Source: Chryseobacterium turcicum
GTDB taxonomy: Bacteria > Bacteroidota > Bacteroidia > Flavobacteriales > Weeksellaceae
DNA: 64,000 nucleotides
Reading direction: 5' to 3'
Assembly (NCBI RefSeq): GCF_021010565.1
Contig: NZ_JAJNAY010000001.1
Coordinates: 1,034,001 to 1,098,000, forward strand
The notes beneath the pieces are model-generated. The model was not told the DNA's origin. It did no database searches and saw only the letters and a list, made by a program, of their open reading frames with translations. Below, one piece after another: positions 1 to 64,000 of the stretch; the first letter of the stretch is position 1; the number at the start of each line of letters is the position of its first letter. The position numbers and the translations under genes are program-made.

Positions 1-1058
1 GAACACCATTATCAGGGTCATTTTTTTTAGAATCGATATTGGATGAAAAATCGATGTTTGAGCGCCATTCTAGAGGATTAGACCAAAGCGTGCTTTTCTT
101 TTTCGACCGAATAGAAGCGGTCATTCTTTGGTAGTTTTCAAAATTATCGGTAGGGTCGGCTTTAGAGTCTAAAAAATCTGCTCCTGCACTTATTTGCCAG
201 TTTTCATTGATTTTAAATCCTTTCCCTACGTAATATTGCTTGCTGAAACCGTCTGCTTTAAATCTTGCCTGCAAAGGAGATTCTCCAATTTTTCTTTCAA
301 TTTTTATCACTCCGGAAGTTAAATCTCCATATGATGCAGAAGGAATTCCTCGGATGATTTCTACTTTTTCGATATCATTGGTTGAGATGGTTCTCATATC
401 AACTCCGGTGGTTGCAGTTTCTCTTGCTTCAGGTGAATAACCAAATTGTGATTTATCCAAAGAAACCTGCATATCTGCATTAGAGTTGATTACATTTCCG
501 TCAATCATGAATTGAGTTCCCAGAGCACTCGTGTTGTATTCTGTGGTTCTGTATGAAAGATTGCCTCTGTTTTCACGAAGGGCAGGTCTGTTGTTAACGC
601 TTAAATTCGGGGTTTTTGCCAATCCACCCGGTAAAAGCTCCATCAAATCTGTAAAGCTTGAGGGTTGCAAATGTTCCATCGCTTTTCGGTCGATGATGGT
701 TTTTGTTACTAAGCCCTTACCTTCTTTAGAAAAAATAACGATTTCTTCAAGTTTATCTACAGGCTGAAGCTGAAAATTAAGTGTTTTTGAATTGTTTAAA
801 GTAACATCAAACTCTTTTTCCTGATAATTGGTGTGAATGATTTTTATGTGATGCTTCCCTTCGCTTAAAACTAGTGTCGCATGACCATTTTCATCGGTAG
901 TCGCTGAGGTTTGAGAACTTTTTATAGAAACACCTTTTAGTTTTTGTTGGTTTTCACCCGAAATACTAATGTTTAATTGTAATTTCTCGTTTTGAGCTAA
1001 TAAAAGTTGAGAGCCCGAGAAAAAAAGTAGTATAAATGTTAAAAGCCTGATCGTCATT
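1..1058 (-). CDS. TonB-dependent outer-membrane receptor (partial, N-terminal part)
   Basis: Reading leftwards from an ATG at 1058 the frame stays open to the window edge, so the C-terminal beta-barrel lies outside. The protein starts with a signal peptide (MTIRLLTFILLFFSGSQLLL). Next comes a carboxypeptidase-like beta-sandwich (about residues 25-105), then a plug domain with the typical run EKVEIIRGIPSASYGDLTSG. This layout is that of TonB-dependent receptors, which import large nutrients or metal chelates across the outer membrane using TonB energy. The substrate cannot be told from this part. It lies 125 bp downstream of murB on the same strand. Family call is firm; specificity unknown. 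Confidence 0.93.
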
Positions 1059-1183
1059 ATTTTAGTTTATCGAAAGCAAAATCGACCGCAAAAATATGAA
1101 TTAAATCAGCGGATATGAAATTTATTTAGAACAAATTAAAATAACTGATAAATGTCAGATGAAAAATATGAAAGAATGAGGGT

Positions 1184-2197
1184 TTAAAGAATATTGACTT
1201 CTCGCTCTAGTTCAATCCCGAATTTTTCTTTTACGGAATCAATAATTAGGGTTGAAAAATCAAAAATTTCTTTTCCAGTCGCATTTCCTGTGGCATTAAT
1301 AATTACTAAAGACTGTAATTGATGAGACGCTACATTTTCGATTTGTTTTCCTTTCCAGCCACATTGTTCGATGAGCCAGCCAGCAGGAACTTTTACAAAA
1401 TTTCCGTTCGGATATCCTTGAATGTTTTCAAATTTTAATTTTAAATCTTCAAACTGTGCTAAAGGAATGGTAGGGTTTTTAAAAAAACTTCCTGCATTAC
1501 CAATCTTTTTAGGGTCTGGAAGTTTGCTTTGTCTGATGTTAATTACTGCTTTTGAAACATCCTGAATTGTTGGGTTGGTAATATTTAAATTTTCCAATTC
1601 AGATTGTATAGCACCGTATTCGGTTTTGATGGTATGGTTTTGAGTGGTTAATGTAAAACTTACTTCCAAAATCACATATTGGTTTTTTCCTTCCTGCTTA
1701 AAAATAGAATCTCTGTACCCGAATCTGCATTTTTCTAAATCAAAAGTTTCTACTTCCAATGTTTGTAGGTTTAAAACTTTACAACTTACAAAATGGTCTT
1801 TTATTTCCGTTCCGTAAGCTCCGATATTCTGCATCGGTGAAGTTCCTACATTTCCGGGAATTAAAGAAAGATTTTCAAGTCCGCCATAATTTTTGCTCAG
1901 GCAATACATCACAAATTCGTGCCAGTTTTCTCCTGCTTTTGAGGTTACTAAAACTTCGTTATCATTTAAAAATTCTTCAGAAATTCCTTTTAAGTTTAAT
2001 TTTATCGCTAGGCCTTCAAAATCTTTAGTAAACAAAATATTGCTGCCGCCACCTAAGAATAGAAGTGGGAGAGCTTGAGAGTTTGAGGGTTTGAGGGTTT
2101 CTATTAATTCTTCTACAGAATTTACCTCAACGAAATATTTTGCGTTGGCTTCTACACCAAAAGTATTAAAAGGTTTTAATGAAAAATTTTCCAGCAT
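1184..2197 (-). CDS. murB: UDP-N-acetylmuramate dehydrogenase MurB
   Basis: A 337-residue flavoenzyme that reduces UDP-GlcNAc-enolpyruvate to UDP-MurNAc with NADPH, the second committed step of peptidoglycan precursor synthesis in the cytoplasm. The FAD-binding stretch LGGGSNIL (48-55) is visible, followed by LIPGNVGTSPMQNIGAYG (112-129) and the catalytic serine in NAGSFFKNP (Ser237), as in the E. coli-type (type I) enzyme. Length is normal for that type. Residues about 36-44 (KPSNSQALP) are encoded by a repetitive CAAACTCT-like stretch that also occurs elsewhere in the window, so they look like an insertion in a surface loop. It follows a lipoprotein gene by 35 bp. Confidence 0.96.
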   Translation of the reverse strand: MLENFSLKPFNTFGVEANAKYFVEVNSVEELIETLKPSNSQALPLLFLGGGSNILFTKDFEGLAIKLNLKGISEEFLNDNEVLVTSKAGENWHEFVMYCLSKNYGGLENLSLIPGNVGTSPMQNIGAYGTEIKDHFVSCKVLNLQTLEVETFDLEKCRFGYRDSIFKQEGKNQYVILEVSFTLTTQNHTIKTEYGAIQSELENLNITNPTIQDVSKAVINIRQSKLPDPKKIGNAGSFFKNPTIPLAQFEDLKLKFENIQGYPNGNFVKVPAGWLIEQCGWKGKQIENVASHQLQSLVIINATGNATGKEIFDFSTLIIDSVKEKFGIELEREVNIL

Positions 2198-2232
2198 TAG
2201 ATTGGGTAAATATTAGAATTTAAATAAAATGT

Positions 2233-2712
2233 TTATTGATATTCTTTTGGGAGAATTCTGTTGAGTTGTAATTTAAAATCAGCAAATTGTTTATAGTTGA
2301 TATCGCTGTATGCATTAACGTAAACGTGAGATTTTTTGTTGGTTTTAATCTGAAAACTTTCGTCAATCCCATCAATAGGCTGAATGCTTGGTGAGCTTTT
2401 GATGCTGTCTAATTTTTTGATTTTAAAAGAAGAAACTAAGCTTTTCCAGGTTTCAGGTTTTATAGCCGAATGCCATTCGTTGTGCTTTTTTGTTGAGGTT
2501 GTTCCGGTTTCGAAATGAATGGAGTCTTTTGTTGCTTTTATAACTTTATAATGTCCCAATTGACCACCAATCTCCGCCAAACTAATGGATGTGATGTGTT
2601 CGGTTTCTGCATCCGAACTTTTATCAACAGTTTTATCACTGCATGAAAAAAAAATCAGCAGTAAAAACATTGAAACGAAAATTTTCAAATCACTTATTTT
2701 TACTGCCGACAT
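2233..2712 (-). CDS. Small lipoprotein of unknown function
   Basis: The 159-residue product has a short positive N-terminus, a hydrophobic stretch (about 11-22) and a lipobox-like FFSC with Cys24, so it should be a lipoprotein. The mature part is hydrophilic and contains WHSAIKPETWKSLVSSFKI, but I recognise no catalytic motif. It starts 10 bp after the aminotransferase stop and is followed by murB after 35 bp, so the three probably share a transcript. A role linked to the envelope is possible, but nothing in the sequence shows it. Confidence 0.75.
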   Translation of the reverse strand: MSAVKISDLKIFVSMFLLLIFFSCSDKTVDKSSDAETEHITSISLAEIGGQLGHYKVIKATKDSIHFETGTTSTKKHNEWHSAIKPETWKSLVSSFKIKKLDSIKSSPSIQPIDGIDESFQIKTNKKSHVYVNAYSDINYKQFADFKLQLNRILPKEYQ

Positions 2713-2722
2713 CTTTGTAATA

Positions 2723-3928
2723 TTAAAGATTAAACTCTAATTTGTATTTTACAAGTGCATGTTTTAAAATCTCTGCACTTTTTCTTAAATCTTCTTCTTT
2801 CAAAACGTAAGCAATTCTAACTTGCTTTTTTCCTAGCTCAGGATTGCTGTAAAAACCTCCTGCTGGCGCAACCATAATGGTTTCGTTATTCAGGGTGTAT
2901 TTTTCAAGAAGCCATTGAGCGAATTTTTCAGTATCGTCTACCGGAAGTTCTGCAACACAGTAAAAAGCTCCTTTTGGTTTAGGGCAAATAACTCCCGGAA
3001 TTGCATTCAGTAAATCAACCAAAACATTTCTTCTGTGAGTATATTCTTCTCTTACCGCTCTGATGTAGGCTCCGTCATTTTGGTGAGCAGCAGTTGCAGC
3101 AATCTGTCCCAAAAGTACCGGGCTCAGTCTTGCCTGTGCAAAAAGCATTGCAGCATCGTGTATTTTTTTTGAACGGGTAATTAGACATCCGATTCTTACA
3201 CCACACATCGAATAACGCTTAGATTCAGAATCGATAATGATACAGTTTTCTGCCAATTCAGGAAAAGCAAACATTGAAACCTGTTGTTTCCCATCATACA
3301 CATATTCTCTGTAAACCTCATCAGAAATGATAACAATATCATATTTTAAAGCAATTTCGGCTAATTTCTGAAGTTCTTCACGAGTGTAAAGATATCCTGT
3401 AGGATTTCCAGGGTTGCAGATAACAATCGCTCTTGTTTTTGCAGTAATTTTTTTCTCAAATTCTTCAATCGGAGGAAGGGCAAAACCAGTGTCAATAGAA
3501 GATGTAACAGGAACTACGTTTACATTGAATGTACTTGTAAATCCGTTATAATTTGCATAGTAAGGTTCTGGGATAATTACCTCATCACCATCATCACAAA
3601 GCGTAGAAATGGCAAAATTTAAAGCTTCAGAGCCACCATTAGTCACAATGAAATTATCTGGAGTAAGGTCTGTAAAATCTAAAGAATGATAATATTCTGT
3701 CAATGCTTTTCTGTATTCAATATTTCCTTCTGAAAGGGCATATTCTAATACTTTTAAATCAATGTTTTTTAAAGCATTCAGAGCTGTTTCTGGAGTTTCA
3801 ATATCAGGTTGTCCGATATTAAGGTGATATACTTTTGTACCTCTTTGTTTAGCTTGTAAAGCAAAAGGAACCAGTTTTCTTACTGGCGAAGGCGGCATCT
3901 GTTGTGCTCTGTTTGAAATGTTTGGCAT
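2723..3928 (-). CDS. Class I/II PLP-dependent aminotransferase
   Basis: A 401-residue fold-type I aminotransferase of the aspartate/alanine aminotransferase group. Visible landmarks are NPGNPTG (172-178), the PLP-contacting SDEVY (202-206) and the Schiff-base lysine in SESKRYSMCG (Lys237). A late Arg in VRIAY is a candidate for carboxylate binding. It moves amino groups between an amino acid and a 2-oxo acid in the cytoplasm; the exact substrate (Asp, Ala or an aromatic amino acid) cannot be fixed from motifs. It heads the minus-strand run with the lipoprotein and murB genes. Confidence 0.93.
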   Translation of the reverse strand: MPNISNRAQQMPPSPVRKLVPFALQAKQRGTKVYHLNIGQPDIETPETALNALKNIDLKVLEYALSEGNIEYRKALTEYYHSLDFTDLTPDNFIVTNGGSEALNFAISTLCDDGDEVIIPEPYYANYNGFTSTFNVNVVPVTSSIDTGFALPPIEEFEKKITAKTRAIVICNPGNPTGYLYTREELQKLAEIALKYDIVIISDEVYREYVYDGKQQVSMFAFPELAENCIIIDSESKRYSMCGVRIGCLITRSKKIHDAAMLFAQARLSPVLLGQIAATAAHQNDGAYIRAVREEYTHRRNVLVDLLNAIPGVICPKPKGAFYCVAELPVDDTEKFAQWLLEKYTLNNETIMVAPAGGFYSNPELGKKQVRIAYVLKEEDLRKSAEILKHALVKYKLEFNL

Positions 3929-4192
3929 TATCTAAAATTTGTATGCACAAAAATAACAAAATATTTCGGCTCATGAGAAAATATGTGACTCTATATTGAT
4001 AATATTATGTAGTGAATTGTAATTATGTATTTAGTGTTAATGTTTTTTAAATTGTATAATTCGAAACGTAATAAGTCTTTTGTTATTAATTATAATTCGT
4101 TAATTTTATTAATTTGTTAAAAATACTGTAAAATAAATGTGGTGTTTTTGGATTTAATTCTTAGTTTTACGCCGAACTAAATAAAAATAATT

Positions 4193-6625
4193 ATGAAAAG
4201 AAAAAAACTCTTTGGGTTTGTCAATCTCTGTGCGCTTTTCTATGCGCCTATGGTATTCAGCCAATATTATCACCCAGTTACTGTAAGTGGATTCACACAT
4301 GACGTTATTGCTAATGGAATAGGAAATGCAACAGCAAGCACAACTGCTCCTGTAGATGCCGTGGACTATGCTTATTTAGCGAAAGATTTTCAAGCTACAG
4401 CAACAAGTCCTTTACTTACTTATGGTCTTCCTGCGTCGGGGCAATTTATGGGTGTTGTAGGGACAACTCCTGGATTGACTTATCAATTGGCATCATACAG
4501 TGGCAATAATGCTTTAAAACTGAATGCAGTATCTGATGCGGGAACATTAACTTTTAGTACTCCTACTGCAGCATTTAATTTATATATTTTAGCAACTGGC
4601 GGTTCCGGATCTGGAGTTGTAACAGCTGTTGTAAACTTTACAGATAGCACAAGCCAAACGTTTACAGGTTTATCAATTGGTGACTGGTATGATCAGTCAA
4701 ATTTTGCCATACAAGGTATAGGAAGAGTAAAAATTACGTCCAACGCCTTGGAAGACGGAGGAGGTACAAACCCAAGAATTTATCAAGTTCCATTAGCGAT
4801 ATCAGCTGCGAATCAGTCTAAAACGGTACAAAGTATCAGTTTTACTAAAAATTCGGGTGGCGGTTTTGTAAATATTTTTGGTGTTTCAGCAAATAGATAT
4901 ACCACTTGTTTGGCACCAACAGCGATGACAGCTTCCGCAGTTGCTGTGAGCTCTGTTACTCTTGGTTGGACGGCTCCTGCTACAGTTCCTACAAGTTATG
5001 ATATTTATTATACTTCGTCTACAGTTGCTCCTAATAGCAGTACGACACCTACGGTTTCTGCTGTTACTGGTATTGCTGCAAACATTACAACGGGAATCAA
5101 TCCGATGACTAAATATCATGTTTGGATAAGATCAAACTGTGGCGGATCTTTGGGAGAATGGGCTTATGGTACAACATTTACAACGCCTTGTTCTACGTTT
5201 ACCGTTCCTTATTCAGAGAATTTTGATACTACAGCTGCTGGCTCTAGTTCAAATACCAATGCACCAATGTGTTGGTCGTATTTAGAGAACAGTGGGTTTA
5301 CGGGATCAGGTTATGTAAACAATAATAATTCAAATTCTCCTGCGAATAGCTATTATTTAACTAATGGTTCGGCAAGTACAGGAAATCAAATGTTGGTGTC
5401 TCCTCAAACTGTAGCATTGTCTGATGGTACAAAAAGAGTGAGATTTTTTGCAAAAGGTAGCACAAACTATACTTTGCAAGTTGGAACTTTAACTAATCCT
5501 TCAGATCCTTCTACATTTGTTTCATTCAATACAACAATTATAACATCAAATTACGCTCAATATACAGTTAATATTCCATCTGGTGGAGGTTCTTATTTAG
5601 CCTTCAGACATAATTTAGGTGGAACCTATAGATCAATTTATCTTGATGATATCACTGTGGAAAGCATGCCAACTTGTTTGGAGCCAACTGCACTTGCTAC
5701 ATCAGCTGTTACTGCTAATTCTGCAACATTAAGCTGGACCGCACCTACAAACGCACCAGCAAATGGTTATGAATATGCGTATACAACAGCGAATACTGCT
5801 CCTACTGGAGCTGGAACATCTAATGCTGGAACATCGGTTACAGTATCTCTGCCGTCTGGAAGTACAACGTATTATTTATGGGTAAGATCAAAATGTACGA
5901 CCACTGATTTAAGTGCTTGGGTAAGTGTTGCTGTAAGTACTAAAGCGATTAATGATGAATGTTCTACTCCGATTATTCTTACTGCTGGAGGAACTTTCGC
6001 AACAAATCCTGTTATTGCTTCAACAGTAGGAGCGTCTACAACGACTGATACTACCGCTACTCATACATGTCAAACTACAGGTTATAACGATACTTGGTAT
6101 TCTGTCGTAGTTCCTGCAAGTGGAAATATTAAAATAGAGACACAATCTGTTACTGATTCTTCTGTTTCAGATACTGTTTTAGGAGTTTATTCAGGGGCTT
6201 GTGGTAGCTTAACGCAGATTGGTTGTGATGATGACGCCTCAAGTGACGGAAATTTTTCTCTTGTTACTTTAACTGGTCAAACTCCGGGAGCTACTTTGTT
6301 GATTGGTGTATGGAACTATTCATCTTCTTCAAACGGACAGTTTAAGGTTTCTGCTTATGATGCCTCATTATTGTCAACTTCAGAAGTTGGGGCGAAAGCT
6401 AAGGAAATTTCTATTTATCCAAATCCTTTCAATGATGTAGTACATCTTTCTGAAACTAAAGATTTGAAAACAGTAAAAGTATTCGACTTAGCAGGAAGAG
6501 CAGTAAAAGTTATTGAAAATCCTACTAAAGAAATCAATTTAGGCTCACTAAAATCAGGGCTGTATTTGATTACGACTTATTTCAAAGATGGTTCTCAAGC
6601 TACAGTGAAAGCCATCAAAAAGTAA
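4193..6625 (+). CDS. Secreted multidomain protein with two fibronectin-III domains and a T9SS sorting domain
   Basis: The 810-residue product begins with a signal peptide ending near FSQ. An N-terminal beta-rich region (about 25-235) is followed by a fibronectin type III domain (about 238-330), a MAM/choice-of-anchor-J-like domain starting at YSENFD (about 335-490), a second FN3 domain (about 493-583) and another beta domain beginning NDECSTP (about 586-725). It ends with a type A T9SS C-terminal signal containing IYPNPF near 740 and a terminal KAIKK. Such proteins cross the outer membrane by the type IX system and are attached to or released from the surface. The FN3 modules suggest adhesion or carbohydrate contact; no catalytic site was seen. 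It is a single-gene transcript with its own terminator. Confidence 0.93.
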   Translation: MKRKKLFGFVNLCALFYAPMVFSQYYHPVTVSGFTHDVIANGIGNATASTTAPVDAVDYAYLAKDFQATATSPLLTYGLPASGQFMGVVGTTPGLTYQLASYSGNNALKLNAVSDAGTLTFSTPTAAFNLYILATGGSGSGVVTAVVNFTDSTSQTFTGLSIGDWYDQSNFAIQGIGRVKITSNALEDGGGTNPRIYQVPLAISAANQSKTVQSISFTKNSGGGFVNIFGVSANRYTTCLAPTAMTASAVAVSSVTLGWTAPATVPTSYDIYYTSSTVAPNSSTTPTVSAVTGIAANITTGINPMTKYHVWIRSNCGGSLGEWAYGTTFTTPCSTFTVPYSENFDTTAAGSSSNTNAPMCWSYLENSGFTGSGYVNNNNSNSPANSYYLTNGSASTGNQMLVSPQTVALSDGTKRVRFFAKGSTNYTLQVGTLTNPSDPSTFVSFNTTIITSNYAQYTVNIPSGGGSYLAFRHNLGGTYRSIYLDDITVESMPTCLEPTALATSAVTANSATLSWTAPTNAPANGYEYAYTTANTAPTGAGTSNAGTSVTVSLPSGSTTYYLWVRSKCTTTDLSAWVSVAVSTKAINDECSTPIILTAGGTFATNPVIASTVGASTTTDTTATHTCQTTGYNDTWYSVVVPASGNIKIETQSVTDSSVSDTVLGVYSGACGSLTQIGCDDDASSDGNFSLVTLTGQTPGATLLIGVWNYSSSSNGQFKVSAYDASLLSTSEVGAKAKEISIYPNPFNDVVHLSETKDLKTVKVFDLAGRAVKVIENPTKEINLGSLKSGLYLITTYFKDGSQATVKAIKK

Positions 6626-6648
6626 ATTATTTTTGAATTATTTTTTTT

Positions 6649-6680
6649 AACAGTCTTACATTTTTTGTAAGGCTGTTTTT
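6649..6680 (+). terminator. Rho-independent terminator after the T9SS cargo gene
   Basis: A 10-bp stem CAGTCTTACA / TGTAAGGCTG with a five-T loop is followed by a run of T, 24 bp after the stop codon at 6625. Confidence 0.85.
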
Positions 6681-6742
6681 ATTTTTAATAAGATTTCAGC
6701 TTCGTAAAGTCTTTTATTTTAAATTTGATAAAAATTAAAACA

Positions 6743-7198
6743 ATGCAAATTCCCGCAATATCGGTAGAAGATTATATCTCAAAAATTCCGGAAGAAAGAC
6801 AAGAGGTTTTCAAGAAAATGTTTGATACGGTTACAGACAATTTACCTCAAGGTTTTAAAACTGGGGTCAGTTACGGAATGGTCGGTTGGGATGTTCCTTT
6901 AGAAACTTATCCTTCGGGTTATCATTGTACACCGGGATCGGCGCTTCCTTTTATGGGAATGGCTTCTCAGAAAAATTTTATCGCCTTGTATCACATGGGA
7001 ATGTATGCAAAACCTGAACTTTTAGACTTGTTTGTAGCAGAATTTCCTAAACATTCAAAAAGAAAATTAGATATGGGGAAATCTTGCATCCGTTTCAAAA
7101 AAATGGATGACATTCCTTTTGAATTAATTGCCGAACTGAGTAAAAAAATGACTGTAGATGAATGGATCAATATTTATGAAAACAATCTTAAAAAATAG
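6743..7198 (+). CDS. DUF1801 family protein
   Basis: The 151-residue product matches my recollection of DUF1801 (YdhG-like) proteins: EDYISKIPEERQEVFKKMF near the N-terminus, then a compact alpha/beta core with SYGMVGWDVPLETYPSGYHC and a C-terminal KKMTVDEWINIYE. The family is small and cytoplasmic with no settled biochemical role. An in-frame TTG exists at 6725, but the ATG at 6743 opens directly at the conserved part and is preferred. The end overlaps the next gene by 23 bp, suggesting coupled translation. Confidence 0.85.
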   Translation: MQIPAISVEDYISKIPEERQEVFKKMFDTVTDNLPQGFKTGVSYGMVGWDVPLETYPSGYHCTPGSALPFMGMASQKNFIALYHMGMYAKPELLDLFVAEFPKHSKRKLDMGKSCIRFKKMDDIPFELIAELSKKMTVDEWINIYENNLKK

Positions 7199-7829
7199 AA
7201 TATTCTTACGGTTGACTTTCTTCTTTCCAATTTTGATTTGCTTCTTAAGTTGTAAAAATTCTCAGAATTTAGGTTTAAAAAATGGAGATTTATTATTTGT
7301 CACCGCTAAAGAAACTGGTTTGTCGGGAGCAATTAATAATGTCACTCAAAAGCAGAAAAATGCATCTTTTGATCATATCGGAATTTTACAGAAAGATAAA
7401 AGCGGCGTCTTTGTGCTGCATGCTGCTCCAAAAGGAGGTTCGCAAAAACAGAATTTTAATGAATTTCTAAAAGATCAAGCTAATGATGGGCAAAAAGTTG
7501 TTGTGTATCGATTAAAACCTCAGTTTCAGAAAAATATTCCTGGGGCGATTGAAAAAGCGAATTCAATGTTGGGGAAGCCGTATAATTTCAATTATATTTT
7601 AGATGAAAATTCCTATTACTGCTCAGATTATATCGAAAGAGCATTTAGAAAAGATAAAATCTTTACGCTAGAACCAATGACTTTCATTGATCCTAAAACA
7701 GGGAAGATAAACGTGTTTTGGGAAGAGTTTTATGCTAAAAAAAATCTTAAAGTTCCGGAAGGTGAATTGGGGTGCAATCCGAATGGTTTAGCCGCATCAG
7801 AAAAAATCGAGAGAATAAAAGAATTATAA
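7176..7829 (+). CDS. YiiX/YebB-like cysteine hydrolase lipoprotein (NlpC/P60 clan)
   Basis: From the ATG at 7176 the product has a signal sequence with a lipobox-like LSC and then a compact hydrolase domain. It carries GDLLFV, FDHIGIL (candidate catalytic His) and NSYYCSDYIERAF (candidate catalytic Cys), the pattern of YiiX-type permuted NlpC/P60 enzymes. These hydrolyse amide or ester bonds at the envelope; the substrate here is unknown. An earlier ATG at 7158 would add six residues before the signal sequence. It overlaps the DUF1801 gene by 23 bp, so they form a two-gene operon ended by the hairpin at 7865. Confidence 0.85.
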   Translation: MKTILKNRIFLRLTFFFPILICFLSCKNSQNLGLKNGDLLFVTAKETGLSGAINNVTQKQKNASFDHIGILQKDKSGVFVLHAAPKGGSQKQNFNEFLKDQANDGQKVVVYRLKPQFQKNIPGAIEKANSMLGKPYNFNYILDENSYYCSDYIERAFRKDKIFTLEPMTFIDPKTGKINVFWEEFYAKKNLKVPEGELGCNPNGLAASEKIERIKEL

Positions 7830-7864
7830 TGCCTTTTTTCTAATCATTTGTAATGACTAACACT

Positions 7865-7892
7865 AGAGAAACTGAAAAGTTTCTCTTTTTTT
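7865..7892 (+). terminator. Rho-independent terminator after the YiiX-like gene
   Basis: A perfect 9-bp stem AGAGAAACT / AGTTTCTCT with a GAAA loop is followed by seven T. Confidence 0.88.
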
Positions 7893-7922
7893 GATAAATT
7901 TTAAAAATACTACCCTACTAAT

Positions 7923-7952
7923 TTGGTAGACTAATATTTTTTTATACTTTTG
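7923..7952 (+). promoter_or_regulatory. Bacteroidetes-type promoter with palindrome over the -33 box
   Basis: TTG at 7923-7925 and TACTTTTG at 7945-7952 are 19 nt apart, matching the flavobacterial consensus TTG-N17-23-TAnnTTTG. The short inverted repeat CTACC / GGTAG overlaps the -33 box and could be an operator. It lies upstream of the NIL-domain gene. Confidence 0.7.
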
Positions 7953-8025
7953 TGAAAGAATTAATGAGTAAATATTTAAAAATATGTAATTCAGAAAGTA
8001 TTATTTAATCAAAAATGTTTTAGTT

Positions 8026-8331
8026 ATGATTACACCCAACGCGCAGGCTTTGCCTAAAAATGTAAACCTTACCAGAAAAGAATTAATTCTTGAAGTAGAA
8101 CTGAACGGGAAAATGAAATTTGATCATCTTTTAAATGCTATTTATCAGCAGATGGGGATTTGTTACAAAGTATTAAGCGCAAATGTGGAGTATATGAACG
8201 GAAACAATTTTGGCTCATTTCAATTGTACATCAATGCCACTCAGGAAGAATCTCAGGAACTGGAATTTTTTCTGAATCATAATAAACTTTTGAATACCAC
8301 TGTAGAATATACCTGTAGAAAGTATTCATAG
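8026..8331 (+). CDS. Stand-alone NIL-domain protein
   Basis: The 101-residue protein resembles the NIL domain, the ferredoxin-like ligand-sensing domain at the C-terminus of methionine importer ATPases (MetN). Residues 31-95 (KFDHLLNAIYQQMGICYKVL, then SANVEYMNGNNFGSFQLYIN) follow its beta-alpha-beta pattern, including the VEYxxGxxFG turn. No ATPase domain is attached and no metN is nearby. Free NIL proteins may sense methionine or a related sulfur metabolite, which would fit the separately regulated single-gene layout with promoter at 7923 and terminator at 8354. The role is inferred from the fold only. Confidence 0.75.
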   Translation: MITPNAQALPKNVNLTRKELILEVELNGKMKFDHLLNAIYQQMGICYKVLSANVEYMNGNNFGSFQLYINATQEESQELEFFLNHNKLLNTTVEYTCRKYS

Positions 8332-8353
8332 AGCTGTACGTCCATATAGTTTG

Positions 8354-8385
8354 AGGAGCGTTCAATTTATTGAGCGCTTTTTTTG
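8354..8385 (+). terminator. Rho-independent terminator after the NIL gene
   Basis: Inverted repeat GCGTTCAAT / ATTGAGCGC (one G-T pair) followed by seven T, just 23 bp after the stop codon. Confidence 0.8.
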
Positions 8386-8690
8386 GTTCTACATTTCCCT
8401 GCATTTAAACGGTAATGCTTTTTTGACTTAGGAAGCTGTAGCGTTAAGAAAATTGAAATTTAATCCGTTAAAAAATTCCCACTGTTTGAGTGCGGGAGAA
8501 GACTTTAAAACAAAAGAAATAATTTAATCCGCACGAGTTTTGGGGATTTTAGGAGTGAATTTCAATTTTTAGCGAAAGGTTCCAGTCTTGAATTTTTGCT
8601 ACCTTTTGTTTCAAGTTAAAAGTAGAAGATATATTTTATTCAATTTTCCGAGAAAAAGATTATTTTTAATATAAATTAAATTACAAAATT
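8386..8690. other. Intergenic region with repeat-like sequence before lemA
   Basis: No gene is seen in this stretch. The 11-mer AATTTAATCCG occurs at 8457 and again at 8521. The surrounding text (a CACTGTTTGAGTGCGGG block, then a run ending in TTTGTTTCAAG) has the look of a dispersed flavobacterial intergenic element. The last 60 bases are very AT-rich and probably hold the lemA promoter, but no clean TAnnTTTG box was found. Confidence 0.5.
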
Positions 8691-9242
8691 ATGATCGCAC
8701 TTATTATTGGTGGTGTTTTGGTTATTGCATTACTTTATGGGGTTTCCATTTACAATCGTCTTGTGAAATTGAGAAATCTTGTTCAGGAGGCTTGGAGCAG
8801 TATTGATGTAATGCTTAAGAAACGTCACGACTTAATCCCTAATTTGGTTGAAACCGTAAAAGGATACGCGACTCACGAGCGTGAAACTTTAGAAAATGTT
8901 ACAAAAGCTAGAAATTTAGCAGTAAGTGCAGATTCTGTAGAAGGTAAAGAAGCAGCAGAAAAAAATCTGAATCAGGCGATGATGAATTTATTTGCGGTAG
9001 CAGAACAATACCCCGACTTGAAAGCGAATGCAAACTTCCAGCAATTACAAGCAGAGTTGACATCAATAGAAAGCGATATAGAAAAATCCAGAAGATATTA
9101 CAACGGAACGGTGAGAGAAAACAATACTTTGGTAGAGTCTTTCCCAAGCAATATTGTCGCCAATATGTACAAATTTGAGAAGTCTAAATTCTTTGAGCTT
9201 GAAAACATTGCCGACAGAGAAGTTCCTAACGTAAAATTCTAA
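8691..9242 (+). CDS. lemA: LemA family protein
   Basis: The 183-residue product has one N-terminal membrane helix (about 2-20) and a helical-bundle domain with VQEAWSSIDVMLKKRHDLIPNLVETVKGY and a C-terminal SNIVANMYKF. These are hallmarks of LemA, a membrane-anchored protein of unknown molecular role found across bacteria. Length is typical. Its stop is 3 bp before the next ATG, and a DUF2207 membrane protein follows, a pairing often seen for lemA. Confidence 0.92.
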   Translation: MIALIIGGVLVIALLYGVSIYNRLVKLRNLVQEAWSSIDVMLKKRHDLIPNLVETVKGYATHERETLENVTKARNLAVSADSVEGKEAAEKNLNQAMMNLFAVAEQYPDLKANANFQQLQAELTSIESDIEKSRRYYNGTVRENNTLVESFPSNIVANMYKFEKSKFFELENIADREVPNVKF

Positions 9243-9245
9243 GGA

Positions 9246-11198
9246 ATGAAAAAGATTTTCGCTTTTCTTTTTCTTATTTTCTTTTCACTGGGCTTTGCAC
9301 AGGAAGCAGAAGGTGCTGTAGCTGTTGGTGAAGAATCGAACGGTTTTGTGAGCGGTTCCGAAAGGATTTTGTCTTTTCATGCAGATATTAATGTTGACAA
9401 AAACTCAGCATTGAATATTACGGAGAACATAAAAGTGCATAGTCTCGGGCAAGAAATTAAACGTGGGATTTTTCGTACCCTTCCTGTGGTGAGAAATCTC
9501 AATAATCATACTCAAAAAGTAAAATACAATATCATTTCTGTAAAGAAAAATGGTGTTGATGAAGATTATCACGAGGAAATTGAAGATGGTTTTCTTAAAA
9601 TTTATATAGGAAATAAAGATATTATCCTATCTCCGGGAGATTATGATTACGAAATAAAATATACTACAGAAAAGCAAATCGGCTTTTTTGAAAAATATGA
9701 CGAACTGTATTGGAACGTCAATGGAACAGAATGGGATTTTCCGGTTGACAGTATTTCTGCTACGGTAAATCTTCCGCAAGGAGCCGGAATTATTCAGAAT
9801 TCTTGTTATAAAGGTGTTTATGGAAGTAACTCTCAGGATTGTTTGGCTAAAATTCTTTCAGAGCATTCGATAGAGTGGAGTGCGAAAGATTTAGGTTCAG
9901 GTGAAGGTTTGACAATTGCGGTTGGTTTTAAAAAAGGGATTATGGTTCCGCCACCACCGCCTACATTTCTGGAAAAATTCGGAGTTTTAATTGCCGGAAT
10001 TATCATCTTTTTAGGATTGTTATTTTATTATTACTCGACGTGGAAAAAATACGGAATCGACCCTGAAACTCCTACAGTGTATCCGCAGTTTAACTCGCCA
10101 GATGATTTGTCGCCGGCTTCGTTAGGGTATATTCACAGTGAAAGTTTTAAAAATAAATATCTCACAGCTTCTTTGGTCAATTTGGCGATAAAAGGATACG
10201 TGCAGATTGTTGAAAATGAAGATTCCGGAATTTTCGGTTTGTTTAAATCGAAACAGTTTACCGTTAAAAAACTAAAAAATGCAAATCAGGATTTGCCAAA
10301 AGAGGAAATTAACCTGATGAACAGCTTATTTTCTAATATTTCAGACAGCATAAAATTTGACGGAAAATATGATTCTAAAATCGAACAGACGGTTCGAAGT
10401 TTTCAATCAGCCTTGAAATTTCAGCATGATAAAATGTTAAACGAAGGTAATAATTCTAAAAAACTGATTGTACCCATCTTAGTCATTTTAGGAGTCTATT
10501 TTCTTGGTCTTTTTATAAGTTTTACAATCTTTCCAGAATTTGAAAAAGTATTTTTAGGAATTTTCCTTCTTGTTGTTTTAACGATAGCCTTTGTGGTTGC
10601 GATTGTTTTGTTTAAATTTTTTCCAGGTTTATTTAAGATTTTCCTGATTTTTCCGGTCATTGCCTTCGTGCTTTTAGGAATGCTTATTTATAAAGGAAGT
10701 GATTTTACGATTGACAATAATTTTAATGTTTGTTATATTTTTATTGTCTTAGGTTTTATGTCGCTGGTTATTTATCAGTTTTTAATTCAGCGTCCATCAG
10801 AAGAAAAGCTGAGGAAAAAATCTTTGATTGAAGGATTCAAAATGTACATGGGAGCTGCCGAAAATCAACAAATCAAATTTCACAATCCACCAGAAATGAC
10901 ACCACAGTCTTTCGAGAAATTATTGCCTTTTTCAATGGTTTTGGGAGTTGATGAAATTTGGGGCAAGAAATTCGATGATTTGCTCAAAAAAATGTCTTAC
11001 GAATATCAAAGCAATTGGTATGTTGGTTCATCAATGAATCATTTTGCGATGGCAAGTGTACTTAATTCCAGCTTAACACAATCAATACAGTCTTCAGCGA
11101 CACAACCTTCAAGCTCTGGAAGCAGTTCTGGCTCCGGATCTGGCGGTGGTGGATTTTCCGGCGGCGGTGGTGGTGGTGGTGGTGGCGGCGGTTGGTAA
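9246..11198 (+). CDS. DUF2207 family membrane protein with poly-Gly tail
   Basis: The 650-residue protein has a signal peptide, an extracytoplasmic beta-rich DUF2207 domain (about 30-225, with ENIKVHSLGQEIKRGIFR), a membrane helix near 240-265, a cytoplasmic alpha/beta part, further helices around 405-500 and a glycine-rich end of about 25 residues after a Ser/Gly stretch. Genes of this type usually follow lemA, as here. The function is not established; with LemA it may form an envelope complex. The low-complexity C-terminus (GGGFSGGGGGGGGG) is common in this family and in TPM-domain proteins. Confidence 0.88.
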   Translation: MKKIFAFLFLIFFSLGFAQEAEGAVAVGEESNGFVSGSERILSFHADINVDKNSALNITENIKVHSLGQEIKRGIFRTLPVVRNLNNHTQKVKYNIISVKKNGVDEDYHEEIEDGFLKIYIGNKDIILSPGDYDYEIKYTTEKQIGFFEKYDELYWNVNGTEWDFPVDSISATVNLPQGAGIIQNSCYKGVYGSNSQDCLAKILSEHSIEWSAKDLGSGEGLTIAVGFKKGIMVPPPPPTFLEKFGVLIAGIIIFLGLLFYYYSTWKKYGIDPETPTVYPQFNSPDDLSPASLGYIHSESFKNKYLTASLVNLAIKGYVQIVENEDSGIFGLFKSKQFTVKKLKNANQDLPKEEINLMNSLFSNISDSIKFDGKYDSKIEQTVRSFQSALKFQHDKMLNEGNNSKKLIVPILVILGVYFLGLFISFTIFPEFEKVFLGIFLLVVLTIAFVVAIVLFKFFPGLFKIFLIFPVIAFVLLGMLIYKGSDFTIDNNFNVCYIFIVLGFMSLVIYQFLIQRPSEEKLRKKSLIEGFKMYMGAAENQQIKFHNPPEMTPQSFEKLLPFSMVLGVDEIWGKKFDDLLKKMSYEYQSNWYVGSSMNHFAMASVLNSSLTQSIQSSATQPSSSGSSSGSGSGGGGFSGGGGGGGGGGGW

Positions 11199-11225
11199 AC
11201 CATTGCCATAAGCAGACTTTTAAAA

Positions 11226-11274
11226 CTTATCATTCTTAATGGTTTAATAAATTTAAACAATTAAGAATGATAAG
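11226..11274. repeat. 49-bp near-perfect palindromic hairpin
   Basis: A 15-bp arm CTTATCATTCTTAAT (11226-11240) pairs with ATTAAGAATGATAAG (11260-11274). After one mismatch an inner 6-bp stem GTTTAA / TTAAAC closes on a 5-nt loop. There is no T-run after it on the plus strand. The rest of the 359-bp gap 11199-11557 holds no gene; the terminator at 11484 lies near its right end. Confidence 0.85.
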
Positions 11275-11483
11275 ATTAAAGAAAAATTAAGTTGAGCTTC
11301 GCTTTAAGTGCTGAGCTAAATAAAATCATTGATTTTTCGCTTAAAAAACCTTAAAAATTAAAATTCCTTAATGTTTAAAATTATTTAGAACTCTTTTGAA
11401 TTTGCTTCATAGGAGTATGTTTTAAAAATATTCAATTAATTAAAAGCTCATAAAGATGCTTTGATAATAATTGAAATAAAAAC

Positions 11484-11520
11484 AAAAGCGTTCAGGAAAT
11501 AAATTCTGAACGCTTTTTAT
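11484..11520. terminator. Bidirectional terminator between DUF2207 and murA
   Basis: A perfect 12-bp stem AAAAGCGTTCAG / CTGAACGCTTTT has T-runs in both directions between two convergent genes. Confidence 0.85.
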
Positions 11521-11557
11521 ATTGAATAATAGAGATTAATTTTCCTAATTTCTAAAA

Positions 11558-12865
11558 TTAAATTCTCTCAATATCTGCACCAATAGCTTTCAATCTTCCG
11601 TCGATATTTTCATAACCACGGTCGATTTGTTCAATATTGTGGATGATTGATTTTCCTTCTGCTGAAAGTGCTGCAATTAAAAGTGCATTTCCTGCTCTGA
11701 TGTCTGGAGAAACCATTGTCGTCCCACGAAGTGGAGATTCTTGGTTTAAACCGATAACGGTTGCTCTGTGCGGATCACATAAAATAATTTGTGCGCCCAT
11801 GTCTATTAATTTATCAACAAAGAATAGTCTCGATTCAAACATTTTTTGATGTACCAAAAGACTTCCTTTTGCCTGAGTAGCGACAACCAAAATAATTGAA
11901 AGCAAATCTGGTGTAAATCCTGGCCAAGGTGCATCTGAAACCGTAAGAATAGACCCGTCGATGAATTTTTGGATTTTATAATGTTCCTGAGAAGGAATGT
12001 AAATGTCGTCACCGCTTTGTTCTAGTTGAATCCCCAACTTTCTGAATGTGTTTGGAATAACACCTAGTTGATTCCAGTTTACATTTTTAATGGTGATTTC
12101 AGATTTTGTCATGGCAGCAAGCCCAATCCAAGAACCTATTTCTACCATATCCGGAAGCATAGTGTGCTCAGTTCCGTTTAGATGAGTTACTCCTTCAATC
12201 GTTAATAAATTTGAACCGATTCCTGAAATATTAGCCCCCATTCTGTTAAGCATTTTGCAAAGTTGCTGTAAGTAAGGTTCGCAAGCTGCGTTGTAGATTC
12301 TGGTTTTACCTTTTGCTAAAGCTGCAGCCATTACAATGTTTGCGGTTCCGGTTACAGAAGCTTCTTCCAAAAGGATAAATTTTCCGTTCAGCTCTTTTGC
12401 TTTTAATGAATAGAAGCACTCTTCGTCATCATAATTAAATTCTGCCCCAAGTTCTACTAAACCCTGAAAGTGAGTGTCTAATCTTCTTCTTCCGATTTTG
12501 TCACCTCCCGGAGTCGGCATATACGCTTCACCGTAACGAGCCAACATCGGTCCCATCAACATGATTGAGCCTCTTAGTTTAGCACCGTCTTTTTTAAATT
12601 CGTTAGATTTAATATAATCAAAATTGACATTGTCTGCCTTGAAAGTATAATCGCCATGAGCGTTTTTGGTCACTTTTACACCGAAGTCGCCCAAAATCTC
12701 AATCAGTCTGTTGACATCGTGGATGTCTGGAATATTTTTAATTCTTACCTCTTCATCCGTTAGCAAAACTGCACATAAAATTTGAAGCGCTTCATTTTTT
12801 GCCCCTTGTGGAGTAATTTCTCCATGCAGCCTTTTTCCTCCTCTTATTTGAAATGTTCCACTCAT
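11558..12865 (-). CDS. murA: UDP-N-acetylglucosamine 1-carboxyvinyltransferase MurA (Asp in place of active-site Cys)
   Basis: The 435-residue enzyme transfers enolpyruvate from PEP to UDP-GlcNAc, the first committed step of peptidoglycan synthesis. The EPT fold motifs are clear: QGAKNEALQI near the N-terminus, LRGSIMLMGPMLARYG (97-112) and a C-terminal RAGNALLIAAL. In the loop that carries Cys115 in E. coli, this protein reads PTPGGDKIGRRRLDTH with Asp122 (codon 12500-12502). In other bacteria that Cys-to-Asp change keeps activity but blocks alkylation by fosfomycin. The start overlaps the upstream DUF4290 stop in a TAATG, so translation is coupled. Confidence 0.97.
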   Translation of the reverse strand: MSGTFQIRGGKRLHGEITPQGAKNEALQILCAVLLTDEEVRIKNIPDIHDVNRLIEILGDFGVKVTKNAHGDYTFKADNVNFDYIKSNEFKKDGAKLRGSIMLMGPMLARYGEAYMPTPGGDKIGRRRLDTHFQGLVELGAEFNYDDEECFYSLKAKELNGKFILLEEASVTGTANIVMAAALAKGKTRIYNAACEPYLQQLCKMLNRMGANISGIGSNLLTIEGVTHLNGTEHTMLPDMVEIGSWIGLAAMTKSEITIKNVNWNQLGVIPNTFRKLGIQLEQSGDDIYIPSQEHYKIQKFIDGSILTVSDAPWPGFTPDLLSIILVVATQAKGSLLVHQKMFESRLFFVDKLIDMGAQIILCDPHRATVIGLNQESPLRGTTMVSPDIRAGNALLIAALSAEGKSIIHNIEQIDRGYENIDGRLKAIGADIERI

Positions 12866-13530
12866 TATCTTCTGTTGTGATTATTGTTGTTGTTATTATT
12901 GTTAAATCTTCTTTTTGCGGGTTGATTTCTGTTGTTAGTGTTTTTATTGTTATTGTTATTATTCCTGTTAGCATTGTTGGCGTAGTAAATTTTACTTTTA
13001 TCTAAGCTCTCAATATTAGTAAGGTCTAATCTGTTTGCTGAAAGTTCTTTCAAATGACGGAAAATTACATCATCGGTTACATGTTCTTTATTGTAAACAT
13101 TGTAAGACTTTTTCATATTGTTGGCAATCACCTCGATTAGGGCTTCTTTTTCGTCGCCTGGTTCTAGCTCGATTGCTTTTTCAATTAACTGAAGAATACT
13201 TTTCCCGTAGAATTTAAAATCACCCTGAAGTTTCGGGTATTCCATTCTTTTGGGCTTTTCTTCAAGCTGTTCTTTTGTAGGGAAAGGGTATGGGGAATCT
13301 ACATCCAGGCTATGATTGGCAAGAATGTAAAGATGATCCCAAAGTTTATGTTTATAATTTTCTTCGTCGCGGAGCTGTGGGTTTCTCTGACCCATAAAAT
13401 CAATGATTGCCATTGCCATTTCGTTTCTTTCTTCTCTATCTGAAACTTCTTTGCAACGCTCAACCAACTGTTGTATAATTCTGCCATATTCTGGCATATT
13501 GAGATGAGTTTTTTGGGTATTGTATTCCAT
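12865..13530 (-). CDS. DUF4290 family protein with Asn-rich tail
   Basis: From the ATG at 13530 the product is 221 residues. The first 165 or so form a helical domain (MPEYGRIIQQLVERCKEV, RNEMAMAIIDFMGQRNPQL) that I recognise as DUF4290, a Bacteroidetes family without known function. The C-terminus is extremely rich in asparagine (NNNNNNKNTNNRNQ and NNNNNNNNHNRR), encoded by AAC/AAT repeats. An upstream in-frame TTG at 13539 is less likely as the start. It overlaps murA by one base, pointing to a link with cell-wall synthesis, which is only inferred from position. Confidence 0.88.
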   Translation of the reverse strand: MEYNTQKTHLNMPEYGRIIQQLVERCKEVSDREERNEMAMAIIDFMGQRNPQLRDEENYKHKLWDHLYILANHSLDVDSPYPFPTKEQLEEKPKRMEYPKLQGDFKFYGKSILQLIEKAIELEPGDEKEALIEVIANNMKKSYNVYNKEHVTDDVIFRHLKELSANRLDLTNIESLDKSKIYYANNANRNNNNNNKNTNNRNQPAKRRFNNNNNNNNHNRR

Positions 13531-13649
13531 AGTCTGCAAATATATGGATTAATAAAAATAATGTTTCGAAAAACTTAAATGTTTATAAAAATTTAACGAG
13601 ATAATTTAATAATTCTTAATAGTAATCTGATACCAAAATCTAAACCAAA

Positions 13650-14063
13650 TCAGACTTCTATAAATTTCTTTTTTTGTTGTTGGTCGGGTAGGAAGCACTT
13701 TTGAGCGGAAAGTTTCATTCTGTTTTCAGAGATTTTATCGTAAACTTTATCACTTATAAATGTGGGAATTAATTTACCAATAACCAACGTTTTATAAATT
13801 CCTCCTAAGAGACTGGCGATTTTTAAAACGGCTTTAGATTTTACAAGATAGTATTGATGAGGTTTCCAAAGATAAAGTGTATTAAATTGTTTAGTTTCTA
13901 GTTTTCTTTCGGATAAAAACTTTTGGCCAAAATCTGATTGCAGAGAAGCAAACATAAATTGGTTTTTTTTATCTCTTTCCAAAATCCATTGTACCCAAAA
14001 ATTACAAACACCGCATTCACCGTCAAAAAATACAATATGTTTTTGTTCCCAGATTTCTTGCAT
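13650..14063 (-). CDS. Thiol-disulfide oxidoreductase-like protein, DCC family (DUF393)
   Basis: A 137-residue cytoplasmic protein with the family signature FFDGECGVCNFWVQW (12-26), i.e. DGxCxxC, followed by FASLQSDFG and a C-terminal helical part. The DCC family is thought to have a thioredoxin-like fold with a redox-active Cys pair, but the biological role is unknown. The gene is 8 bp downstream of the haem-binding-domain gene. Confidence 0.88.
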   Translation of the reverse strand: MQEIWEQKHIVFFDGECGVCNFWVQWILERDKKNQFMFASLQSDFGQKFLSERKLETKQFNTLYLWKPHQYYLVKSKAVLKIASLLGGIYKTLVIGKLIPTFISDKVYDKISENRMKLSAQKCFLPDQQQKKKFIEV

Positions 14064-14071
14064 GATTTCTA

Positions 14072-14530
14072 TTATTCAGTTTTAAATTTTGTTTCTTCAA
14101 TCTCTCTTTTAAAATAAGTAATCAACTTTTTTCTTTGAGGGTCTGTTAATTTTGCTTCCTGATGTCCCAAATAATAAGATTCTAAAGGCATTTCATGCTT
14201 TTCAAGCATTTCCACACATTCTTCCATTTTATGAATCTGCCTTTTGGGTTCGTAAGTAGCAAATGTAGAAAAATTAAGATGCTTTCTTCCTTCATCAATA
14301 TGATTTTTTATCCACCACGAAGCCGGAGCAATACTTGTATACCAAGGATATTTCGTTTCATCAGAATGACAGTCGTAGCATGATGTGGTAATCATCTCAG
14401 CTATTTCAGGACTAACGTTTTTTATTTTTAAAAAATCCATTCCTGCATTCAGCGGTTTGTTGGTTTTATCAATAGGAAAAAACTGAATAATCACAAAAGC
14501 AACCAAAATTATAAATAGTATTTTTTTCAT
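14072..14530 (-). CDS. Haem-binding domain protein (CxxCH), exported
   Basis: Translation from the ATG at 14530 gives MKKILFIILVAFVIIQFF, a signal anchor, then a short domain with TTSCYDCHSDETKYPWY (a CxxCH haem-c site) and IAPASWWIKNHIDEGRKHLNFS. This matches the small Bacteroidetes haem-binding domain (Haem_bd). The protein should sit on the periplasmic side with one covalent haem, probably in electron transfer. A longer frame from 14569 would put 13 residues before the signal sequence and is rejected. Its neighbour, the DCC-family gene, is also redox-related. Confidence 0.88.
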   Translation of the reverse strand: MKKILFIILVAFVIIQFFPIDKTNKPLNAGMDFLKIKNVSPEIAEMITTSCYDCHSDETKYPWYTSIAPASWWIKNHIDEGRKHLNFSTFATYEPKRQIHKMEECVEMLEKHEMPLESYYLGHQEAKLTDPQRKKLITYFKREIEETKFKTE

Positions 14531-14667
14531 AGTGAAGTTTTTGAAAGCCTTCAGTGTAGAACAAATCAAATGCCTAAAAGATTAAAAATAAGAAAAAAAT
14601 ATTAAGTATGGGTTTGCGAATGAGGTAATTATATTAATGATTTTTAAAATACTAAATAATAAAGCCT

Positions 14668-14758
14668 TACCTTTGCAAAAAATTGAGCTCCAAAAGTTGG
14701 AGTAACTCATTGATAATCTTATCCTATCGCTTTGTCGAAGGATTATTAAACATTTTTT
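14668..14758 (+). promoter_or_regulatory. Promoter -7 box and structured leader of der
   Basis: TACCTTTG (14668-14675) matches the -7 consensus. The predicted leader of roughly 75 nt contains a 6-bp hairpin CTCCAA / TTGGAG (14688-14702), and a second weaker inverted repeat lies close to the ATG. No T-run follows, so it is not a plain terminator. Confidence 0.5.
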
Positions 14759-16069
14759 ATGTCAAATATTGTTGCTATTGTTGGGCGTCCCAACGTAGGA
14801 AAATCCACGTTATTTAATCGTTTATTAGAAAGAAGAGAGGCTATTGTAGACTCTACTTCAGGGGTAACCAGAGACCGTCATTACGGAAAATCTGACTGGA
14901 ATGGTGTAGATTTTACTGTAATCGATACAGGAGGTTATGATGTAAATAACGATGACGTTTTTCAGGGTGAAATTTCTAAGCAGGTGCAGTTGGCAATTGA
15001 TGAAGCTACATCAATTATCTTTATGCTGAATGTAGAAGAAGGTCTTACCGATACAGATCATGAGATTCATGAGATGTTGAGAAGATCAAATAAACCTACT
15101 TATATTGTTATTAATAAAGTAGACTCTGCAAAAGAGGAAATTGATGCTACAGAATTTTACCAGTTAGGAATCGATAAATATTATACTATTTCTTCTGCAA
15201 CCGGATCAGGAACAGGAGAAATATTAGATGATATCGTAAGAGATTTCCCAACTACAGATTATAAAGATCCTTTTGAAGGGTTGCCAAAAATCACCATTGC
15301 AGGTCGTCCAAACGTAGGGAAATCTACGATGACTAATGCGTTGCTTGATACGGAAAGAAATATTGTAACTGATGTTGCAGGAACGACGAGAGACAGTATT
15401 CAGACGTTGTATAATAAATTCGGACACGAGTTTGTGTTGGTAGATACAGCGGGTATGCGTCGTAAATCTAAAGTAAACGAAGATTTAGAATTCTATTCTG
15501 TAATGAGATCTATTCGTTCAATCGAATATTCTGATGTAGTTATCATCATGGTTGATGCTACTCAAGGATGGGAATCTCAGGACATGAATATTTTCGGTTT
15601 GGCTCAGAAAAACAGAAAAGGTATTGTAATTGTAATCAATAAATGGGATTTGGTGGAAGATAAGCATACCAATACAATTAGAGATTTCGAAAAATCAATC
15701 AGAGATAAAATCGGGCAGTTCAGTGATATTCCAATTTTGTTTGTTTCGGCATTAACGAAGCAGAGAATTTTGAAAGCTGTAGAAATGGCAATGACTGTTT
15801 ACGAAGACCGTAAGAAGAAAATTAAAACGTCTAAGTTAAACGAAATTATGCTACCGATTTTCGAATCAACTCCACCGCCGGCAAACAAAGGAAAGTATAT
15901 CAAAATCAAATATTGTGTGCAGCTTCCAACGCCGTCACCACAGTTTGTGTTTTTCTGTAATTTACCGCAATACGTAAAAGAACCATACAAAAGATTTACT
16001 GAAAATCAATTGAGAAAACAATTCGGATTTACCGGAGTTCCAATTGAAGTATATTTCAGACAGAAATAA
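14759..16069 (+). CDS. der: Ribosome-associated GTPase Der (EngA)
   Basis: The 436-residue protein has two tandem GTPase domains: GRPNVGKST in the first ten codons, and again near residue 180 (AGRPNVGKSTMTNALL). Each has a DTxG G3 motif (VIDTGGYD, LVDTAGMRR) and NKxD motifs (INKVD, INKWDL), followed by a C-terminal KH-like domain with IKIKYCVQLPTPSPQFVFF. Der is required for assembly of the 50S ribosomal subunit. Length and motifs are complete. Confidence 0.98.
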   Translation: MSNIVAIVGRPNVGKSTLFNRLLERREAIVDSTSGVTRDRHYGKSDWNGVDFTVIDTGGYDVNNDDVFQGEISKQVQLAIDEATSIIFMLNVEEGLTDTDHEIHEMLRRSNKPTYIVINKVDSAKEEIDATEFYQLGIDKYYTISSATGSGTGEILDDIVRDFPTTDYKDPFEGLPKITIAGRPNVGKSTMTNALLDTERNIVTDVAGTTRDSIQTLYNKFGHEFVLVDTAGMRRKSKVNEDLEFYSVMRSIRSIEYSDVVIIMVDATQGWESQDMNIFGLAQKNRKGIVIVINKWDLVEDKHTNTIRDFEKSIRDKIGQFSDIPILFVSALTKQRILKAVEMAMTVYEDRKKKIKTSKLNEIMLPIFESTPPPANKGKYIKIKYCVQLPTPSPQFVFFCNLPQYVKEPYKRFTENQLRKQFGFTGVPIEVYFRQK

Positions 16070-16075
16070 ATTAAT

Positions 16076-16155
16076 TTGAGAATTTGGAAATGGGTTAATT
16101 TGAAAATTAATTTCATTATCTCATTTTCAAATTCACAAATTTTCAAATTCAAATC
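16076..16155. repeat. AATTTGAAAATT-type intergenic repeat
   Basis: The short der-upp gap is made of degenerate copies of AATTTGAAAATT in both orientations, giving several overlapping inverted repeats. A second copy lies at 60858-60899, next to the exonuclease gene. Confidence 0.6.
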
Positions 16156-16806
16156 ATGACAGTAATACTTTCACAACAATTTTCTTTAGTTAATACCTGG
16201 ATCAACGAACTTCGAAATGTAGAAATTCAGCATGACCGAATGAGATTCCGTAGAAATATGGAAAGAATCGGTGAAATCGCAGCATTTGAAATCAGCAAAA
16301 GTTTAGAGCAGGTAGAAGTTGAAATTCAGACACCTTTAGATAAGATTACAGTAAAAGAAATTGCTGTTCAACCCGTAATTACTACAATTTTGAGAGCAGG
16401 AGTTCCTTTATTTGAAGGGATTTTAAATTATTTAGACAAAGCAGATTGTGGTTTTGTAGCTGCATATAGAAAACACGATGCCAACGATTATTTTTCAATC
16501 AAACAAGATTATTTAACCTGTCCTAGTATCGATGGAAGACCTTTAATCGTTGCAGATCCTATGTTGGCAACCGGAGCTTCTTTAATTGAAGCAATCAAAG
16601 ATTTGCTGACTAATGGTACGCCAACTCAACTTCACATCGTTGCAGCAATTGCCTCAAGACAAGGAGTAGAAACTATTGAAAAAGCTTATCCCGATGCAAA
16701 AATATGGGTCGGAGCAATTGATGAAGATTTAACTTCCAAAGGGTATATTACGCCAGGTTTAGGTGATGCCGGAGATTTAAGTTATGGAGAAAAACTTCAG
16801 AGATAA
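16156..16806 (+). CDS. upp: Uracil phosphoribosyltransferase
   Basis: The 216-residue enzyme makes UMP from uracil and PRPP in pyrimidine salvage. The PRPP loop DPMLATGASLIEAI and the uracil-binding C-terminal run GYITPGLGDAGDLSYG are present, and the length is standard. It is the only gene between der and a terminator, in the same orientation as der. Confidence 0.96.
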   Translation: MTVILSQQFSLVNTWINELRNVEIQHDRMRFRRNMERIGEIAAFEISKSLEQVEVEIQTPLDKITVKEIAVQPVITTILRAGVPLFEGILNYLDKADCGFVAAYRKHDANDYFSIKQDYLTCPSIDGRPLIVADPMLATGASLIEAIKDLLTNGTPTQLHIVAAIASRQGVETIEKAYPDAKIWVGAIDEDLTSKGYITPGLGDAGDLSYGEKLQR

Positions 16807-16846
16807 GTTTTTATCGAGAGTTACATTTAACAAAAATATATATAAG

Positions 16847-16880
16847 AATCCGTCTCAGGTGTGAGATGGATTTTTTTTTC
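16847..16880. terminator. Bidirectional terminator between upp and comF
   Basis: Stem AATCCGTCTCA / TGAGATGGATT (one G-T pair) with a GGTG loop, followed by nine T on the plus strand. It sits between convergent genes. Confidence 0.85.
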
Positions 16881-16898
16881 TTTTTTTTGAAGTTAAAT

Positions 16899-17552
16899 TT
16901 ACTCATCCATTGCCATCACCAAAATATTTACCTTATTATTTCCGGTTTTCAAAATTTCCCAGGCAATAGAAGAAAGTGTGTTCCCGGTAGTGAAAACATC
17001 ATCAATCAATAAAATGTTTTTCCCTGAAATATTTTTGGTGATAGAAAACGTGTTTTCGATTTCTAAACGATGTTGTCTGTTTTTCAAAGCTTGCGCTTTT
17101 GAATAATAGTTTCTTTTAATTAAATCATGACTAAAAGGAATTTCGTAAAACTTCGATAATATTTCCGTAAATAAATGAAGCTGATTATAGCCTCTTTCCT
17201 TTAGTTTCTTCGGATGTAATGGGACTGAAACTAATAAATCAGGCTTTTCATTTTTAAAATCTAGTCGTTCCGTCGTCCATTCTGCTAAAATCTTTCCAAC
17301 TTTTTCTCGACTTTTATATTTTAATTCGTGAATAATTTTTCGGCTTAAATTTTCCTTTTCAAACTGCATTAATGCAAAAGCATTTTCAATAGGAAAGAGA
17401 AGTTTACATTTCTCCAGAATATAATTGTTCTCGAAAAAGTTGAAATGGGTAAAGTGAATTTGCTCAAAACAAACATTACAGACAAGCAAGTCGCCGTCAA
17501 TAATTCGGTTGCAGTGAATGCAGCGATTGGGAAAGAAAATATCTAAAATCAT
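16899..17552 (-). CDS. comF: ComF family phosphoribosyltransferase-like protein
   Basis: The 217-residue protein has an N-terminal zinc-finger-like pair CIHC and CNVC (near 11-14 and 25-28) and a C-terminal PRTase domain with LLIDDVFTTGNTLSSIA. This is the ComF/GntX architecture. In naturally competent bacteria ComF is needed for DNA uptake or processing of incoming DNA. The family call is strong; whether this organism is competent cannot be judged from the window. Confidence 0.92.
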   Translation of the reverse strand: MILDIFFPNRCIHCNRIIDGDLLVCNVCFEQIHFTHFNFFENNYILEKCKLLFPIENAFALMQFEKENLSRKIIHELKYKSREKVGKILAEWTTERLDFKNEKPDLLVSVPLHPKKLKERGYNQLHLFTEILSKFYEIPFSHDLIKRNYYSKAQALKNRQHRLEIENTFSITKNISGKNILLIDDVFTTGNTLSSIAWEILKTGNNKVNILVMAMDE

Positions 17553-17588
17553 TTGTGTGTTTTATGAAACTAAGATAGTGATTTTGGC

Positions 17589-17616
17589 TGGAAGATGTAG
17601 GCTTGAAGTTGGATGT
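17589..17616. repeat. Dispersed repeat copy 1 (inverted relative to copies 2 and 3)
   Basis: Its reverse complement begins CATCCAACTTCAAGCCTACA and closely matches the copies at 17770 and 59849. Together with copy 2 it flanks the 3' end of the RamB-like regulator and the comF promoter side as an inverted pair. Confidence 0.6.
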
Positions 17617-17769
17617 TTTATATGAAGTTTGACTGAATGCTCTTAATTTAAATAAACAAAGTTTATTTTTCAAAAATGTAGAGGTGCTTTATCGAGTAAT
17701 AAACTATCAAATAGTTGATATTAAATTTTTGCGAAAATTTATTAAGTTTAAAAATATTCTCAATATATT

Positions 17770-17801
17770 AAGCTTCCATCATCCAGCTTCAAACTCCCAG
17801 C
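17770..17801. repeat. Dispersed repeat copy 2
   Basis: CTTCCATCATCCAGCTTCAA starts here and is repeated exactly at 59849. The block ends right at the stop codon of the regulator gene. Confidence 0.7.
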
Positions 17802-19274
17802 CTAAAAATCTTTGCGAATTTTCTCAATTGCATTTTTCATGCTCGAATTAAAATATTCTTTTTCCAGACGAATCGGTGGCGACTGTCTCACTTCGCAGTC
17901 GGCAATACTGCAAGATTCACAAGTTACACCAACATTGACGGTTTTTAATGTCTCAGATTTAATAAAATTGATTTTCTTGATGGTCTGCGAATTCAGTAAA
18001 ATTCCCAAGCAATAGCTTCTGTTGCTTCCATCAGAGAACGGGTTTTTCTGCGAGGTTGAAATAACCAAATAACTTACACCTTGGTCTTTGTAATGAGAAA
18101 TTTGTGCATCGGTCAAAGTCTCGTTTTCAGTTAAATCGTGCAGGTTTTTAATCGCAATCCATCTTCTGCAATAATGTTCGTTCGTTGCATTGGCGTGAGG
18201 AGCTTGTTGATGATTAAGATGTAATTCCTTTAAAATATGTATTTTATCTGAATTTTTCTTTTTTACCAAACACAAATAAAACAAATCTTTAATTCCTAGT
18301 TCTGAAGAAAGTACATTGGTTAATCGATAGTAAAAAGTTTCAGGTGAATGGGTGAAATTCTCAATTAAACTTTCGAAGTTCTTTGGCTTCCAATCATTTT
18401 GAAGGAAAAATTCAGAAGTTTTTTCAATCGTTTTCTGTTTTGAAATTAATAAAGCTCCGGCAAAATAAGAAGCATAAAAATTATTTAAAATTTCTTCAAA
18501 GCTTCCAAAATCAAGCCATGAATAAGTGTTTGGACGATTTTTTAATTCTAAAACATTAAAAGCTATTTCTTTTGAAAGTATAAAAGTCTTTTGATCTTTT
18601 TCTAATTTTTGATTTAAAAGCAACAATTTTTTTTCAGGAATAAATAGTGAACGGAGATTATCCAACGTTCCATATTGTTCGAAATCTTCTGATTGAATTT
18701 TATAATTAAATTTTTCAGCTAAAATATTTTCTAAAATATCAGGCTGTAGATTTTTGCCAATTTCTAATTGGTTTTTGTCTGCAAATTGCAAAGCTTTGTC
18801 TTCAATCTCAGGGAAATAATTATCATACAATTCCTGAAAAGATCGCAGAACAGCGAAGTAAAATCGTTCTTTTCCCAGATTGTAATTCTGTGAAATTTCA
18901 ATCAAAGCGTTGATAAAAGCAGTCACTTTTTTGGGAGCATCGCTGATGATACTGATGAGATTGTTCTTGTTGATTCCGAAAAGATCCAAAGGAATTTCTT
19001 TAAAAAAATCAGACTGTAAAATTTCGTTAAAAGGAGCTAAACTTTTATCCAGTTTTGTAGAAACCAAATCATCAAATGTGCAATTCAGAGATTCTGAAAG
19101 CTGAATGATTTTATCATGTTTCGGATATTTTTTTCCGTTTTCAATTTCGTTGAGGTAAGATTTAGATAAACCAGTTTTCAACGCAAGAGCCTGCAAAGAC
19201 CAATTTTTCCGTTGTCTTTGCTGTTTTAGTTTTAGTCCGAAAACTGTTTTGATAAAATCACTGTCCGAATTCAT
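17802..19274 (-). CDS. RamB/ScfR-like XRE family transcriptional regulator
   Basis: The 490-residue protein has an N-terminal helix-turn-helix (about 13-72, with LSKSYLNEIENGKKYP) followed by a long region like the ImmA/IrrE-type DUF955 fold and a C-terminal DUF2083-like part with conserved cysteines (CESCSIADCEVR). This is the layout of RamB and ScfR, which control acetate and short-chain acyl-CoA metabolism in actinobacteria. The stretch FILSKEIAFNVLEL sits where a peptidase would have HExxH, so the middle domain is probably a ligand sensor and not a protease. It is divergent from aceB-aceA, so it likely regulates the glyoxylate shunt. Confidence 0.88.
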   Translation of the reverse strand: MNSDSDFIKTVFGLKLKQQRQRKNWSLQALALKTGLSKSYLNEIENGKKYPKHDKIIQLSESLNCTFDDLVSTKLDKSLAPFNEILQSDFFKEIPLDLFGINKNNLISIISDAPKKVTAFINALIEISQNYNLGKERFYFAVLRSFQELYDNYFPEIEDKALQFADKNQLEIGKNLQPDILENILAEKFNYKIQSEDFEQYGTLDNLRSLFIPEKKLLLLNQKLEKDQKTFILSKEIAFNVLELKNRPNTYSWLDFGSFEEILNNFYASYFAGALLISKQKTIEKTSEFFLQNDWKPKNFESLIENFTHSPETFYYRLTNVLSSELGIKDLFYLCLVKKKNSDKIHILKELHLNHQQAPHANATNEHYCRRWIAIKNLHDLTENETLTDAQISHYKDQGVSYLVISTSQKNPFSDGSNRSYCLGILLNSQTIKKINFIKSETLKTVNVGVTCESCSIADCEVRQSPPIRLEKEYFNSSMKNAIEKIRKDF

Positions 19275-19278
19275 AATT

Positions 19279-19308
19279 CAAATATAAGATTTAGAAGCGA
19301 TTTTTCGC
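19279..19308 (-). promoter_or_regulatory. Promoter of the RamB-like regulator with second operator-like site
   Basis: On the minus strand TATATTTG (19279-19286) is a -7 box only 4 bp before the ATG at 19274, so the mRNA may be nearly leaderless. Just upstream, AGCGA-TTTT-TCGCA (19296-19309) matches the spacing of the palindrome near aceB, suggesting autoregulation. Confidence 0.6.
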
Positions 19309-19331
19309 ATAATAATTTTTAAAATAAATTT

Positions 19332-19372
19332 AGCGAACGTTCGCTGTGTGTGAAAATTTTTATTTAGGTTTG
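19332..19372 (+). promoter_or_regulatory. aceB promoter with perfect 14-bp palindromic operator
   Basis: AGCGAACGTTCGCT (19332-19345) is a perfect palindrome located where the -33 box should be. The -7 box TAGGTTTG follows at 19365-19372 and aceB starts at 19401. The position suggests direct control by the divergent RamB-like regulator. Confidence 0.75.
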
Positions 19373-19400
19373 TAATGTCGAATCACAAAATCAACACGTT

Positions 19401-20975
19401 ATGGAAACTAAAACTCAATTAAAAATAAATGCACAGCAACAATTTGAAGAAATTTTCACCAATGATTTGGTAGATTTTCTGGTTGAGCTTCATCAGAATT
19501 TTAATCCTAAAAGATTAGAACTTTTAGAAGAAAGAAAAAAAACGCAACAGGAGTTTAATCAAGGAATTCTTCCAAGATTTTTATCTGAAACAGAAAAAAT
19601 CAGAACTGGAAATTGGGTTTGCGCACCACTTCCTGAAGATTTGCTCGACAGAAGAGTAGAAATTACCGGACCTGTTGATAGGAAAATGATTATCAATGCT
19701 TTGAATTCTGGTGCTTCAACCTTTATGGCAGATTTTGAAGACAGTAATTCTCCAACTTGGAAAAATTGTATGGAAGGGCAAATCAATTTGTCAGATGCAA
19801 TCAGTCGACAAATTGATTTTACAAATGAACAAGGAAAATCATATCGATTAAATGAGAAGATTGCTGTTTTGTTGGTTCGTCCGAGAGGTTTGCATTTGAA
19901 TGAAAAGCATATTGAAATTAATGATGAGCAGGCTTCAGCTTCATTAATTGATTTTGGAATTTATTTTTTCAGAAACATAAAAAAGTTGATGGAAAACGGT
20001 AGTGTAACCTATTTTTATCTTCCAAAATTAGAGCATTACAAAGAAGCCCGTTGGTGGAATGAAGTTTTTGTTTTTGCTCAAAATTATCTTGAAATTCCAG
20101 AAGGAACAATCAAAGCAACTGTTTTAATTGAAACAATTACGGCTTCTTTTCAGATTGATGAAATTTTATTTGAATTAAAAAAGCACAGCTCCGGTTTGAA
20201 TTGCGGACGATGGGATTATATTTTTTCGTTCATTAAAAAATTCAGAAATCTTCCTGAATTTATCGTTCCAGATAGAGATCAGGTAACGATGATTTCACCT
20301 TTTATGAATGCGTATTCAAAAAGGGTAATTGAAATTTGCCACAAAAGAAATGTTCACGCAATTGGTGGTATGGCGGCACAAATTCCTATTAAAAATGATT
20401 ATGAAGCGAATAGCGTAGCCTTCGGAAAAGTAAGAGCTGATAAAGAAAGAGAAGTGAAAAATGGTCACGATGGAACTTGGGTGGCACATCCTGCTTTAGT
20501 TTCTGTAGCGAAAGATATTTTTGATCAATTTATGCCAGAAAAAAATCAAATCGATAAAAAGTTTTATTATAAAATTACCGAAAAAGATTTACTGGAAATT
20601 CCAAAAGGTGAAATTACTGAAAAGGGTGTCCGTAAAAATATCAACGTTGGGATTCTCTATATTGAATCATGGCTAATGGGAACGGGAGCTGCAGCTATTT
20701 ACAATTTGATGGAAGATGCAGCGACTGCAGAAATTTCTAGAACCCAAATTTGGCAATGGCTGAAAAATGATGCTGTTCTCAATGATGAGCGAACATTGAC
20801 AAGAGAAATGATTCTTCAATGGGAATTTGAAGAATTAGAAAGAATCGAAAAATATATCGGAGCAGATCGTTTCAAAAACGGAAAATTCAGTTTGGCAAAA
20901 GAACTTTTTAACGAACTCATTTTTTGTGAGAATTTTGAAGAATTTTTAACCTTAAAAGCATATCCTTTTATTTAA
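19401..20975 (+). CDS. aceB: Malate synthase A
   Basis: The 524-residue enzyme condenses glyoxylate with acetyl-CoA to malate, the second step of the glyoxylate shunt. Family landmarks are visible: FMADFEDSNSPTW, VLLVRPRGLHLNE, GLNCGRWDYIFSF and the C-terminal SWLMGTGAAAIYNLMEDAATAEISR. Length matches the A-type enzyme. The gene is followed by aceA after 230 bp, and a palindromic site sits over its promoter. Confidence 0.97.
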   Translation: METKTQLKINAQQQFEEIFTNDLVDFLVELHQNFNPKRLELLEERKKTQQEFNQGILPRFLSETEKIRTGNWVCAPLPEDLLDRRVEITGPVDRKMIINALNSGASTFMADFEDSNSPTWKNCMEGQINLSDAISRQIDFTNEQGKSYRLNEKIAVLLVRPRGLHLNEKHIEINDEQASASLIDFGIYFFRNIKKLMENGSVTYFYLPKLEHYKEARWWNEVFVFAQNYLEIPEGTIKATVLIETITASFQIDEILFELKKHSSGLNCGRWDYIFSFIKKFRNLPEFIVPDRDQVTMISPFMNAYSKRVIEICHKRNVHAIGGMAAQIPIKNDYEANSVAFGKVRADKEREVKNGHDGTWVAHPALVSVAKDIFDQFMPEKNQIDKKFYYKITEKDLLEIPKGEITEKGVRKNINVGILYIESWLMGTGAAAIYNLMEDAATAEISRTQIWQWLKNDAVLNDERTLTREMILQWEFEELERIEKYIGADRFKNGKFSLAKELFNELIFCENFEEFLTLKAYPFI

Positions 20976-21205
20976 ATGGGAGCTGGAGGTTTTCCGTTAC
21001 TTCAAGTAGATTTTTGAAAAAAATCATATCGAGAAGTTGTTGAGCATAGGACAAATTTTGTTTGAACTTCACTGGTTCTCGATACATTTTTCTCCGCTTT
21101 GCTACGAAAAACACTAGAACTGACGAAGCGACTCTAAAACCCCAAATTTTGCAACTCGAATCCCGAACCCCGCAACTCAAAACAAAATTTTAAAATCCAA
21201 ATATT
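20976..21205. other. aceB-aceA intergenic region with repeat-like sequence
   Basis: No gene is seen. The segment has repeat-like text such as GGTTCTCGATACATTTTTCT and a run of short AACTCGAATCCCGAAC-type units near 21150-21180. These resemble dispersed flavobacterial intergenic elements. The aceA promoter may lie in it, or aceA may be reached by read-through from aceB. Confidence 0.45.
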
Positions 21206-22486
21206 ATGAAAACAAAACAAGATCAAATTCAGGAAATAGAAAAAGACTGGTTGGGAAATCCACGTTGGAAAGGTGTGAAAAGACCTTATACAGCAGAAGA
21301 TGTTTTAAAACTTCGTGGTTCTTACCAATTAGAGTACACGATTGCGACCGAAATGTCAAAGAAATTTTGGAATAAACTAAATTCTCAAGATTTCGTTGCA
21401 GGATTAGGAGCTTTAACCGGCAATCAGGCAGTACAGGAAGTTGATGCGGGATTGGAAGCGATTTATCTTTCAGGATGGCAGGTTGCGGCCGATGCCAATT
21501 TGTCTGGTGAAATGTATCCTGATCAGTCTTTGTATCCTGCGAATTCAGTGCCTTCTGTGGTGAAAAAAATAAATAATGCTTTGTTGAGAGCCGATCAAAT
21601 ACAATCGGTAAACGGAGGTGGAGAGAAAGAATATTTGGTTCCGATTATTGCAGATGCAGAAGCAGGTTTTGGTGGAAATCTGAATGCTTATGAATTAATG
21701 AAGCAGATGATAGAAGCTGGAGCGGCGGCGGTTCATTTTGAAGATCAGCTGTCTTCCGCAAAAAAATGTGGTCATTTAGGAGGAAAAGTTTTGGTTCCAA
21801 CTCAGGAAGCGATTAATAAGTTGATTTCGGCTCGTTTGGCAGCGGATGTTTTAGGTGTTCCGAGCTTAATTATCGCAAGAACAGATGCTGATGCTGCAGA
21901 TTTGTTGACTTCAGATATTGATGACAGGGATAAGAAATTTGTGACAGGGGAGAGAACTTCCGAAGGTTTTTATGTCGTGAAAAATGGAGTAGAGCAAGGA
22001 ATTGACAGAGGCTTGTCTTATGCTCCTTATGCAGATTTAATTTGGATGGAAACTTCAAATCCTGATTTGGAACAGGCAAAACAATTTGCAGAAGGAATTC
22101 ATGCGAAGTTTCCGGGAAAAATGCTTGCTTATAATTGTTCGCCGTCTTTCAACTGGGCAGCAAGACTTTCGGTAGATGAGATGCTGAATTTCAGAGAAGA
22201 ATTGGCAAAAATGGGTTATAAATTTCAATTTATCACATTGGCTGGTTTCCATGCATTGAATACGGCAATGTTTGAACTGGCTTTAGCATATAAAGAAAAA
22301 GGAATGGCAGGTTATTCTGAACTGCAGGAAAGAGAGTTTGCTTTGCAACAAAAAGGTTTCAGGGCAGTGAAACATCAATCTTTTGTTGGAACAGGATATT
22401 TTGATGAGATTCAGAATATTGTTACAGGAGGTTCTTCGGCGACTGTTGCGATGAAAGATTCTACGGAAACAGCGCAGTTTCATTAA
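21206..22486 (+). CDS. aceA: Isocitrate lyase
   Basis: The 426-residue enzyme splits isocitrate to succinate and glyoxylate, the first step of the glyoxylate shunt, allowing growth on acetate and fatty acids. The catalytic loop KKCGHLGG with Cys188, the metal-binding region [19 protein letters not shown] and the C-terminal motif YNCSPSFNW are all present. Length is typical of the short, E. coli-like form. It forms a unit with aceB. Confidence 0.98.
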
Positions 22487-22537
22487 AATAATTTGTTGGA
22501 AAACGCTAAGAAGCAAAGATTAATGAAATTTATAATG

Positions 22538-22618
22538 TTTTAAGGCGCAAGAAAATCAAAGATTTTCAATATTAAAAGTCGTAAATTTTATCAAAGATAA
22601 AATCTTTGCGCCTTAAAA
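22538..22618. repeat. Intergenic element with 13-bp terminal inverted repeats
   Basis: TTTTAAGGCGCAA (22538-22550) is matched by TTGCGCCTTAAAA (22606-22618). The interior has further inverted pieces (ATCAAAGAT, AAAGATAAAATCTTT). It looks like a small dispersed non-coding element. Confidence 0.7.
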
Positions 22619-22707
22619 ACATATAATTTGTAAATTTCCTAGCGCCTTTGCCTTTTTCTAACAGAAAAAAATATTAAAAAGATCATTTTAACTCAATTTA
22701 ATTGTTA

Positions 22708-22740
22708 AGAACCTTCTCAATTTTGGGAAGGTTCTGCTTT
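22708..22740 (+). terminator. Probable terminator upstream of the thioesterase gene
   Basis: A 13-bp stem AGAACCTTCTCAA / TTGGGAAGGTTCT with a 2-nt loop is followed by a short T-rich run. It could end the aceA transcript 220 bp after its stop. Confidence 0.65.
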
Positions 22741-22773
22741 TATGTTTTATTTTTGAGTAAATATTTGAAGAAG

Positions 22774-23157
22774 ATGAGTTTGATTTTTGAAAAGCAGATA
22801 AAGATTACAGAGCAACATATTGATGTAAACAATCACGTAAACAATGTGCAGTATGTAAAGTGGGTAGAAGAAATTGCTGGTGAACATTGGGATTCCGTAA
22901 AAAATCAATTAGGTTTTCCAAATGACATCTGGATGCTTCTCGATCATCATATTCAATATAAAAAGCAGGTTTATTTGGGAGATGTAATTACGGTGAAAAC
23001 CTATCCTAAATCTCCTGAGGGAATTCGACAACCAAGAAAAGTAGAGTTTTATTGCAATGATATTTTGGTGGTAGATTCGCTTACGCTTTGGGTTTTTATT
23101 GATAAAGAAACACAGAAAATTAAAAGACTAGATGAGAATTGGCTTAATTTGCTTTGA
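22774..23157 (+). CDS. Acyl-CoA thioesterase, 4HBT hotdog family
   Basis: The 127-residue product starts at the ATG at 22774; a longer frame from 22702 would read through the terminator hairpin. It carries the 4-hydroxybenzoyl-CoA thioesterase pattern VNNHVNNVQYVKWVEE (candidate catalytic residues in the DxNxHxNN-type motif) and a central YLGDVITVKTYP. It should hydrolyse acyl-CoA thioesters in the cytoplasm; the chain length preference is unknown. Confidence 0.88.
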   Translation: MSLIFEKQIKITEQHIDVNNHVNNVQYVKWVEEIAGEHWDSVKNQLGFPNDIWMLLDHHIQYKKQVYLGDVITVKTYPKSPEGIRQPRKVEFYCNDILVVDSLTLWVFIDKETQKIKRLDENWLNLL

Positions 23158-23200
23158 TTTTTAATAAAAATATTTATTTTCGTGGTTCAAAAAAAACTAC

Positions 23201-23875
23201 ATGGAAACGAAAAACACAGAAGATCAATTTGCAGAGTTTGAAAAATACGAAGCACTTTCTGATCAGGATATTTTTACAAAAATCTGGACAGAGCCAAGAA
23301 GGATTTTTAGATTTATCAATGATACCCGATACGATAAATATTTGTACTTACTTATGTTTCTTGCGGGTGTAGCGAGTGCTTTTCAGCGCTCCAGCTCTAA
23401 AAATATGGGTGATCATTCATCATTGTTTTTAATTGTTTTCGGATGCGTTATTCTTGGCGGCGCTTTGGGATGGATTTCTTATTACATTTATGCAGCACTT
23501 TTAAGTTGGTCGGGAAAATGGCTGAATGGCGTTGGAGATACATCTTCAATTTTTAGAATGATGGCTTATGCAGTGATTCCTTCAATTTTAGGTTTGTTTT
23601 TTCTGTTTTTGCAGATCGCAGTTTACGGTGTTGATTATTTTACAGATTTTGCAGGATATTTAGAAAAAAGTGTACTCATAAACGTTATTTTCTGGATTTC
23701 ATTCGTCATAGAAAATCTATTATCACTTGCAACTTTGGTTTTTATGGTAATTGGGCTTTCTGAAGTGCAGAAAATTTCGATAGGAAAAGCAATTATCAAT
23801 CTTCTTTTACCAATTGCAATCATTGTTGTACCAATACTTATTATAGTTTTAATAGCATTTCTAGTTAAAGTCTAA
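23201..23875 (+). CDS. Yip1 family integral membrane protein
   Basis: The 224-residue protein has a hydrophilic N-terminus of about 45 residues with IFTKIWTEPRRIFRFI, typical of the start of bacterial Yip1 domains, then five hydrophobic helices (about 48-68, 77-102, 122-150, 160-185, 195-222). The bacterial Yip1 family has no assigned function. The ATG at 23201 is well placed in front of a hydrophilic tail. Confidence 0.82.
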   Translation: METKNTEDQFAEFEKYEALSDQDIFTKIWTEPRRIFRFINDTRYDKYLYLLMFLAGVASAFQRSSSKNMGDHSSLFLIVFGCVILGGALGWISYYIYAALLSWSGKWLNGVGDTSSIFRMMAYAVIPSILGLFFLFLQIAVYGVDYFTDFAGYLEKSVLINVIFWISFVIENLLSLATLVFMVIGLSEVQKISIGKAIINLLLPIAIIVVPILIIVLIAFLVKV

Positions 23876-23889
23876 GTTAGGGTTTTCTT

Positions 23890-23915
23890 TTGCAAAATGA
23901 ATTTCCCTATCTTTG
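23890..23915 (+). promoter_or_regulatory. Promoter of the QueD-like gene
   Basis: TATCTTTG (23908-23915) fits the -7 box, with TTG at 23890-23892 only 15 nt upstream. The ATG at 23920 lies about where transcription should start, so a leaderless or very short-leader mRNA is likely. Confidence 0.5.
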
Positions 23916-23919
23916 TCCT

Positions 23920-24363
23920 ATGATACGTATTACAAAAATTTTTACATTCGAAACGGCCCATGTTTTATATAACTATGACGGGAAATGTAAAAATATGCAC
24001 GGGCATTCTTATAAACTTTTCGTTACGGTAAAAGGAAAACCTGTTAATGATCTTGAAAATCCTAAAAATGGAATGGTGGTAGACTTTGGCGATATTAAAG
24101 ATATTGTAAAGTCTGAAATTGTTGATGTTTGGGATCATTCTGTTTTGATTAATGGAGTTTCTCCACATAGAGAATTGGGTGAAAGTTTAGAAAATCAGGG
24201 TCATAAAGTGATTTACTGTACTTTTCAGCCAACTTGTGAAAATATGTTGTACGCCATTGCCGCAAAAGTAAAATCAAAACTTCCTGAAGGAATTTCTTTA
24301 GCCTATCTTAAACTTCACGAAACCGAAAACTCTTACGGAGAATGGTTCGCAGAAGATAATTAA
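23920..24363 (+). CDS. queD: 6-carboxytetrahydropterin synthase (QueD) / PTPS family
   Basis: From the ATG at 23920 the product is 147 residues and starts MIRITKIFTFETAHVL. The zinc ligands are visible as His in FETAHVL and the pair in NMHGHSYKL. The catalytic region VDFGDIKDIV, WDHSVLIN and the end LHETENSYGEW are conserved. QueD makes 6-carboxytetrahydropterin for queuosine and other 7-deazapurines; 6-pyruvoyl-tetrahydropterin synthase shares the fold, so the exact reaction is not proven. The upstream M at 23890 lies before the promoter box and is rejected. Confidence 0.88.
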   Translation: MIRITKIFTFETAHVLYNYDGKCKNMHGHSYKLFVTVKGKPVNDLENPKNGMVVDFGDIKDIVKSEIVDVWDHSVLINGVSPHRELGESLENQGHKVIYCTFQPTCENMLYAIAAKVKSKLPEGISLAYLKLHETENSYGEWFAEDN

Positions 24364-24392
24364 TATTTTTACTGAAAATTAAAATACAAAAG

Positions 24393-25169
24393 GTGCTTAA
24401 AACAACCATTAATTTAGAGCCAGGGAAAAAAGTATACTTTGCTTCAGATCAGCATTTTGGTGCTCCAAATCCTAAAGAGAGCAAAATACGTGAAGAAAAA
24501 TTTATCCGATGGATGAATGAAATCAAAGAAGATGCTCAGGTTTTATTTTTGATGGGCGATTTGTTTGATTTTTGGCATGAATGGAATCATGTGATTCCGA
24601 AAGGCTACGTGCGTGTTCTCGGAAAAATTGCCGAATTGAAAGATCATGGCGTTCAGGTTTATTTTTTTGTAGGAAACCACGATTTGTGGATGAAAGATTA
24701 TCTGGAAGAAGAGATTGGCTGCACTGTTTTTTACAAGAAACAATATTTTGAAATCGCCGGAAAGCAGTTTCTTTTAGCGCATGGTGACGGATTAGGTCCT
24801 GGAGACAAAGGATATAAAAGAATGAAAAAAGTCTTTACAAATCCTATTGCACAATGGTTTTTCAAATGGTTGCATCCCGATATTGCCATGAAAATCGCTT
24901 TGTACATGTCTCAGAAAAATAAAATGATTTCGGGAGATGAAGACAAGGCATTTTTGGGAGAAGACAAAGAGTTTTTAATTATCTATTCTAAAAAGAAGTT
25001 GGAAACCGAAAAAATAGACTACTTTATTTATGGTCATCGACATTTGCCGATGGTTTTAGATTTAGGGAAAAATTCTAAATACATCAATCTGGGAGACTGG
25101 ATTTCCTATTTTACATACGGAGTTTTCGAACACGATTTTGAATTGAAAACTTTTGAGAAAAAGGAATAA
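24393..25169 (+). CDS. lpxH: UDP-2,3-diacylglucosamine diphosphatase, LpxH-like
   Basis: The 258-residue calcineurin-like phosphoesterase uses a GTG start at 24393, because the first metal motif FASDQHFG (16-23) leaves no room for a later ATG. Other metal ligands are in LMGDLFDFWHEW, VGNHDLWM, LLAHGDGLGPGD and IYGHRHLP. These are the motifs of LpxH-type enzymes that cut UDP-2,3-diacylglucosamine to lipid X in lipid A synthesis. It follows queD by 29 bp, so both may share a transcript ended at 25174. Confidence 0.9.
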   Translation: MLKTTINLEPGKKVYFASDQHFGAPNPKESKIREEKFIRWMNEIKEDAQVLFLMGDLFDFWHEWNHVIPKGYVRVLGKIAELKDHGVQVYFFVGNHDLWMKDYLEEEIGCTVFYKKQYFEIAGKQFLLAHGDGLGPGDKGYKRMKKVFTNPIAQWFFKWLHPDIAMKIALYMSQKNKMISGDEDKAFLGEDKEFLIIYSKKKLETEKIDYFIYGHRHLPMVLDLGKNSKYINLGDWISYFTYGVFEHDFELKTFEKKE

Positions 25170-25173
25170 AAAA

Positions 25174-25199
25174 AATTACCCCATAAATGAGGTAATTCT
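25174..25199 (+). terminator. Weak terminator after lpxH-like gene
   Basis: Inverted repeat AATTACC / GGTAATT with a 10-nt loop containing further partial pairing lies 5 bp after the stop; only a short T-rich tail follows. Confidence 0.55.
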
Positions 25200-25320
25200 T
25201 GTAAAAAGATTTTACAATCTTTATTACTAATCCATATTCCGAGAATGAAGTTACAAAAACTTGACCAAATTTTTAATTTTAATATTAAAAAATAATTAAA
25301 AGTTATATTTGTTATAATAA

Positions 25321-26346
25321 ATGCTTCGTTTTGAGCTAATAACAAGTTTTAAAATATTTATATCATTGGAAAATATATTCGACATAAAGACAGAAGATGA
25401 CTTTTTGGCTGCATCACTCAAGACATTTCGTTATCAATATGACAACATCGAAGTGTATAGAAAATTTGTTGATTATCTGAAAATAGATCCGAAAGAAGTT
25501 TGTAGTTTAGATAATATTCCGTTTTTGCCTATCGAAATGTTTAAAAATCATCAGATTTTAAATAAAAATATTTCAACCGATTTGTTTTTTCAGAGCTCAG
25601 GAACAACGCAGATGAATTTGTCTAAACATTTCATTGCTGATGAGAATATTTATCAAGAAAGTATTTACAAAAGTTTTGAGCAGTTTATAGGAAAGCCTGA
25701 AGACTTTATTTTCTTAGGATTGCTACCGAGTTATCTTGAAAAACAAAATTCATCTTTAATCTACATGGTCGATTATTTGATGAAAAAGTCTGGAAGACCT
25801 GAAAATGGATATTTTCTTTACAATCATGAAGATTTATTTAAACTTTTAAATGAGTTGAAAGATAAAAAAGTTATTCTCTTTGGAGTTTCTTTTGCGCTTT
25901 TAGATTTTCTGGATTTCTTCAACGCAAACTCTCAAACCCTCCAATTCTCTGACTCTCTGACTGTCATAGAAACAGGCGGAATGAAAGGCAGAAAAGAGGA
26001 AATGACAAAAGATGAATTATTGAAGATTTTACAGTCAGGTTTTAAAACCGATAAAATTTATTCAGAATATTCAATGACCGAATTACTTTCGCAGGCATAT
26101 TCTTTAGGACAAAACGAGTATAAATCTCCAAATTGGATGCGGATTTTAATAAGAAATGTAGAAGATCCTTTCAGTTATGAAAAAGAAGGTAAAACCGGAG
26201 CGATTAATATTATTGATTTAGCAAATATTCATTCATGTTCATTTATTGCTACTCAGGATTTAGGGAAGATTGTTGGAGATAAATTCCAGGTTTTAGGAAG
26301 GATTGATCATTCTGATATTCGAGGATGTAGCTTGTTGGTGAGTTGA
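25321..26346 (+). CDS. LuxE-like acyl-protein synthetase
   Basis: The 341-residue product resembles the LuxE/PaaK branch of the adenylate-forming superfamily. FQSSGTT (about 90-96) is the ATP-binding loop, and TDKIYSEYSMTELLSQAY and the C-terminal LGRIDHSDIRGCS follow the family pattern. Such proteins activate acyl groups or transfer them to a Cys; in Bacteroidetes they are often near polysaccharide or aryl-polyene genes, not seen here. The start is uncertain: ATG 25321 lies 9 bp after a -7 box TATATTTG (25304-25311), while TTG 25366 opens at LENIFDIK. Residues about 202-214 (NSQTLQFSDSLT) come from a repeat-like stretch shared with murB. Confidence 0.82.
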   Translation: MLRFELITSFKIFISLENIFDIKTEDDFLAASLKTFRYQYDNIEVYRKFVDYLKIDPKEVCSLDNIPFLPIEMFKNHQILNKNISTDLFFQSSGTTQMNLSKHFIADENIYQESIYKSFEQFIGKPEDFIFLGLLPSYLEKQNSSLIYMVDYLMKKSGRPENGYFLYNHEDLFKLLNELKDKKVILFGVSFALLDFLDFFNANSQTLQFSDSLTVIETGGMKGRKEEMTKDELLKILQSGFKTDKIYSEYSMTELLSQAYSLGQNEYKSPNWMRILIRNVEDPFSYEKEGKTGAINIIDLANIHSCSFIATQDLGKIVGDKFQVLGRIDHSDIRGCSLLVS

Positions 26347-26411
26347 TTGGTTTGGAGAGTTTTAGAATGGGAGAATTTTAGAGTTTAATAAGTCGTTTCT
26401 TAAAAATACTA

Positions 26412-26957
26412 ATGTTAAAAATAGAAGAACTTATTCATGCATACATTCATTCTCAATGTGATTTTGAGAAAGAAATTGTGCTGACTAACCATTTTCAAGC
26501 AGATTGGGAAGCTGATATTTTAATTATAGATTCTGAAGGTTTCAGTCATGAAATAGAAATTAAACTTTCTAAAAGTGATTTTAAAAGTGATTTTAAAAAA
26601 TCTTATGTTAATACTTCAACAGGTGAGAAGTTTCTGAAACACGATAAAATTTGCTGTGGTGATTATATCTGTAATTCTTTCAGTTTTTTGTTACCGATGG
26701 GAATGATTGAGCATTCTGAAATTCCTGAACATTGCGGGATTATTGAGTTTTATCACAATGTAGATTCTTGGGAAACAGAATTTTATTTAATAAGAAAGCC
26801 TAAAAAAGTACACGAAGATTCTTATTGGAAATTGGCAGATAAAGATTTGTTCATAAGAAAAATGGCACTTAATCTTCTGTATAAAAAAATGGAAGTGAAA
26901 GGAAAACATGAAGAACTCATCTTTAAAAATCCTTTTGAAATAAAGAAAACAAAATAA
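26412..26957 (+). CDS. Uncharacterised protein with PD-(D/E)XK nuclease-like signature
   Basis: The 181-residue protein is not assigned to a family with certainty. Residues 33-51 read EADILIIDSEGFSHEIEIK, so Asp35 followed by Glu49-x-Lys51 gives the D...ExK pattern of PD-(D/E)XK nucleases, between two predicted beta strands. The next helix is rich in Lys/Ser/Asp (SKSDFKSDFKKSY). Three cysteines lie in KICCGDYIC. No methylase or other restriction partner is adjacent. It could be a DNA-repair or defence nuclease; this is a motif-level inference. Confidence 0.7.
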   Translation: MLKIEELIHAYIHSQCDFEKEIVLTNHFQADWEADILIIDSEGFSHEIEIKLSKSDFKSDFKKSYVNTSTGEKFLKHDKICCGDYICNSFSFLLPMGMIEHSEIPEHCGIIEFYHNVDSWETEFYLIRKPKKVHEDSYWKLADKDLFIRKMALNLLYKKMEVKGKHEELIFKNPFEIKKTK

Positions 26958-26958
26958 A

Positions 26959-26990
26959 AATTCCTGCCTAAAAAGACAGGAATTCATTTT
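26959..26990. terminator. Bidirectional terminator between 26957 and aqpZ
   Basis: AATTCCTG / CAGGAATT stem with a 10-nt loop; T-rich on both outer sides and placed between convergent genes. Confidence 0.75.
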
Positions 26991-27005
26991 TATATAAAGC
27001 ATTAA

Positions 27006-27719
27006 TTATTTTACTTCGGGTTTTTCTATCAACAGATTGTACGTCAATGCTGCAAAAATTCCACCTAAAATAGGAGCTGTAATAAATAGCCATAGCTGAG
27101 AAAGAGCTTCGCCGCCTGCAAAAATTGCAGGGCCAATACTTCTTGCTGGGTTTACTGAAACTCCGGTTATTTTAATGCCAACAATATGAATTAAAACCAG
27201 AGAGAAGCCAATTGCTAAGCCTGCAAAACCACCATTGATGTTTTTTGTAGAAGTTGATCCCAAAATAACCATCAAAAAGATGAAGGTGAAAATGAATTCA
27301 GCCACAAACGCGGCAACAGTATTGTATTGATCGAGGTATCCTGTTCCCCAGCCGTTAGATCCCAAAGCCCATGGTTTTATTTCTGCGCCCGGATGGTTGG
27401 TGAAAATTAGATAAAGAATGCCGGCTCCGATAATGGCTCCGATAATCTGTGCAATAACGTAGCGAACGGCTTCGTCCATCTTCATTCTTCCTGCTGCAAC
27501 CATGGCAATAGAAATCGCAGGATTGATATGGCATCCTGAAATGTGACCAATAGCGTAAGCCATTGCAACTACACTCAGACCAAATGCGAAAGAAATTCCT
27601 AAAAGTCCTACTCCTGTAGTTCCGTCTGCGCCTGCAATTACGGCGCTTCCACAGCCAATTAAAACTAAGACCATAGTGCCGAACATTTCGGCTACGAATT
27701 TTGAGGTTTTTGAAATCAT
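27006..27719 (-). CDS. aqpZ: Aquaporin / MIP family channel (AqpZ-like)
   Basis: The 237-residue integral membrane protein has six helices and the two pore-forming NPA boxes, SGCHINPAIS and SVNPARSIGP. An Arg directly follows the second NPA, as in water-selective channels. The N-terminus MISKTSKFVAEMFGTMVLVLIGCGSAV is typical of AqpZ. It should carry water across the inner membrane. It is a single gene facing the 26412 gene. Confidence 0.95.
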   Translation of the reverse strand: MISKTSKFVAEMFGTMVLVLIGCGSAVIAGADGTTGVGLLGISFAFGLSVVAMAYAIGHISGCHINPAISIAMVAAGRMKMDEAVRYVIAQIIGAIIGAGILYLIFTNHPGAEIKPWALGSNGWGTGYLDQYNTVAAFVAEFIFTFIFLMVILGSTSTKNINGGFAGLAIGFSLVLIHIVGIKITGVSVNPARSIGPAIFAGGEALSQLWLFITAPILGGIFAALTYNLLIEKPEVK

Positions 27720-27956
27720 CTCTTATTGTATTTTTTAATTAGAAAGCTAATTTACAAAAATTAATAATTCAACATTTATTTATTTTTAATATTTATTTTA
27801 CTATAATTGTGGTTTTATTTTTAAAAATAATTATTATAATTAACTGTTTTTAAGTAAAAGTTTTTAAAAGTAAATTATTATGTTTTTGCTTTAAATTAAT
27901 ACCTTTGAACGTAAGAAAATCAATATTTATTCGTTTTACAGTTTAAATGGTATTTA

Positions 27957-28574
27957 ATGAGGAAATATCTTTTTATAATCACTTTATTTGTTTATCATAG
28001 TTTTTGTGGGCAACAATCTAAAAAAGCATTGCCTTGCTATGATCTTGCAGAAGTTTTAAAAGTGGAAGCAACGCCACTTTATAAATCACATTTGGATGCT
28101 TCGAAAAGTTTTAATGTAAAAATTCTGAAAACAACAAGTACCGTTCAAAAATATATCAACAGCGGAAAATTTCATTCCATCAAAAAGTCTGGAAAAGGCT
28201 ATAAGGTTCAAAAATTAGATTACAGCAGAGCCTGGATGGTTTCTAAAGGGAAATCGACTTTAGAAAAAATGGGCGCGAGGTTTAGTAAAGAAACCAAAGG
28301 TCATACTTTTACTGTTTCATCAATTACAAGAACGTTAGAGGATCAATGCCGATTGAGAAAGGTAAATTCTAATGCGAGTTTAGGAATCAGTTCACACAAT
28401 TACGGTAATTCTTTTGATATTTCTTATGTAAGATTTAATGGTGTTTTAAAGAATAATCCAAAAATGGAGGCTGCTTTAGAAAAGGTGTTGAAATATTATG
28501 CCGATGCAGGGCAAATTTATTATATTAAAGAAAAGCAACAGAGCTGTTTTCATGTGACTGTGAGAAATTATTAA
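27957..28574 (+). CDS. DUF5715 family exported protein, peptidase M15-like
   Basis: The 205-residue product has a signal peptide ending near FCGQ. The core SSITRTLEDQCRLRKVNSN then SSHNYGNSFDISY recalls the zinc site of M15 D-Ala-D-Ala carboxypeptidases (VanY-like): His147 and Asp154 in HxxxxxxD and a late His199 in SCFHVTV. The Glu normally three residues before the last His is Ser196 here, so activity may be altered or lost. A role in peptidoglycan turnover is inferred. A possible -7 box TACCTTTG lies at 27900-27907. Confidence 0.78.
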   Translation: MRKYLFIITLFVYHSFCGQQSKKALPCYDLAEVLKVEATPLYKSHLDASKSFNVKILKTTSTVQKYINSGKFHSIKKSGKGYKVQKLDYSRAWMVSKGKSTLEKMGARFSKETKGHTFTVSSITRTLEDQCRLRKVNSNASLGISSHNYGNSFDISYVRFNGVLKNNPKMEAALEKVLKYYADAGQIYYIKEKQQSCFHVTVRNY

Positions 28575-28655
28575 ATAATTATTATTTATTCATGGGATGT
28601 TTGTGTAGTTTATGGATTATCAATAATTTTATGCACCGAATTAAAAACTATTTTT

Positions 28656-29399
28656 ATGAATAATTTAAACAGAGAAGAATATTCCATGGCCGTAGAAGGC
28701 TGGATTATGGCAAAGCAAGACATTCAACGAGTTGCAGAGCTTTTTCCTCCCAATTACGTATTCAATTTATCACCTGAGCAAGTGCAATGGCTTAAGAAAA
28801 ATAACTCTAACAAAGAATTTTGTGTAGAAATAGGAGTTGTTAAAGATCAATTGTCAATAATTTTATGCCCATTAAACGAAAAAGGGACTAAAGTTGAAGT
28901 TGGTGAAGCTCCTTATTCTTCTTTTGAAGCTTTAGACCGTGACTTGAAATTAACCGAAATTCAAACGTATACAATTGTTAAAAATGCATTGCTATCAAAA
29001 GATATGCGCAAAATTGATAATGATGCTGATATGTTTTTTCCCATTACCAGCCAACCTGTAATGGAGCAGGATAAAGCGGTAGATTCTATCGAATCATGGC
29101 AGAGTAACGGGCAAGACTGGTTTTATGCCCAATACAAACAAGATAAAGGGAGAGGTATTTTTAATAAGTTTTATGTGCCTTCAGATAAAATTTGTCATGC
29201 AGATGAAGGGCTTAGTTTTGTTTGTTCTTTTGGATTGAAATATTCAGAAATTTATCAAAAACAATTACCTGCATTAATCTTTATTTCTTTTCATAACTAT
29301 TTAGGTAACGGAAGTGCACAAACCATCTCAAATACTTATGACTATGCAAAGCCATGTCCTCCAATCTGTAAAATACCAGATCTTGGGACAGATGATTAA
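28656..29399 (+). CDS. Uncharacterised soluble protein heading a two-component operon
   Basis: The 247-residue protein lacks a signal peptide and membrane segments. I recognise no family. Visible features are an N-terminal helical region (MAVEGWIMAKQDIQRVAELF), a mixed alpha/beta middle (SYSSFEALDRDLKL-like run), an aromatic stretch (SWQSNGQDWFYAQYKQDKG) and a C-terminal CPPIC pair. It ends 9 bp before a seven-helix membrane protein gene, followed by a histidine kinase and response regulator, so it may be a signal-input or output protein of that system. Confidence 0.7.
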   Translation: MNNLNREEYSMAVEGWIMAKQDIQRVAELFPPNYVFNLSPEQVQWLKKNNSNKEFCVEIGVVKDQLSIILCPLNEKGTKVEVGEAPYSSFEALDRDLKLTEIQTYTIVKNALLSKDMRKIDNDADMFFPITSQPVMEQDKAVDSIESWQSNGQDWFYAQYKQDKGRGIFNKFYVPSDKICHADEGLSFVCSFGLKYSEIYQKQLPALIFISFHNYLGNGSAQTISNTYDYAKPCPPICKIPDLGTDD

Positions 29400-29408
29400 T
29401 TACTAAAA

Positions 29409-30032
29409 ATGGTAGAATTTTACAAAACATTTTTATTTATAAATTATGGGCTGCTTTCAGTCCTCATTTTCCTGATATTTTGGAAATATACCATTCTTAA
29501 TAAAATAGAAAAGCAATATACATATTATATTGTTTTTCTGTTTTTAATAGAATTGTGCAGTTTTGTATTGCCTTATCTATTAGAATTAAAAGATACCTCT
29601 TTTTTATATCATTTCTTTATCGCAGGTGAATTTTTACTTTTAACGGGGATTTTTATAAGAAAGCTGAATCTAAATAAACTATTCTTAATTTTTTCGGCAC
29701 TTTTGTCGATTGGGTTTTTGTTTGTGATTTATGGCTTAAAGATTAGTTTTAATTATGATTTGGCGAAAATAGTTTCCAATCTGATTATTATATGTCTTGT
29801 TGCCGTATTTTTGATTCAGCAAATTAAAAACGGGAAAAATATTGATCGATTTATTTTGGTAGATGCAAGTATCTTTTTTTATTATTCAGTTTCTGTTCTT
29901 ATTTTTGTAGTCTTATCACAATTCGTTAATCTGTCTACAGAAAGTGTTTACTTAATAATGGGCGTCAATAATGTTTTGTCAACTTTTCTTTATTGTTCAA
30001 TCTTATATACCTTTTTAAAATTAAAGAAGTAA
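29409..30032 (+). CDS. Seven-helix integral membrane protein, possible sensor
   Basis: The 207-residue protein is almost entirely hydrophobic with seven predicted helices (about 8-25, 36-57, 65-83, 91-110, 122-140, 149-172, 180-203) and only short loops. I do not recognise a named family, although the topology recalls 7TM receptor modules. The kinase frame that follows overlaps its end by 40 bp, so the two are probably made together; because that kinase has only one membrane helix and no large sensor domain, this protein is a good candidate for the input subunit. Confidence 0.75.
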   Translation: MVEFYKTFLFINYGLLSVLIFLIFWKYTILNKIEKQYTYYIVFLFLIELCSFVLPYLLELKDTSFLYHFFIAGEFLLLTGIFIRKLNLNKLFLIFSALLSIGFLFVIYGLKISFNYDLAKIVSNLIIICLVAVFLIQQIKNGKNIDRFILVDASIFFYYSVSVLIFVVLSQFVNLSTESVYLIMGVNNVLSTFLYCSILYTFLKLKK

Positions 30033-30781
30033 CCTTAAATATCAATCTGCTTATTCTGATAATTGTAACGCTTGCAATTATCGTGTTTTTTATATTGGTG
30101 GCGTACAAAACTTTTGTAGACCGTATTATAAAAGAAAAAGAAGTGCAGAGTTTAGCAGAAATTCAGCATCAAAAAAAGCTGATTTTAGAAAGTACCAAGG
30201 TACAGGAAGAAGAGCGTAAAAGAATTGCTATATCCGTGCATGATGATATTGGTAACAGATTAAACATCCTTTCTTTATGGCTTAATAACCTTGATATTGA
30301 AGATGAATCTACTTCTAATGTAATTTCAGGTCAGATCTCAGAATTAATTGACAGTACAAGAAATATCTCACATTCACTTTATCCTGTCAACTTAGAAAAA
30401 TTAGGTTTGATTTTGTATATCGAAGAACTTATTACCAATTTGTCGGCAAGAATCAATATTTCACTTTTTGTTTCTTCAAAATATATACAAAAAGATCTCT
30501 TTACAGAAGTTCAGATTTACAGGATTATACAGGAGTTTACCACCAATGTGATTAAGCATTCAAATGCCGATAAAATAGACATCGTCATCAAAGATTTTAA
30601 TGATTTTACAGGAATTATTATCTTTGATAATGGGCAAGGATTTGATTATGAAAAGGTTAAAAAAGGGATGGGAATCAAGAATATAGAATCAAGACTACAG
30701 TCGATGGATGCCCAATTCAAATGGAAAAGTATTATAAATAAAGGAAGTCGATTAATATTTAAAATTCAGAAAAAACAATGA
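29993..30781 (+). CDS. Sensor histidine kinase, HisKA_3/NarX-like
   Basis: The 262-residue kinase has a single membrane helix (about 18-38), a short coiled linker, a HisKA_3 dimerisation domain with RKRIAISVHDDIGNRL (His83) and an HATPase domain with IIQEFTTNVIKHSNADKI (N box), FDNGQGFD and GMGIKNIESR. No ATG is available in frame near the start; TTG at 29993 is the likely start and overlaps the upstream gene by 40 bp. It should phosphorylate the response regulator whose ATG overlaps its stop. Confidence 0.9.
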   Translation: MFNLIYLFKIKEVTLNINLLILIIVTLAIIVFFILVAYKTFVDRIIKEKEVQSLAEIQHQKKLILESTKVQEEERKRIAISVHDDIGNRLNILSLWLNNLDIEDESTSNVISGQISELIDSTRNISHSLYPVNLEKLGLILYIEELITNLSARINISLFVSSKYIQKDLFTEVQIYRIIQEFTTNVIKHSNADKIDIVIKDFNDFTGIIIFDNGQGFDYEKVKKGMGIKNIESRLQSMDAQFKWKSIINKGSRLIFKIQKKQ

Positions 30782-31449
30782 GTGAGCAAATAAAAATTGC
30801 CTTGGTTGATGACGAGCAGTTAATACTTGAAGGAGTAAAAATGCTGTTGTCAAAAGAAAAAAACTTTTCGGTAACCATGATGGCCAATGCGGGAAACGTT
30901 TTTCTTGAGAATCTTGAGAAATGTACAGAAAAAGACTTCCCAGATATTGCTCTGGTTGACGTTCAGATGCACCCAATGAATGGTTTTGAATTGGTAGAAA
31001 TTTTAAAAGATAAATATCCAGATTTAAAAATTATTATTCTTTCATCCCATTACAAAACATCGGTTTTAGGGTATATGGTTAAATTGGGAGTTGCTGCATT
31101 TCTTCCGAAAAATTCAGATAAAAAACTGTTTATAGAAGCTATATTTAAAGTATCTGAAAACGGTATTTTCTTTACCAATGAAGATCATGAGATGCTTCTT
31201 TCTTATATGAATAATAGTTCCAAGAAAAAATCACTCTTTAGTATGGATGATGATCTGTCTGAGAGAGAAAAAGACGTTGTGAAGCTAATCTGCCAGGAAT
31301 GCACCAATAATGAAATTGCAGAAAAACTTTTTATCAGCCCAAGAACGGTAGAAAGCCATCGACAAAGAGCCATCGAAAAAATAGGCGCTAAAAATACGGT
31401 GGGAATTGTAATTTATGCCATTGTAAACAATATTTATTCTCCAGCTTAA
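30778..31449 (+). CDS. NarL/FixJ-family response regulator
   Basis: The 223-residue protein has an N-terminal receiver domain (VDDEQLILEGVKMLL, phospho-acceptor Asp in ALVDVQMHPMNG, Lys in LPKNSDKK) and a C-terminal LuxR-type helix-turn-helix (LSEREKDVVKLICQECTNNE, TVESHRQRAIEKIGAKN). Its start overlaps the kinase stop by 4 bp. It most likely acts as a DNA-binding regulator of genes outside this operon. The operon ends at the terminator at 31457. Confidence 0.95.
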   Translation: MSEQIKIALVDDEQLILEGVKMLLSKEKNFSVTMMANAGNVFLENLEKCTEKDFPDIALVDVQMHPMNGFELVEILKDKYPDLKIIILSSHYKTSVLGYMVKLGVAAFLPKNSDKKLFIEAIFKVSENGIFFTNEDHEMLLSYMNNSSKKKSLFSMDDDLSEREKDVVKLICQECTNNEIAEKLFISPRTVESHRQRAIEKIGAKNTVGIVIYAIVNNIYSPA

Positions 31450-31456
31450 AAATGCG

Positions 31457-31482
31457 AAGTCCGTATAAATACGGATTTTTTT
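31457..31482 (+). terminator. Rho-independent terminator of the two-component operon
   Basis: Nine-bp stem AAGTCCGTA / TACGGATTT (one G-T pair), TAAA loop and a T-run, starting 8 bp after the stop. Confidence 0.88.
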
Positions 31483-31634
31483 ATTTACGTGTTTTTACGG
31501 AATGAATTTATTTTTTTATGACGTTATTTTGTTATGTTCATTGAGAAGTGCTTTGTAAATCTTGGGAATGAATAATAAAACCGGCTGAATTTCTTAAATA
31601 AATTCTAGGCAAATGTTTTTAAAAATTTAGCAGG

Positions 31635-31664
31635 GAGCTGTCATTTGAGACCGCTCTTTTTTTT
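31635..31664 (+). terminator. Isolated terminator-like hairpin
   Basis: GAGCTGTC / GACCGCTC (one mismatch) with an ATTTGA loop is followed by eight T. No gene precedes it within the 150 bp after the operon terminator, so it may be a backup or end an unseen small transcript. The rest of 31483-31748 holds no gene that I can support. Confidence 0.5.
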
Positions 31665-31748
31665 ATTTCCTTGTCATTCATTTCTTTTTATTATTTTTCT
31701 GAAATAAAATTGATACTATCGTCGTAATTTTAACACATATTTTAAAGA

Positions 31749-32399
31749 ATGAAGATATACAGATTTTATGTGAGTTCAGAGAATGGTTTTCAAGCAGTTA
31801 CTGACTTACCTCCTCGAGAGTTATTAGAAAGAAATTTATATACTGAATATCCATTTAACAATATTGATAGTATTAGATTGGATATGGATGAAGGTACCGA
31901 GATGGCAGATGTATTAAAAGTAGGTACAACAATGCTACATGGTTTTCCAATACGGAATAAATTTTATGATATTTTAAAAAATTTCAATTTATTTAAAATT
32001 CAATTTGTTGACATCATTGACCGAGATTTAAAGGATTATAAGTTTATGTTTTTCAATAGTGATTTAACCTATGATTTTGATTATCAAAAAAGTGATTTTA
32101 TTTTAATTGAAGATATCCTGGGTAATATAACTGAACTTGATGAAAAAATAGATCCAAGCAGAGATACTGTAGTAAGGGCTTATGATGATTTTTGTATTGA
32201 AGATATATTCAATAGAGTAGTACCTCGAAATGGTTATCATTTTTTACCCGACTTTAATATCTGGGAGCATGATGTTTTTAGAATCGGTCATTTTGATATG
32301 TCTTTTTATGTTTCAGAAAAAGTGAAAAATGCATTAGAAAGTAATAATATTACAGGTGTAGAGTTTATAGAGGAGTCTCTTTTTAATGTAGAACAATAG
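31749..32399 (+). CDS. Immunity-like protein (DUF1629/Imm11-type)
   Basis: The 216-residue soluble protein is acidic and lacks a signal peptide. Its C-terminal run FYVSEKVKNALESNNITGVEFIE closely follows the end of DUF1629/Imm11-type immunity proteins (VSxxxxxxLxxxxITGxxF). Such proteins neutralise toxins of polymorphic or contact-dependent systems. No toxin gene is adjacent, so it may be an orphan immunity gene. Family assignment is by eye. Confidence 0.65.
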   Translation: MKIYRFYVSSENGFQAVTDLPPRELLERNLYTEYPFNNIDSIRLDMDEGTEMADVLKVGTTMLHGFPIRNKFYDILKNFNLFKIQFVDIIDRDLKDYKFMFFNSDLTYDFDYQKSDFILIEDILGNITELDEKIDPSRDTVVRAYDDFCIEDIFNRVVPRNGYHFLPDFNIWEHDVFRIGHFDMSFYVSEKVKNALESNNITGVEFIEESLFNVEQ

Positions 32400-32470
32400 A
32401 TGCTTTTTTGGGTTAAGCACTATAGAATCTTTTCTTAGAGAATGTTTAAATTTAAATGAAAATAATTTAT

Positions 32471-32541
32471 CTCGCAGATTTTGCTGATTAAGCAGATTGA
32501 TTCCTCTGTTTTTAATCTGCTAAATCTGTGAAATCTGCGAG
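32471..32541. repeat. Palindromic intergenic repeat (CTCGCAGATTT family)
   Basis: CTCGCAGATTT (32471-32481) pairs with AAATCTGCGAG (32531-32541), and an inner pair AGCAGATT / AATCTGCT adds to the fold. Repeats with this text are scattered in many Bacteroidetes genomes as far as I recall. Confidence 0.75.
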
Positions 32542-32625
32542 AACTATATAAAAAATGATTTAAAAAAATCAAAAACTAATCATACAGAATTTAAATTAAT
32601 AAAACTTAAACAGGCTCTAAATATA

Positions 32626-33225
32626 TCACCTTAATTTTACATATTTTCCTTTTAGAGAATTCTCTGCCACATACTTTAGTGGCTCATCGTTTGAGTGCAT
32701 ACATTCTTCCAAAAAAGGCTTGACATTTTTGGCGTTCCATCCGGCACATGCGGCTGCAAGTCCATAACGAGGATCTGTTAGTCCCTTCTCCCTATTTTTG
32801 CCAAAATCTTTACAAAGATCAATAATTTGCTCTTGTTCCGTAATCGATGGGGTCATTTTATCATACCCTAAAACTTCTAGAGCTCCTTCAGACATAGAAT
32901 ATATATTTTGCATTATTAAATCTAAAATTACAGTAACATCATTATTGTTTTCTCTTTCAAGCCTACAATAAGCCATTACAGCAGTTCGTAAAAAGAATCC
33001 TTTATCTATATAGTTTTCTTTGATATATACTTTTGCGTCCTTGTTATCACCCAATTCCCCAATTGCCCTGATGAGTTCCATCTCTGTTTCATTATGCTTT
33101 TTCAAGTACTCCAATTTTAAAGCATCTAACAAAACCGATTTATACTCAAAAAGGCATTTCTTTCGTATTTCTATAGCCGCTTTTCTTCTCTTGACAGTTG
33201 ATGTTCCTAATAAATCTTCAATCAT
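32626..33225 (-). CDS. HEAT-repeat-like protein
   Basis: The 199-residue protein is helical throughout, with repeated patterns such as VKRRKAAIEIRKKCLFEYK, METELIRAIGELGDNKDAK-like and GALEVLGYDKM segments that suggest about five HEAT-type helix pairs. No signal peptide or catalytic motif is present. HEAT proteins work as protein-binding scaffolds; several immunity proteins have this fold, and the neighbour at 31749 is immunity-like, but the link is only positional. Confidence 0.7.
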   Translation of the reverse strand: MIEDLLGTSTVKRRKAAIEIRKKCLFEYKSVLLDALKLEYLKKHNETEMELIRAIGELGDNKDAKVYIKENYIDKGFFLRTAVMAYCRLERENNNDVTVILDLIMQNIYSMSEGALEVLGYDKMTPSITEQEQIIDLCKDFGKNREKGLTDPRYGLAAACAGWNAKNVKPFLEECMHSNDEPLKYVAENSLKGKYVKLR

Positions 33226-33281
33226 TATAAATCTTTAATTTTCCAGTTATTAAATTTTTCTTTTTTAAAAGTCCTTTTGTT

Positions 33282-33404
33282 TCATGGTAAAGATAAAATT
33301 TCTTTAAGTGAACTTGTTGTGCTTAGTAATTTGTTTTGATGGCAAAACCTGCGCATTCGAATAACGATATTTGTTCCTTGCAGACAACTCTCAGCCTCAT
33401 TCAT
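33282..33404 (-). CDS. Possible small ORF of 40 residues
   Basis: An ATG at 33404 opens a 40-codon frame (starts MNEAESCLQGTNIVIRMRRF) in the 431-bp gap 33226-33656. It could be a short peptide, a gene remnant or a repeat that happens to be open; no ribosome-binding evidence was found. The rest of the gap shows only the ABC-F promoter. Confidence 0.2.
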   Translation of the reverse strand: MNEAESCLQGTNIVIRMRRFCHQNKLLSTTSSLKEILSLP

Positions 33405-33575
33405 ATTTGTGGGAACATCTTTTTATGATTAAAAAAGCTTGATGTTCTTTCGATAATTCAAAAATAGAAGTTTTTTCCAGCATATTTATAATTCCTTGAA
33501 AATTTTCCACTAATTTTCCCAAACAGAAATAGTGAATCATAATCCGTTATTAAAAATTATCCAATAATTATTCTT

Positions 33576-33607
33576 TTGAGAAGATTCATTTCTTTTCCGT
33601 ATTTTTG
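33576..33607 (+). promoter_or_regulatory. Promoter of the ABC-F gene
   Basis: TTG (33576-33578), 21 nt, then TATTTTTG (33600-33607) and GCACCC, a strong flavobacterial-type promoter 50 bp before the ATG. Confidence 0.75.
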
Positions 33608-33656
33608 CACCCGAAAAAGATTCATATTCATTATTCACTTTTAATATTCATTTCAA

Positions 33657-35579
33657 ATGCTTTCTGTTCAAGGTTTAGGATTACATCATTCAGGTAATTA
33701 TTTATTTCAAAACGTAAATTTCACCATCAAAAAGGATGATAAAATTGGGTTGGTTGGTAAAAATGGAGCGGGGAAATCTACGCTTCTTAAGATGCTTTCC
33801 GGCGAAATTACTTTCTATGAAGGAAATGTAGTTCCTGAAGGAAGTATTACCATAGGTTTTCTAAAACAAGATCTTGATTTTGTGAAAGGTAGAACCGTTT
33901 GGAACGAAACAATGCAGGCTTTTGAGCAGATTAATGCTTGGAAAGAAGAATTAGAAGAAATTAATCATCAATTGACCGTAAGAACCGATTACGAAAGTGA
34001 TTCTTATACCGATTTGATTAATAGAATGACTGATCTGAATGATCTTTTGATGCATCATGATGCATATAACTTAGAAGGTGATATCGAAAAAGTATTATTT
34101 GGATTAGGTTTTAAAGCAGATGATTTCCAAAAAATTACCGACGAATTTTCTGGAGGTTGGAGAATGAGAATCGAACTGGCAAAACTATTACTTCAGAAAA
34201 ATGATTTAATGCTTCTCGATGAGCCTACCAATCACTTGGATATGGAATCTATCATTTGGCTTGAAAACTTCTTGAAAGATTATCCTGGAGGAATTCTTCT
34301 CGTAAGTCACGATAAACAGTTTATGACTGCCGTTTGTAACCGTACTTTTGATGTAAACAACAGAAAAGTAGACGATTATAAAGCCAATTATACTAAATAT
34401 TTAATCATGCGCGAAGACCGTCGTGAAAAACTGATTCAGGCTAAAAAGAATCAGGATGCGGAAATCAAGCAGATGGAAGATAACATCAACAAGTTCCGTG
34501 CGAGTGCAACAAAAGCTTCTTTTGCACAGTCTTTGATTAAAAAATTAGATAAAATTGAGCGTATTGAAGTGGATAACGACGATGTTTCAAAATTCAATAT
34601 CCGTTTTGTACAGTCTGTAGTTCCCGGAAAAGTTATTTTTGAAGCCGAAAAATTAGGTAAAGCCTACGGAAATAAACAGATTTTTGATGATGTAGATTTT
34701 ATCGTTCAGAGAGGTGACAGAATTTCACTTTTAGGACAAAACGGACAAGGGAAAACGACGTTAGCCAAAATTCTTGCCGGTGATATCAAAGAATTTTCAG
34801 GAAACTGGAATTTAGGACACAATGTTAATATCGGATATTTTGCTCAAAATCAGGAGGAAGTTCTAACGCCAAATAAAACCGTGCAGGAAGAAGCCGAAGA
34901 TGCTGCAACTGAAGAAACGAGACCGAGAGTACGTGATTTGTTAGGATCTTTCCTTTTCCAGGGTGAAGCCGTAAATAAAAAGACAAAAGTGCTTTCAGGA
35001 GGAGAAAGAAACCGTTTAGCGCTATGTAAATTGCTTTTACGTCCGTTCAATGTTTTGATTATGGATGAGCCTACCAATCACTTAGATATTCAGTCTAAAG
35101 AGATTATCAAATTGGCTTTACAGAGGTTTGAAGGTACACTAATTGTAATTTCTCACGATAGAGAATTTTTACAAGGGTTAAGTGATAAAATCTACGAATT
35201 CCGTGATGGTAAAATGAAAGAATTCTTAGGCGACATCAACGAATATCTTGATTTCAGACAAAAAGAATCAATCAGAGAAATTTCTGCTGAAAAAGCTAAA
35301 CTTCACAGTGATGAGCCTAAAGTTGAGGTTAAAAAAGTTGAAGAAAAACCTGCTGTTAGCCAATCAATAATTGTAAGTAAAGAACAGAAAAGTATTCAGA
35401 ATAAATTAAAAAAAGTAGAAGAAAAAATTTCTGAACTGGAAACAGCAATCGAAACTTTTGAAGCTACGTTCACCAAAGAAAACCCTTCTGAAGAAACATT
35501 AGAAAAATACAATAAAACCAAAGAAGAGCTCGACCTTGCTCTGCAGGAATGGGAACATTTGGGAGCTCAGTTAGATTAA
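33657..35579 (+). CDS. ABC-F family ATPase (Uup/EttA-like)
   Basis: The 640-residue soluble protein has two ABC domains: Walker A GKNGAGKST (near 36-44) and GQNGQGKTT (near 358-366), signatures FSGGWRMRIELAKLL and LSGGERNRLALCKLL, and Walker B LLDEPTNHLD and IMDEPTNHLD. A linker between them and a C-terminal coiled-coil domain (EQKSIQNKLKKVEEKISELE-like) complete the ABC-F layout. These proteins act on the ribosome in translation control; some confer antibiotic resistance, but this one looks like a housekeeping member. Confidence 0.94.
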   Translation: MLSVQGLGLHHSGNYLFQNVNFTIKKDDKIGLVGKNGAGKSTLLKMLSGEITFYEGNVVPEGSITIGFLKQDLDFVKGRTVWNETMQAFEQINAWKEELEEINHQLTVRTDYESDSYTDLINRMTDLNDLLMHHDAYNLEGDIEKVLFGLGFKADDFQKITDEFSGGWRMRIELAKLLLQKNDLMLLDEPTNHLDMESIIWLENFLKDYPGGILLVSHDKQFMTAVCNRTFDVNNRKVDDYKANYTKYLIMREDRREKLIQAKKNQDAEIKQMEDNINKFRASATKASFAQSLIKKLDKIERIEVDNDDVSKFNIRFVQSVVPGKVIFEAEKLGKAYGNKQIFDDVDFIVQRGDRISLLGQNGQGKTTLAKILAGDIKEFSGNWNLGHNVNIGYFAQNQEEVLTPNKTVQEEAEDAATEETRPRVRDLLGSFLFQGEAVNKKTKVLSGGERNRLALCKLLLRPFNVLIMDEPTNHLDIQSKEIIKLALQRFEGTLIVISHDREFLQGLSDKIYEFRDGKMKEFLGDINEYLDFRQKESIREISAEKAKLHSDEPKVEVKKVEEKPAVSQSIIVSKEQKSIQNKLKKVEEKISELETAIETFEATFTKENPSEETLEKYNKTKEELDLALQEWEHLGAQLD

Positions 35580-35603
35580 TTTTTTTTTTAATATAAACAA
35601 TGA

Positions 35604-35632
35604 AAGATGAGCTTTGGTTCATCTTTTTTTGT
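35604..35632 (+). terminator. Terminator after the ABC-F gene
   Basis: Nine-bp stem AAGATGAGC / GTTCATCTT (one G-T pair) followed by seven T, 24 bp after the stop. Confidence 0.8.
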
Positions 35633-35771
35633 GAAGTATGGTTTGATACTTATCTGTGTAGAAAATAAAATTGTCGCCAAATAATGCATTTTATAAGAAG
35701 GTTATCTTTTAAAAATTTCTATTCTAACACAAAAATTAACATTTAAACAAAACGCTTTCATTTATTTTTTA

Positions 35772-35779
35772 TAATTTTG
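35772..35779 (+). promoter_or_regulatory. -7 box just upstream of the CLACH protein gene
   Basis: TAATTTTG ends 4 bp before the ATG at 35784, which suggests a leaderless transcript. Confidence 0.45.
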
Positions 35780-35783
35780 CCCA

Positions 35784-36137
35784 ATGATTTTTAAGGAAAG
35801 TCGACAATTAAAGAATTTTATCTCAAAGCTGATGCTTGGGATTTACTTCTTTGCGCTCTTTTCTTCAAGCTTTCACAGTCATGAGTCTACAGATTTTAAG
35901 CATTTTAACCTTAAAAAAATAGAAAACTCTATTTCTAAAACTGAGGCTAAAGAAAAAGCAGGCGACTGTCTGGCTTGTCACTTTTTAGCAACAGCAAACA
36001 CGCTCGTACCAGACGAATTTAGTTTTATGGTGATTAAGCATACCCATGAGGTAGAGCAGGTTTTTGCTGTACAGGAAAAAATCTGGTCACAAACTAAATT
36101 TTCTTTTCAACTTCGGGGCCCGCCCGCAATTTCATAA
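35784..36137 (+). CDS. Small exported CxxCH protein at a metal-uptake locus
   Basis: The 117-residue protein has an N-terminal hydrophobic segment (about 15-30) and His-rich spots (SSFHSHES, IKHTHEVEQ). In between is DCLACHFLA, a CxxCH motif that could bind a metal or haem. The C-terminal RGPPAIS recalls the end of DUF2946-type proteins, which go with metal transporters. It precedes a TonB-dependent receptor and a His-rich lipoprotein, so handling of a metal such as zinc or copper is inferred. Confidence 0.65.
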   Translation: MIFKESRQLKNFISKLMLGIYFFALFSSSFHSHESTDFKHFNLKKIENSISKTEAKEKAGDCLACHFLATANTLVPDEFSFMVIKHTHEVEQVFAVQEKIWSQTKFSFQLRGPPAIS

Positions 36138-36487
36138 TCAATAGATTCTTTTTCGGATTTTTTTGCTTTAAATTTTTCAAAATTTGAATAATTTTAAATG
36201 CATGGTGTATTTTAATTAAACTAGCTCTGTTTTTAACCATGAAGGTAAATTTAGGAGTTGAGTTTCATTAACAAAAAGCATATGCATTTTAGGTGCTTCT
36301 TAAAAAGCGTAGCTAAACTTAATTATTCTAAACTGCTTAAAACAAAATCTTAATGATTTAAAATTAAGCGGAACGGTTTATCGTTTTAAATATAAAAAAT
36401 CCAATTTAAATTTTAACGAAAGTATGTTTTAAGTTAAACCTCCAAAGGGATAATTAACTTAAAGTATACGCAATCAATCTATTTACA
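36138..36487. other. Intergenic region before the TonB receptor
   Basis: No gene or clear terminator is seen in these 350 bp. The sequence is AT-rich and probably carries the receptor promoter and any metal-responsive operator, but I could not identify a box with confidence. Confidence 0.4.
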
Positions 36488-38872
36488 ATGAAATTGATAT
36501 ATAGTTTATTGCTTATCCTTTCCGGATTTGCATTTACAAACGCACAGAAAACTTATGCGGTAGAAGGAACTGTTCAGGATTTTCATGATAAAACCATGCT
36601 TGAAAATGCAGTGGTGAAAATTGGAAATTTTACAGCCAATACCAATAAAAAAGGTGAGTTTTCATTTAAAAATATTCCTGCAGGAAATTATCAGCTCATT
36701 GCTAAACATTCTTTGTGCGATGATTATACTGAAAATGTGGGAGTCAACAAAGATTTGCATTTAGCAATTACTTTAGAGCATCATACCGGTGATATCGAAA
36801 CCGTAACCATTCATGGAAGCCACAAAACAAAAGGTTCTGTGATTATGCGAACACTTGATAAAACGGAAATCGAAAGAAATTCTACAGAAAATCTGGGGAA
36901 TTTGTTATCAAGAATTTCAGGAGTTACGGCATTGAAAACGGGGAATAATATTTCAAAACCGGTCATTCGTGGTTTATATGGAAGCCGAATTTCTATTCTG
37001 AATAATGGAGTGAAAATGGCTGAGCAGGAATGGGGAGTAGAGCACGCTCCGAATGTTGATGTCAATGATTTTGAACACATTGATGTCATTAAAGGTGCAT
37101 CCGCATTGAAGTATGGAAATGAAGGCGTTGGTGGAGTGGTCGTTTTAGAACCTGCAATTTTACCAAAGAAAGATACCATTATGGGAAGTCTGAAACTTTC
37201 TGGTATTTCCAATGGAAGAGGAGGTGAAATTGCCATGAACGTCGCTAAAACCTGGGAAAACCAATGGTTTGTAAAAACCGGTGGAAGTTATAGGAAAACG
37301 GGCGACCAATATGTTCCACATCATACATTACAGAATACGGGTCAGGAATTTAATTCTTTCAACTTCGCATTTGGAAAACATAGCTTTTTACAGGGTTTTG
37401 ATGTTTCATACAGTGGAATCAATCAGGAATTCGGGATTTACAAAGGTGCACATTTGTCGAGCCCTGAAGATTTTTATAATGCGGTGAATTTCGGACAACC
37501 ATTTTATCTTGATCAGTTTACACGCAATATCGAAAATCCGAAGCAGAAAGTAGAGCATCATATCGCAAAACTTTCAGCGTATAAACGTTTTGCTGATTTT
37601 GGTAAATTTACTTTTCAATATAGTTTTCAATTAAATAGAAGACAAGAATATGATATCAGAAGGGGAGAATTGAGTGATGTACCTTCAATGGATTTACGAT
37701 TAATTACTCATTCTGCAAGCCTGGTTCATTTAATTGAGCGTACAAACTGGAGTTTGGAAAGTGGAATTTCTGCTGCTTTTCAGGATAATTTTCCTGATCC
37801 TGCAACCAAAGCTAGACGTTTAATTCCTGATTATTATCGATATGATGGCGGTGCTTTTTCTGTTTTTAAATACCGTTTTAGTTCAAAATTAAATGCTGAA
37901 GCTGCAGTAAGATATGATTTCAGCAGATATGATGCTTATAAATATTATGATTCTGATAAATGGAATACTAACTATGCTGACCTTTTTCCACAATTTTTTG
38001 TGAGTGAATCGGGAAGCAGAATTTTAACACGTCCAATTTTAGATTATCATAATTTTTCAGCAAATGTAGGATTAGATTATAAACCAACTCAAAATTTTGA
38101 GTTTAAGCTCAATGTATCCAGAGCAGATAGAAGCCCGAATGCAGCAGAACTGTTTTCAGATGGTTTACATCATTCGGCAGCTGTGATGGAAGAAGGGAAT
38201 CTAAACATTCAAAAAGAAACAGTTTACAATATTAATCTTTCATTGGCGGGACAGTTTGATGTGTTGAAAGGTCTTCACATCGAGGCAAATCCTTATCTGA
38301 TGATGTCTGATAATTTTGTAAATCAGATTCCGACAAGTGTTTTAAATACCAACAGAGGGGTTTTCCCGGTTTGGTCTTATCAACAGATTAAAGCGAGAAT
38401 TTATGGGATTGATGCAGATGCAGAGTTATCAATTTTAGATAATCTAAAATGGAAATCAGGATTCAGTATCTTGAGAGGTGACGATCTTTCGAATAATGAG
38501 CCACTGATTTTAATGATGCCTGCAAAATTGAGAAATTCAATAGAGCTTAATCTTAATCAGCCTAAAAATTTCTATATAACGATTGAAAACGAAAATACAT
38601 TTAAACAAAATCGTTTTCCGATAAGAAATTTGCCGGTTACATTTATTAAAGACGGAGTGGAAAGAAACGAAACCGTTGATTTTAGTTCTACACCAGCCGC
38701 GTTTACCTTATTTAATGTTTCTGTGGGAGCAGACTTATTTAAAAATCTGAATCTAAATTTCAGAATCAATAACGTATTTAACGTAGAGTATCGCGAATAT
38801 CTGAACAGACTCAGATATTATATGTACGAGCCCGGAAGGAACTTCGTCGTGACTCTTAAATACAATTTCTAA
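36488..38872 (+). CDS. TonB-dependent receptor, probable metal (zinc or copper) importer
   Basis: The 794-residue protein has a signal peptide (ends FTNAQ), a carboxypeptidase-like domain (about 22-95), a plug (GNLLSRISGVTALKTG, then HIDVIKGASALKYGNEGVGG) and a 22-strand-type barrel ending in VTLKYNF. In the plug the run AEQEWGVEHAPNVDVNDFEH recalls receptors for metal uptake such as ZnuD. The flanking small CxxCH protein and the His-rich lipoprotein support a divalent-metal substrate. Which metal is not shown. Confidence 0.88.
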   Translation: MKLIYSLLLILSGFAFTNAQKTYAVEGTVQDFHDKTMLENAVVKIGNFTANTNKKGEFSFKNIPAGNYQLIAKHSLCDDYTENVGVNKDLHLAITLEHHTGDIETVTIHGSHKTKGSVIMRTLDKTEIERNSTENLGNLLSRISGVTALKTGNNISKPVIRGLYGSRISILNNGVKMAEQEWGVEHAPNVDVNDFEHIDVIKGASALKYGNEGVGGVVVLEPAILPKKDTIMGSLKLSGISNGRGGEIAMNVAKTWENQWFVKTGGSYRKTGDQYVPHHTLQNTGQEFNSFNFAFGKHSFLQGFDVSYSGINQEFGIYKGAHLSSPEDFYNAVNFGQPFYLDQFTRNIENPKQKVEHHIAKLSAYKRFADFGKFTFQYSFQLNRRQEYDIRRGELSDVPSMDLRLITHSASLVHLIERTNWSLESGISAAFQDNFPDPATKARRLIPDYYRYDGGAFSVFKYRFSSKLNAEAAVRYDFSRYDAYKYYDSDKWNTNYADLFPQFFVSESGSRILTRPILDYHNFSANVGLDYKPTQNFEFKLNVSRADRSPNAAELFSDGLHHSAAVMEEGNLNIQKETVYNINLSLAGQFDVLKGLHIEANPYLMMSDNFVNQIPTSVLNTNRGVFPVWSYQQIKARIYGIDADAELSILDNLKWKSGFSILRGDDLSNNEPLILMMPAKLRNSIELNLNQPKNFYITIENENTFKQNRFPIRNLPVTFIKDGVERNETVDFSSTPAAFTLFNVSVGADLFKNLNLNFRINNVFNVEYREYLNRLRYYMYEPGRNFVVTLKYNF

Positions 38873-38901
38873 TTATTTACAACTTAAAATTTAAAATTAA
38901 A

Positions 38902-39462
38902 ATGAAAAAATTTATCAATATTACACTCGTTCTTTTAGCTGCATTTTTAGTATTTTCTTGTCGATCAGATGATGACAGTGTTCCTGAAGATGTACATGAG
39001 CACGATGAGATTGGAAAAGTGGTTTTAACATTGACAAATAAAGCAGACGCAGCAGATGTACAGACGGTAAGTGTTATTGCTGGTGAAGCAGTGGGGCACT
39101 TGCACCTAACTGTAGGAAGTACTTATTTAGCAGAATTAGACTTTCAGATTAAGCACGATGATCATTATCATTCTTCAGATGAAATTGAGGAAGAAAAAGA
39201 TCATCATTTCATTACTTATGGTCCAGCAAATGCAGATATTACTATTTTGAGAGCGGCAAATGACATTGTAAGAACGGACGGTCAAAAATTAGGCTTAAGA
39301 ACAGAATGGAAAATCAATTCTACCCAACCAACAGGAAAAATGAATATCAAATTGATTCATGGTCCTGCAACGGTTAACCAGAATTACCCTTCTGCAACCA
39401 ATCAGTTGGGGCAAACGACTGGCGGTGAAACAGATGTTGATATTACGGTTGACGCACACTAA
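38902..39462 (+). CDS. Histidine-rich lipoprotein
   Basis: The 186-residue product has a signal with lipobox VFSC (Cys20). The mature part is rich in His and acidic residues: DVHEHDE, GHLHL, KHDDHYHSSDE and KDHHF, then a beta-rich domain ending in DITVDAH. It lies 29 bp after the TonB receptor. A surface or periplasmic metal-binding partner of the receptor is the simplest reading. I do not know a named family for it. Confidence 0.8.
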   Translation: MKKFINITLVLLAAFLVFSCRSDDDSVPEDVHEHDEIGKVVLTLTNKADAADVQTVSVIAGEAVGHLHLTVGSTYLAELDFQIKHDDHYHSSDEIEEEKDHHFITYGPANADITILRAANDIVRTDGQKLGLRTEWKINSTQPTGKMNIKLIHGPATVNQNYPSATNQLGQTTGGETDVDITVDAH

Positions 39463-39492
39463 AAGTTAGTTCAGACAAATTTTAATATTACA

Positions 39493-39525
39493 AAAAGACA
39501 TTATTTCGGTAATGTCTTTTTATTT
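39493..39525 (+). terminator. Terminator of the metal-uptake locus
   Basis: Perfect 11-bp stem AAAAGACATTA / TAATGTCTTTT with a six-base loop and a T-run. Confidence 0.88.
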
Positions 39526-39551
39526 TAACGTATTATAACAAAAGGAATGTC

Positions 39552-39579
39552 TTGTTTTAATAAAAAATTCATATTTTTG
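39552..39579 (+). promoter_or_regulatory. Promoter of trigger factor
   Basis: TTG (39552-39554), 17 nt, TATTTTTG (39572-39579), then GCAACC; 22 bp before the ATG. Confidence 0.75.
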
Positions 39580-39601
39580 CAACCTAAAATTTTAATCAAT
39601 A

Positions 39602-40936
39602 ATGAAGGTTACCGCAAAAAACCATGATGATGTAAGTGCATTGCTTACAGTAACATTGGAGAAATCTGACTACAAAGAAAAAGTAGAAAAGCAATTGATT
39701 AATTATGCTAAAAATGCACAAGTTCCTGGTTTCAGAAAAGGAAAAGTGCCTTTGAGTATGGTTAGAAAGCAATATGAAGCAGGAATTGCATTCGAAGAAA
39801 TCAACAAACAAGTTTCTGATGCTTTAAATAACTATATCAACGAAAACAAACTAAGATTAGTTGGTCAGCCGGTTCCACAGCCTGTGAATGATTTTAATCA
39901 TAATGCAGAGAAGTTGGAAGTAGCTTTTGAAGTAGGATATGAGCCTGATTTTACAATCGACTTGGCTAAATATGAAGCACCACACTACAAAGTTTCGGCT
40001 TCAGAAAAAGAAATCAACAAGAGCATAGAAAATATGCAGAAGCGTTTTGCTGAGCAGGTTCCGCAAGACAAAATCACTAAAGATTCTTACATCAACTTCG
40101 AGGTTACTCAGGTTGTAGAAGATGATGCTGAAGGTGAGCACAATCATGCACCAAAAATGGCTACCATTACTGCTGAAAACAAAGCAGCTTTCAAATTGCT
40201 TAAAGGTTTGAAGATGGACGAGTCTGTAAAAGTGTCTAAAGAAACTCTTGCTGCTGACGAAGATTTGGCTAAAGAATTAGGTTTCGCTCCAGAAGAAGTT
40301 GAGCATTTACACCACGCTGAAGTAGAAGTTAAAGTAAAAGATTTCTATAGCTTAAACTTGGCAGAACTTAATCAAGAATTATTTGATAAAGTTTACGGTG
40401 AAGGAAACATCACAACTGAAGAAGAGCTTAAAGATAAAGTAAAAGCTGAGTTGGATGAGTATTTCCAGCAGAATGCAGACGTACACTTCGTAAACAAAGT
40501 GTTGGAGCAGGTTTCTGAAAAAGAAGAAGTAAAACTTCCTGAGTCATTCTTGACGAAGTGGTTGGTATTCTCTAACCAGAACATCCAGAATGAAGAGCAA
40601 GCTCAATCTATTCTTGAAGCTGAAAAAAATCAATTAAAATACCAAATCATCGAAGGTAAATTGATGTCTGAAAACAACATCCAATTAGAGTACGGTGATG
40701 TTTTGGCTCAGGCTGAGCAGTTGGTAAAAAATCAACTGGCAATCTACGGAATTCACCATTTAGGTGACGAAGAAATTCAAAAATATGCTGCTGAAATGTT
40801 GAAAGACCAAGAGCAGGTAAGACAAATTTCTTCTGAAGTAGCAATGGCTAAGTTGAAAGACGTTATCCTTGAAAAAGCAACTAAAAAAGCAACTGAAATC
40901 TCTCACGACGAGTTTTTAGAAGAATTGAAGAAGTAA
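39602..40936 (+). CDS. tig: Trigger factor
   Basis: The 444-residue ribosome-bound chaperone binds nascent chains at the exit tunnel. The ribosome-docking signature PGFRKGKVPLSMVRK (about 38-52) is in the N-terminal domain. The middle region is more like a degenerate PPIase domain with DSYINFEVTQVVED, and the C-terminal helical arms follow to ILEKATKKATEISHDEF. Bacteroidetes trigger factors often have a weakly conserved PPIase domain, so this is not unusual. Confidence 0.94.
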   Translation: MKVTAKNHDDVSALLTVTLEKSDYKEKVEKQLINYAKNAQVPGFRKGKVPLSMVRKQYEAGIAFEEINKQVSDALNNYINENKLRLVGQPVPQPVNDFNHNAEKLEVAFEVGYEPDFTIDLAKYEAPHYKVSASEKEINKSIENMQKRFAEQVPQDKITKDSYINFEVTQVVEDDAEGEHNHAPKMATITAENKAAFKLLKGLKMDESVKVSKETLAADEDLAKELGFAPEEVEHLHHAEVEVKVKDFYSLNLAELNQELFDKVYGEGNITTEEELKDKVKAELDEYFQQNADVHFVNKVLEQVSEKEEVKLPESFLTKWLVFSNQNIQNEEQAQSILEAEKNQLKYQIIEGKLMSENNIQLEYGDVLAQAEQLVKNQLAIYGIHHLGDEEIQKYAAEMLKDQEQVRQISSEVAMAKLKDVILEKATKKATEISHDEFLEELKK

Positions 40937-40957
40937 TTCTGATATAAATAATTAAAT

Positions 40958-40990
40958 AACTCCCCTCTAATTAATTAGAGGGGAGTTGTT
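40958..40990. terminator. Strong bidirectional terminator after tig
   Basis: AACTCCCCTCTAATT (40958-40972) followed directly by its perfect reverse complement (40973-40987), a 30-bp perfect palindrome. It also closes the minus-strand genes ending at 41057. Confidence 0.8.
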
Positions 40991-41056
40991 ATATAAATAG
41001 GTTTGTGAGAATGTATAAACTAGAGAAGATTAGAAAAGTTTTTATTTACATTCCCA

Positions 41057-41989
41057 TTAAAGTTTCGCTAAATCTTCAGCATATCTTCCCATGATAGGAT
41101 ATGCTTTTCCGTCTTTTATAGTGTAATATTTTTCAGGAAATCTGTTTTTTATAAATTGAGCCATGTGTTCATCAGATAAATTTTCAGGTAAATCGAAACT
41201 TACCGACTTATCAAAAATTATTTTGTCATATAAATTTTTTTCAGATTTATCATAACTGCTTCTGTACGTCTCGACAGGAGTTGCCCATCTTCCATCTTTT
41301 GTTTTATAAACAGGATAAAATTTATACCTTTTATGAATCAATTCACCACAGCTTTCTTCTACAAAAAGCAACACATTTGCATTATAATTTTCAAACAAGA
41401 ACCGATGTGAAAAATCATGGTCATACGCAGTAAATGTTATTGTAGAATCTGGAAAATGGTCGCCAAATTCCTGCTCAATTTTGTAAGTGGCATCATATTT
41501 AGAATCCATCGGCATATAGCAATAATCTGATGTATCTACATATGATATATCTATTTTTTCGCCAACAAATACATATGATTTTGATGGGATTTTCTGTTCG
41601 CATTCCTTGGGGGTGATGCAAGGTTTAGATTCAAGTTCTATAACGAGTTTCTTTTTATTCATCAAGTCTGAGACTGCGTATTTTTTAGGATAGTACAATC
41701 TTGGATTATTTTTAAAAAACAATGTATCACCCAATTTTGCATTGATTGAAAAATATCCAGTATTATCAGTGCATTTGAAAACATCTTTATTCGCTGTTAC
41801 CTTATTTCTTATGATAACATCTTTTACTCCTAATTTATCAAGCTTATTAATAGTATCATTTAAGATAATACAGCTAATTGCCCATCCGTTTTTATCCGGA
41901 AGCTTTATAAATCCTTCTATTTTAACTTTTTGTGCATTCAATAGAAAGGGTACAAAACAAATTATAAAATAAATTAAAGTTTTTTTCAT
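41057..41989 (-). CDS. Secreted protein of unknown function at the end of the cassette locus
   Basis: The 310-residue product has a signal peptide (ends LLNAQ) and then a beta-sandwich-like stretch with NTGYFSINAKLGDTLFFKNN, similar to carboxypeptidase-regulatory-like domains of Bacteroidetes. The rest has no motif I know; an acidic His-containing piece (FTAYDHDFSHRFLF) is noted. It starts 11 bp after the DUF6705 gene and is the last gene of the minus-strand cassette locus. Confidence 0.7.
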   Translation of the reverse strand: MKKTLIYFIICFVPFLLNAQKVKIEGFIKLPDKNGWAISCIILNDTINKLDKLGVKDVIIRNKVTANKDVFKCTDNTGYFSINAKLGDTLFFKNNPRLYYPKKYAVSDLMNKKKLVIELESKPCITPKECEQKIPSKSYVFVGEKIDISYVDTSDYCYMPMDSKYDATYKIEQEFGDHFPDSTITFTAYDHDFSHRFLFENYNANVLLFVEESCGELIHKRYKFYPVYKTKDGRWATPVETYRSSYDKSEKNLYDKIIFDKSVSFDLPENLSDEHMAQFIKNRFPEKYYTIKDGKAYPIMGRYAEDLAKL

Positions 41990-42000
41990 GATTGTGTTTT

Positions 42001-42567
42001 TTATTGCTTGGTAAATATCAAATCTTTTGTTATCGGAAGATAAACTTTTTTATCTACACTTGGTGGGCAGGTTGCATCATCTATTACTAAATTATTCGGA
42101 CGATAATCCCAAGAGAATTGCGTTGTATTGAGTTTTTTTAGGATTATTTTTCCCCAACCAATACCACAATTGGTACCATCATAACCTAATGAGACAATTC
42201 CTAATGATGGTATTGTTCCTATACTTACAATATTAAAATACGTTTGATCATTCAAAATCATATTTTGAGTATTCTGTAAAATATTTCCTGCTGAATTTTT
42301 CACAATATATTTAACCACTAATGCATCTCTATAAAAATCTTTATTCATTCGCCTTGTAGGCTTATTTTCTTCTTTATTGATAATTAAAATAATTTCATTT
42401 CCTTGATAATTTGTCTTATACGTACCTACATAAGAATTTAATTCATTATTCGTATCTTTTATATATCCATTTGCTGGAATATCTTTCATTAAAGTATTTA
42501 AAGGAAGTTGTTGTGCCTTGCAAGAAAGTACAACAAACAATCCATAAAATATTATTATACTTTTCAT
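42001..42567 (-). CDS. DUF6705-type lipoprotein (paralogue 1)
   Basis: The 188-residue product has a signal with lipobox LSC followed by KAQ (Cys16), then a beta-rich domain. Shared landmarks with its neighbour are NTNNELNSYVGTYKTNYQGN, TQNMILNDQTYFNIVSIGT, GTNCGIGWGKIILKKLNTTQ and a C-terminal DLIFTKQ. It overlaps the upstream paralogue by one base (TAATG). I take it as part of the cassette locus: each cassette C-terminal domain is followed by such a gene, so an immunity or binding-partner role is inferred. Confidence 0.8.
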   Translation of the reverse strand: MKSIIIFYGLFVVLSCKAQQLPLNTLMKDIPANGYIKDTNNELNSYVGTYKTNYQGNEIILIINKEENKPTRRMNKDFYRDALVVKYIVKNSAGNILQNTQNMILNDQTYFNIVSIGTIPSLGIVSLGYDGTNCGIGWGKIILKKLNTTQFSWDYRPNNLVIDDATCPPSVDKKVYLPITKDLIFTKQ

Positions 42568-43148
42568 TATTGCTTGGTAAATATCAAATCCTTTGTTACA
42601 GGAAGATAAACCGTTTTATCTGTACTTGGGGGACAGGTGGCAGAATCTATCATCAGACTATTTGGGCGGTATTCCCAAGTGATTTGAGTTGTATTGAGTT
42701 TTTTTAGTATTATTTTTCCCCAACCAATACCACAATTCGTACCCTCATAGTAAAATATTACAGTTCCTGATATTGGTCTAGTTCCCATACTTACAATATT
42801 AAAAAAAGTTTGGTTATTCAAAATCATATTTTGGGTGTCCTGAAGAATCACACCAGACGGATTTTTTACAATGTACTTTATTATTAAAGCATCAGTGTAA
42901 TAATTTTTATTCGTACTTTTTTCTAACTTGTCTTCTACCTTCGTTATATATAAGTAAATGTCGTTTCCTTGAAAATTAGTTTTATAATTTCCTACATAGG
43001 TTAAAAGTTCATTATTTAAATCTTTTAAATGTGCATTTGCAGGAATATCATCAAGAGGTGTGTTCAAAGGAAGAATTTGTGCTTTACAAGAAATTACACA
43101 TGTAATTATAAATAGTATAACAGATGTTTTAAAAAAAAATGTTTTCAT
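42567..43148 (-). CDS. DUF6705-type lipoprotein (paralogue 2)
   Basis: A 193-residue close relative of the downstream gene, with a lipobox VISC then KAQ and the same core (GNYKTNFQGNDIYLYI, GTNCGIGWGKIILKKLNTTQ, DLIFTKQ). It starts 14 bp after the stop of cassette A and ends in a TAATG overlap with paralogue 1. Two copies after one cassette suggest a local duplication. Confidence 0.82.
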   Translation of the reverse strand: MKTFFFKTSVILFIITCVISCKAQILPLNTPLDDIPANAHLKDLNNELLTYVGNYKTNFQGNDIYLYITKVEDKLEKSTNKNYYTDALIIKYIVKNPSGVILQDTQNMILNNQTFFNIVSMGTRPISGTVIFYYEGTNCGIGWGKIILKKLNTTQITWEYRPNSLMIDSATCPPSTDKTVYLPVTKDLIFTKQ

Positions 43149-43161
43149 AATATATTTAATT

Positions 43162-43944
43162 TTAAGGGCATGGTGTTGCTGTTGGCTGATTATTATTGTC
43201 TAGTGTTATATTTTGTATTATTCCTTCATTATCAACTCTTTGTAGATTAACTTTTCCATCCATATTCATACCTTTAAGAGTGTCAAAAAAAAGTTTTTCT
43301 AATCCTTTTTGATTAAGTGATTTTCCATCATTATCTGTATAAGCACTATTATTTGATAAACTATTTTCTCTTTTTTGGTAATCTTTGCTCAAAGCGACTT
43401 TATCCCAAGTCGTTTGAAATAAATACTTCTCAAGTTCCTGTGATGTTCCATTAAATCGAATAATATAATTATGATATTTATAGCCATCGGGGCAGGTGCT
43501 GCATTCTTCAGAGCCAAACATTCCGAAAAAAGCATCGCCAAAATCTCCGTTGGGCTGTGCTAATGCGTAATTTAGCAATTTTAAAGAAAGCATTTTTATT
43601 CCGGTAGGGGTATGATTATGATATCCTCCTTGCCATCCTGCTTCACTTCCCAGATCTACTTGGTGTTCTCCTCCATTAATAATACTAGAAGTAGTGCCGT
43701 CAGCTTTTATATTAAACCCTTTTTCACCACCAATTTTAGATTGTGCTTTAAGAGTTTCTACTTTCTCCATCACAGCAGGATCTTCCAGTAAAGCTTTTGT
43801 TTTCGCACAAGGGTTTTGCGGTGGCTCAGGATATTCAAAGCCTGTATCTCCGCCGCCGCTGCCATCACCGTTGGGGTCGCCAATAGGGTTTAGTCCTTTA
43901 GGTGGGGTGCCTGTGGTTTTCCATTCGCAGATTTATTGGCTAGA
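43162..43944 (-). pseudogene. Silent cassette A: linker plus JAMM-like C-terminal domain
   Basis: Reading from 43944 the frame matches the linker of the intact gene at 49155-50477: SSQ-stop-ICEWKTTGTPP, then GLNPIGDPNGDGSGGGDTGF. It continues into a different C-terminal domain (GEKGFNIKADGTTSSIINGG, GGYHNHTPTGIKMLS, ending PTATPCP). There is a stop codon in the linker (CAA to TAA) and no start codon or lipoprotein N-terminus, so it cannot be expressed alone as a lipoprotein. An internal ATG at 43773 opens only the C-terminal part. The HNH...S pattern resembles a JAMM site but the Asp is not evident. Confidence 0.8.
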
Positions 43945-43971
43945 AAACACTTTTTTTACGGATTATAACAA

Positions 43972-44000
43972 TAAATAAAAACCTGCAATTGCAGGCTTTT
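43972..44000 (-). terminator. Terminator before cassette A
   Basis: CCTGCAATTGCAGG, a perfect 14-nt palindrome with flanking AAA/TTT, sits between the DUF6705 pseudogene and the linker of cassette A. Copies lie at 45376 and 46757. Confidence 0.8.
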
Positions 44001-44002
44001 AT

Positions 44003-44574
44003 TTATTGTTTTGTTAATACAATTTCTTTCGGCAAAGCCTCAGGGAAAGGCACAGTATTATAATAAGGACACTCGTCAGTAATCATATTACTACCTAAAT
44101 ATAAATTCCAGTTTAGTTTAGTTTAGTTTAGTTTAGTTTAGTTTTCGTGGAATCTGTAAAACTAATTCTTATATTTCCGGAGGTAAAACACAAATCTGGA
44201 TCAACATAGCTAAGAGAATATTTATCATCTACTTTTCTGAATTTCCCCCCTCATATCTTTGCTTTATCATCTGATATATTTGTGTTATCGAAAAGTATAT
44301 TACCATTACTATCTAATACTTTAAATTTTCCAATTAAATTATCTTTATAGTATTTCAATACATTATCATAGATATAGGAATTCTTTTTAAAAGTAATAAA
44401 GATAGTTCTATTATTCCACGTTCCTTTCCATACACCCTCATAGCCTTGAAGTTCATTATTAGTATCTTTTAAGTAGGTGTTTTCAGGTATCTCTGTAAAT
44501 GTTCTTAAAGGATATGTTTGTGCTGTACAGGCAATTGCTGAGCTGAGTAATATAATTAAAAGTATATTTTTCAT
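44003..44574 (-). pseudogene. Broken DUF6705-type lipoprotein gene with expanded microsatellite
   Basis: It is a near-identical copy of the intact gene at 45407-45958. A TGG codon has become TGA (near 44249), ending the frame after SDDKAKI. Further on, the pentanucleotide TTTAG (plus strand) is present six times at 44111-44140 against two in the intact copy; the extra 20 bases shift the frame. The N-terminal lipobox signal (IACTAQ) is intact, so a truncated 107-residue lipoprotein might still be made. Confidence 0.85.
44111..44145. repeat. Pentanucleotide microsatellite (GTTTA)6
   Basis: Six GTTTA units run from 44111 to 44140. The matching site in the tandem copy (near 45516) has two units and the paralogue near 46898 also has two. 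The tract is inside coding sequence and not a multiple of three, so its length decides the frame. Confidence 0.9.
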
Positions 44575-44580
44575 AAGTTT

Positions 44581-45348
44581 TCAAATTAAAATATTATTAT
44601 GGACATGGTATAGAGTGTACAGGATTGTCTTTTCCGTTGTATTCAAGTTTATACTTGGGTTTCCGGTAGTTTTATCGATTTTATAAACCTCCAAACCGCT
44701 TATATTGATCGTTTCTTTTAAAAACTGTGTAAAAATTTTTTCTATATTTTCTTGTGTTAACTTATTGTTTTCAATGAGTTCTAAATACTTTCTATCATAT
44801 GACTCTTTCCAAGTACTATACTGACCAGCCAAAGTGTATCCTCCGTTACCCGAGTATTTCAGCATATAATTTCCCTGAGATGTTATTACCATAGCATAAG
44901 CATCGCTCATATTTCCTTTTTCTTTGGCATTTCTTACGCATTTGAGAAGAAAGGTATGTACATCGGCAGGTGAAAATATTTTTATTGCTCCTTCTTTATC
45001 AAGGTGGACGTGGATATACGCAAAATATTTATTTCCTTCCGGCATTTTTAGTTTATCATCAGTGATAATTTTAAGACGTTCATAATTGGTTTGGGGTCCA
45101 TATGCCGCTGCAAAGCCTGTTTCTGTATTCTTTTGAAAAATAGAATCATGATCCAGCTCAGAAACCTTATCCTTATACCCTTGGTCTGTTTTCTGTGCTT
45201 TTATTTTCTCGCAAGGGTTTTGCGGTGGCTCAGGATATTCAAAGCCTGTATCTCCGCCGCCGCTGCCATCACCGTTGGGGTCGCCAATAGGGTTTAGTCC
45301 TTTAGGTGGGGTGCCAGAAGTTTTCCATTCGCAGATTTGTTGGCTAGA
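44581..45348 (-). pseudogene. Silent cassette B: linker plus JAMM-like C-terminal domain
   Basis: The frame from 45348 reads the linker (SSQQICEWKTSGTPPKGLNP, then the Gly/Pro run to NPCEK) and a C-terminal domain with FAYIHVHLDKEGAIKIFSPA and DVHTF, a JAMM-like HxH...SxxD. There is no start codon: a stop lies just upstream of SSQQ. Near the end a one-base deletion changes the expected NGKDNPVHSIPCP ending to NTTEKTILYTLYHVHNNILI. It is almost identical to cassette C and shares that deletion. Confidence 0.82.
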
Positions 45349-45375
45349 AAATACTTTTTTTACGGATTATAACAA

Positions 45376-45404
45376 TAAATAAAAACCTGCAATTGCAGGC
45401 TTTT
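45376..45404 (-). terminator. Terminator before cassette B
   Basis: Copy of the CCTGCAATTGCAGG hairpin with A/T-rich flanks, between the intact DUF6705 gene and the cassette B linker. Confidence 0.8.
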
Positions 45405-45406
45405 AT

Positions 45407-45958
45407 TTATTGTTTTGTTAATACAATTTCTTTCGGCAAAGCCTCAGGGAAAGGCACAGTATTATAATAAGGACACTCGTCAGTAATCATATTACTACCT
45501 AAATATAAATTCCAGTTTAGTTTAGTTTTCGTGGAATCTGTAAAACTAATTCTTATATTTCCGGAGGTAAAACACAAATCTGGATCAACATAGCTAAGAG
45601 AATATTTATCATCTACTTTTCTGAATTTCCCCCCCCATATCTTTGCTTTATCATCTGATATATTTGTGTTATCGAAAAGTATATTACCATTACTATCTAA
45701 TACTTTAAATTTTCCAATTAAATTATCTTTATAGTATTTCAATACATTATCATAGATATAGTAATTCTTTTTAAAAGTAATAAAGATAGTTCTATTATTC
45801 CACGTTCCTTTCCATACACCCTCATAGCCTTGAAGTTCATTATTAGTATCTTTTAAGTAGGTGTTTTCAGGTATCTCTGTAAATGTTCTTAAAGGATATG
45901 TTTGTGCTGTACAGGCAATTGCTGAGCTGAGTAATATAATTAAAAGTATATTTTTCAT
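45407..45958 (-). CDS. DUF6705-type lipoprotein (intact copy paired with cassette C)
   Basis: The 183-residue protein has a signal with lipobox IACTAQ (Cys16), then ENTYLKDTNNELQGYEGVWK, a beta-rich core and the C-terminal EIVLTKQ. It starts 7 bp after cassette C. The broken copy at 44003-44574 arose by duplication of this unit. Placement right after a toxin-like domain suggests it is the cognate partner or immunity protein; the lipid anchor would put it in the envelope. Confidence 0.8.
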   Translation of the reverse strand: MKNILLIILLSSAIACTAQTYPLRTFTEIPENTYLKDTNNELQGYEGVWKGTWNNRTIFITFKKNYYIYDNVLKYYKDNLIGKFKVLDSNGNILFDNTNISDDKAKIWGGKFRKVDDKYSLSYVDPDLCFTSGNIRISFTDSTKTKLNWNLYLGSNMITDECPYYNTVPFPEALPKEIVLTKQ

Positions 45959-45964
45959 AAGTTT

Positions 45965-46732
45965 TCAAATTAAAATATTATTATGGACATGGTATAGAGT
46001 GTACAGGATTGTCTTTTCCGTTGTATTCAAGTTTATACTTGGGTTTCCGGTAGTTTTATCGATTTTATAAACCTCCAAACCGCTTATATTGATCGTTTCT
46101 TTTAAAAACTGTGTAAAAATTTTTTCTATATTTTCTTGTGTTAACTTATTGTTTTCAATGAGTTCTAAATACTTTCTATCATATGACTCTTTCCAAGTAC
46201 TATACTGACCAGCCAAAGTGTATCCTCCGTTACCCGAGTATTTCAGCATATAATTTCCCTGAGATGTTATTACCATAGCATAAGCATCGCTCATATTTCC
46301 TTTTTCTTTGGCATTTCTTACGCATTTGAGAAGAAAGGTATGTACATCGGCAGGTGAAAATATTTTTATTGCTCCTTCTTTATCAAGGTGGACGTGGATA
46401 TACGCAAAATATTTATTTCCTTCCGGCATTTTTAGTTTATCATCAGTGATAATTTTAAGACGTTCATAATTGGTTTGGGGTCCATATGCCGCTGCAAAGC
46501 CTGTTTCTGTATTCTTTTGAAAAATAGAATCATGATCCAGCTCAGAAACCTTATCCTTATACCCTTGGTCTGTTTTCTGTGCTTTTATTTTCTCGCAAGG
46601 GTTTTGCGGTGGCTCAGGATATTCAAAGCCTGTATCTCCGCCGCCGCTGCCATCACCGTTGGGGTCTCCAATAGGGTTTAGTCCTTTAGGTGGGGTGCCA
46701 GAAGTTTTCCATTCGCAGATTTGTTGGCTAGA
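45965..46732 (-). pseudogene. Silent cassette C: linker plus JAMM-like C-terminal domain
   Basis: Same content as cassette B: linker from SSQQICEWK, Gly/Pro/Asp-rich spacer, then the HVH...FSPAD domain and the same frameshifted end. The open frame extends to a TTG at 46774, but this lies in the preceding terminator region and gives an implausible N-terminus, so I treat the cassette as start-less and silent. The unit B plus its neighbours and this unit are spaced exactly 1384 bp apart. Confidence 0.82.
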
Positions 46733-46756
46733 AAATACTTTTTTATGGATTATAAT

Positions 46757-46785
46757 GATAGATAAAACCTGCAATTGCAGGTTTT
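46757..46785 (-). terminator. Terminator before cassette C
   Basis: CCTGCAATTGCAGG hairpin flanked by AAAA and TTTTT, third copy of this terminator. Confidence 0.8.
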
Positions 46786-46788
46786 TAT

Positions 46789-47340
46789 TTATTGTTTTGT
46801 TAATAGAATTTCTTTCGGCAAAGCCTCAGGGAAAGGTACAGTATTATAATAAGGACACTCGTCAGTAATCATATTACTATCTAAATATAAATTCCAGTTT
46901 AGTTTAGTTTTTGTGGAATCTGTAAAGTTAATTCTTATATTACCGGAGGTAAAGCACAGATCATTATCAATGTATATTAATGAATATTTATCATCAGTTT
47001 TTCGAAACCCACTTCCATAGATTTTTGCTTTATCATCAGTTAAATTTGTATTATCAAATAGAAGATTTCCATTACTATCTAATACTTTAAATTTTCCGAT
47101 TAAATAATCTCTATAATATTTAAAATGCTGATCATATTTATTAGTAATTTTTTTGAAATTAATAAAAATTGTTTTATTACCCCAAACCCCTTTCCATATT
47201 CCTTCATAGGCAGGAAGTTCATTGCTTATGTCTTTTTCATAAGCATTTTCAGGAATATCTGTAAAGGTTCTTAAAGAATAAATTTGTGCTGTACAAGAAA
47301 TAGTTGTATTAAGTAATATAATTAAAAATATGTTTTTCAT
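46789..47340 (-). CDS. DUF6705-type lipoprotein (paralogue paired with remnant D)
   Basis: The 183-residue lipoprotein (lipobox ISCTAQ, Cys16) is clearly related to the 45407-45958 product but more diverged (for example TDIPENAYEKDISNELPAYE). The end EILLTKQ is shared. It starts 21 bp after the remnant of a fourth cassette (47361-47548), keeping the rule that each cassette end is followed by one of these genes. Confidence 0.8.
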   Translation of the reverse strand: MKNIFLIILLNTTISCTAQIYSLRTFTDIPENAYEKDISNELPAYEGIWKGVWGNKTIFINFKKITNKYDQHFKYYRDYLIGKFKVLDSNGNLLFDNTNLTDDKAKIYGSGFRKTDDKYSLIYIDNDLCFTSGNIRINFTDSTKTKLNWNLYLDSNMITDECPYYNTVPFPEALPKEILLTKQ

Positions 47341-47360
47341 AATGATAATAATTTATTAAA

Positions 47361-47548
47361 TTAAGGGCAGGGTGTCAATTTTATTGGATTATTTTTCCCA
47401 TCATATTCAAACTTAATTGCTTGTCCTGAAGTTTTGTCAACTTTATATAATTCTAAACCGTTTATATTAACTGTTTCTTTTAAAAATTGTGTAAATAATT
47501 TTTCTACATTAGATTGAGCCATTTGGTCATTTTTTAATAATTTATCAT
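47361..47548 (-). pseudogene. Remnant D: 3' end of a lost cassette
   Basis: Without a start, the frame reads EYDKLLKNDQMAQSNVEKLF, then TQFLKETVNINGLELYKVDK and ends in NPIKLTPCP-stop at 47361. It aligns with the last 60 residues of cassettes B and C and shows what their ending was before the frameshift. The front of this cassette, including the linker, is gone. Confidence 0.8.
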
Positions 47549-47602
47549 ACTCTTACATGAAATTGCAATGACTGAAAGTAGTATTAAAAATATATATTTC
47601 AT
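47534..47602 (-). pseudogene. Lipoprotein leader fused to remnant D
   Basis: An ATG at 47602 opens MKYIFLILLSVIAISCKSMI then NY and stop: the signal peptide and lipobox of a DUF6705-type gene running out of frame into remnant D. This marks a deletion junction between a partner-gene start and a cassette end. Confidence 0.7.
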
Positions 47603-47615
47603 AAGTTTAATTTTT

Positions 47616-47712
47616 TTAATTACAGTTAGTTGAACTTACCACAGCATTGGGAGTGTTGGATGCTATTTCGAGTTTACTAAATCCGGTTAAATTACTTCTT
47701 TTACATATTAAA
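47616..47712 (-). pseudogene. Stub of the 49155-type C-terminal domain (copy 2)
   Basis: Encodes SNLTGFSKLEIASNTPNAVV then SSTNCN-stop, the same last residues as the intact gene at 49155. Nothing of the upstream domain is left. Confidence 0.8.
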
Positions 47713-47716
47713 CAAT

Positions 47717-47757
47717 AAATAAAAACATCTGCCTCAAATTGGTGCAGATGTTTTTAT
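47717..47757 (-). terminator. Terminator after the 47761 gene
   Basis: Stem AAAAACATCTGC / GCAGATGTTTTT just after the stop codon, T-run on the minus strand. Confidence 0.85.
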
Positions 47758-47760
47758 TTA

Positions 47761-48378
47761 TTATTTAATCATTATAAACTCGCCTAAAGGTAATGAAAAG
47801 TCTTCAGGTGGACTTTCTGTGTCTACATTATAAGAAACGGTATTTACGTTGTTAATTTTTACCTGCATCACTTGTTGTCCGTTTATTACTGTTCTGCGCA
47901 TCAATATATTTGCGTATCTGTCAGTTACTCTATCTCTAATTCTTAAAACTGCCCTTTTTTCATTTGGGTTACACTGTGGGCATTTCCATAGTCTATTATT
48001 AATATTAGATATAATTGAATTTCCTGCAATTCCGTGTTTTAAAAATTGATCAGAATAGCTGATATTTAAATTTGAAAGTGTATTTATTTTCTCTACACCA
48101 TTTTTTATATATTGATATTCTCCAATAATCAAGTCTTCGAAATGTAATCCTACGTTTTGTTTTATTTTCTTTTCTAACACTATTTTAAAGCTAGTGTTTC
48201 CGCTGGTATATAAATACGTTCCTTGAAATAGTTCTAAGAGGCTATTCAAATCTTTTTTATAATAATCAGAGTAAGTATTATTCCAAGTGGAATATGTTGT
48301 ATCATCTATGTCAATTATGGTTTGTGACTTTACAGTAGTTGATAATAGTAGAATCAGTATTAGATATATATATATCAT
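47761..48378 (-). CDS. Secreted cassette-partner protein (second family, copy 2)
   Basis: The 205-residue protein has a signal peptide ending VKSQ and a beta-rich domain. It shares with its upstream paralogue NSLLELFQGTYLYTSGNTSF-type start, the CPQC pair in LWKCPQCNPNEKRA, and a nearly identical C-terminal half (NILMRRTVINGQQVMQVKIN, then SLPLGEFIMIK). The NxLLxxFxGTY start recalls DUF6705 (NELNSYVGTY), so both may be one broad family. It follows a stub of a C-terminal domain by 14 bp. Confidence 0.78.
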   Translation of the reverse strand: MIYIYLILILLLSTTVKSQTIIDIDDTTYSTWNNTYSDYYKKDLNSLLELFQGTYLYTSGNTSFKIVLEKKIKQNVGLHFEDLIIGEYQYIKNGVEKINTLSNLNISYSDQFLKHGIAGNSIISNINNRLWKCPQCNPNEKRAVLRIRDRVTDRYANILMRRTVINGQQVMQVKINNVNTVSYNVDTESPPEDFSLPLGEFIMIK

Positions 48379-48391
48379 AAGTTTAATTTTT

Positions 48392-48485
48392 TTAATTACA
48401 GTTAGTTGAGCTTACCACAGCATTTGGAGTGTTGGATGCTATTTCGAGTTTACTAAATCCGGTTAAATTACTTCTTTTACATATT
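48392..48485 (-). pseudogene. Stub of the 49155-type C-terminal domain (copy 1)
   Basis: Same residue content as the stub at 47616 (NLTGFSKLEIASNTPNAVV and stop). It sits 14 bp upstream of the 47761-48378 gene, exactly as the intact C-terminal domain sits before the 48533-49141 gene. Confidence 0.8.
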
Positions 48486-48493
48486 AAATTTTA

Positions 48494-48530
48494 ATAAAAA
48501 CATCTGCCTCAAATTGGGGCAGATGTTTTT
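48494..48530 (-). terminator. Terminator after the 48533 gene
   Basis: Stem AAAAACATCTGCC / GGCAGATGTTTTT just after the stop codon with a T-rich tail on the minus strand. Confidence 0.88.
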
Positions 48531-48532
48531 AT

Positions 48533-49141
48533 TTATTGTTTAATCATTATAAACTCGCCTAAAGGTAATGAAAAGTCTGCTGGTGGACTTTCTGTGTCTA
48601 CATTATAAGAAACGGTATTTACGTTGTTAATTTTTACCTGTATCACTTGTTGTCCGTTTATTACTGTCCTTCGCATCAATATATTTGCATATCTATTTGT
48701 TAATTTATCTGTAATCGTTAGGTCTGCTCTTTTTTCATTTGGCTTGCATTGTGGACATTTCCAAAGTCGAGAATTATTCCAGAGAATACCATTTCCTGCT
48801 ATGTTATGTTTTAAATACTGATCAGAATACATAATGTTTAAATTAGATAAAGTATTGACTTTTTCTATACCATTTTCCATATATTGATATTCACCAATAA
48901 TTAAATCTTCATAATGAGAGTCAACAGGTTGCTTAATCATTTTTTGCAATACTATTTTAAAGGTGGAAGTTCCATTCGTATAAATATAAGTACCTTCAAA
49001 TGGGTTTAATAAATTATTAAAATCTTTTTGGTAATAGCCATTAGGCTTTCCAAAACCAGGTTCTTCAATATCAATTGTTACGCTTTGAGACTTTAACTCC
49101 GCCGAAAATATTAAAATAAATAAAAAGAATATATTTTTCAT
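48533..49141 (-). CDS. Secreted cassette-partner protein (second family, copy 1)
   Basis: The 202-residue product has a signal peptide ending LKSQ and a beta-rich domain with NNLLNPFEGTYIYTNGTSTF, a CPQC pair (LWKCPQCKPNEKRAD) and the C-terminal SLPLGEFIMIKQ. It begins 14 bp after the intact lipoprotein gene and is thus the partner of the currently expressed C-terminal domain. Copy 2 downstream is highly similar at its end. Immunity or binding-partner role is inferred from position. Confidence 0.8.
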   Translation of the reverse strand: MKNIFFLFILIFSAELKSQSVTIDIEEPGFGKPNGYYQKDFNNLLNPFEGTYIYTNGTSTFKIVLQKMIKQPVDSHYEDLIIGEYQYMENGIEKVNTLSNLNIMYSDQYLKHNIAGNGILWNNSRLWKCPQCKPNEKRADLTITDKLTNRYANILMRRTVINGQQVIQVKINNVNTVSYNVDTESPPADFSLPLGEFIMIKQ

Positions 49142-49154
49142 AAGTTTAATTTTT

Positions 49155-50477
49155 TTAATTACAGTTAGTTGAACTTACTACAGCATTGGGAGTGTTGGAT
49201 GCTATTTCGAGTTTACTAAATCCGGTTAAATTACTGTTTGCTTTATATAAGCCAATATTTGTTCCGAAATTTAATTGAAGAAAAGCGCTTTCATAATTTG
49301 GAGAACTTTTTTTAGCTTCAGCTTTATATTGTTCACCCAATTTTTCATCCATTCTTTTTATTATCTCCTGATGAGTACATCCAATATTATCAGGATTATT
49401 AAAAATGTCTTCCATATAAGTTCCAATATCTTCAAACATGATCATATAGGTTTGTTTTACTCCATTATCATCTTCGCATACCAATATAAAACTAGATTGT
49501 CCGTTATTGTATGTCGCAGCATTCATTTCTAATCCATATAATACATAGATATCTGCCCAGGTAAACATTGGATAAGTGTCTTTGGGATGGGTATGTATGG
49601 CAGCATAATAAGCACCGCCTGTCATTATTTTAATATTATTAGTCGCAGTGGATGGTGCAATTACTAGAGTAATATTTCCAACTGCATCTTTTTTCAGCCA
49701 TACTCCTGCTTCTCCAGAACTACTGTTATTGATATAATCGTACATACCACCAGTAATAAGAGGTTTGATATTAGCTTTGGTGGGATCTATCAATGCATTA
49801 GCTTTCTCGCAAGGGTTTTGCGGTGGCTCAGGATATTCAAAGCCTGTATCTCCGCCGCCGCTGCCATCACCGTTGGGGTCGCCAATAGGGTTTAGTCCTT
49901 TAGGTGGGGTGCCTGTGTTTTTCCATTCGCAGATTTGTTGGCTAGAAGTCATTGGCTCACAGCCGGGATGATGGTCGTCACAGCCTACAGTAAAGATGCG
50001 CGTAAAACAAATGTAAGACATAGCCTTGGCAGAAAAATCGCCCACCTCACTGCTATACTCCTCTGTCTTGATAATAGGTGAATAGATAGCATGCTGAAAA
50101 AAAGCTAAAAGCTCAGGGTCTTTTTTTTCGTAAAAGTATACCTTGTTGCCTTCTCTTACGGTTTCCATTAAAATAATTACTCTGTTTTTTTTCACGATCG
50201 GTACCAATGCATATTTTTCTCCATACTGGCCAAAAGACATCGCATAATCCCAATAAAGCTCACCATACGTCTCATTGAAGCGTGGGAGATTGGCATGTTT
50301 CAGGAAGACCTGCTGTGTTTTTTTAATGTACATCTGGTCTTCATTCCAAGGAGATTTAGAGACGTATTCTGTGTTTGAAGGGGCAGAAGCAGTGTACACT
50401 TCATCGTGAATACAGGAGTTGAAAGATAGCAAAGCTATCATCATCAGACAAAGTCTGAAAAATAAACTTTTCTTCAT
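49155..50477 (-). CDS. Complete polymorphic lipoprotein with JAMM-like C-terminal domain
   Basis: The 440-residue protein starts with a signal and lipobox (FNSC, Cys22). Residues 25-175 form a conserved-looking N-terminal region; 178-224 are the linker SSQQICEWK...NPIGDPNGDGSGGGD...PPQNPCEK; 225-440 are the variable C-terminal domain. That domain has AAIHTHPKDTYPMFTWADIY with His295, His297, Thr306 and Asp309, close to the JAMM HxHx7SxxD metal site. Only this copy has a start codon and N-terminal half; cassettes A-C carry linker-homologous DNA with other C-terminal domains. It is most likely an envelope lipoprotein whose tip can be exchanged; toxin, peptidase and antigen roles are all possible. 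Confidence 0.85.
   Translation of the reverse strand: MKKSLFFRLCLMMIALLSFNSCIHDEVYTASAPSNTEYVSKSPWNEDQMYIKKTQQVFLKHANLPRFNETYGELYWDYAMSFGQYGEKYALVPIVKKNRVIILMETVREGNKVYFYEKKDPELLAFFQHAIYSPIIKTEEYSSEVGDFSAKAMSYICFTRIFTVGCDDHHPGCEPMTSSQQICEWKNTGTPPKGLNPIGDPNGDGSGGGDTGFEYPEPPQNPCEKANALIDPTKANIKPLITGGMYDYINNSSSGEAGVWLKKDAVGNITLVIAPSTATNNIKIMTGGAYYAAIHTHPKDTYPMFTWADIYVLYGLEMNAATYNNGQSSFILVCEDDNGVKQTYMIMFEDIGTYMEDIFNNPDNIGCTHQEIIKRMDEKLGEQYKAEAKKSSPNYESAFLQLNFGTNIGLYKANSNLTGFSKLEIASNTPNAVVSSTNCN
49806..49946 (-). repeat. Linker repeat (shared by the intact gene and three cassettes)
   Basis: About 140 bp coding for the SSQQICEWK...NPC linker recur at 43805-43944, 45208-45348 and 46592-46732 with only a few differences. 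This is far more conserved than the domains that follow and can serve as homology for recombination. Confidence 0.9.
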
Positions 50478-50707
50478 AAATATTGTGTGGTTTAATGGGT
50501 TAAATATATACTTTTTTATTAACTCTACAAATAGGTGACAAAAATCAAAAAAAGAAACAGAAGAAAATTACTGGTTTCCGTAGTGTTTTTATAAAAGAAA
50601 ATTTATGTACTTTTGGTAAAGATAGTTTACACCCCGACAAGGTGTAATGCACTGGAAATAAAAACATATTGGAATAGCCAGATAAAGGGCAGCAATTGCT
50701 TTCTGCC

Positions 50708-50872
50708 TTCCCCGAAAACCTCCTGCACGCAGCAGCGGGTTTTCAATATCCTCCGAAAGTCTCCTGCAGTGTGCAGCGTACTTCCGGAGAACTCCGAAAC
50801 CTTCCTGCAGCCTGCGGGAGACTTTCGGAAGATCCCGAAATTAATTTTCAGCCCCTCCTGGAACTTTCGGGT
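50708..50872. repeat. Block of GC-rich hairpins upstream of the DUF6261 gene
   Basis: The block stands out as GC-rich in AT-rich surroundings. GAAAACCTCCTGC / GCAGCGGGTTTTC (50714-50744), TCCGAAAGTCTCCTGCAG (50752-50769) with CTGCGGGAGACTTTCGGA (50812-50829; one mismatch), and CCCGAAA / TTTCGGG (50834-50871) are nested inverted repeats with the recurring core CCGAAA...CTGCAG...TTTCGG. Short open frames through it on the plus strand are not gene-like. The remainder of the gap 50478-50929 shows no gene. Confidence 0.85.
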
Positions 50873-50885
50873 AAAGTAATAGAAT

Positions 50886-50910
50886 AAAACCGCATGAGGC
50901 GGCTTTTATA
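50886..50910 (+). terminator. Terminator-like hairpin just before the DUF6261 gene
   Basis: CCGC / GCGG stem extended by A/T pairs with a T-run, about 20 bp before the ATG. It may be an attenuator for the gene or end a transcript from the hairpin block. Confidence 0.4.
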
Positions 50911-50929
50911 ATAATAAACACAATAAACA

Positions 50930-51676
50930 ATGATGAATTCCATCGATTTACCAAAACTTCGGAATGCAGAATACCTGCAGTACATGAAAGATTTTTCAAG
51001 TATCATTAATCTCAACAACGCTGGGCAGTTTGATATTGAGACAAAATTGAATGCCTTTACGACCAAAATAGGAGAGCTTGAGGCGCTTTACAAAAAGGCC
51101 CTTGCCAGTGAAAAAACTCAGGCGGTTCTTGCACTCGACGAGAGAAGAGATGCGGCAATGAACGGGATTAATTATTTTCTGCTTTCTCAGACTTATCATT
51201 TTCAAACCGAAAACCGAAAAAATGCCCAATTGCTTCTGGATAGTATCAATATGTATGGAAGCAGTATTGCAAGGCTCAATTATCAGGCAGAAACTGCTAC
51301 CCTCAATAATCTTATCCGCGACTGGGAAAACAAACCCGAGCTTACAAATGCCCTCATGGCATTTAACCTTTTATCATGGGTCAATGAAATGAAAGCTGCC
51401 AATGATGAGTTTAATACACAATATCTTTCGCGCACTCAGGAATACGGTGATGCCAATCCGGAAACCATTAAAATCAAAAGAGAAGAAGTGAATCTTGCTT
51501 ATTATGCACTGAGAAACAGAATCGATGCACTGCATCTTTTGGTAGAGACACCGCCGTCACCATATGTTACAGTAATCAATCAGCTCAATGCATTGACAGA
51601 CCAGTATAACGTATTGCTGTTTAACAGAAAACCAGACTTGCCAGATTCTATAAATCCTGAAGAGCAGACTAAATAA
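50930..51676 (+). CDS. DUF6261 family protein
   Basis: The 248-residue protein is helical and soluble (DLPKLRNAEYLQYMKDFSSI, ALDERRDAAMNGINYFLLSQ, KREEVNLAYYALRNRIDALH). I recognise it as a Bacteroidetes DUF6261 member; no function is known. The first two codons are both ATG (50930 and 50933). It is preceded by the GC-rich hairpin block and followed by its own terminator, so it forms an isolated unit. Confidence 0.82.
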   Translation: MMNSIDLPKLRNAEYLQYMKDFSSIINLNNAGQFDIETKLNAFTTKIGELEALYKKALASEKTQAVLALDERRDAAMNGINYFLLSQTYHFQTENRKNAQLLLDSINMYGSSIARLNYQAETATLNNLIRDWENKPELTNALMAFNLLSWVNEMKAANDEFNTQYLSRTQEYGDANPETIKIKREEVNLAYYALRNRIDALHLLVETPPSPYVTVINQLNALTDQYNVLLFNRKPDLPDSINPEEQTK

Positions 51677-51692
51677 TGATCGGTCTTTAATA

Positions 51693-51733
51693 AGCCTTGT
51701 CAAGGTTCAAAACCTTGACAAGGCTCTTTTTTT
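51693..51733 (+). terminator. Strong terminator after the DUF6261 gene
   Basis: Perfect 15-bp stem AGCCTTGTCAAGGTT / AACCTTGACAAGGCT with a CAA loop and a T-run. Confidence 0.92.
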
Positions 51734-52081
51734 GATGTTTTTCTACGGCAAAAGAATCAAAAGAAATGATTGAAAAAATAGAAATTCAAAAGTTTACAAT
51801 AGGTAAGAAGCGTACTTTAAGACTTGTTTTGTTAGCTTTTGAAAAGCTTATATCAGAGTGAAATCTTTTGTTTATTTTGCGGTTAAAAACATACCATATC
51901 CTAAAGAAAGTTAAAATTTAAACTCATGAAACCTCCGTACTTACTGAGGTTTTTTTGATGCCTCACTCTTCATATCGTACAATATGATTATCTTTATCGC
52001 TTTAAATTTAATAATGAAATCGAATGCCCTTTAAACGGAGTAAATAGGGTTTCACAAGCTTTAAACAATAAATATTTTAAT
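51734..52081. other. Intergenic region between DUF6261 and the LolA-like gene
   Basis: No gene that I can support. It holds a small palindrome AGCTTTTGAAAAGCT near 51835-51849 and a free-standing terminator-like hairpin AAACCTC / GAGGTTT with a T-run at 51929-51956, which could end a short unseen transcript. The promoter of the 52082 gene should lie in the last 60 bases. Confidence 0.4.
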
Positions 52082-52771
52082 ATGAAAAAGATCATCATTC
52101 CGTTTTTCTGTGCGGTATTATTTACTACTTCTGCTCAAGCGCAGACGGCAACGGCAGAGGTAACAGCAGCAACTGCTTCTGTAAAATCTAAACTTTCACC
52201 ACAACAGGTTATTGACAGCTATCTCAACGCATTGGGCGGGAAAAGTAAACTAGAGGCTGTAAAAACCACTATTACAGATAACACAATGTCTATTCAGGGG
52301 ATGGAAATTGCAATGTCTACTAAAAAAATGGGCAATAAATTCAAATCGGTACAGTCGGTAATGGGGCAAGAGGTTACTCAGATGTTTGATGGCGAAAAAG
52401 GATACATCAACCAAATGGGGACTAAAAGTGACTTGCCGGCAACGGCAATTCCTGAATTGAAAAAAGGAAAAACAATCGATGCTCTAGGGTATGATGCTGC
52501 TAATTTCAACGCAGTAACTGTAGAAAAACTTGACGGTAAAGATTATAATGTATTGGCTTCAGATAAAGGTAAATTTTATTTTGATGTGGCTACCGGTCTT
52601 TTGTATAAATCGAACTCAGCAGTGGGTGATGCTTTGATAAAATCTTATATGACGGTAGACGGAATCAAGTTTCCTAGCGATATCGAAGCTGAAGGTAACG
52701 GACAAAAAGTAGTTATTAAAACAACAAAAGTAACCGTAAACTCTGGTGTTACTGATGCAGATTTTAAATAA
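52082..52771 (+). CDS. LolA-like outer-membrane lipoprotein-sorting family protein
   Basis: The 229-residue product has a signal peptide ending AQAQ and a domain with LSPQQVIDSYLNALGGKSKL followed by beta strands (MSIQGMEIAMSTKK, VTQMFDGEKGYINQ, YFDVATGLLYKSN). This is the half-barrel pattern of LolA/LolB-like proteins. The protein should be periplasmic. In Bacteroidetes such genes are often beside M16 peptidases, as here (155 bp upstream of one). The bound ligand is unknown. Confidence 0.8.
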   Translation: MKKIIIPFFCAVLFTTSAQAQTATAEVTAATASVKSKLSPQQVIDSYLNALGGKSKLEAVKTTITDNTMSIQGMEIAMSTKKMGNKFKSVQSVMGQEVTQMFDGEKGYINQMGTKSDLPATAIPELKKGKTIDALGYDAANFNAVTVEKLDGKDYNVLASDKGKFYFDVATGLLYKSNSAVGDALIKSYMTVDGIKFPSDIEAEGNGQKVVIKTTKVTVNSGVTDADFK

Positions 52772-52791
52772 TCATTATTAAATAGATATTT

Positions 52792-52818
52792 AAAACCGGT
52801 TTTTATCGGTTTTTTTTG
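52792..52818 (+). terminator. Terminator after the LolA-like gene
   Basis: Stem AAAACCG / CGGTTTT followed by T-run; a moderate hairpin that may allow some read-through to the peptidase gene. Confidence 0.75.
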
Positions 52819-52926
52819 TTTTTAAACTTTAACGCAAGTTTAACTAAATCAGTAGTGATTAAATTTCTTCGGGTTGTGATAAATATTTAAATTTATCTCC
52901 GCAAAAAGATTTAAAAATCAAATAAT

Positions 52927-55779
52927 ATGAAAAGAAATTTGTGGTCAGTAGCGGCAGTTGTTTTAATGTCGTCTATGGCTTTTGCACAGAATATCCCAAT
53001 GGATCCTTCTGTGAAAACAGGTACTCTTCCAAATGGAATGAAATACTACATCAAAAAAAACACGCTTCCTGAGAAAAAAGTAGACTTCAGACTGGCTATT
53101 AACGCCGGATCTATCTTAGAAGACGAAAACCAAAGAGGTCTTGCTCACTTTATGGAGCATATGAACTTCAACGGAACCAAAAACTTCCCAGACAATAAAT
53201 TAGTTGACTTTCTACAGTCTATCGGAGTAAAATTTGGACAGCACCTTAATGCCTACACAAGTTTTGACGAAACTGTATATATGCTTCCTGTACCATTAGA
53301 CAAACCTGGTAATCTAGATTCTGGTTTGAAGGTAATGGAAGATTGGGCATTCAACGCAACTTTGACTGATGCACAGATTAACAAAGAAAGAGGAGTCGTT
53401 TTAGAAGAACTAAGATTAGGGTTAGGAGCAGACAAAAGAATGTCTGACAAATACCTTCCGAAGCTTCTTTACAAATCTCAATATGCCGACAGATTGCCCA
53501 TTGGTAAAAAAGAAGTGTTAGAAAACTTTAAACCTGAAGTTATAAGACAGTTTCATAAAGACTGGTACAGACCAGATTTGATGGCAATTGTAGTAGTAGG
53601 AGATATTAATGTAGATGAGGTAGAAAAGAAGATTAAAGATAATTTTGGCAAGTATAAAAATCCATCGAAGCCAAGAGAAAGAAAAACGTTTGATTTACCA
53701 AACCACAAAGAAACTTTGGTGGCAATAGAAACTGATCCAGATGCGACCAATTCTATGGTACAGTTCATCATGAAAGATGCAGATTCTTATACACCGGATG
53801 TTACCGTTGAGCAATATAACCAAAGTTTAATTGAGAATATTGCTACACAAATGCTCAACAACAGATTGAGAGAGTTGGTGAATTCTAATAATCCGCCATT
53901 CACTTTCGGTTCTGTTTATCATGGGGGTACTTATGCGAGAACGAAGGAGGCTTTCCAAGGTTTTGCAATGGTAAAAGAAGGAAACCAAGTGAATGCATTG
54001 AAGGTTCTTTTAGAAGAAACAGAAAGAGCAAAGAGATTTGGTTTTACCCAAGGAGAGCTAGAAAGAGCAAAAGCTCAGTTGATGTCTAATATGGAAAGAT
54101 CTTACAACAACCGCGACAAAACAGAAAGCGATATGTTGGTAGATGAGTACGTAAGAAACTTCCTGGAGCAGGAGCCAATGCCTGGGATTGCTTGGGAATA
54201 TGAAGATATGAAGACATTTTTACCTTCAGTAACTTTAGCGCAGACCAATGAGGTAATCAAGAAAATGGTAAAAGACGACAGCAGGGTAATCGTAATTACA
54301 GGTCCTAAAAAAGACAATGTAACAATGCCTACAGAAGCTTTAGTGTTAAAAACGTTTGATGATGTAAAAATGGCTGACCTTAAGCCTTACGAAGATAAAG
54401 CGACCATCAAAAATTTAGTAAAACCTTTCAAATCTGAAGGTAAAATTGCTAAAACCGAAACCGATGCCAAACTAGGAACCACAACTTGGACTTTAAACAA
54501 CGGTGCTAAAGTAACCTTCAAAAAAACAGACTTTAAAGATGACGAGATTATTTTCTCAGCAAGAAGTTTAGGTGGAAACTCTTTATTAAACGATGCCGAT
54601 TACAACAAAACTCAGTTTGCATATCAAGCTTTAACTGAAGCGGGAGTAAACGGAGCTTCTAAAGCTGATCTTACGAATTATTTAGCAGGAAAACAGGTGA
54701 GCGTTAGCCCGTACATCAGCAGTACTTTGGAAGGTGTTTTTGGAAGAACCAACCAGAAAGATTTAAGCTCAGCAATGGAGCTGATGTATGCTTATTTTAC
54801 TGGTTTGAACTACAGCCCGGAAGCATTCAATGCTTACAAAATAAAGCAGTCTGCGATGTTGGATAATCTTTTGTCTAATCCACAGACGTATTTTTCAAGT
54901 GAGCATGCTAAGTTTACGAATCAGAAAAACCCAAGATTCATCGGTATTCTTCCGTTAGAAAAAGATTGGGCAGCGACAAATTACAAAAAAGCGTATGATG
55001 TTTACAAAGAGAAATTTGCGAATGCAGGAAACTTCCATTTCTATTTTGTCGGAAATATCGATGAGGCTAAATTTAAAAATGAAGTTTTACAGTATATAGC
55101 AAGTTTGCCAACTACCGGAAAAGCAACGAATTTCAAAGATACTGGCTACAGATCAATGACCGGAGATTATACCAAAGTGTATAAAAAAGGTAAAGATCCT
55201 AAGAGTATGGTACAAATCGTTTATTCGGGGGAGACTCCTTACAACGAGAAAGAAGCGTTGGCACTTTCTGCTTTAGGTGAAGTGGCTACCATCAAAGTTA
55301 TTGAGAAGCTAAGAGAAGATGAAAGCGGAATTTACGGTGGTGGAGCAAGAGGGTATATGGGGAAAGTACCTTACAGTAGCTATAGTTTCAGTTTAAGTTT
55401 CCCTTGTGGACCAGAGAATGCAGATAAACTAACGAAAAGTGCTATCGCAGAACTTCAGAAAATTATCGATAAAGGTCCTGAACAAAAAGATCTCGATAAG
55501 TACAAAGAAGGGGAGATGAATGACTACAAAACAGACATCAAAGACAATAATTACTGGGTAAATGCCTTGTCTAAAAACCAATTGGACGGAAGCGATAAGT
55601 ATGAAATTCTTAATTATCAGGAAAAAGTAAAAGCATTAACTGTAAAAGATCTACAGGATGTTGCTAAGAAATATCTGACAAAAAACAGAATTATCGCTAC
55701 TTTAATGCCTGAAGACGGGTGGGAAAACGCTCCTAAAAAAGATGGTGCTGCTACAGTAAAAGCTACTGCAACAAAATAA
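52927..55779 (+). CDS. M16 family zinc peptidase (pitrilysin-like), exported
   Basis: The 950-residue protein has a signal peptide (ends AMAFAQ) and the inverted zinc motif HFMEH (His74, Glu77, His78) with a downstream Glu in RGVVLEELRLG. Two homologous M16 halves are visible: the active N-terminal one and a second half starting near ATTWTLNNGAKVTFKKTDF (about 520). The C-terminal half lacks the zinc site, as is normal. It should degrade peptides in the periplasm or at the surface. Its own terminator follows. Confidence 0.93.
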   Translation: MKRNLWSVAAVVLMSSMAFAQNIPMDPSVKTGTLPNGMKYYIKKNTLPEKKVDFRLAINAGSILEDENQRGLAHFMEHMNFNGTKNFPDNKLVDFLQSIGVKFGQHLNAYTSFDETVYMLPVPLDKPGNLDSGLKVMEDWAFNATLTDAQINKERGVVLEELRLGLGADKRMSDKYLPKLLYKSQYADRLPIGKKEVLENFKPEVIRQFHKDWYRPDLMAIVVVGDINVDEVEKKIKDNFGKYKNPSKPRERKTFDLPNHKETLVAIETDPDATNSMVQFIMKDADSYTPDVTVEQYNQSLIENIATQMLNNRLRELVNSNNPPFTFGSVYHGGTYARTKEAFQGFAMVKEGNQVNALKVLLEETERAKRFGFTQGELERAKAQLMSNMERSYNNRDKTESDMLVDEYVRNFLEQEPMPGIAWEYEDMKTFLPSVTLAQTNEVIKKMVKDDSRVIVITGPKKDNVTMPTEALVLKTFDDVKMADLKPYEDKATIKNLVKPFKSEGKIAKTETDAKLGTTTWTLNNGAKVTFKKTDFKDDEIIFSARSLGGNSLLNDADYNKTQFAYQALTEAGVNGASKADLTNYLAGKQVSVSPYISSTLEGVFGRTNQKDLSSAMELMYAYFTGLNYSPEAFNAYKIKQSAMLDNLLSNPQTYFSSEHAKFTNQKNPRFIGILPLEKDWAATNYKKAYDVYKEKFANAGNFHFYFVGNIDEAKFKNEVLQYIASLPTTGKATNFKDTGYRSMTGDYTKVYKKGKDPKSMVQIVYSGETPYNEKEALALSALGEVATIKVIEKLREDESGIYGGGARGYMGKVPYSSYSFSLSFPCGPENADKLTKSAIAELQKIIDKGPEQKDLDKYKEGEMNDYKTDIKDNNYWVNALSKNQLDGSDKYEILNYQEKVKALTVKDLQDVAKKYLTKNRIIATLMPEDGWENAPKKDGAATVKATATK

Positions 55780-55802
55780 TCTTAGTCGATTACATATAAA
55801 GA

Positions 55803-55842
55803 AAACCACCGCAGAAATTTTTCTGCGGTGGTTTGTTTTTTA
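55803..55842 (+). terminator. Strong terminator after the M16 peptidase gene
   Basis: Perfect 15-bp stem AAACCACCGCAGAAA / TTTCTGCGGTGGTTT with a 2-nt loop and T-run. Confidence 0.92.
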
Positions 55843-55859
55843 TTTTGAAATTCTTTGCT

Positions 55860-55920
55860 ATTAATCAATAGGATTGCATCCTATTCTAGAATAAATCGTC
55901 CCTTCAGGACTTCAATTAAT
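55860..55920. repeat. Short palindromic intergenic element
   Basis: AATAGGA / TCCTATT hairpin followed by GTCC-CTTCA-GGAC. Text of this kind (GTCCCTTCAGGACTTCAA) is a common dispersed element in Bacteroidetes as far as I recall. Confidence 0.55.
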
Positions 55921-55959
55921 TAAAATAAATATAGAAAATTATTTTATAACAATTAACAA

Positions 55960-56544
55960 TTAATTCCCATATTCCTTTTTCCACTCTTCAGCAACATCGC
56001 TCAGTGTGGTATAAAAATCTTCACCATATTTTCTGGTAAGCGGAGTTTTAAGGAACTTATACACCGGAACCTGAAGTTCTTTTCCTAAAGTACAGGCGTC
56101 GCTGCAGACATTCCATTCATGGTAATTTAAAGCAGAAAAAGTAGAGTATTCTGTAACTCTAATCGGGTAGAGGTGGCAAGAAATTGGTTTTTGCCAGTCG
56201 ACTGCACCATCTTCATAAGCTTTTTCGATGCCGCATTTTGTAATGCCTCTTTCATCAAAAGTTACATAGGCACATTCTGCATCTTCAATCATCGGAGTTA
56301 CGTACATTCCGTCCATAGGATCAGTTGTCCAGGTTCCTTGTTCGTCTAATGCTTTAATTCCTGCTTCTGTAAGGTAAGGTCTTATTTTATCATAAATATT
56401 ATCTAAAATGACAAGCTCGTCTTTATCTAAGGGAGCTCCCACATCACCTTCTACACAACATGCACCTTTACATTTGGTAAGGTTACAAACAAATTCTTCA
56501 GAAAAAATATCTTCAGAAATTAATTTATCGTCTATTTGAATCAT
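55960..56544 (-). CDS. DUF3109 family cysteine-rich protein
   Basis: The 194-residue protein has cysteine clusters FVCNLTKCKGACCVEG (17-32), ITKCGIEKAYEDG, ISCHLYPIRV and WNVCSDACTLG, which fits DUF3109, a YkgJ-related family that probably binds a metal or Fe-S cluster. No signal peptide is present. It begins 11 bp after the DUF6427 gene, so the two share a transcript. Confidence 0.88.
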   Translation of the reverse strand: MIQIDDKLISEDIFSEEFVCNLTKCKGACCVEGDVGAPLDKDELVILDNIYDKIRPYLTEAGIKALDEQGTWTTDPMDGMYVTPMIEDAECAYVTFDERGITKCGIEKAYEDGAVDWQKPISCHLYPIRVTEYSTFSALNYHEWNVCSDACTLGKELQVPVYKFLKTPLTRKYGEDFYTTLSDVAEEWKKEYGN

Positions 56545-56555
56545 AATCTTTTTTT

Positions 56556-57461
56556 TTAAAATAAATTAAAGTGAGTTCCTGCTTTAAAAGCAATTAAACT
56601 TACAATGGTTAACCAAACACAGGTTTCCTGCATCCAGTATTTAGGTAAAAACTTAAACATTCTGCTTAAGATAATCGTTGATGGGAAAGCCAAAAGCAAC
56701 AGATATTCATAGCTTGTATCCATATAAAGGATGATGCTTATAAGCTGAGCTAATGAAAAAACCAACAAGAAAGTATATTTATATCGACTTACAGGGCTTT
56801 TCTTATTATAATGGGTAAAATGGTCATAGATTGCATAGATAAGCATTAAAGCAATGGGAGTTAATGAAAGTAAATCTGTGTAATCGGTCATCATTTTCAT
56901 CTTTCCAAACGGAATGTAATCGGTATTCCAAGCATTAAACTGAAAGAAAAACATCACCGAGAAATAACTCAGTCCAATTATGATAATACCCAATAAGAAT
57001 CTGAAAATATTTAAACCTATTCTTTCGGAAGTAACAATTAAATGAATCAATACAAAAATCATCATCGGCCAGGTCGTGGGTAAAAATATAAAGTTTAATG
57101 CTACAATAGAACCTACCAAAACATAAGATTTCTTTCTGAGGTCTTCATCACTGCTTGTTAAGAGAAGTAAAAGGAAAGAATTGGTAAGAATGGCAACGGC
57201 AATTCCAAGGTCGATACTACCATCATAAAGCCCAAAGATAAAAAATGTGTAGAGGAATAATGGCAAATGCGTGTGATAATTAAGATCTATCGCATTAAAA
57301 CAAAAATATCCCAATGCAATTCCTACAAAAGTAATTCCCGCAATTACCCCTTCATAAGTATTGAAATTCAGTATATTAAATAGTATTACTATTAAAAGCA
57401 GAAAACCAATGTAGACAGGAATTGAAAAAATATTGCTTTCTTTTGAAAGTAATCTAAACAT
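56556..57461 (-). CDS. DUF6427 family polytopic membrane protein
   Basis: The 301-residue protein has about ten hydrophobic helices with a conserved-looking start MFRLLSKESNIFSIPVYIGF and PTTWPMMIFVLIHLIVTSER in the middle. I recognise it as DUF6427, a Flavobacteriia family of unknown function. It is divergent from the small DUF6341 gene with only 42 bp between the start codons, so they share a promoter region. Confidence 0.82.
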   Translation of the reverse strand: MFRLLSKESNIFSIPVYIGFLLLIVILFNILNFNTYEGVIAGITFVGIALGYFCFNAIDLNYHTHLPLFLYTFFIFGLYDGSIDLGIAVAILTNSFLLLLLTSSDEDLRKKSYVLVGSIVALNFIFLPTTWPMMIFVLIHLIVTSERIGLNIFRFLLGIIIIGLSYFSVMFFFQFNAWNTDYIPFGKMKMMTDYTDLLSLTPIALMLIYAIYDHFTHYNKKSPVSRYKYTFLLVFSLAQLISIILYMDTSYEYLLLLAFPSTIILSRMFKFLPKYWMQETCVWLTIVSLIAFKAGTHFNLF

Positions 57462-57503
57462 TTTTTATAAATTTGTGCAAAGTTAATTTAAAAAAGGAAA
57501 ATA

Positions 57504-57737
57504 ATGACGTCTTTCTTTCTATTCTTAAGTGATGCATTCAAATGGGCATTTGGTTTCTACGATATTTTCGGAAACGTACTAAATTGGATTTTATTCGCAG
57601 TTTGTTGTGTATTATTTACATATTGGTGCTACGTTTTGGTAGCAACTCTTGGGAATAACAAAGACAAAGACTACTTCTCTCCAACAGAGGGGAAAAATCC
57701 TTATTACGATCCAAAGATCTATAAAAAAGAAGGTTAA
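57504..57737 (+). CDS. DUF6341 family small membrane protein
   Basis: The 77-residue protein has two hydrophobic segments (about 2-20 and 26-50) and a polar C-terminus DYFSPTEGKNPYYDPKIYKK. This matches DUF6341, a small flavobacterial family that accompanies DUF6427. Function unknown; a partner of the divergent membrane protein is plausible from location. Confidence 0.83.
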   Translation: MTSFFLFLSDAFKWAFGFYDIFGNVLNWILFAVCCVLFTYWCYVLVATLGNNKDKDYFSPTEGKNPYYDPKIYKKEG

Positions 57738-57753
57738 TTAATTGGTTATATAG

Positions 57754-57789
57754 AAAAAGACCGGTCAAATTTTTTGATCGGTCTTTTTT
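57754..57789. terminator. Bidirectional terminator after the DUF6341 gene
   Basis: Stem of 16 bp AAAAAGACCGGTCAAA / TTTGATCGGTCTTTTT with one G-T pair, between convergent genes. Confidence 0.9.
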
Positions 57790-57798
57790 ACGTTAAAG

Positions 57799-58317
57799 TT
57801 AACTTTGAGATAATTTCATCTTTTCAATTTCCTTAAATAATACTTCGAAATTTTGTAATTGATGACCTCCTTCAATATAAATAAAGTCTGCCTGATTTTT
57901 ATATTTATAGACAACGGGTTTAGAATCTACAACGGTATCATTTTTTGATATAATTATTGATACTTTAGATTGAACAGTTTTATAATCTTGATAACTTTCA
58001 AACTTTTTTAATTGATTATCGGTTAAATTATATTTTTTTAGAGAAACTGAAGGCTCAAGACTAGGATTTATGAGGATTGCATTCCAGCTATTTTTTATAG
58101 CAAAAATTTCAGCCCAAAAACCACCTAAACTTTGACCGATAATTAAAACTTTCTCATTTTTAAGAATTTCAAGTTGTTCACAAATTTGAAAATACGCATT
58201 ATCTGCATTTCTATTATCATATAAAATACACTCAGTTTCAAAGTGTTTTCTGAATATATTTTGATAAGTTTCTGAATTTTTATTTCCTCCAAATCCTGGT
58301 ATATAAACTATTTTCAT
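57799..58317 (-). CDS. YqiA/UPF0227-like alpha/beta hydrolase
   Basis: The 172-residue protein has the nucleophile elbow GQSLGGFWAE, an oxyanion-type start IPGFGGN, a Asp-containing SKNDTVVD and the His in EGGHQLQNF. Length and the NPSLEPSV stretch fit the YqiA/YcfP esterase group. It likely hydrolyses an ester in the cytoplasm; the substrate is unknown. It is 15 bp downstream of the universal stress protein gene. Confidence 0.85.
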   Translation of the reverse strand: MKIVYIPGFGGNKNSETYQNIFRKHFETECILYDNRNADNAYFQICEQLEILKNEKVLIIGQSLGGFWAEIFAIKNSWNAILINPSLEPSVSLKKYNLTDNQLKKFESYQDYKTVQSKVSIIISKNDTVVDSKPVVYKYKNQADFIYIEGGHQLQNFEVLFKEIEKMKLSQS

Positions 58318-58332
58318 TAAATCATAAATCGT

Positions 58333-58770
58333 TTAATCATGAATAGGTAGCACCAATACCGGAATTTTAGAACTCTTCGTTAAGCCTTTGGTTAAACTTC
58401 CTACAAAAACATCGTAGATACCGCTTCTTCCATGAGAGCCCATTACGATATAATCTGCTTTTTTAAGGTCGGCATATTCTAAAATAATATCTTTTGCGAT
58501 ACCTTGTTTCAGGATATGCTCACATTCTACACCCTGAGCAAGAACTTTTTGGTTAATCTTGTTTAAAAGAACCAGCTCTTCTCTGATTTCATTTTCTTCT
58601 ATTTCCGGAAAATACTGATATCCCATATCTCCGATTGCAAAACCAATATCGGTAGGTGCAACATGAATAAGGCAGATTTTTCCGTTTACTTGTTTGGCAA
58701 ATTTTACTGCGCCATCAATTAGCTGGTCTGTTTTCTCCCCAAAATCTACAGGTAAAATAATGTTTATCAT
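58333..58770 (-). CDS. Universal stress protein (UspA family)
   Basis: The 145-residue single-domain protein begins IILPVDFGEKTDQLIDGAV and carries the ATP-binding signature MGSHGRSGIYDVFVGSLT (GxxG...GS/T) before IPVLVLP. Such proteins help survival under starvation and oxidative stress, often as dimers. It is followed closely by the YqiA-like gene. Confidence 0.93.
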   Translation of the reverse strand: MINIILPVDFGEKTDQLIDGAVKFAKQVNGKICLIHVAPTDIGFAIGDMGYQYFPEIEENEIREELVLLNKINQKVLAQGVECEHILKQGIAKDIILEYADLKKADYIVMGSHGRSGIYDVFVGSLTKGLTKSSKIPVLVLPIHD

Positions 58771-58838
58771 AAGTTTGAATTTGTAATTTAAGTCTTCTTA
58801 AAGATATGAAAAAAACAGACCAATCTCAAATGATAATG

Positions 58839-59444
58839 TTACATAATTCTTATATCTAAGATTTTTTCGTCTTCAAGATAAGCTTCTAAGACATCATTTT
58901 CAGATACCTTTCCTACACCTTCCGGAGTTCCTGTAAAAATTAAATCACCCACTCTTAATGTAAAATACTGTGAAACGAAAGCAATAATATCATCAATCCC
59001 AAAAATCATATCTTTTGAGTTGCCTTGCTGTACTTTTTCTTTGTTTTTTAGAAGCGAAAAGTTCAAAGATTCAAGGTTGTAGTTTTCTTTTTTGAAGAAA
59101 CTGCTCACAACTGCAGAACCATCAAAACCTTTCGCCAGTTCCCATGGAAGACCTTTAGATTTTAGGTCGCTCTGAAGGTCTCTTGCGGTGAAATCGATTC
59201 CTAAGCCAATCTCTTCATAATGTTTGTTGGCAGATTCTTTTTGGATGTATTTTCCACCTTTTGAGATTTTTACCACCACTTCCAGTTCGTAATGCACATC
59301 ATTCGAAAATTCAGGGATGTAAAAATCATTTCCTTTTAAAACCGCAGTGTCGGGTTTCATAAAAATTACAGGTTTATCGGGAATCGCATTTCCCAATTCC
59401 TTTGCGTGCTCGCTATAATTTCTTCCTATGCAGATTATTTTCAT
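58839..59444 (-). CDS. Fumarylacetoacetate hydrolase family protein
   Basis: The 201-residue protein starts IICIGRNYSEHAKELGN and has the metal ligands in VHYELEVVVKI (ExE type) and IDFTARDLQ, and ends with IFTGTPEGVGKV. This is the short, FAHD1-like group that acts on acylpyruvates or oxaloacetate in the cytoplasm. Exact substrate not resolved. It is 68 bp upstream of the stress protein gene, on the same strand. Confidence 0.93.
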   Translation of the reverse strand: MKIICIGRNYSEHAKELGNAIPDKPVIFMKPDTAVLKGNDFYIPEFSNDVHYELEVVVKISKGGKYIQKESANKHYEEIGLGIDFTARDLQSDLKSKGLPWELAKGFDGSAVVSSFFKKENYNLESLNFSLLKNKEKVQQGNSKDMIFGIDDIIAFVSQYFTLRVGDLIFTGTPEGVGKVSENDVLEAYLEDEKILDIRIM

Positions 59445-59533
59445 AATTTATTTGTTTATGCGAGTCCAAGAAATAATCTCAGAATCACTCATTTTTATTT
59501 TTTTTAGAAGCTTTTTCCCGCTTTTCACTCTAT

Positions 59534-59578
59534 CTTTTTTGTAACGGTCTCCGCTTCGCTGCGCCCGTTACAAAAAAG
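59534..59578. repeat. Inverted repeat in the FAH-exonuclease gap
   Basis: CTTTTTTGTAACGG / CCGTTACAAAAAAG, 14-bp perfect arms around TCTCCGCTTCGCTGCGC, at the start of the 644-bp gap 59445-60088. It could terminate in both directions. The gap further holds a block with CCACCCCGTC and CTTTCAAAGGAGGGGAAT text near 59697-59750, the dispersed repeat at 59849 and the zinc-ribbon remnant below. Confidence 0.7.
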
Positions 59579-59848
59579 GATGCCGTTGCAATCGGGGCTA
59601 AGGTTAAGGTCATTAATTTAAAAATTTGAAATCACTACAAGTTTGCCATTTCGTAGGAATCTCTATAACTAAAAAATATCAAATTTCTCTCTCAGACCAC
59701 CCCGTCAAAAAAATCTTTGAAATTTTCGCCACCCTTTCAAAGGAGGGGAATGCTGAGTGTCATTAAAGTATTTCATAGTAGCGAGTAAAAGAACTTTTGC
59801 GGGTTGATAGAAGTATAGCCGTTTTCAAATTTATCCTCAATCATTTAA

Positions 59849-59880
59849 ACTTCCATCATCCAGCTTCAAACCTCCATCTT
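59849..59880. repeat. Dispersed repeat copy 3
   Basis: CTTCCATCATCCAGCTTCAA is identical to the copy at 17770; the tail CCTCCATCTTCC matches the inverted copy at 17589 better. Confidence 0.7.
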
Positions 59881-59881
59881 C

Positions 59882-60022
59882 CTAATGCGTAAATTTATTC
59901 TCACAATAATAACACACATATTGATTGCTTGAAAGAAGAGAGATTCCAAAGAAACTTGTCGAGCTATCGTCTTTGTAGATATGATTTGAACCACATTTCG
60001 GGTATACAAAATAAAATTCCAA
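59882..60022 (-). pseudogene. Zinc-ribbon protein remnant
   Basis: A frame from TTG at 60022 to TAG at 59882 encodes 46 residues, including YPKCGSNHIYKDDSSTSFFG and SSNQYVCYYCENKFTH. This is a zinc ribbon with a complete second knuckle (CYYC) but the first knuckle reads YPKC, where CPKC is expected (TAC for TGC). There is no ATG, and a long inverted repeat (60016-60070) begins at the start region. It looks like a decaying small gene. Confidence 0.55.
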
Positions 60023-60070
60023 CAGTTTACAAAAAGTAAATGTATTTATGGTTTTGTAATCTGTTGGAAT
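60016..60070. repeat. 55-bp palindromic element at the zinc-ribbon 5' end
   Basis: ATTCCAACAG (60016-60025) pairs with CTGTTGGAAT (60061-60070) and, after one mismatch, TTACAAAA with TTTTGTAA, leaving a 17-nt loop. It may also act as terminator of the exonuclease transcript, which stops at 60089. Confidence 0.75.
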
Positions 60071-60088
60071 GCTTTTGCGGCTATAAAA

Positions 60089-60853
60089 CTAAAATTTACT
60101 TGAAAGCTGAATTTTAGTAAAAACTTTCTTCGTGTACAAAGGAAAATCAGCGTTTTGCAACCATCCGAAATATCCCATATCTTTTTGGAAAACTTCTTTT
60201 ACAACCTGACCTTTATATTTTCCGAAAGCAAAAATCTCCTGGTCTTTTGCATTGTAATGAATCATTCCTGCTAAATCTGCAAATCTGTTCTGAGTAGAAA
60301 ACTCACTGAGTTCTGCAACTTCATTAGGAAGGTCATCATATTTTCCAACCTGTGCATCCAAAACTTCAAATGTTGCCAAAACATCAGCTTCTGCAGAATG
60401 GGCATTTTCTAAAGTTTTACCACAATAAAATTGATAAGCAGCACCCAAATTTCTAGGTTCTTTTTTGTGGAAAATCGTTTGTGCGTCTACTAATTTAAAT
60501 TTACTTAAATCAAAATCAAATTCAGCACGAAGTAATTCTTCTGCCAACAAAGGTACATCGAAACGGTTTGAATTAAAACCTCCCAAATCAGCTCCAGAAA
60601 TCATCTCAACAATTTTTGGGGCAATTTCTTTGAAAGTTGGAGAATCTTTGATGTCTTCATCATAAATTCCATGAATCTCACTTGAAGAAACAGGAATCGG
60701 CATTTCAGGATTTACTCTCCATGTTTTGCTCTCTCTTGAAGCGTCCGGATTAACTTTTAAAATACAGATTTCAACAATTCTGTCTTTTCCAACATTTGTT
60801 CCGGTAGTTTCAAGGTCAAATACGCAAAGGGGTTTATGTAATTTTAAGTTCAT
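60089..60853 (-). CDS. 3'-5' exonuclease, DnaQ/ExoX type
   Basis: The 254-residue protein has the DEDD motifs: VFDLETTGTNVGKDRIVE (ExoI, Asp-x-Glu), GFNSNRFDVPLLAEEL (ExoII) and HSAEADVLATFEVL (ExoIII with His and Asp). A C-terminal extension FGKYKGQVVKEVFQKDMGYF followed by GWLQNADFP resembles the ExoX C-terminal/DUF3820 segment. It should act in DNA repair or proofreading; which polymerase, if any, it serves is unknown. Confidence 0.9.
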   Translation of the reverse strand: MNLKLHKPLCVFDLETTGTNVGKDRIVEICILKVNPDASRESKTWRVNPEMPIPVSSSEIHGIYDEDIKDSPTFKEIAPKIVEMISGADLGGFNSNRFDVPLLAEELLRAEFDFDLSKFKLVDAQTIFHKKEPRNLGAAYQFYCGKTLENAHSAEADVLATFEVLDAQVGKYDDLPNEVAELSEFSTQNRFADLAGMIHYNAKDQEIFAFGKYKGQVVKEVFQKDMGYFGWLQNADFPLYTKKVFTKIQLSSKF

Positions 60854-60857
60854 TTTT

Positions 60858-60899
60858 TATAATTTGAAAATTTGAGAATGTGTTAATTTGAAAATTGTA
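60858..60899. repeat. AATTTGAAAATT-type intergenic repeat, second copy
   Basis: AATTTGAAAATTTGAGAATG and a following TTAATTTGAAAATT resemble the der-upp gap. Confidence 0.55.
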
Positions 60900-60913
60900 A
60901 AACTTCCAATTTT

Positions 60914-61651
60914 TTACTTTAATTGTTTTTGAAAAATAAGGGATATTAAAATGTAATATAGTATTACCAAAGGAATTCCTACTGATTTAAATATGATTAA
61001 AATAAGAATTGAGCCAATTAATAAAGCTAATTTAGGATAATTGTCTTCGAGCTTCATTGATTTGAATTTCATCGCAATCATTTTAATTGGTGAAATCAAA
61101 AGCCAAGAAGAAACGGCTGTAAGAACCAATAAATAAATTTCGTTTTCGAAAAGAAAACTGAAACTTCCTAATTCTTTGTGAGCGAAAAATAACCCAAAAA
61201 TCAAAATAGTATTACTTGGAGTATTTAAACCTTTAAAATAATATTTCTGTTCTTCATCCAAATTAAAAATAGCCAATCTTAAACATGAAAAAAGAGTGAT
61301 GAAAAATCCTAGATAAGGTATCCATCCATTATCATTAAGCAAGGTGTTGTAACTTACAAAATGTAATAAATCAGTATTATTTATTTCAAGTAACGAAACA
61401 AACATCACCAATCCCGGAATGAATCCGAAACTTACCATATCTGCTAAAGAATCAAGCTGAGTTCCTAAATTAGAGTTGACTTTTAAGGCTCTTGCTACAA
61501 AACCATCGAAAAAATCTAAAACCAATGATAGAATAATGCAGATTGCAGTTGTTTGGTAATCACCTAAAATCAAATGTACAGCCCCAATACAACCCGAAAA
61601 AAGGTTGCCCAGCGTAATGGCGTTTGCCAGATTGTTCTTAATGAAATTCAT
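60914..61651 (-). CDS. pssA: Phosphatidylserine synthase (CDP-alcohol phosphatidyltransferase)
   Basis: The 245-residue polytopic inner-membrane enzyme carries the CDP-OH motif DGFVARALKVNSNLGTQLDS and LAD (DGxxARx8Gx3Dx3D). The start NNLANAITLGNLFSGCIG and the general length fit type II PssA, which makes phosphatidylserine from CDP-diacylglycerol and serine as the first step to phosphatidylethanolamine. Other CDP-alcohol transferases share the motif, so the substrate is probable and not proven. Confidence 0.88.
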   Translation of the reverse strand: MNFIKNNLANAITLGNLFSGCIGAVHLILGDYQTTAICIILSLVLDFFDGFVARALKVNSNLGTQLDSLADMVSFGFIPGLVMFVSLLEINNTDLLHFVSYNTLLNDNGWIPYLGFFITLFSCLRLAIFNLDEEQKYYFKGLNTPSNTILIFGLFFAHKELGSFSFLFENEIYLLVLTAVSSWLLISPIKMIAMKFKSMKLEDNYPKLALLIGSILILIIFKSVGIPLVILYYILISLIFQKQLK

Positions 61652-61812
61652 AGCAGCAAAATTACATTTTTTAAAAATTTTAACCTTAATTAATATGAAC
61701 TAAAAATTACAATCCTGCGAAATCGCTCTAACTGACAGTAAAATATGAGGCCATAAAATTGGTGATTGCATATGACCAATAAAAAAATAAATATCTACAT
61801 ATGAATTTAACG

Positions 61813-61820
61813 TAATTTTG
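61813..61820 (+). promoter_or_regulatory. -7 box of the LTA-synthase-family gene
   Basis: TAATTTTG followed by CACCC, 44 bp before the ATG at 61865. No convincing -33 box was seen. Confidence 0.5.
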
Positions 61821-61864
61821 CACCCGATAAATAATCGACTTTTAAAAAAAATAATATTTAAAAA

Positions 61865-63793
61865 ATGAAATTTTTCAAAGAATTCAGAAAAGAAGAAATC
61901 CTCGTTTTGTGCTACAGGCTTTTCTTGGCTTTTGTTTTTTATCAGATTGCGAGACTTTTGTTTTGGTTTTTCAATAAAGATTTAATAAAAGTAGACAGCG
62001 TTGCAGACTATCTCAGTCTGGCTTATCACGGGATTGCTTTTGATACAACAGCGATATTGTATGTAAATGCTTTGTTTATTTTGTTGAGTTTAATTCCGAT
62101 TGTTATCAATACAAAAAGCGGATATCAAAAGGTACTGATTTGGCTATATTTTATTACCAACGGAATTGCTTTTGCAATGAATTTTGGTGATTTTATTTAT
62201 TATAAATTTTCTCAGGCAAGATTGACTTCGGCTGCATTTCAGGTAGCAAAACATGAGACGAATATTTTTAAAGTATTTACTGTTTCTATCAAAGAGCATC
62301 CTTTTATCCTTATTTGGTTTGTGCTTTTAATGGCTGCATGGGTTTTTCTGTACAAGAGATTTAAAATTAATTATAAAAAACCGGTAAAGCTCGTTCCTTA
62401 TTTTATTTGGTCTGTAGTGACTTTATGTATTTCTGCGGTATTAATTGTTGGAGGAATCAGAGGAGATTTTAAGCATAGTACAAGGCCTATTAATTTGGTA
62501 GATGCCAATAAGTTTGTGAAAACACCGCTTCAGGGAAACATTGTGTTGAATTCTACTTTTTCGTTTTTCAGAACATTGGGAACGAATAATTTTAAGGAAG
62601 TTCATTTTGTTGACCAGAAATTTATTGATGAAAATATCAATACATACAAACTTTACGACAGACAGGTTCAGGATAAACCCAATGTCGTAATTTTTATTGT
62701 TGAATCTTTCGGTAGAGAATATTCGGGAGCTTTTAATAAAGATAAAAATATCAAAGATTATGTTTCTTACACACCTTTTATAGACAGTTTGGCGAATGAA
62801 AGTCTTATTTTTCCGAATACTTTTGCCAATGGAAGGCAATCTATTCATGGGATGAGCAGTATTTTGGCGGGAATTCCGAGTTTGACGGATGCATTTACAA
62901 GTTCGCCTTATTCTAATCAAAAAATTCAATCTATTGTTTCGGTTTGTAATGATTTAGGATATGATACTTCATTTTATCACGGTGCGCCGAATGGTTCGAT
63001 GGGATTTTTAGGTTTTGGAAATATTCTTGGCTTTAAACATTATTTCGGAAAAGACGAATATAATCATAATGAAGATTTTGATGGAATGTGGGCGATATGG
63101 GATGAGCCATTTTTACAATATTTTGCTAAAAATGTAGGGAAATCAACACCTTTTATGGCAACCGTTTTTACAGCATCGTCGCACCATCCGTTTAAAATTC
63201 CTGCAAAATATAACGGAAAATTCAAAAAAGGAAAAATTGAAATGCATGAGCCGATTCAATACACCGATTATGCAATTAAAGAATATTTTGAAACAGCTAA
63301 AAAGCAACCGTGGTTTAAAAACACCATTTTTGTATTTACAGGAGACCATCCCAATCAGGTGTATTACTCAGAATATGAAAAGGCGATGAATCGTTTTGCG
63401 GTTCCGTTGATTTTCTATTCTCCAAATCCTGAATATCAATTAAAAGGAGTGAATAATGAATTGGCACAGCAAATTGATATTTATCCTACATTGGCAGATT
63501 TGATTGGGTATAATAAAAAAATCAGAAGTTGGGGGAGAAGCTTGGTAAGTGATAAAAAATATGAACCTTTGATTGTCAATTCAGACGGAACTTCGGAGCA
63601 GTTTATCTATGGAAATTATATTTACAGATTTGATGGCAAAAATATCATAGGTATTTATGATAAAAATGATTTAGGCTTTGAAAACAACTTGAATGATAAA
63701 ATAAAATCTCCGGAAACTGAAAAAGGAAAGCTCATTGCTAAAGCTTGGTATCAGGACTATATGAGTCGTGTGATTAATAGAAAGCTGAACTAG
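61865..63793 (+). CDS. LTA synthase family sulfatase-like membrane protein
   Basis: The 642-residue protein has five N-terminal membrane helices (about 12-35, 55-80, 90-110, 140-160, 175-200) and a large extracytoplasmic alkaline-phosphatase-fold domain. VIFIVESFGREYSG holds the metal-binding Glu, and NTFANGRQSIHGMSS has Ser326 at the nucleophile position where Gram-positive LtaS has Thr. FTGDHPNQ and ASSHHPFKIP are further metal or substrate sites. In Gram-negatives these enzymes move phosphoglycerol or phosphoethanolamine onto envelope glycans; the acceptor here is unknown. Confidence 0.9.
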   Translation: MKFFKEFRKEEILVLCYRLFLAFVFYQIARLLFWFFNKDLIKVDSVADYLSLAYHGIAFDTTAILYVNALFILLSLIPIVINTKSGYQKVLIWLYFITNGIAFAMNFGDFIYYKFSQARLTSAAFQVAKHETNIFKVFTVSIKEHPFILIWFVLLMAAWVFLYKRFKINYKKPVKLVPYFIWSVVTLCISAVLIVGGIRGDFKHSTRPINLVDANKFVKTPLQGNIVLNSTFSFFRTLGTNNFKEVHFVDQKFIDENINTYKLYDRQVQDKPNVVIFIVESFGREYSGAFNKDKNIKDYVSYTPFIDSLANESLIFPNTFANGRQSIHGMSSILAGIPSLTDAFTSSPYSNQKIQSIVSVCNDLGYDTSFYHGAPNGSMGFLGFGNILGFKHYFGKDEYNHNEDFDGMWAIWDEPFLQYFAKNVGKSTPFMATVFTASSHHPFKIPAKYNGKFKKGKIEMHEPIQYTDYAIKEYFETAKKQPWFKNTIFVFTGDHPNQVYYSEYEKAMNRFAVPLIFYSPNPEYQLKGVNNELAQQIDIYPTLADLIGYNKKIRSWGRSLVSDKKYEPLIVNSDGTSEQFIYGNYIYRFDGKNIIGIYDKNDLGFENNLNDKIKSPETEKGKLIAKAWYQDYMSRVINRKLN

Positions 63794-63937
63794 TTTTTAA
63801 TTGTTTAATTTTTAAAATAGGTTTTTCGGCTGTTATATATGCAAAGGATAATAAAAATGTTTGTGCGTTTAAAATTTATGTTTATTTTTAACTAATTAAG
63901 AATTTAAGAATCTATAAATTAAATTAAACTCTATAAT

Positions 63938-64000
63938 ATGAAAAAATTATTAGCAACATTTGTACTTTCACTATTCAGTGTGATGTCATTTGCACAAATC
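63938..64000 (+). CDS. Start of a secreted protein (partial)
   Basis: ATG at 63938 opens MKKLLATFVLSLFSVMSFAQ, a clear signal peptide, running off the window edge. Nothing can be said of the mature protein. Confidence 0.7.
   Translation, partial: MKKLLATFVLSLFSVMSFAQI

What the first reader, a model, noticed from the sequence alone, without database searches (positions are those of the whole stretch)
42001..50477. Exchangeable C-terminal cassettes behind one expressed lipoprotein gene
One complete lipoprotein gene (49155-50477) shares a strongly conserved linker of about 140 bp with three downstream start-less cassettes (43162-43944, 44581-45348, 45965-46732). Beyond the linker each carries a C-terminal domain (B and C near-identical, A and the intact gene different), then one or two small secreted or lipid-anchored genes, and mostly a terminator. 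This matches the logic of polymorphic toxin or antigen loci: recombination through the linker would swap the tip together with its partner gene. The JAMM-like tips with DUF6705-type partners are, to my knowledge, not a described system.
Basis: partly seen in the sequence, partly recalled or inferred. Interest (0 to 1): 0.92.

Follow-up and report, generated by a model that had tools for sequence, protein, structure and literature searches.

The report
Swappable surface-lipoprotein tips with cognate partners
Bacteria of one genus carry an anchored envelope protein whose enzyme-like tip has repeatedly been swapped together with its own matching partner gene, which looks like an unnamed family of bacterial toxin-and-antidote weapons, with leftover old tips still lying behind the active gene.

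Summary
One intact lipoprotein gene and three start-less cassettes share a 141-nt linker (4-5 differences from the intact copy) with sharp edges; the tips behind it differ. Sixty related loci show what it is: a tip + partner module exchanged behind conserved lipoprotein backbones. Tip and adjacent DUF6705 partner co-vary (rho 0.66); backbone and tip do not (0.05). At three orthologous sites flanks and backbone match at 89-96% up to the tip and again past the partner, while the block between is replaced. Tips keep E/HxH/S/D and model like JAMM/MPN domains. Backbones carry a surface-export motif, partners do not.

Best reading: a polymorphic toxin-immunity system on surface lipoproteins. Toxicity is inferred, not shown. 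In this window all three cassette tips are damaged (stop plus lost JAMM Asp; frame change), whereas six of seven partner genes are intact, so the cassettes look like displaced remnants, not a working stock. The array logic recurs on other backbones. Closest known: Tox-JAB-1/Imm65, SitA, orphan Rhs. No held paper names DUF6705. New variant of a known kind.

The parts
49155..50477 (-). Intact lipoprotein gene (440 aa): signal peptide with lipobox Cys22 followed by I-H-D-E (surface-export-like motif), constant N-terminal domain, linker, JAMM-like tip
49803..49943 (-). Linker in the intact gene (SQQICEWK...PPQNPCEK), 53% G+C
49155..49802 (-). Tip of the intact gene; E256, H295, H297, D309 invariant in the 72 sequences of alignment A2 (HEVAH-type relatives were left out of it); JAMM/MPN-like model
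48533..49141 (-). Partner of the intact tip, DUF6705 (E 5.9e-35), signal peptide by eye, predicted small beta-barrel
48395..48478 (-). Copy of the last 28 codons of the intact tip (93%), upstream of a second partner gene: tandem duplicate of tip end + partner
47761..48378 (-). Second DUF6705 partner, 70% identical to the first
47619..47702 (-). Third copy of the last 28 codons of the intact tip, followed by a truncated partner start
47364..47552 (-). Remnant: last ~63 residues of a B-type tip
46789..47340 (-). DUF6705 partner behind the lost B-type tip
46589..46729 (-). Linker copy of cassette B
45965..46732 (-). Cassette B: linker + tip without start or signal peptide; JAMM motif kept, C-terminal end out of the frame of relatives
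45407..45958 (-). DUF6705 partner of cassette B, intact
45205..45345 (-). Linker copy of cassette C
44581..45348 (-). Cassette C: near-duplicate of B with the same C-terminal frame change
44251..44574 (-). DUF6705 partner of cassette C, broken (internal stops)
43801..43941 (-). Linker copy of cassette A, with an in-frame stop at its third codon
43162..43944 (-). Cassette A: linker + tip; H-N-H present but the residues around the JAMM Asp are missing
42567..43148 (-). DUF6705 partner behind cassette A, lipobox SCKAQ by eye
42001..42567 (-). Second DUF6705 partner behind cassette A
41057..41989 (-). 310-aa gene (signal peptide by eye) at the end of the array; homologs lie directly behind a partner gene in 2 of 80 related loci (L114, L124)
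50930..51676 (+). DUF6261 gene, divergently adjacent; 18 of its 28 homologs with 60% identity or more in the genus also lie divergently beside such a lipoprotein gene

Best explanation
A polymorphic toxin-immunity system built on surface lipoproteins. A constant lipoprotein half is exported, anchored in the outer membrane and (inferred from its export motif) turned to the outside; it carries a JAMM/MPN-type metallo-hydrolase tip. The gene directly behind encodes an exported beta-barrel DUF6705 protein that stays on the periplasmic side (inferred) and neutralises that tip (inferred). Tip and partner are exchanged as one block, with the 5' crossover at the linker/tip boundary; a crossover that inserts rather than replaces leaves the old linker-tip-partner cassette behind the new one (inferred). 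Unused tips decay while partner genes are kept. Shown here: modularity, co-inheritance of tip and adjacent partner, exchange at orthologous sites, purifying selection, motif, and a predicted fold. Inferred: toxicity, neutralisation, surface display and delivery to neighbours.
For: 61 genes with backbone and tip in one frame, from 58 of 60 fetched loci plus the window (in L087 and L090 the halves lie in different frames and were dropped): 59 have a DUF6705-type gene 10-89 nt behind. On these 59, identity correlations: tip-partner 0.66, backbone-tip 0.05, backbone-partner 0.03; partial Mantel tip-partner given backbone p = 0.001. All 43 pairs with tips >=70% have partners >=55%, though 24 have backbones <50%. 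In 25 genes with two partners the tip follows the adjacent one (0.69) more than the second (0.27). Orthologous-site swaps L079/L080, L084/L091, L100/L106; the reverse case L079/L100 shares +687..1918, tip + partner, at 94% and no upstream DNA. Tips on other backbones: 29 of 29 have the partner. dN/dS 0.05-0.16 for tips, 0-0.17 for partners in 8 pairs. JAMM residues invariant in 72, MPN-fold matches fill the list. Surface-export motif in 52 of 61 backbones by pattern and 7 more by eye, 0 of 78 partners with a lipobox, 15 of 109 background ORFs. Window: 1 of 4 linker-bearing tips intact against 6 of 7 partner genes.
Confidence: 0.74

Rival explanations
1. A surface metallo-peptidase with a dedicated periplasmic chaperone or inhibitor that acts on the cell's own surface or on food polymers; tips vary by substrate, not for conflict.
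For: Purifying selection on tips, surface-export motif, mostly unlike upstream neighbours from locus to locus.
Against: Strings of extra partner genes behind one tip (25 of 61 genes), partners kept while tips decay, and tip-specific pairing fit immunity better than a general chaperone.
Confidence: 0.14
2. Surface antigen variation: silent cassettes are a store from which the displayed tip is renewed by recombination within the genome.
For: One full gene, several N-less copies with a near-identical linker; orphan Rhs fragments with 95% identity over 522 bp do recombine with the main gene in passaged cultures (PMC3967940, passages). In L183 and L185 the downstream tips cover the full tip profile in one frame, so a store is not excluded there.
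Against: All three cassettes in the window are damaged; dN/dS is far below 1; partners co-vary with tips, which antigens do not need; 54 of 61 genes have no other linker copy in the fetched stretch, and only 3 (window, L095, L113) have an N-less one.
Confidence: 0.07
3. Neutral debris: tandem duplication and decay of one horizontally acquired gene cluster, without current function.
For: Stops, frame change, truncated copies and tandem repeats in the window; the site is empty in 20 of 20 relatives examined.
Against: The front gene and six partner genes are intact; relatives are under purifying selection; 178 of 320 family genomes match the profile.
Confidence: 0.05

Closest known systems
Tox-JAB-1 / Imm65 (Zhang et al. 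2012, PMC3482391, passages read)
   Same: JAB-fold toxin tip, Bacteroidetes, immunity protein with signal peptide and lipobox, cassette organisation
   Different: Tox-JAB-1 sits behind RHS repeats; Pfam PF15659 matches none of the 72 and 46 scanned tip proteins (two shared) at E <= 0.1; profile comparison with 8 PF15659 proteins gives probability 4; six genes following PF15659 toxins align with DUF6705 only in the signal peptide
SitA/SitI lipoprotein toxins of myxobacteria (PMC5562445, passages read)
   Same: Lipoprotein backbone, related N-terminus with unrelated C-termini, immunity gene behind
   Different: SitA moves by TraA-dependent outer membrane exchange and its tips are typically nuclease-like; no relation of the N-termini was tested
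Orphan Rhs and CDI modules (PMC3967940, passages read; PMC4927057, search listing only)
   Same: Start-less toxin fragment + immunity gene behind a full gene, sharing a ~95% identical stretch that can recombine
   Different: Rhs/CdiA carriers; there the orphan toxin is functional, here the three cassettes are damaged
TANFOR polymorphic toxins (PMC7073777, passages read)
   Same: Bacteroidetes, constant N-terminus, variable C-terminal toxins, immunity behind
   Different: Large proteins proposed as T9SS cargo; the word lipoprotein does not occur in the held text
BSAP antibacterial proteins (PMC12853789, passages read)
   Same: Surface lipoproteins with a lipoprotein export signal used against other bacteria
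   Different: MACPF pore formers

Membership tests
Polymorphic toxin systems (sensu Zhang et al. 2012) | Constant N-terminal part with exchangeable C-terminal tips | tested here: met
   18 of 22 pairs with N >=80% have tips <40%; DNA breakpoints at the tip start
Polymorphic toxin systems (sensu Zhang et al. 2012) | Cognate gene directly behind the tip, moving with it | tested here: met
   59 of 61, 29 of 29 on other backbones; rho 0.66
Polymorphic toxin systems (sensu Zhang et al. 2012) | Stand-alone tip-immunity cassettes and strings of immunity genes | tested here: met
   Window, L095, L113, L183, L185; 25 of 61 genes with two or more partners
Polymorphic toxin systems (sensu Zhang et al. 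2012) | Tip is toxic and the partner neutralises it | not testable with these tools
   needs expression assays
JAMM/MPN (JAB) metallo-hydrolase fold | Glu, HxH, Ser/Thr, Asp motif | tested here: met
   E256, H295, H297, D309 invariant and S306 in at least 90% of 72 sequences (window has Thr); HEVAH-type relatives left out
JAMM/MPN (JAB) metallo-hydrolase fold | Fold | tested here: met
Tox-JAB-1 (PF15659) | Match to the family profile | tested here: not met
   no match at E <= 0.1 among 72 and 46 proteins
Tox-JAB-2 (PF14220, DUF4329) | Match to the family profile | tested here: inconclusive
   2 of 72 weak matches, best E 0.0026; none of 46; one relative is named DUF4329 by a source (P0041)
DUF6705 (PF20448) | Match above the curated cut-off | tested here: met
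   all six intact partners of the window; 79 of 86 aligned partners match at E <= 0.1
SitA | Delivery by TraA/TraB outer membrane exchange | not tested
   TraA was not searched for in this genome
Surface-exposed Bacteroidota lipoproteins (LES, PMC5080379) | C-X-K/polar-(D/E)2 after the lipobox Cys | tested here: met
   52 of 61 by pattern, 7 more by eye, the other two frames lack the N-terminus; 0 of 78 partners with a lipobox; 15 of 109 background ORFs. Exposure itself not tested
Rhs-type orphan module | Orphan tip intact and able to fuse to the main gene | tested here: not met
   all three window tips damaged

The most novel reading that the evidence does not exclude
A large, unnamed class of contact- or vesicle-borne antibacterial weapons in Flavobacteriales: surface lipoproteins of about seven backbone types that share one pool of JAMM-type metallo-hydrolase tips and DUF6705 beta-barrel antidotes, exchanged as blocks between species. 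A JAMM enzyme acting in a competitor's envelope, blocked by a periplasmic antidote, would be a new toxin chemistry; the DUF6261 gene may be an accessory for part of the class. (Odds lowered from 0.42 when the DUF6261 link fell from 17 of 20 to 18 of 28.)
Probability: 0.4. Interest if true: 0.78.

Novelty: new variant of a known kind. Interest (0 to 1): 0.62.

Why it matters
It gives a function hypothesis to a Pfam family of unknown function (DUF6705 as antidote), and to lipoproteins that public sources call hypothetical; the profile matches in 178 of 320 family genomes searched. It offers a natural 2x2 experiment: two backbones and two modules found in all four combinations (L079, L080, L100, L106). 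It also raises a direct chemical question: what a JAMM-type enzyme on the cell surface cleaves, since most bacteria with JAB toxins lack ubiquitin-like conjugation (PMC3482391, passage).
Full report
What is in the sequence. On the minus strand of window 42001-50477 lies one intact lipoprotein gene (49155-50477, 440 aa) and behind it a string of start-less tip cassettes and DUF6705 genes. The intact gene and cassettes B, C and A share a 141-nt linker; the cassettes differ from the intact copy at 5, 4 and 4 positions. In blastn the match is 145-156 nt at 95-97% and stops at both edges. The linkers have 53% G+C, the tips 33-34%, the partners about 29%. The N-terminal half gives one match in the genome, and seven of the eight DUF6705 matches in the genome are in this locus. 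The organism is taken to be Chryseobacterium, because contigs of genomes that the tool calls same genus have the lengths and coordinates of named Chryseobacterium records.

State of the parts. The intact gene is whole. Cassette A has a stop at the third linker codon and, aligned with seven relatives, lacks the residues around the JAMM aspartate. Cassettes B and C keep the motif, but their last ~20 codons are out of the frame in which relatives L130 and L085 match. Between them lie two copies of the last 28 codons of the intact tip, a truncated partner start and the last ~63 residues of a B-type tip. Of seven longer partner genes six are intact and one is broken. So the antidote-like genes outlast the tips.

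Comparative set. A search with the N-terminal half + linker found 23 proteins. Their profile A1 (24 rows) matched 178 of 320 genomes of the family (at most five candidates were scored per genome, so a lower bound; many matches cover the tip only). I fetched 60 stretches around the best matches with an N-terminal half. This choice favours full-length genes with JAB tips. In 58 of them and the window, 61 genes had both halves in one frame (L087 and L090 dropped; L107 and L123 have two genes each); 59 of 61 had a DUF6705-type gene 10-89 nt behind. The exceptions are L088, whose tip has a HEVAH motif instead, and the first of the two genes of L107.

Tip and partner form one module. On the 59 genes with a partner, pairwise identities correlate at 0.66 for tip-partner, 0.05 for backbone-tip and 0.03 for backbone-partner; the partial Mantel test for tip-partner given the backbone has p = 0.001. 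Of 22 pairs with backbones at least 80% identical, 18 have tips under 40% and 4 at least 70%; all 43 pairs with tips at least 70% have partners at least 55%, and 24 of them have backbones under 50%. In the 25 genes with a second partner further on, the tip follows the first (0.69) more than the second (0.27; not zero, p = 0.003); in that subset backbone and first partner also correlate at 0.38.

Exchange seen in DNA. L080 (coordinates of C. cucumeris GSE06) and L079 (C. aquifrigidense 110; names) share the same site: 92.6% identity from -1977 to +691, where the tip starts at +684, no match across tip and partner, then 89.7% over 4.8 kb. L100/L106 and L084/L091 behave alike. Conversely L079 and L100, whose backbones are 31% identical, match from +687 to +1918 at 94% and not upstream. 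L080 and L106 share the other module at 84%. A further syntenic pair, L081/L083, keeps the same tip (all). Thus two backbones and two modules occur in all four combinations. In L136/L127 the tip has dS 0.09 against 1.64 for the backbone.

Generality. Twenty further loci were chosen by hand among the tip-only matches. All 29 tips scoring at least 80 bits have the partner within 150 nt. Where enough N-terminal sequence was present, these backbones fall into six groups (three of them single) with no blastp link at E 1e-5 to each other or to the window's type. L183 and L185 hold cassettes in shorter frames (271-356 aa) that repeat the front gene's linker at 82-96%, with tips mostly 25-31% identical (one pair in each array is 84-90%). 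Arrays of linker-tip-partner cassettes thus recur on a different backbone. On the window's backbone they are rare: window, L095 and L113 of 61 genes.

Selection. In eight close pairs dN/dS is 0.05-0.16 for tips and 0-0.17 for partners: conserved proteins, not diversifying antigens.

How the array forms (inference). If incoming DNA with linker, tip and partner enters by one crossover in the linker, the new tip is placed behind the N-terminal half and the old linker-tip-partner unit is pushed downstream, start-less. The oldest units should then lie furthest and be most decayed; A is furthest and most damaged. B/C (a 1.38-kb tandem unit) and the repeated tip ends show further unequal exchange. 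Zhang et al. 2012 propose that strings of immunity genes are remnants of former tip replacements (PMC3482391, passages). Orphan Rhs fragments with 95% identity over 522 bp recombine with the main gene (PMC3967940, passages).

Site. In the 20 genomes with the best matches to gene 38902 the interval between trigger factor and gene 52082 lacks the array; two of them have a full DUF6261 gene there. The array is an acquired, or elsewhere lost, island. The DUF6261 gene has a looser link to these systems: of its 28 homologs with at least 60% identity in 173 genus genomes, 18 lie divergently beside such a lipoprotein gene (17 of 20, 1 of 8); the rate is high among the closest homologs and nil among the most distant six.

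What is known. DUF6705 appears in no paper of the held library. A search for Chryseobacterium with polymorphic toxin gave 11 papers, of which I saw only the listing; two further searches for JAMM toxins and lipoprotein toxins led to the papers named here, the rest seen as listings. JAB toxins with a lipoprotein antidote (Tox-JAB-1/Imm65) are known; they are not this family by profile. I file this as a new variant of polymorphic toxin systems, with toxicity untested.

Noticed in passing
window 50930-51676: DUF6261 gene of unknown function is divergently adjacent to JAB-tip lipoprotein genes in 18 of its 28 closest homologs in the genus.
   Followed up: yes
window 41057-41989; L114:12417-13397; L124:6398-7330: A 310-aa protein with no Pfam match sits behind partner genes in three loci, perhaps another antidote or accessory.
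   Followed up: partly
L088 (tip as in P0007): Same backbone and linker with a HEVAH-type tip, followed by a different 269-aa gene and then a DUF6705-type gene: tip class and adjacent partner class change together.
   Followed up: partly
L081, L083, L091, L092, L099, L100, L106, L119: Eight loci, with backbones from different subgroups, share a related upstream gene (about 224 aa in L081), suggesting a common insertion site.
   Followed up: no
window 50722-50840: Imperfect inverted repeats upstream of the intact gene.
   Followed up: no
window 44100-44130: Short TAAAC repeat expansion inside the broken partner gene of cassette C.
   Followed up: no
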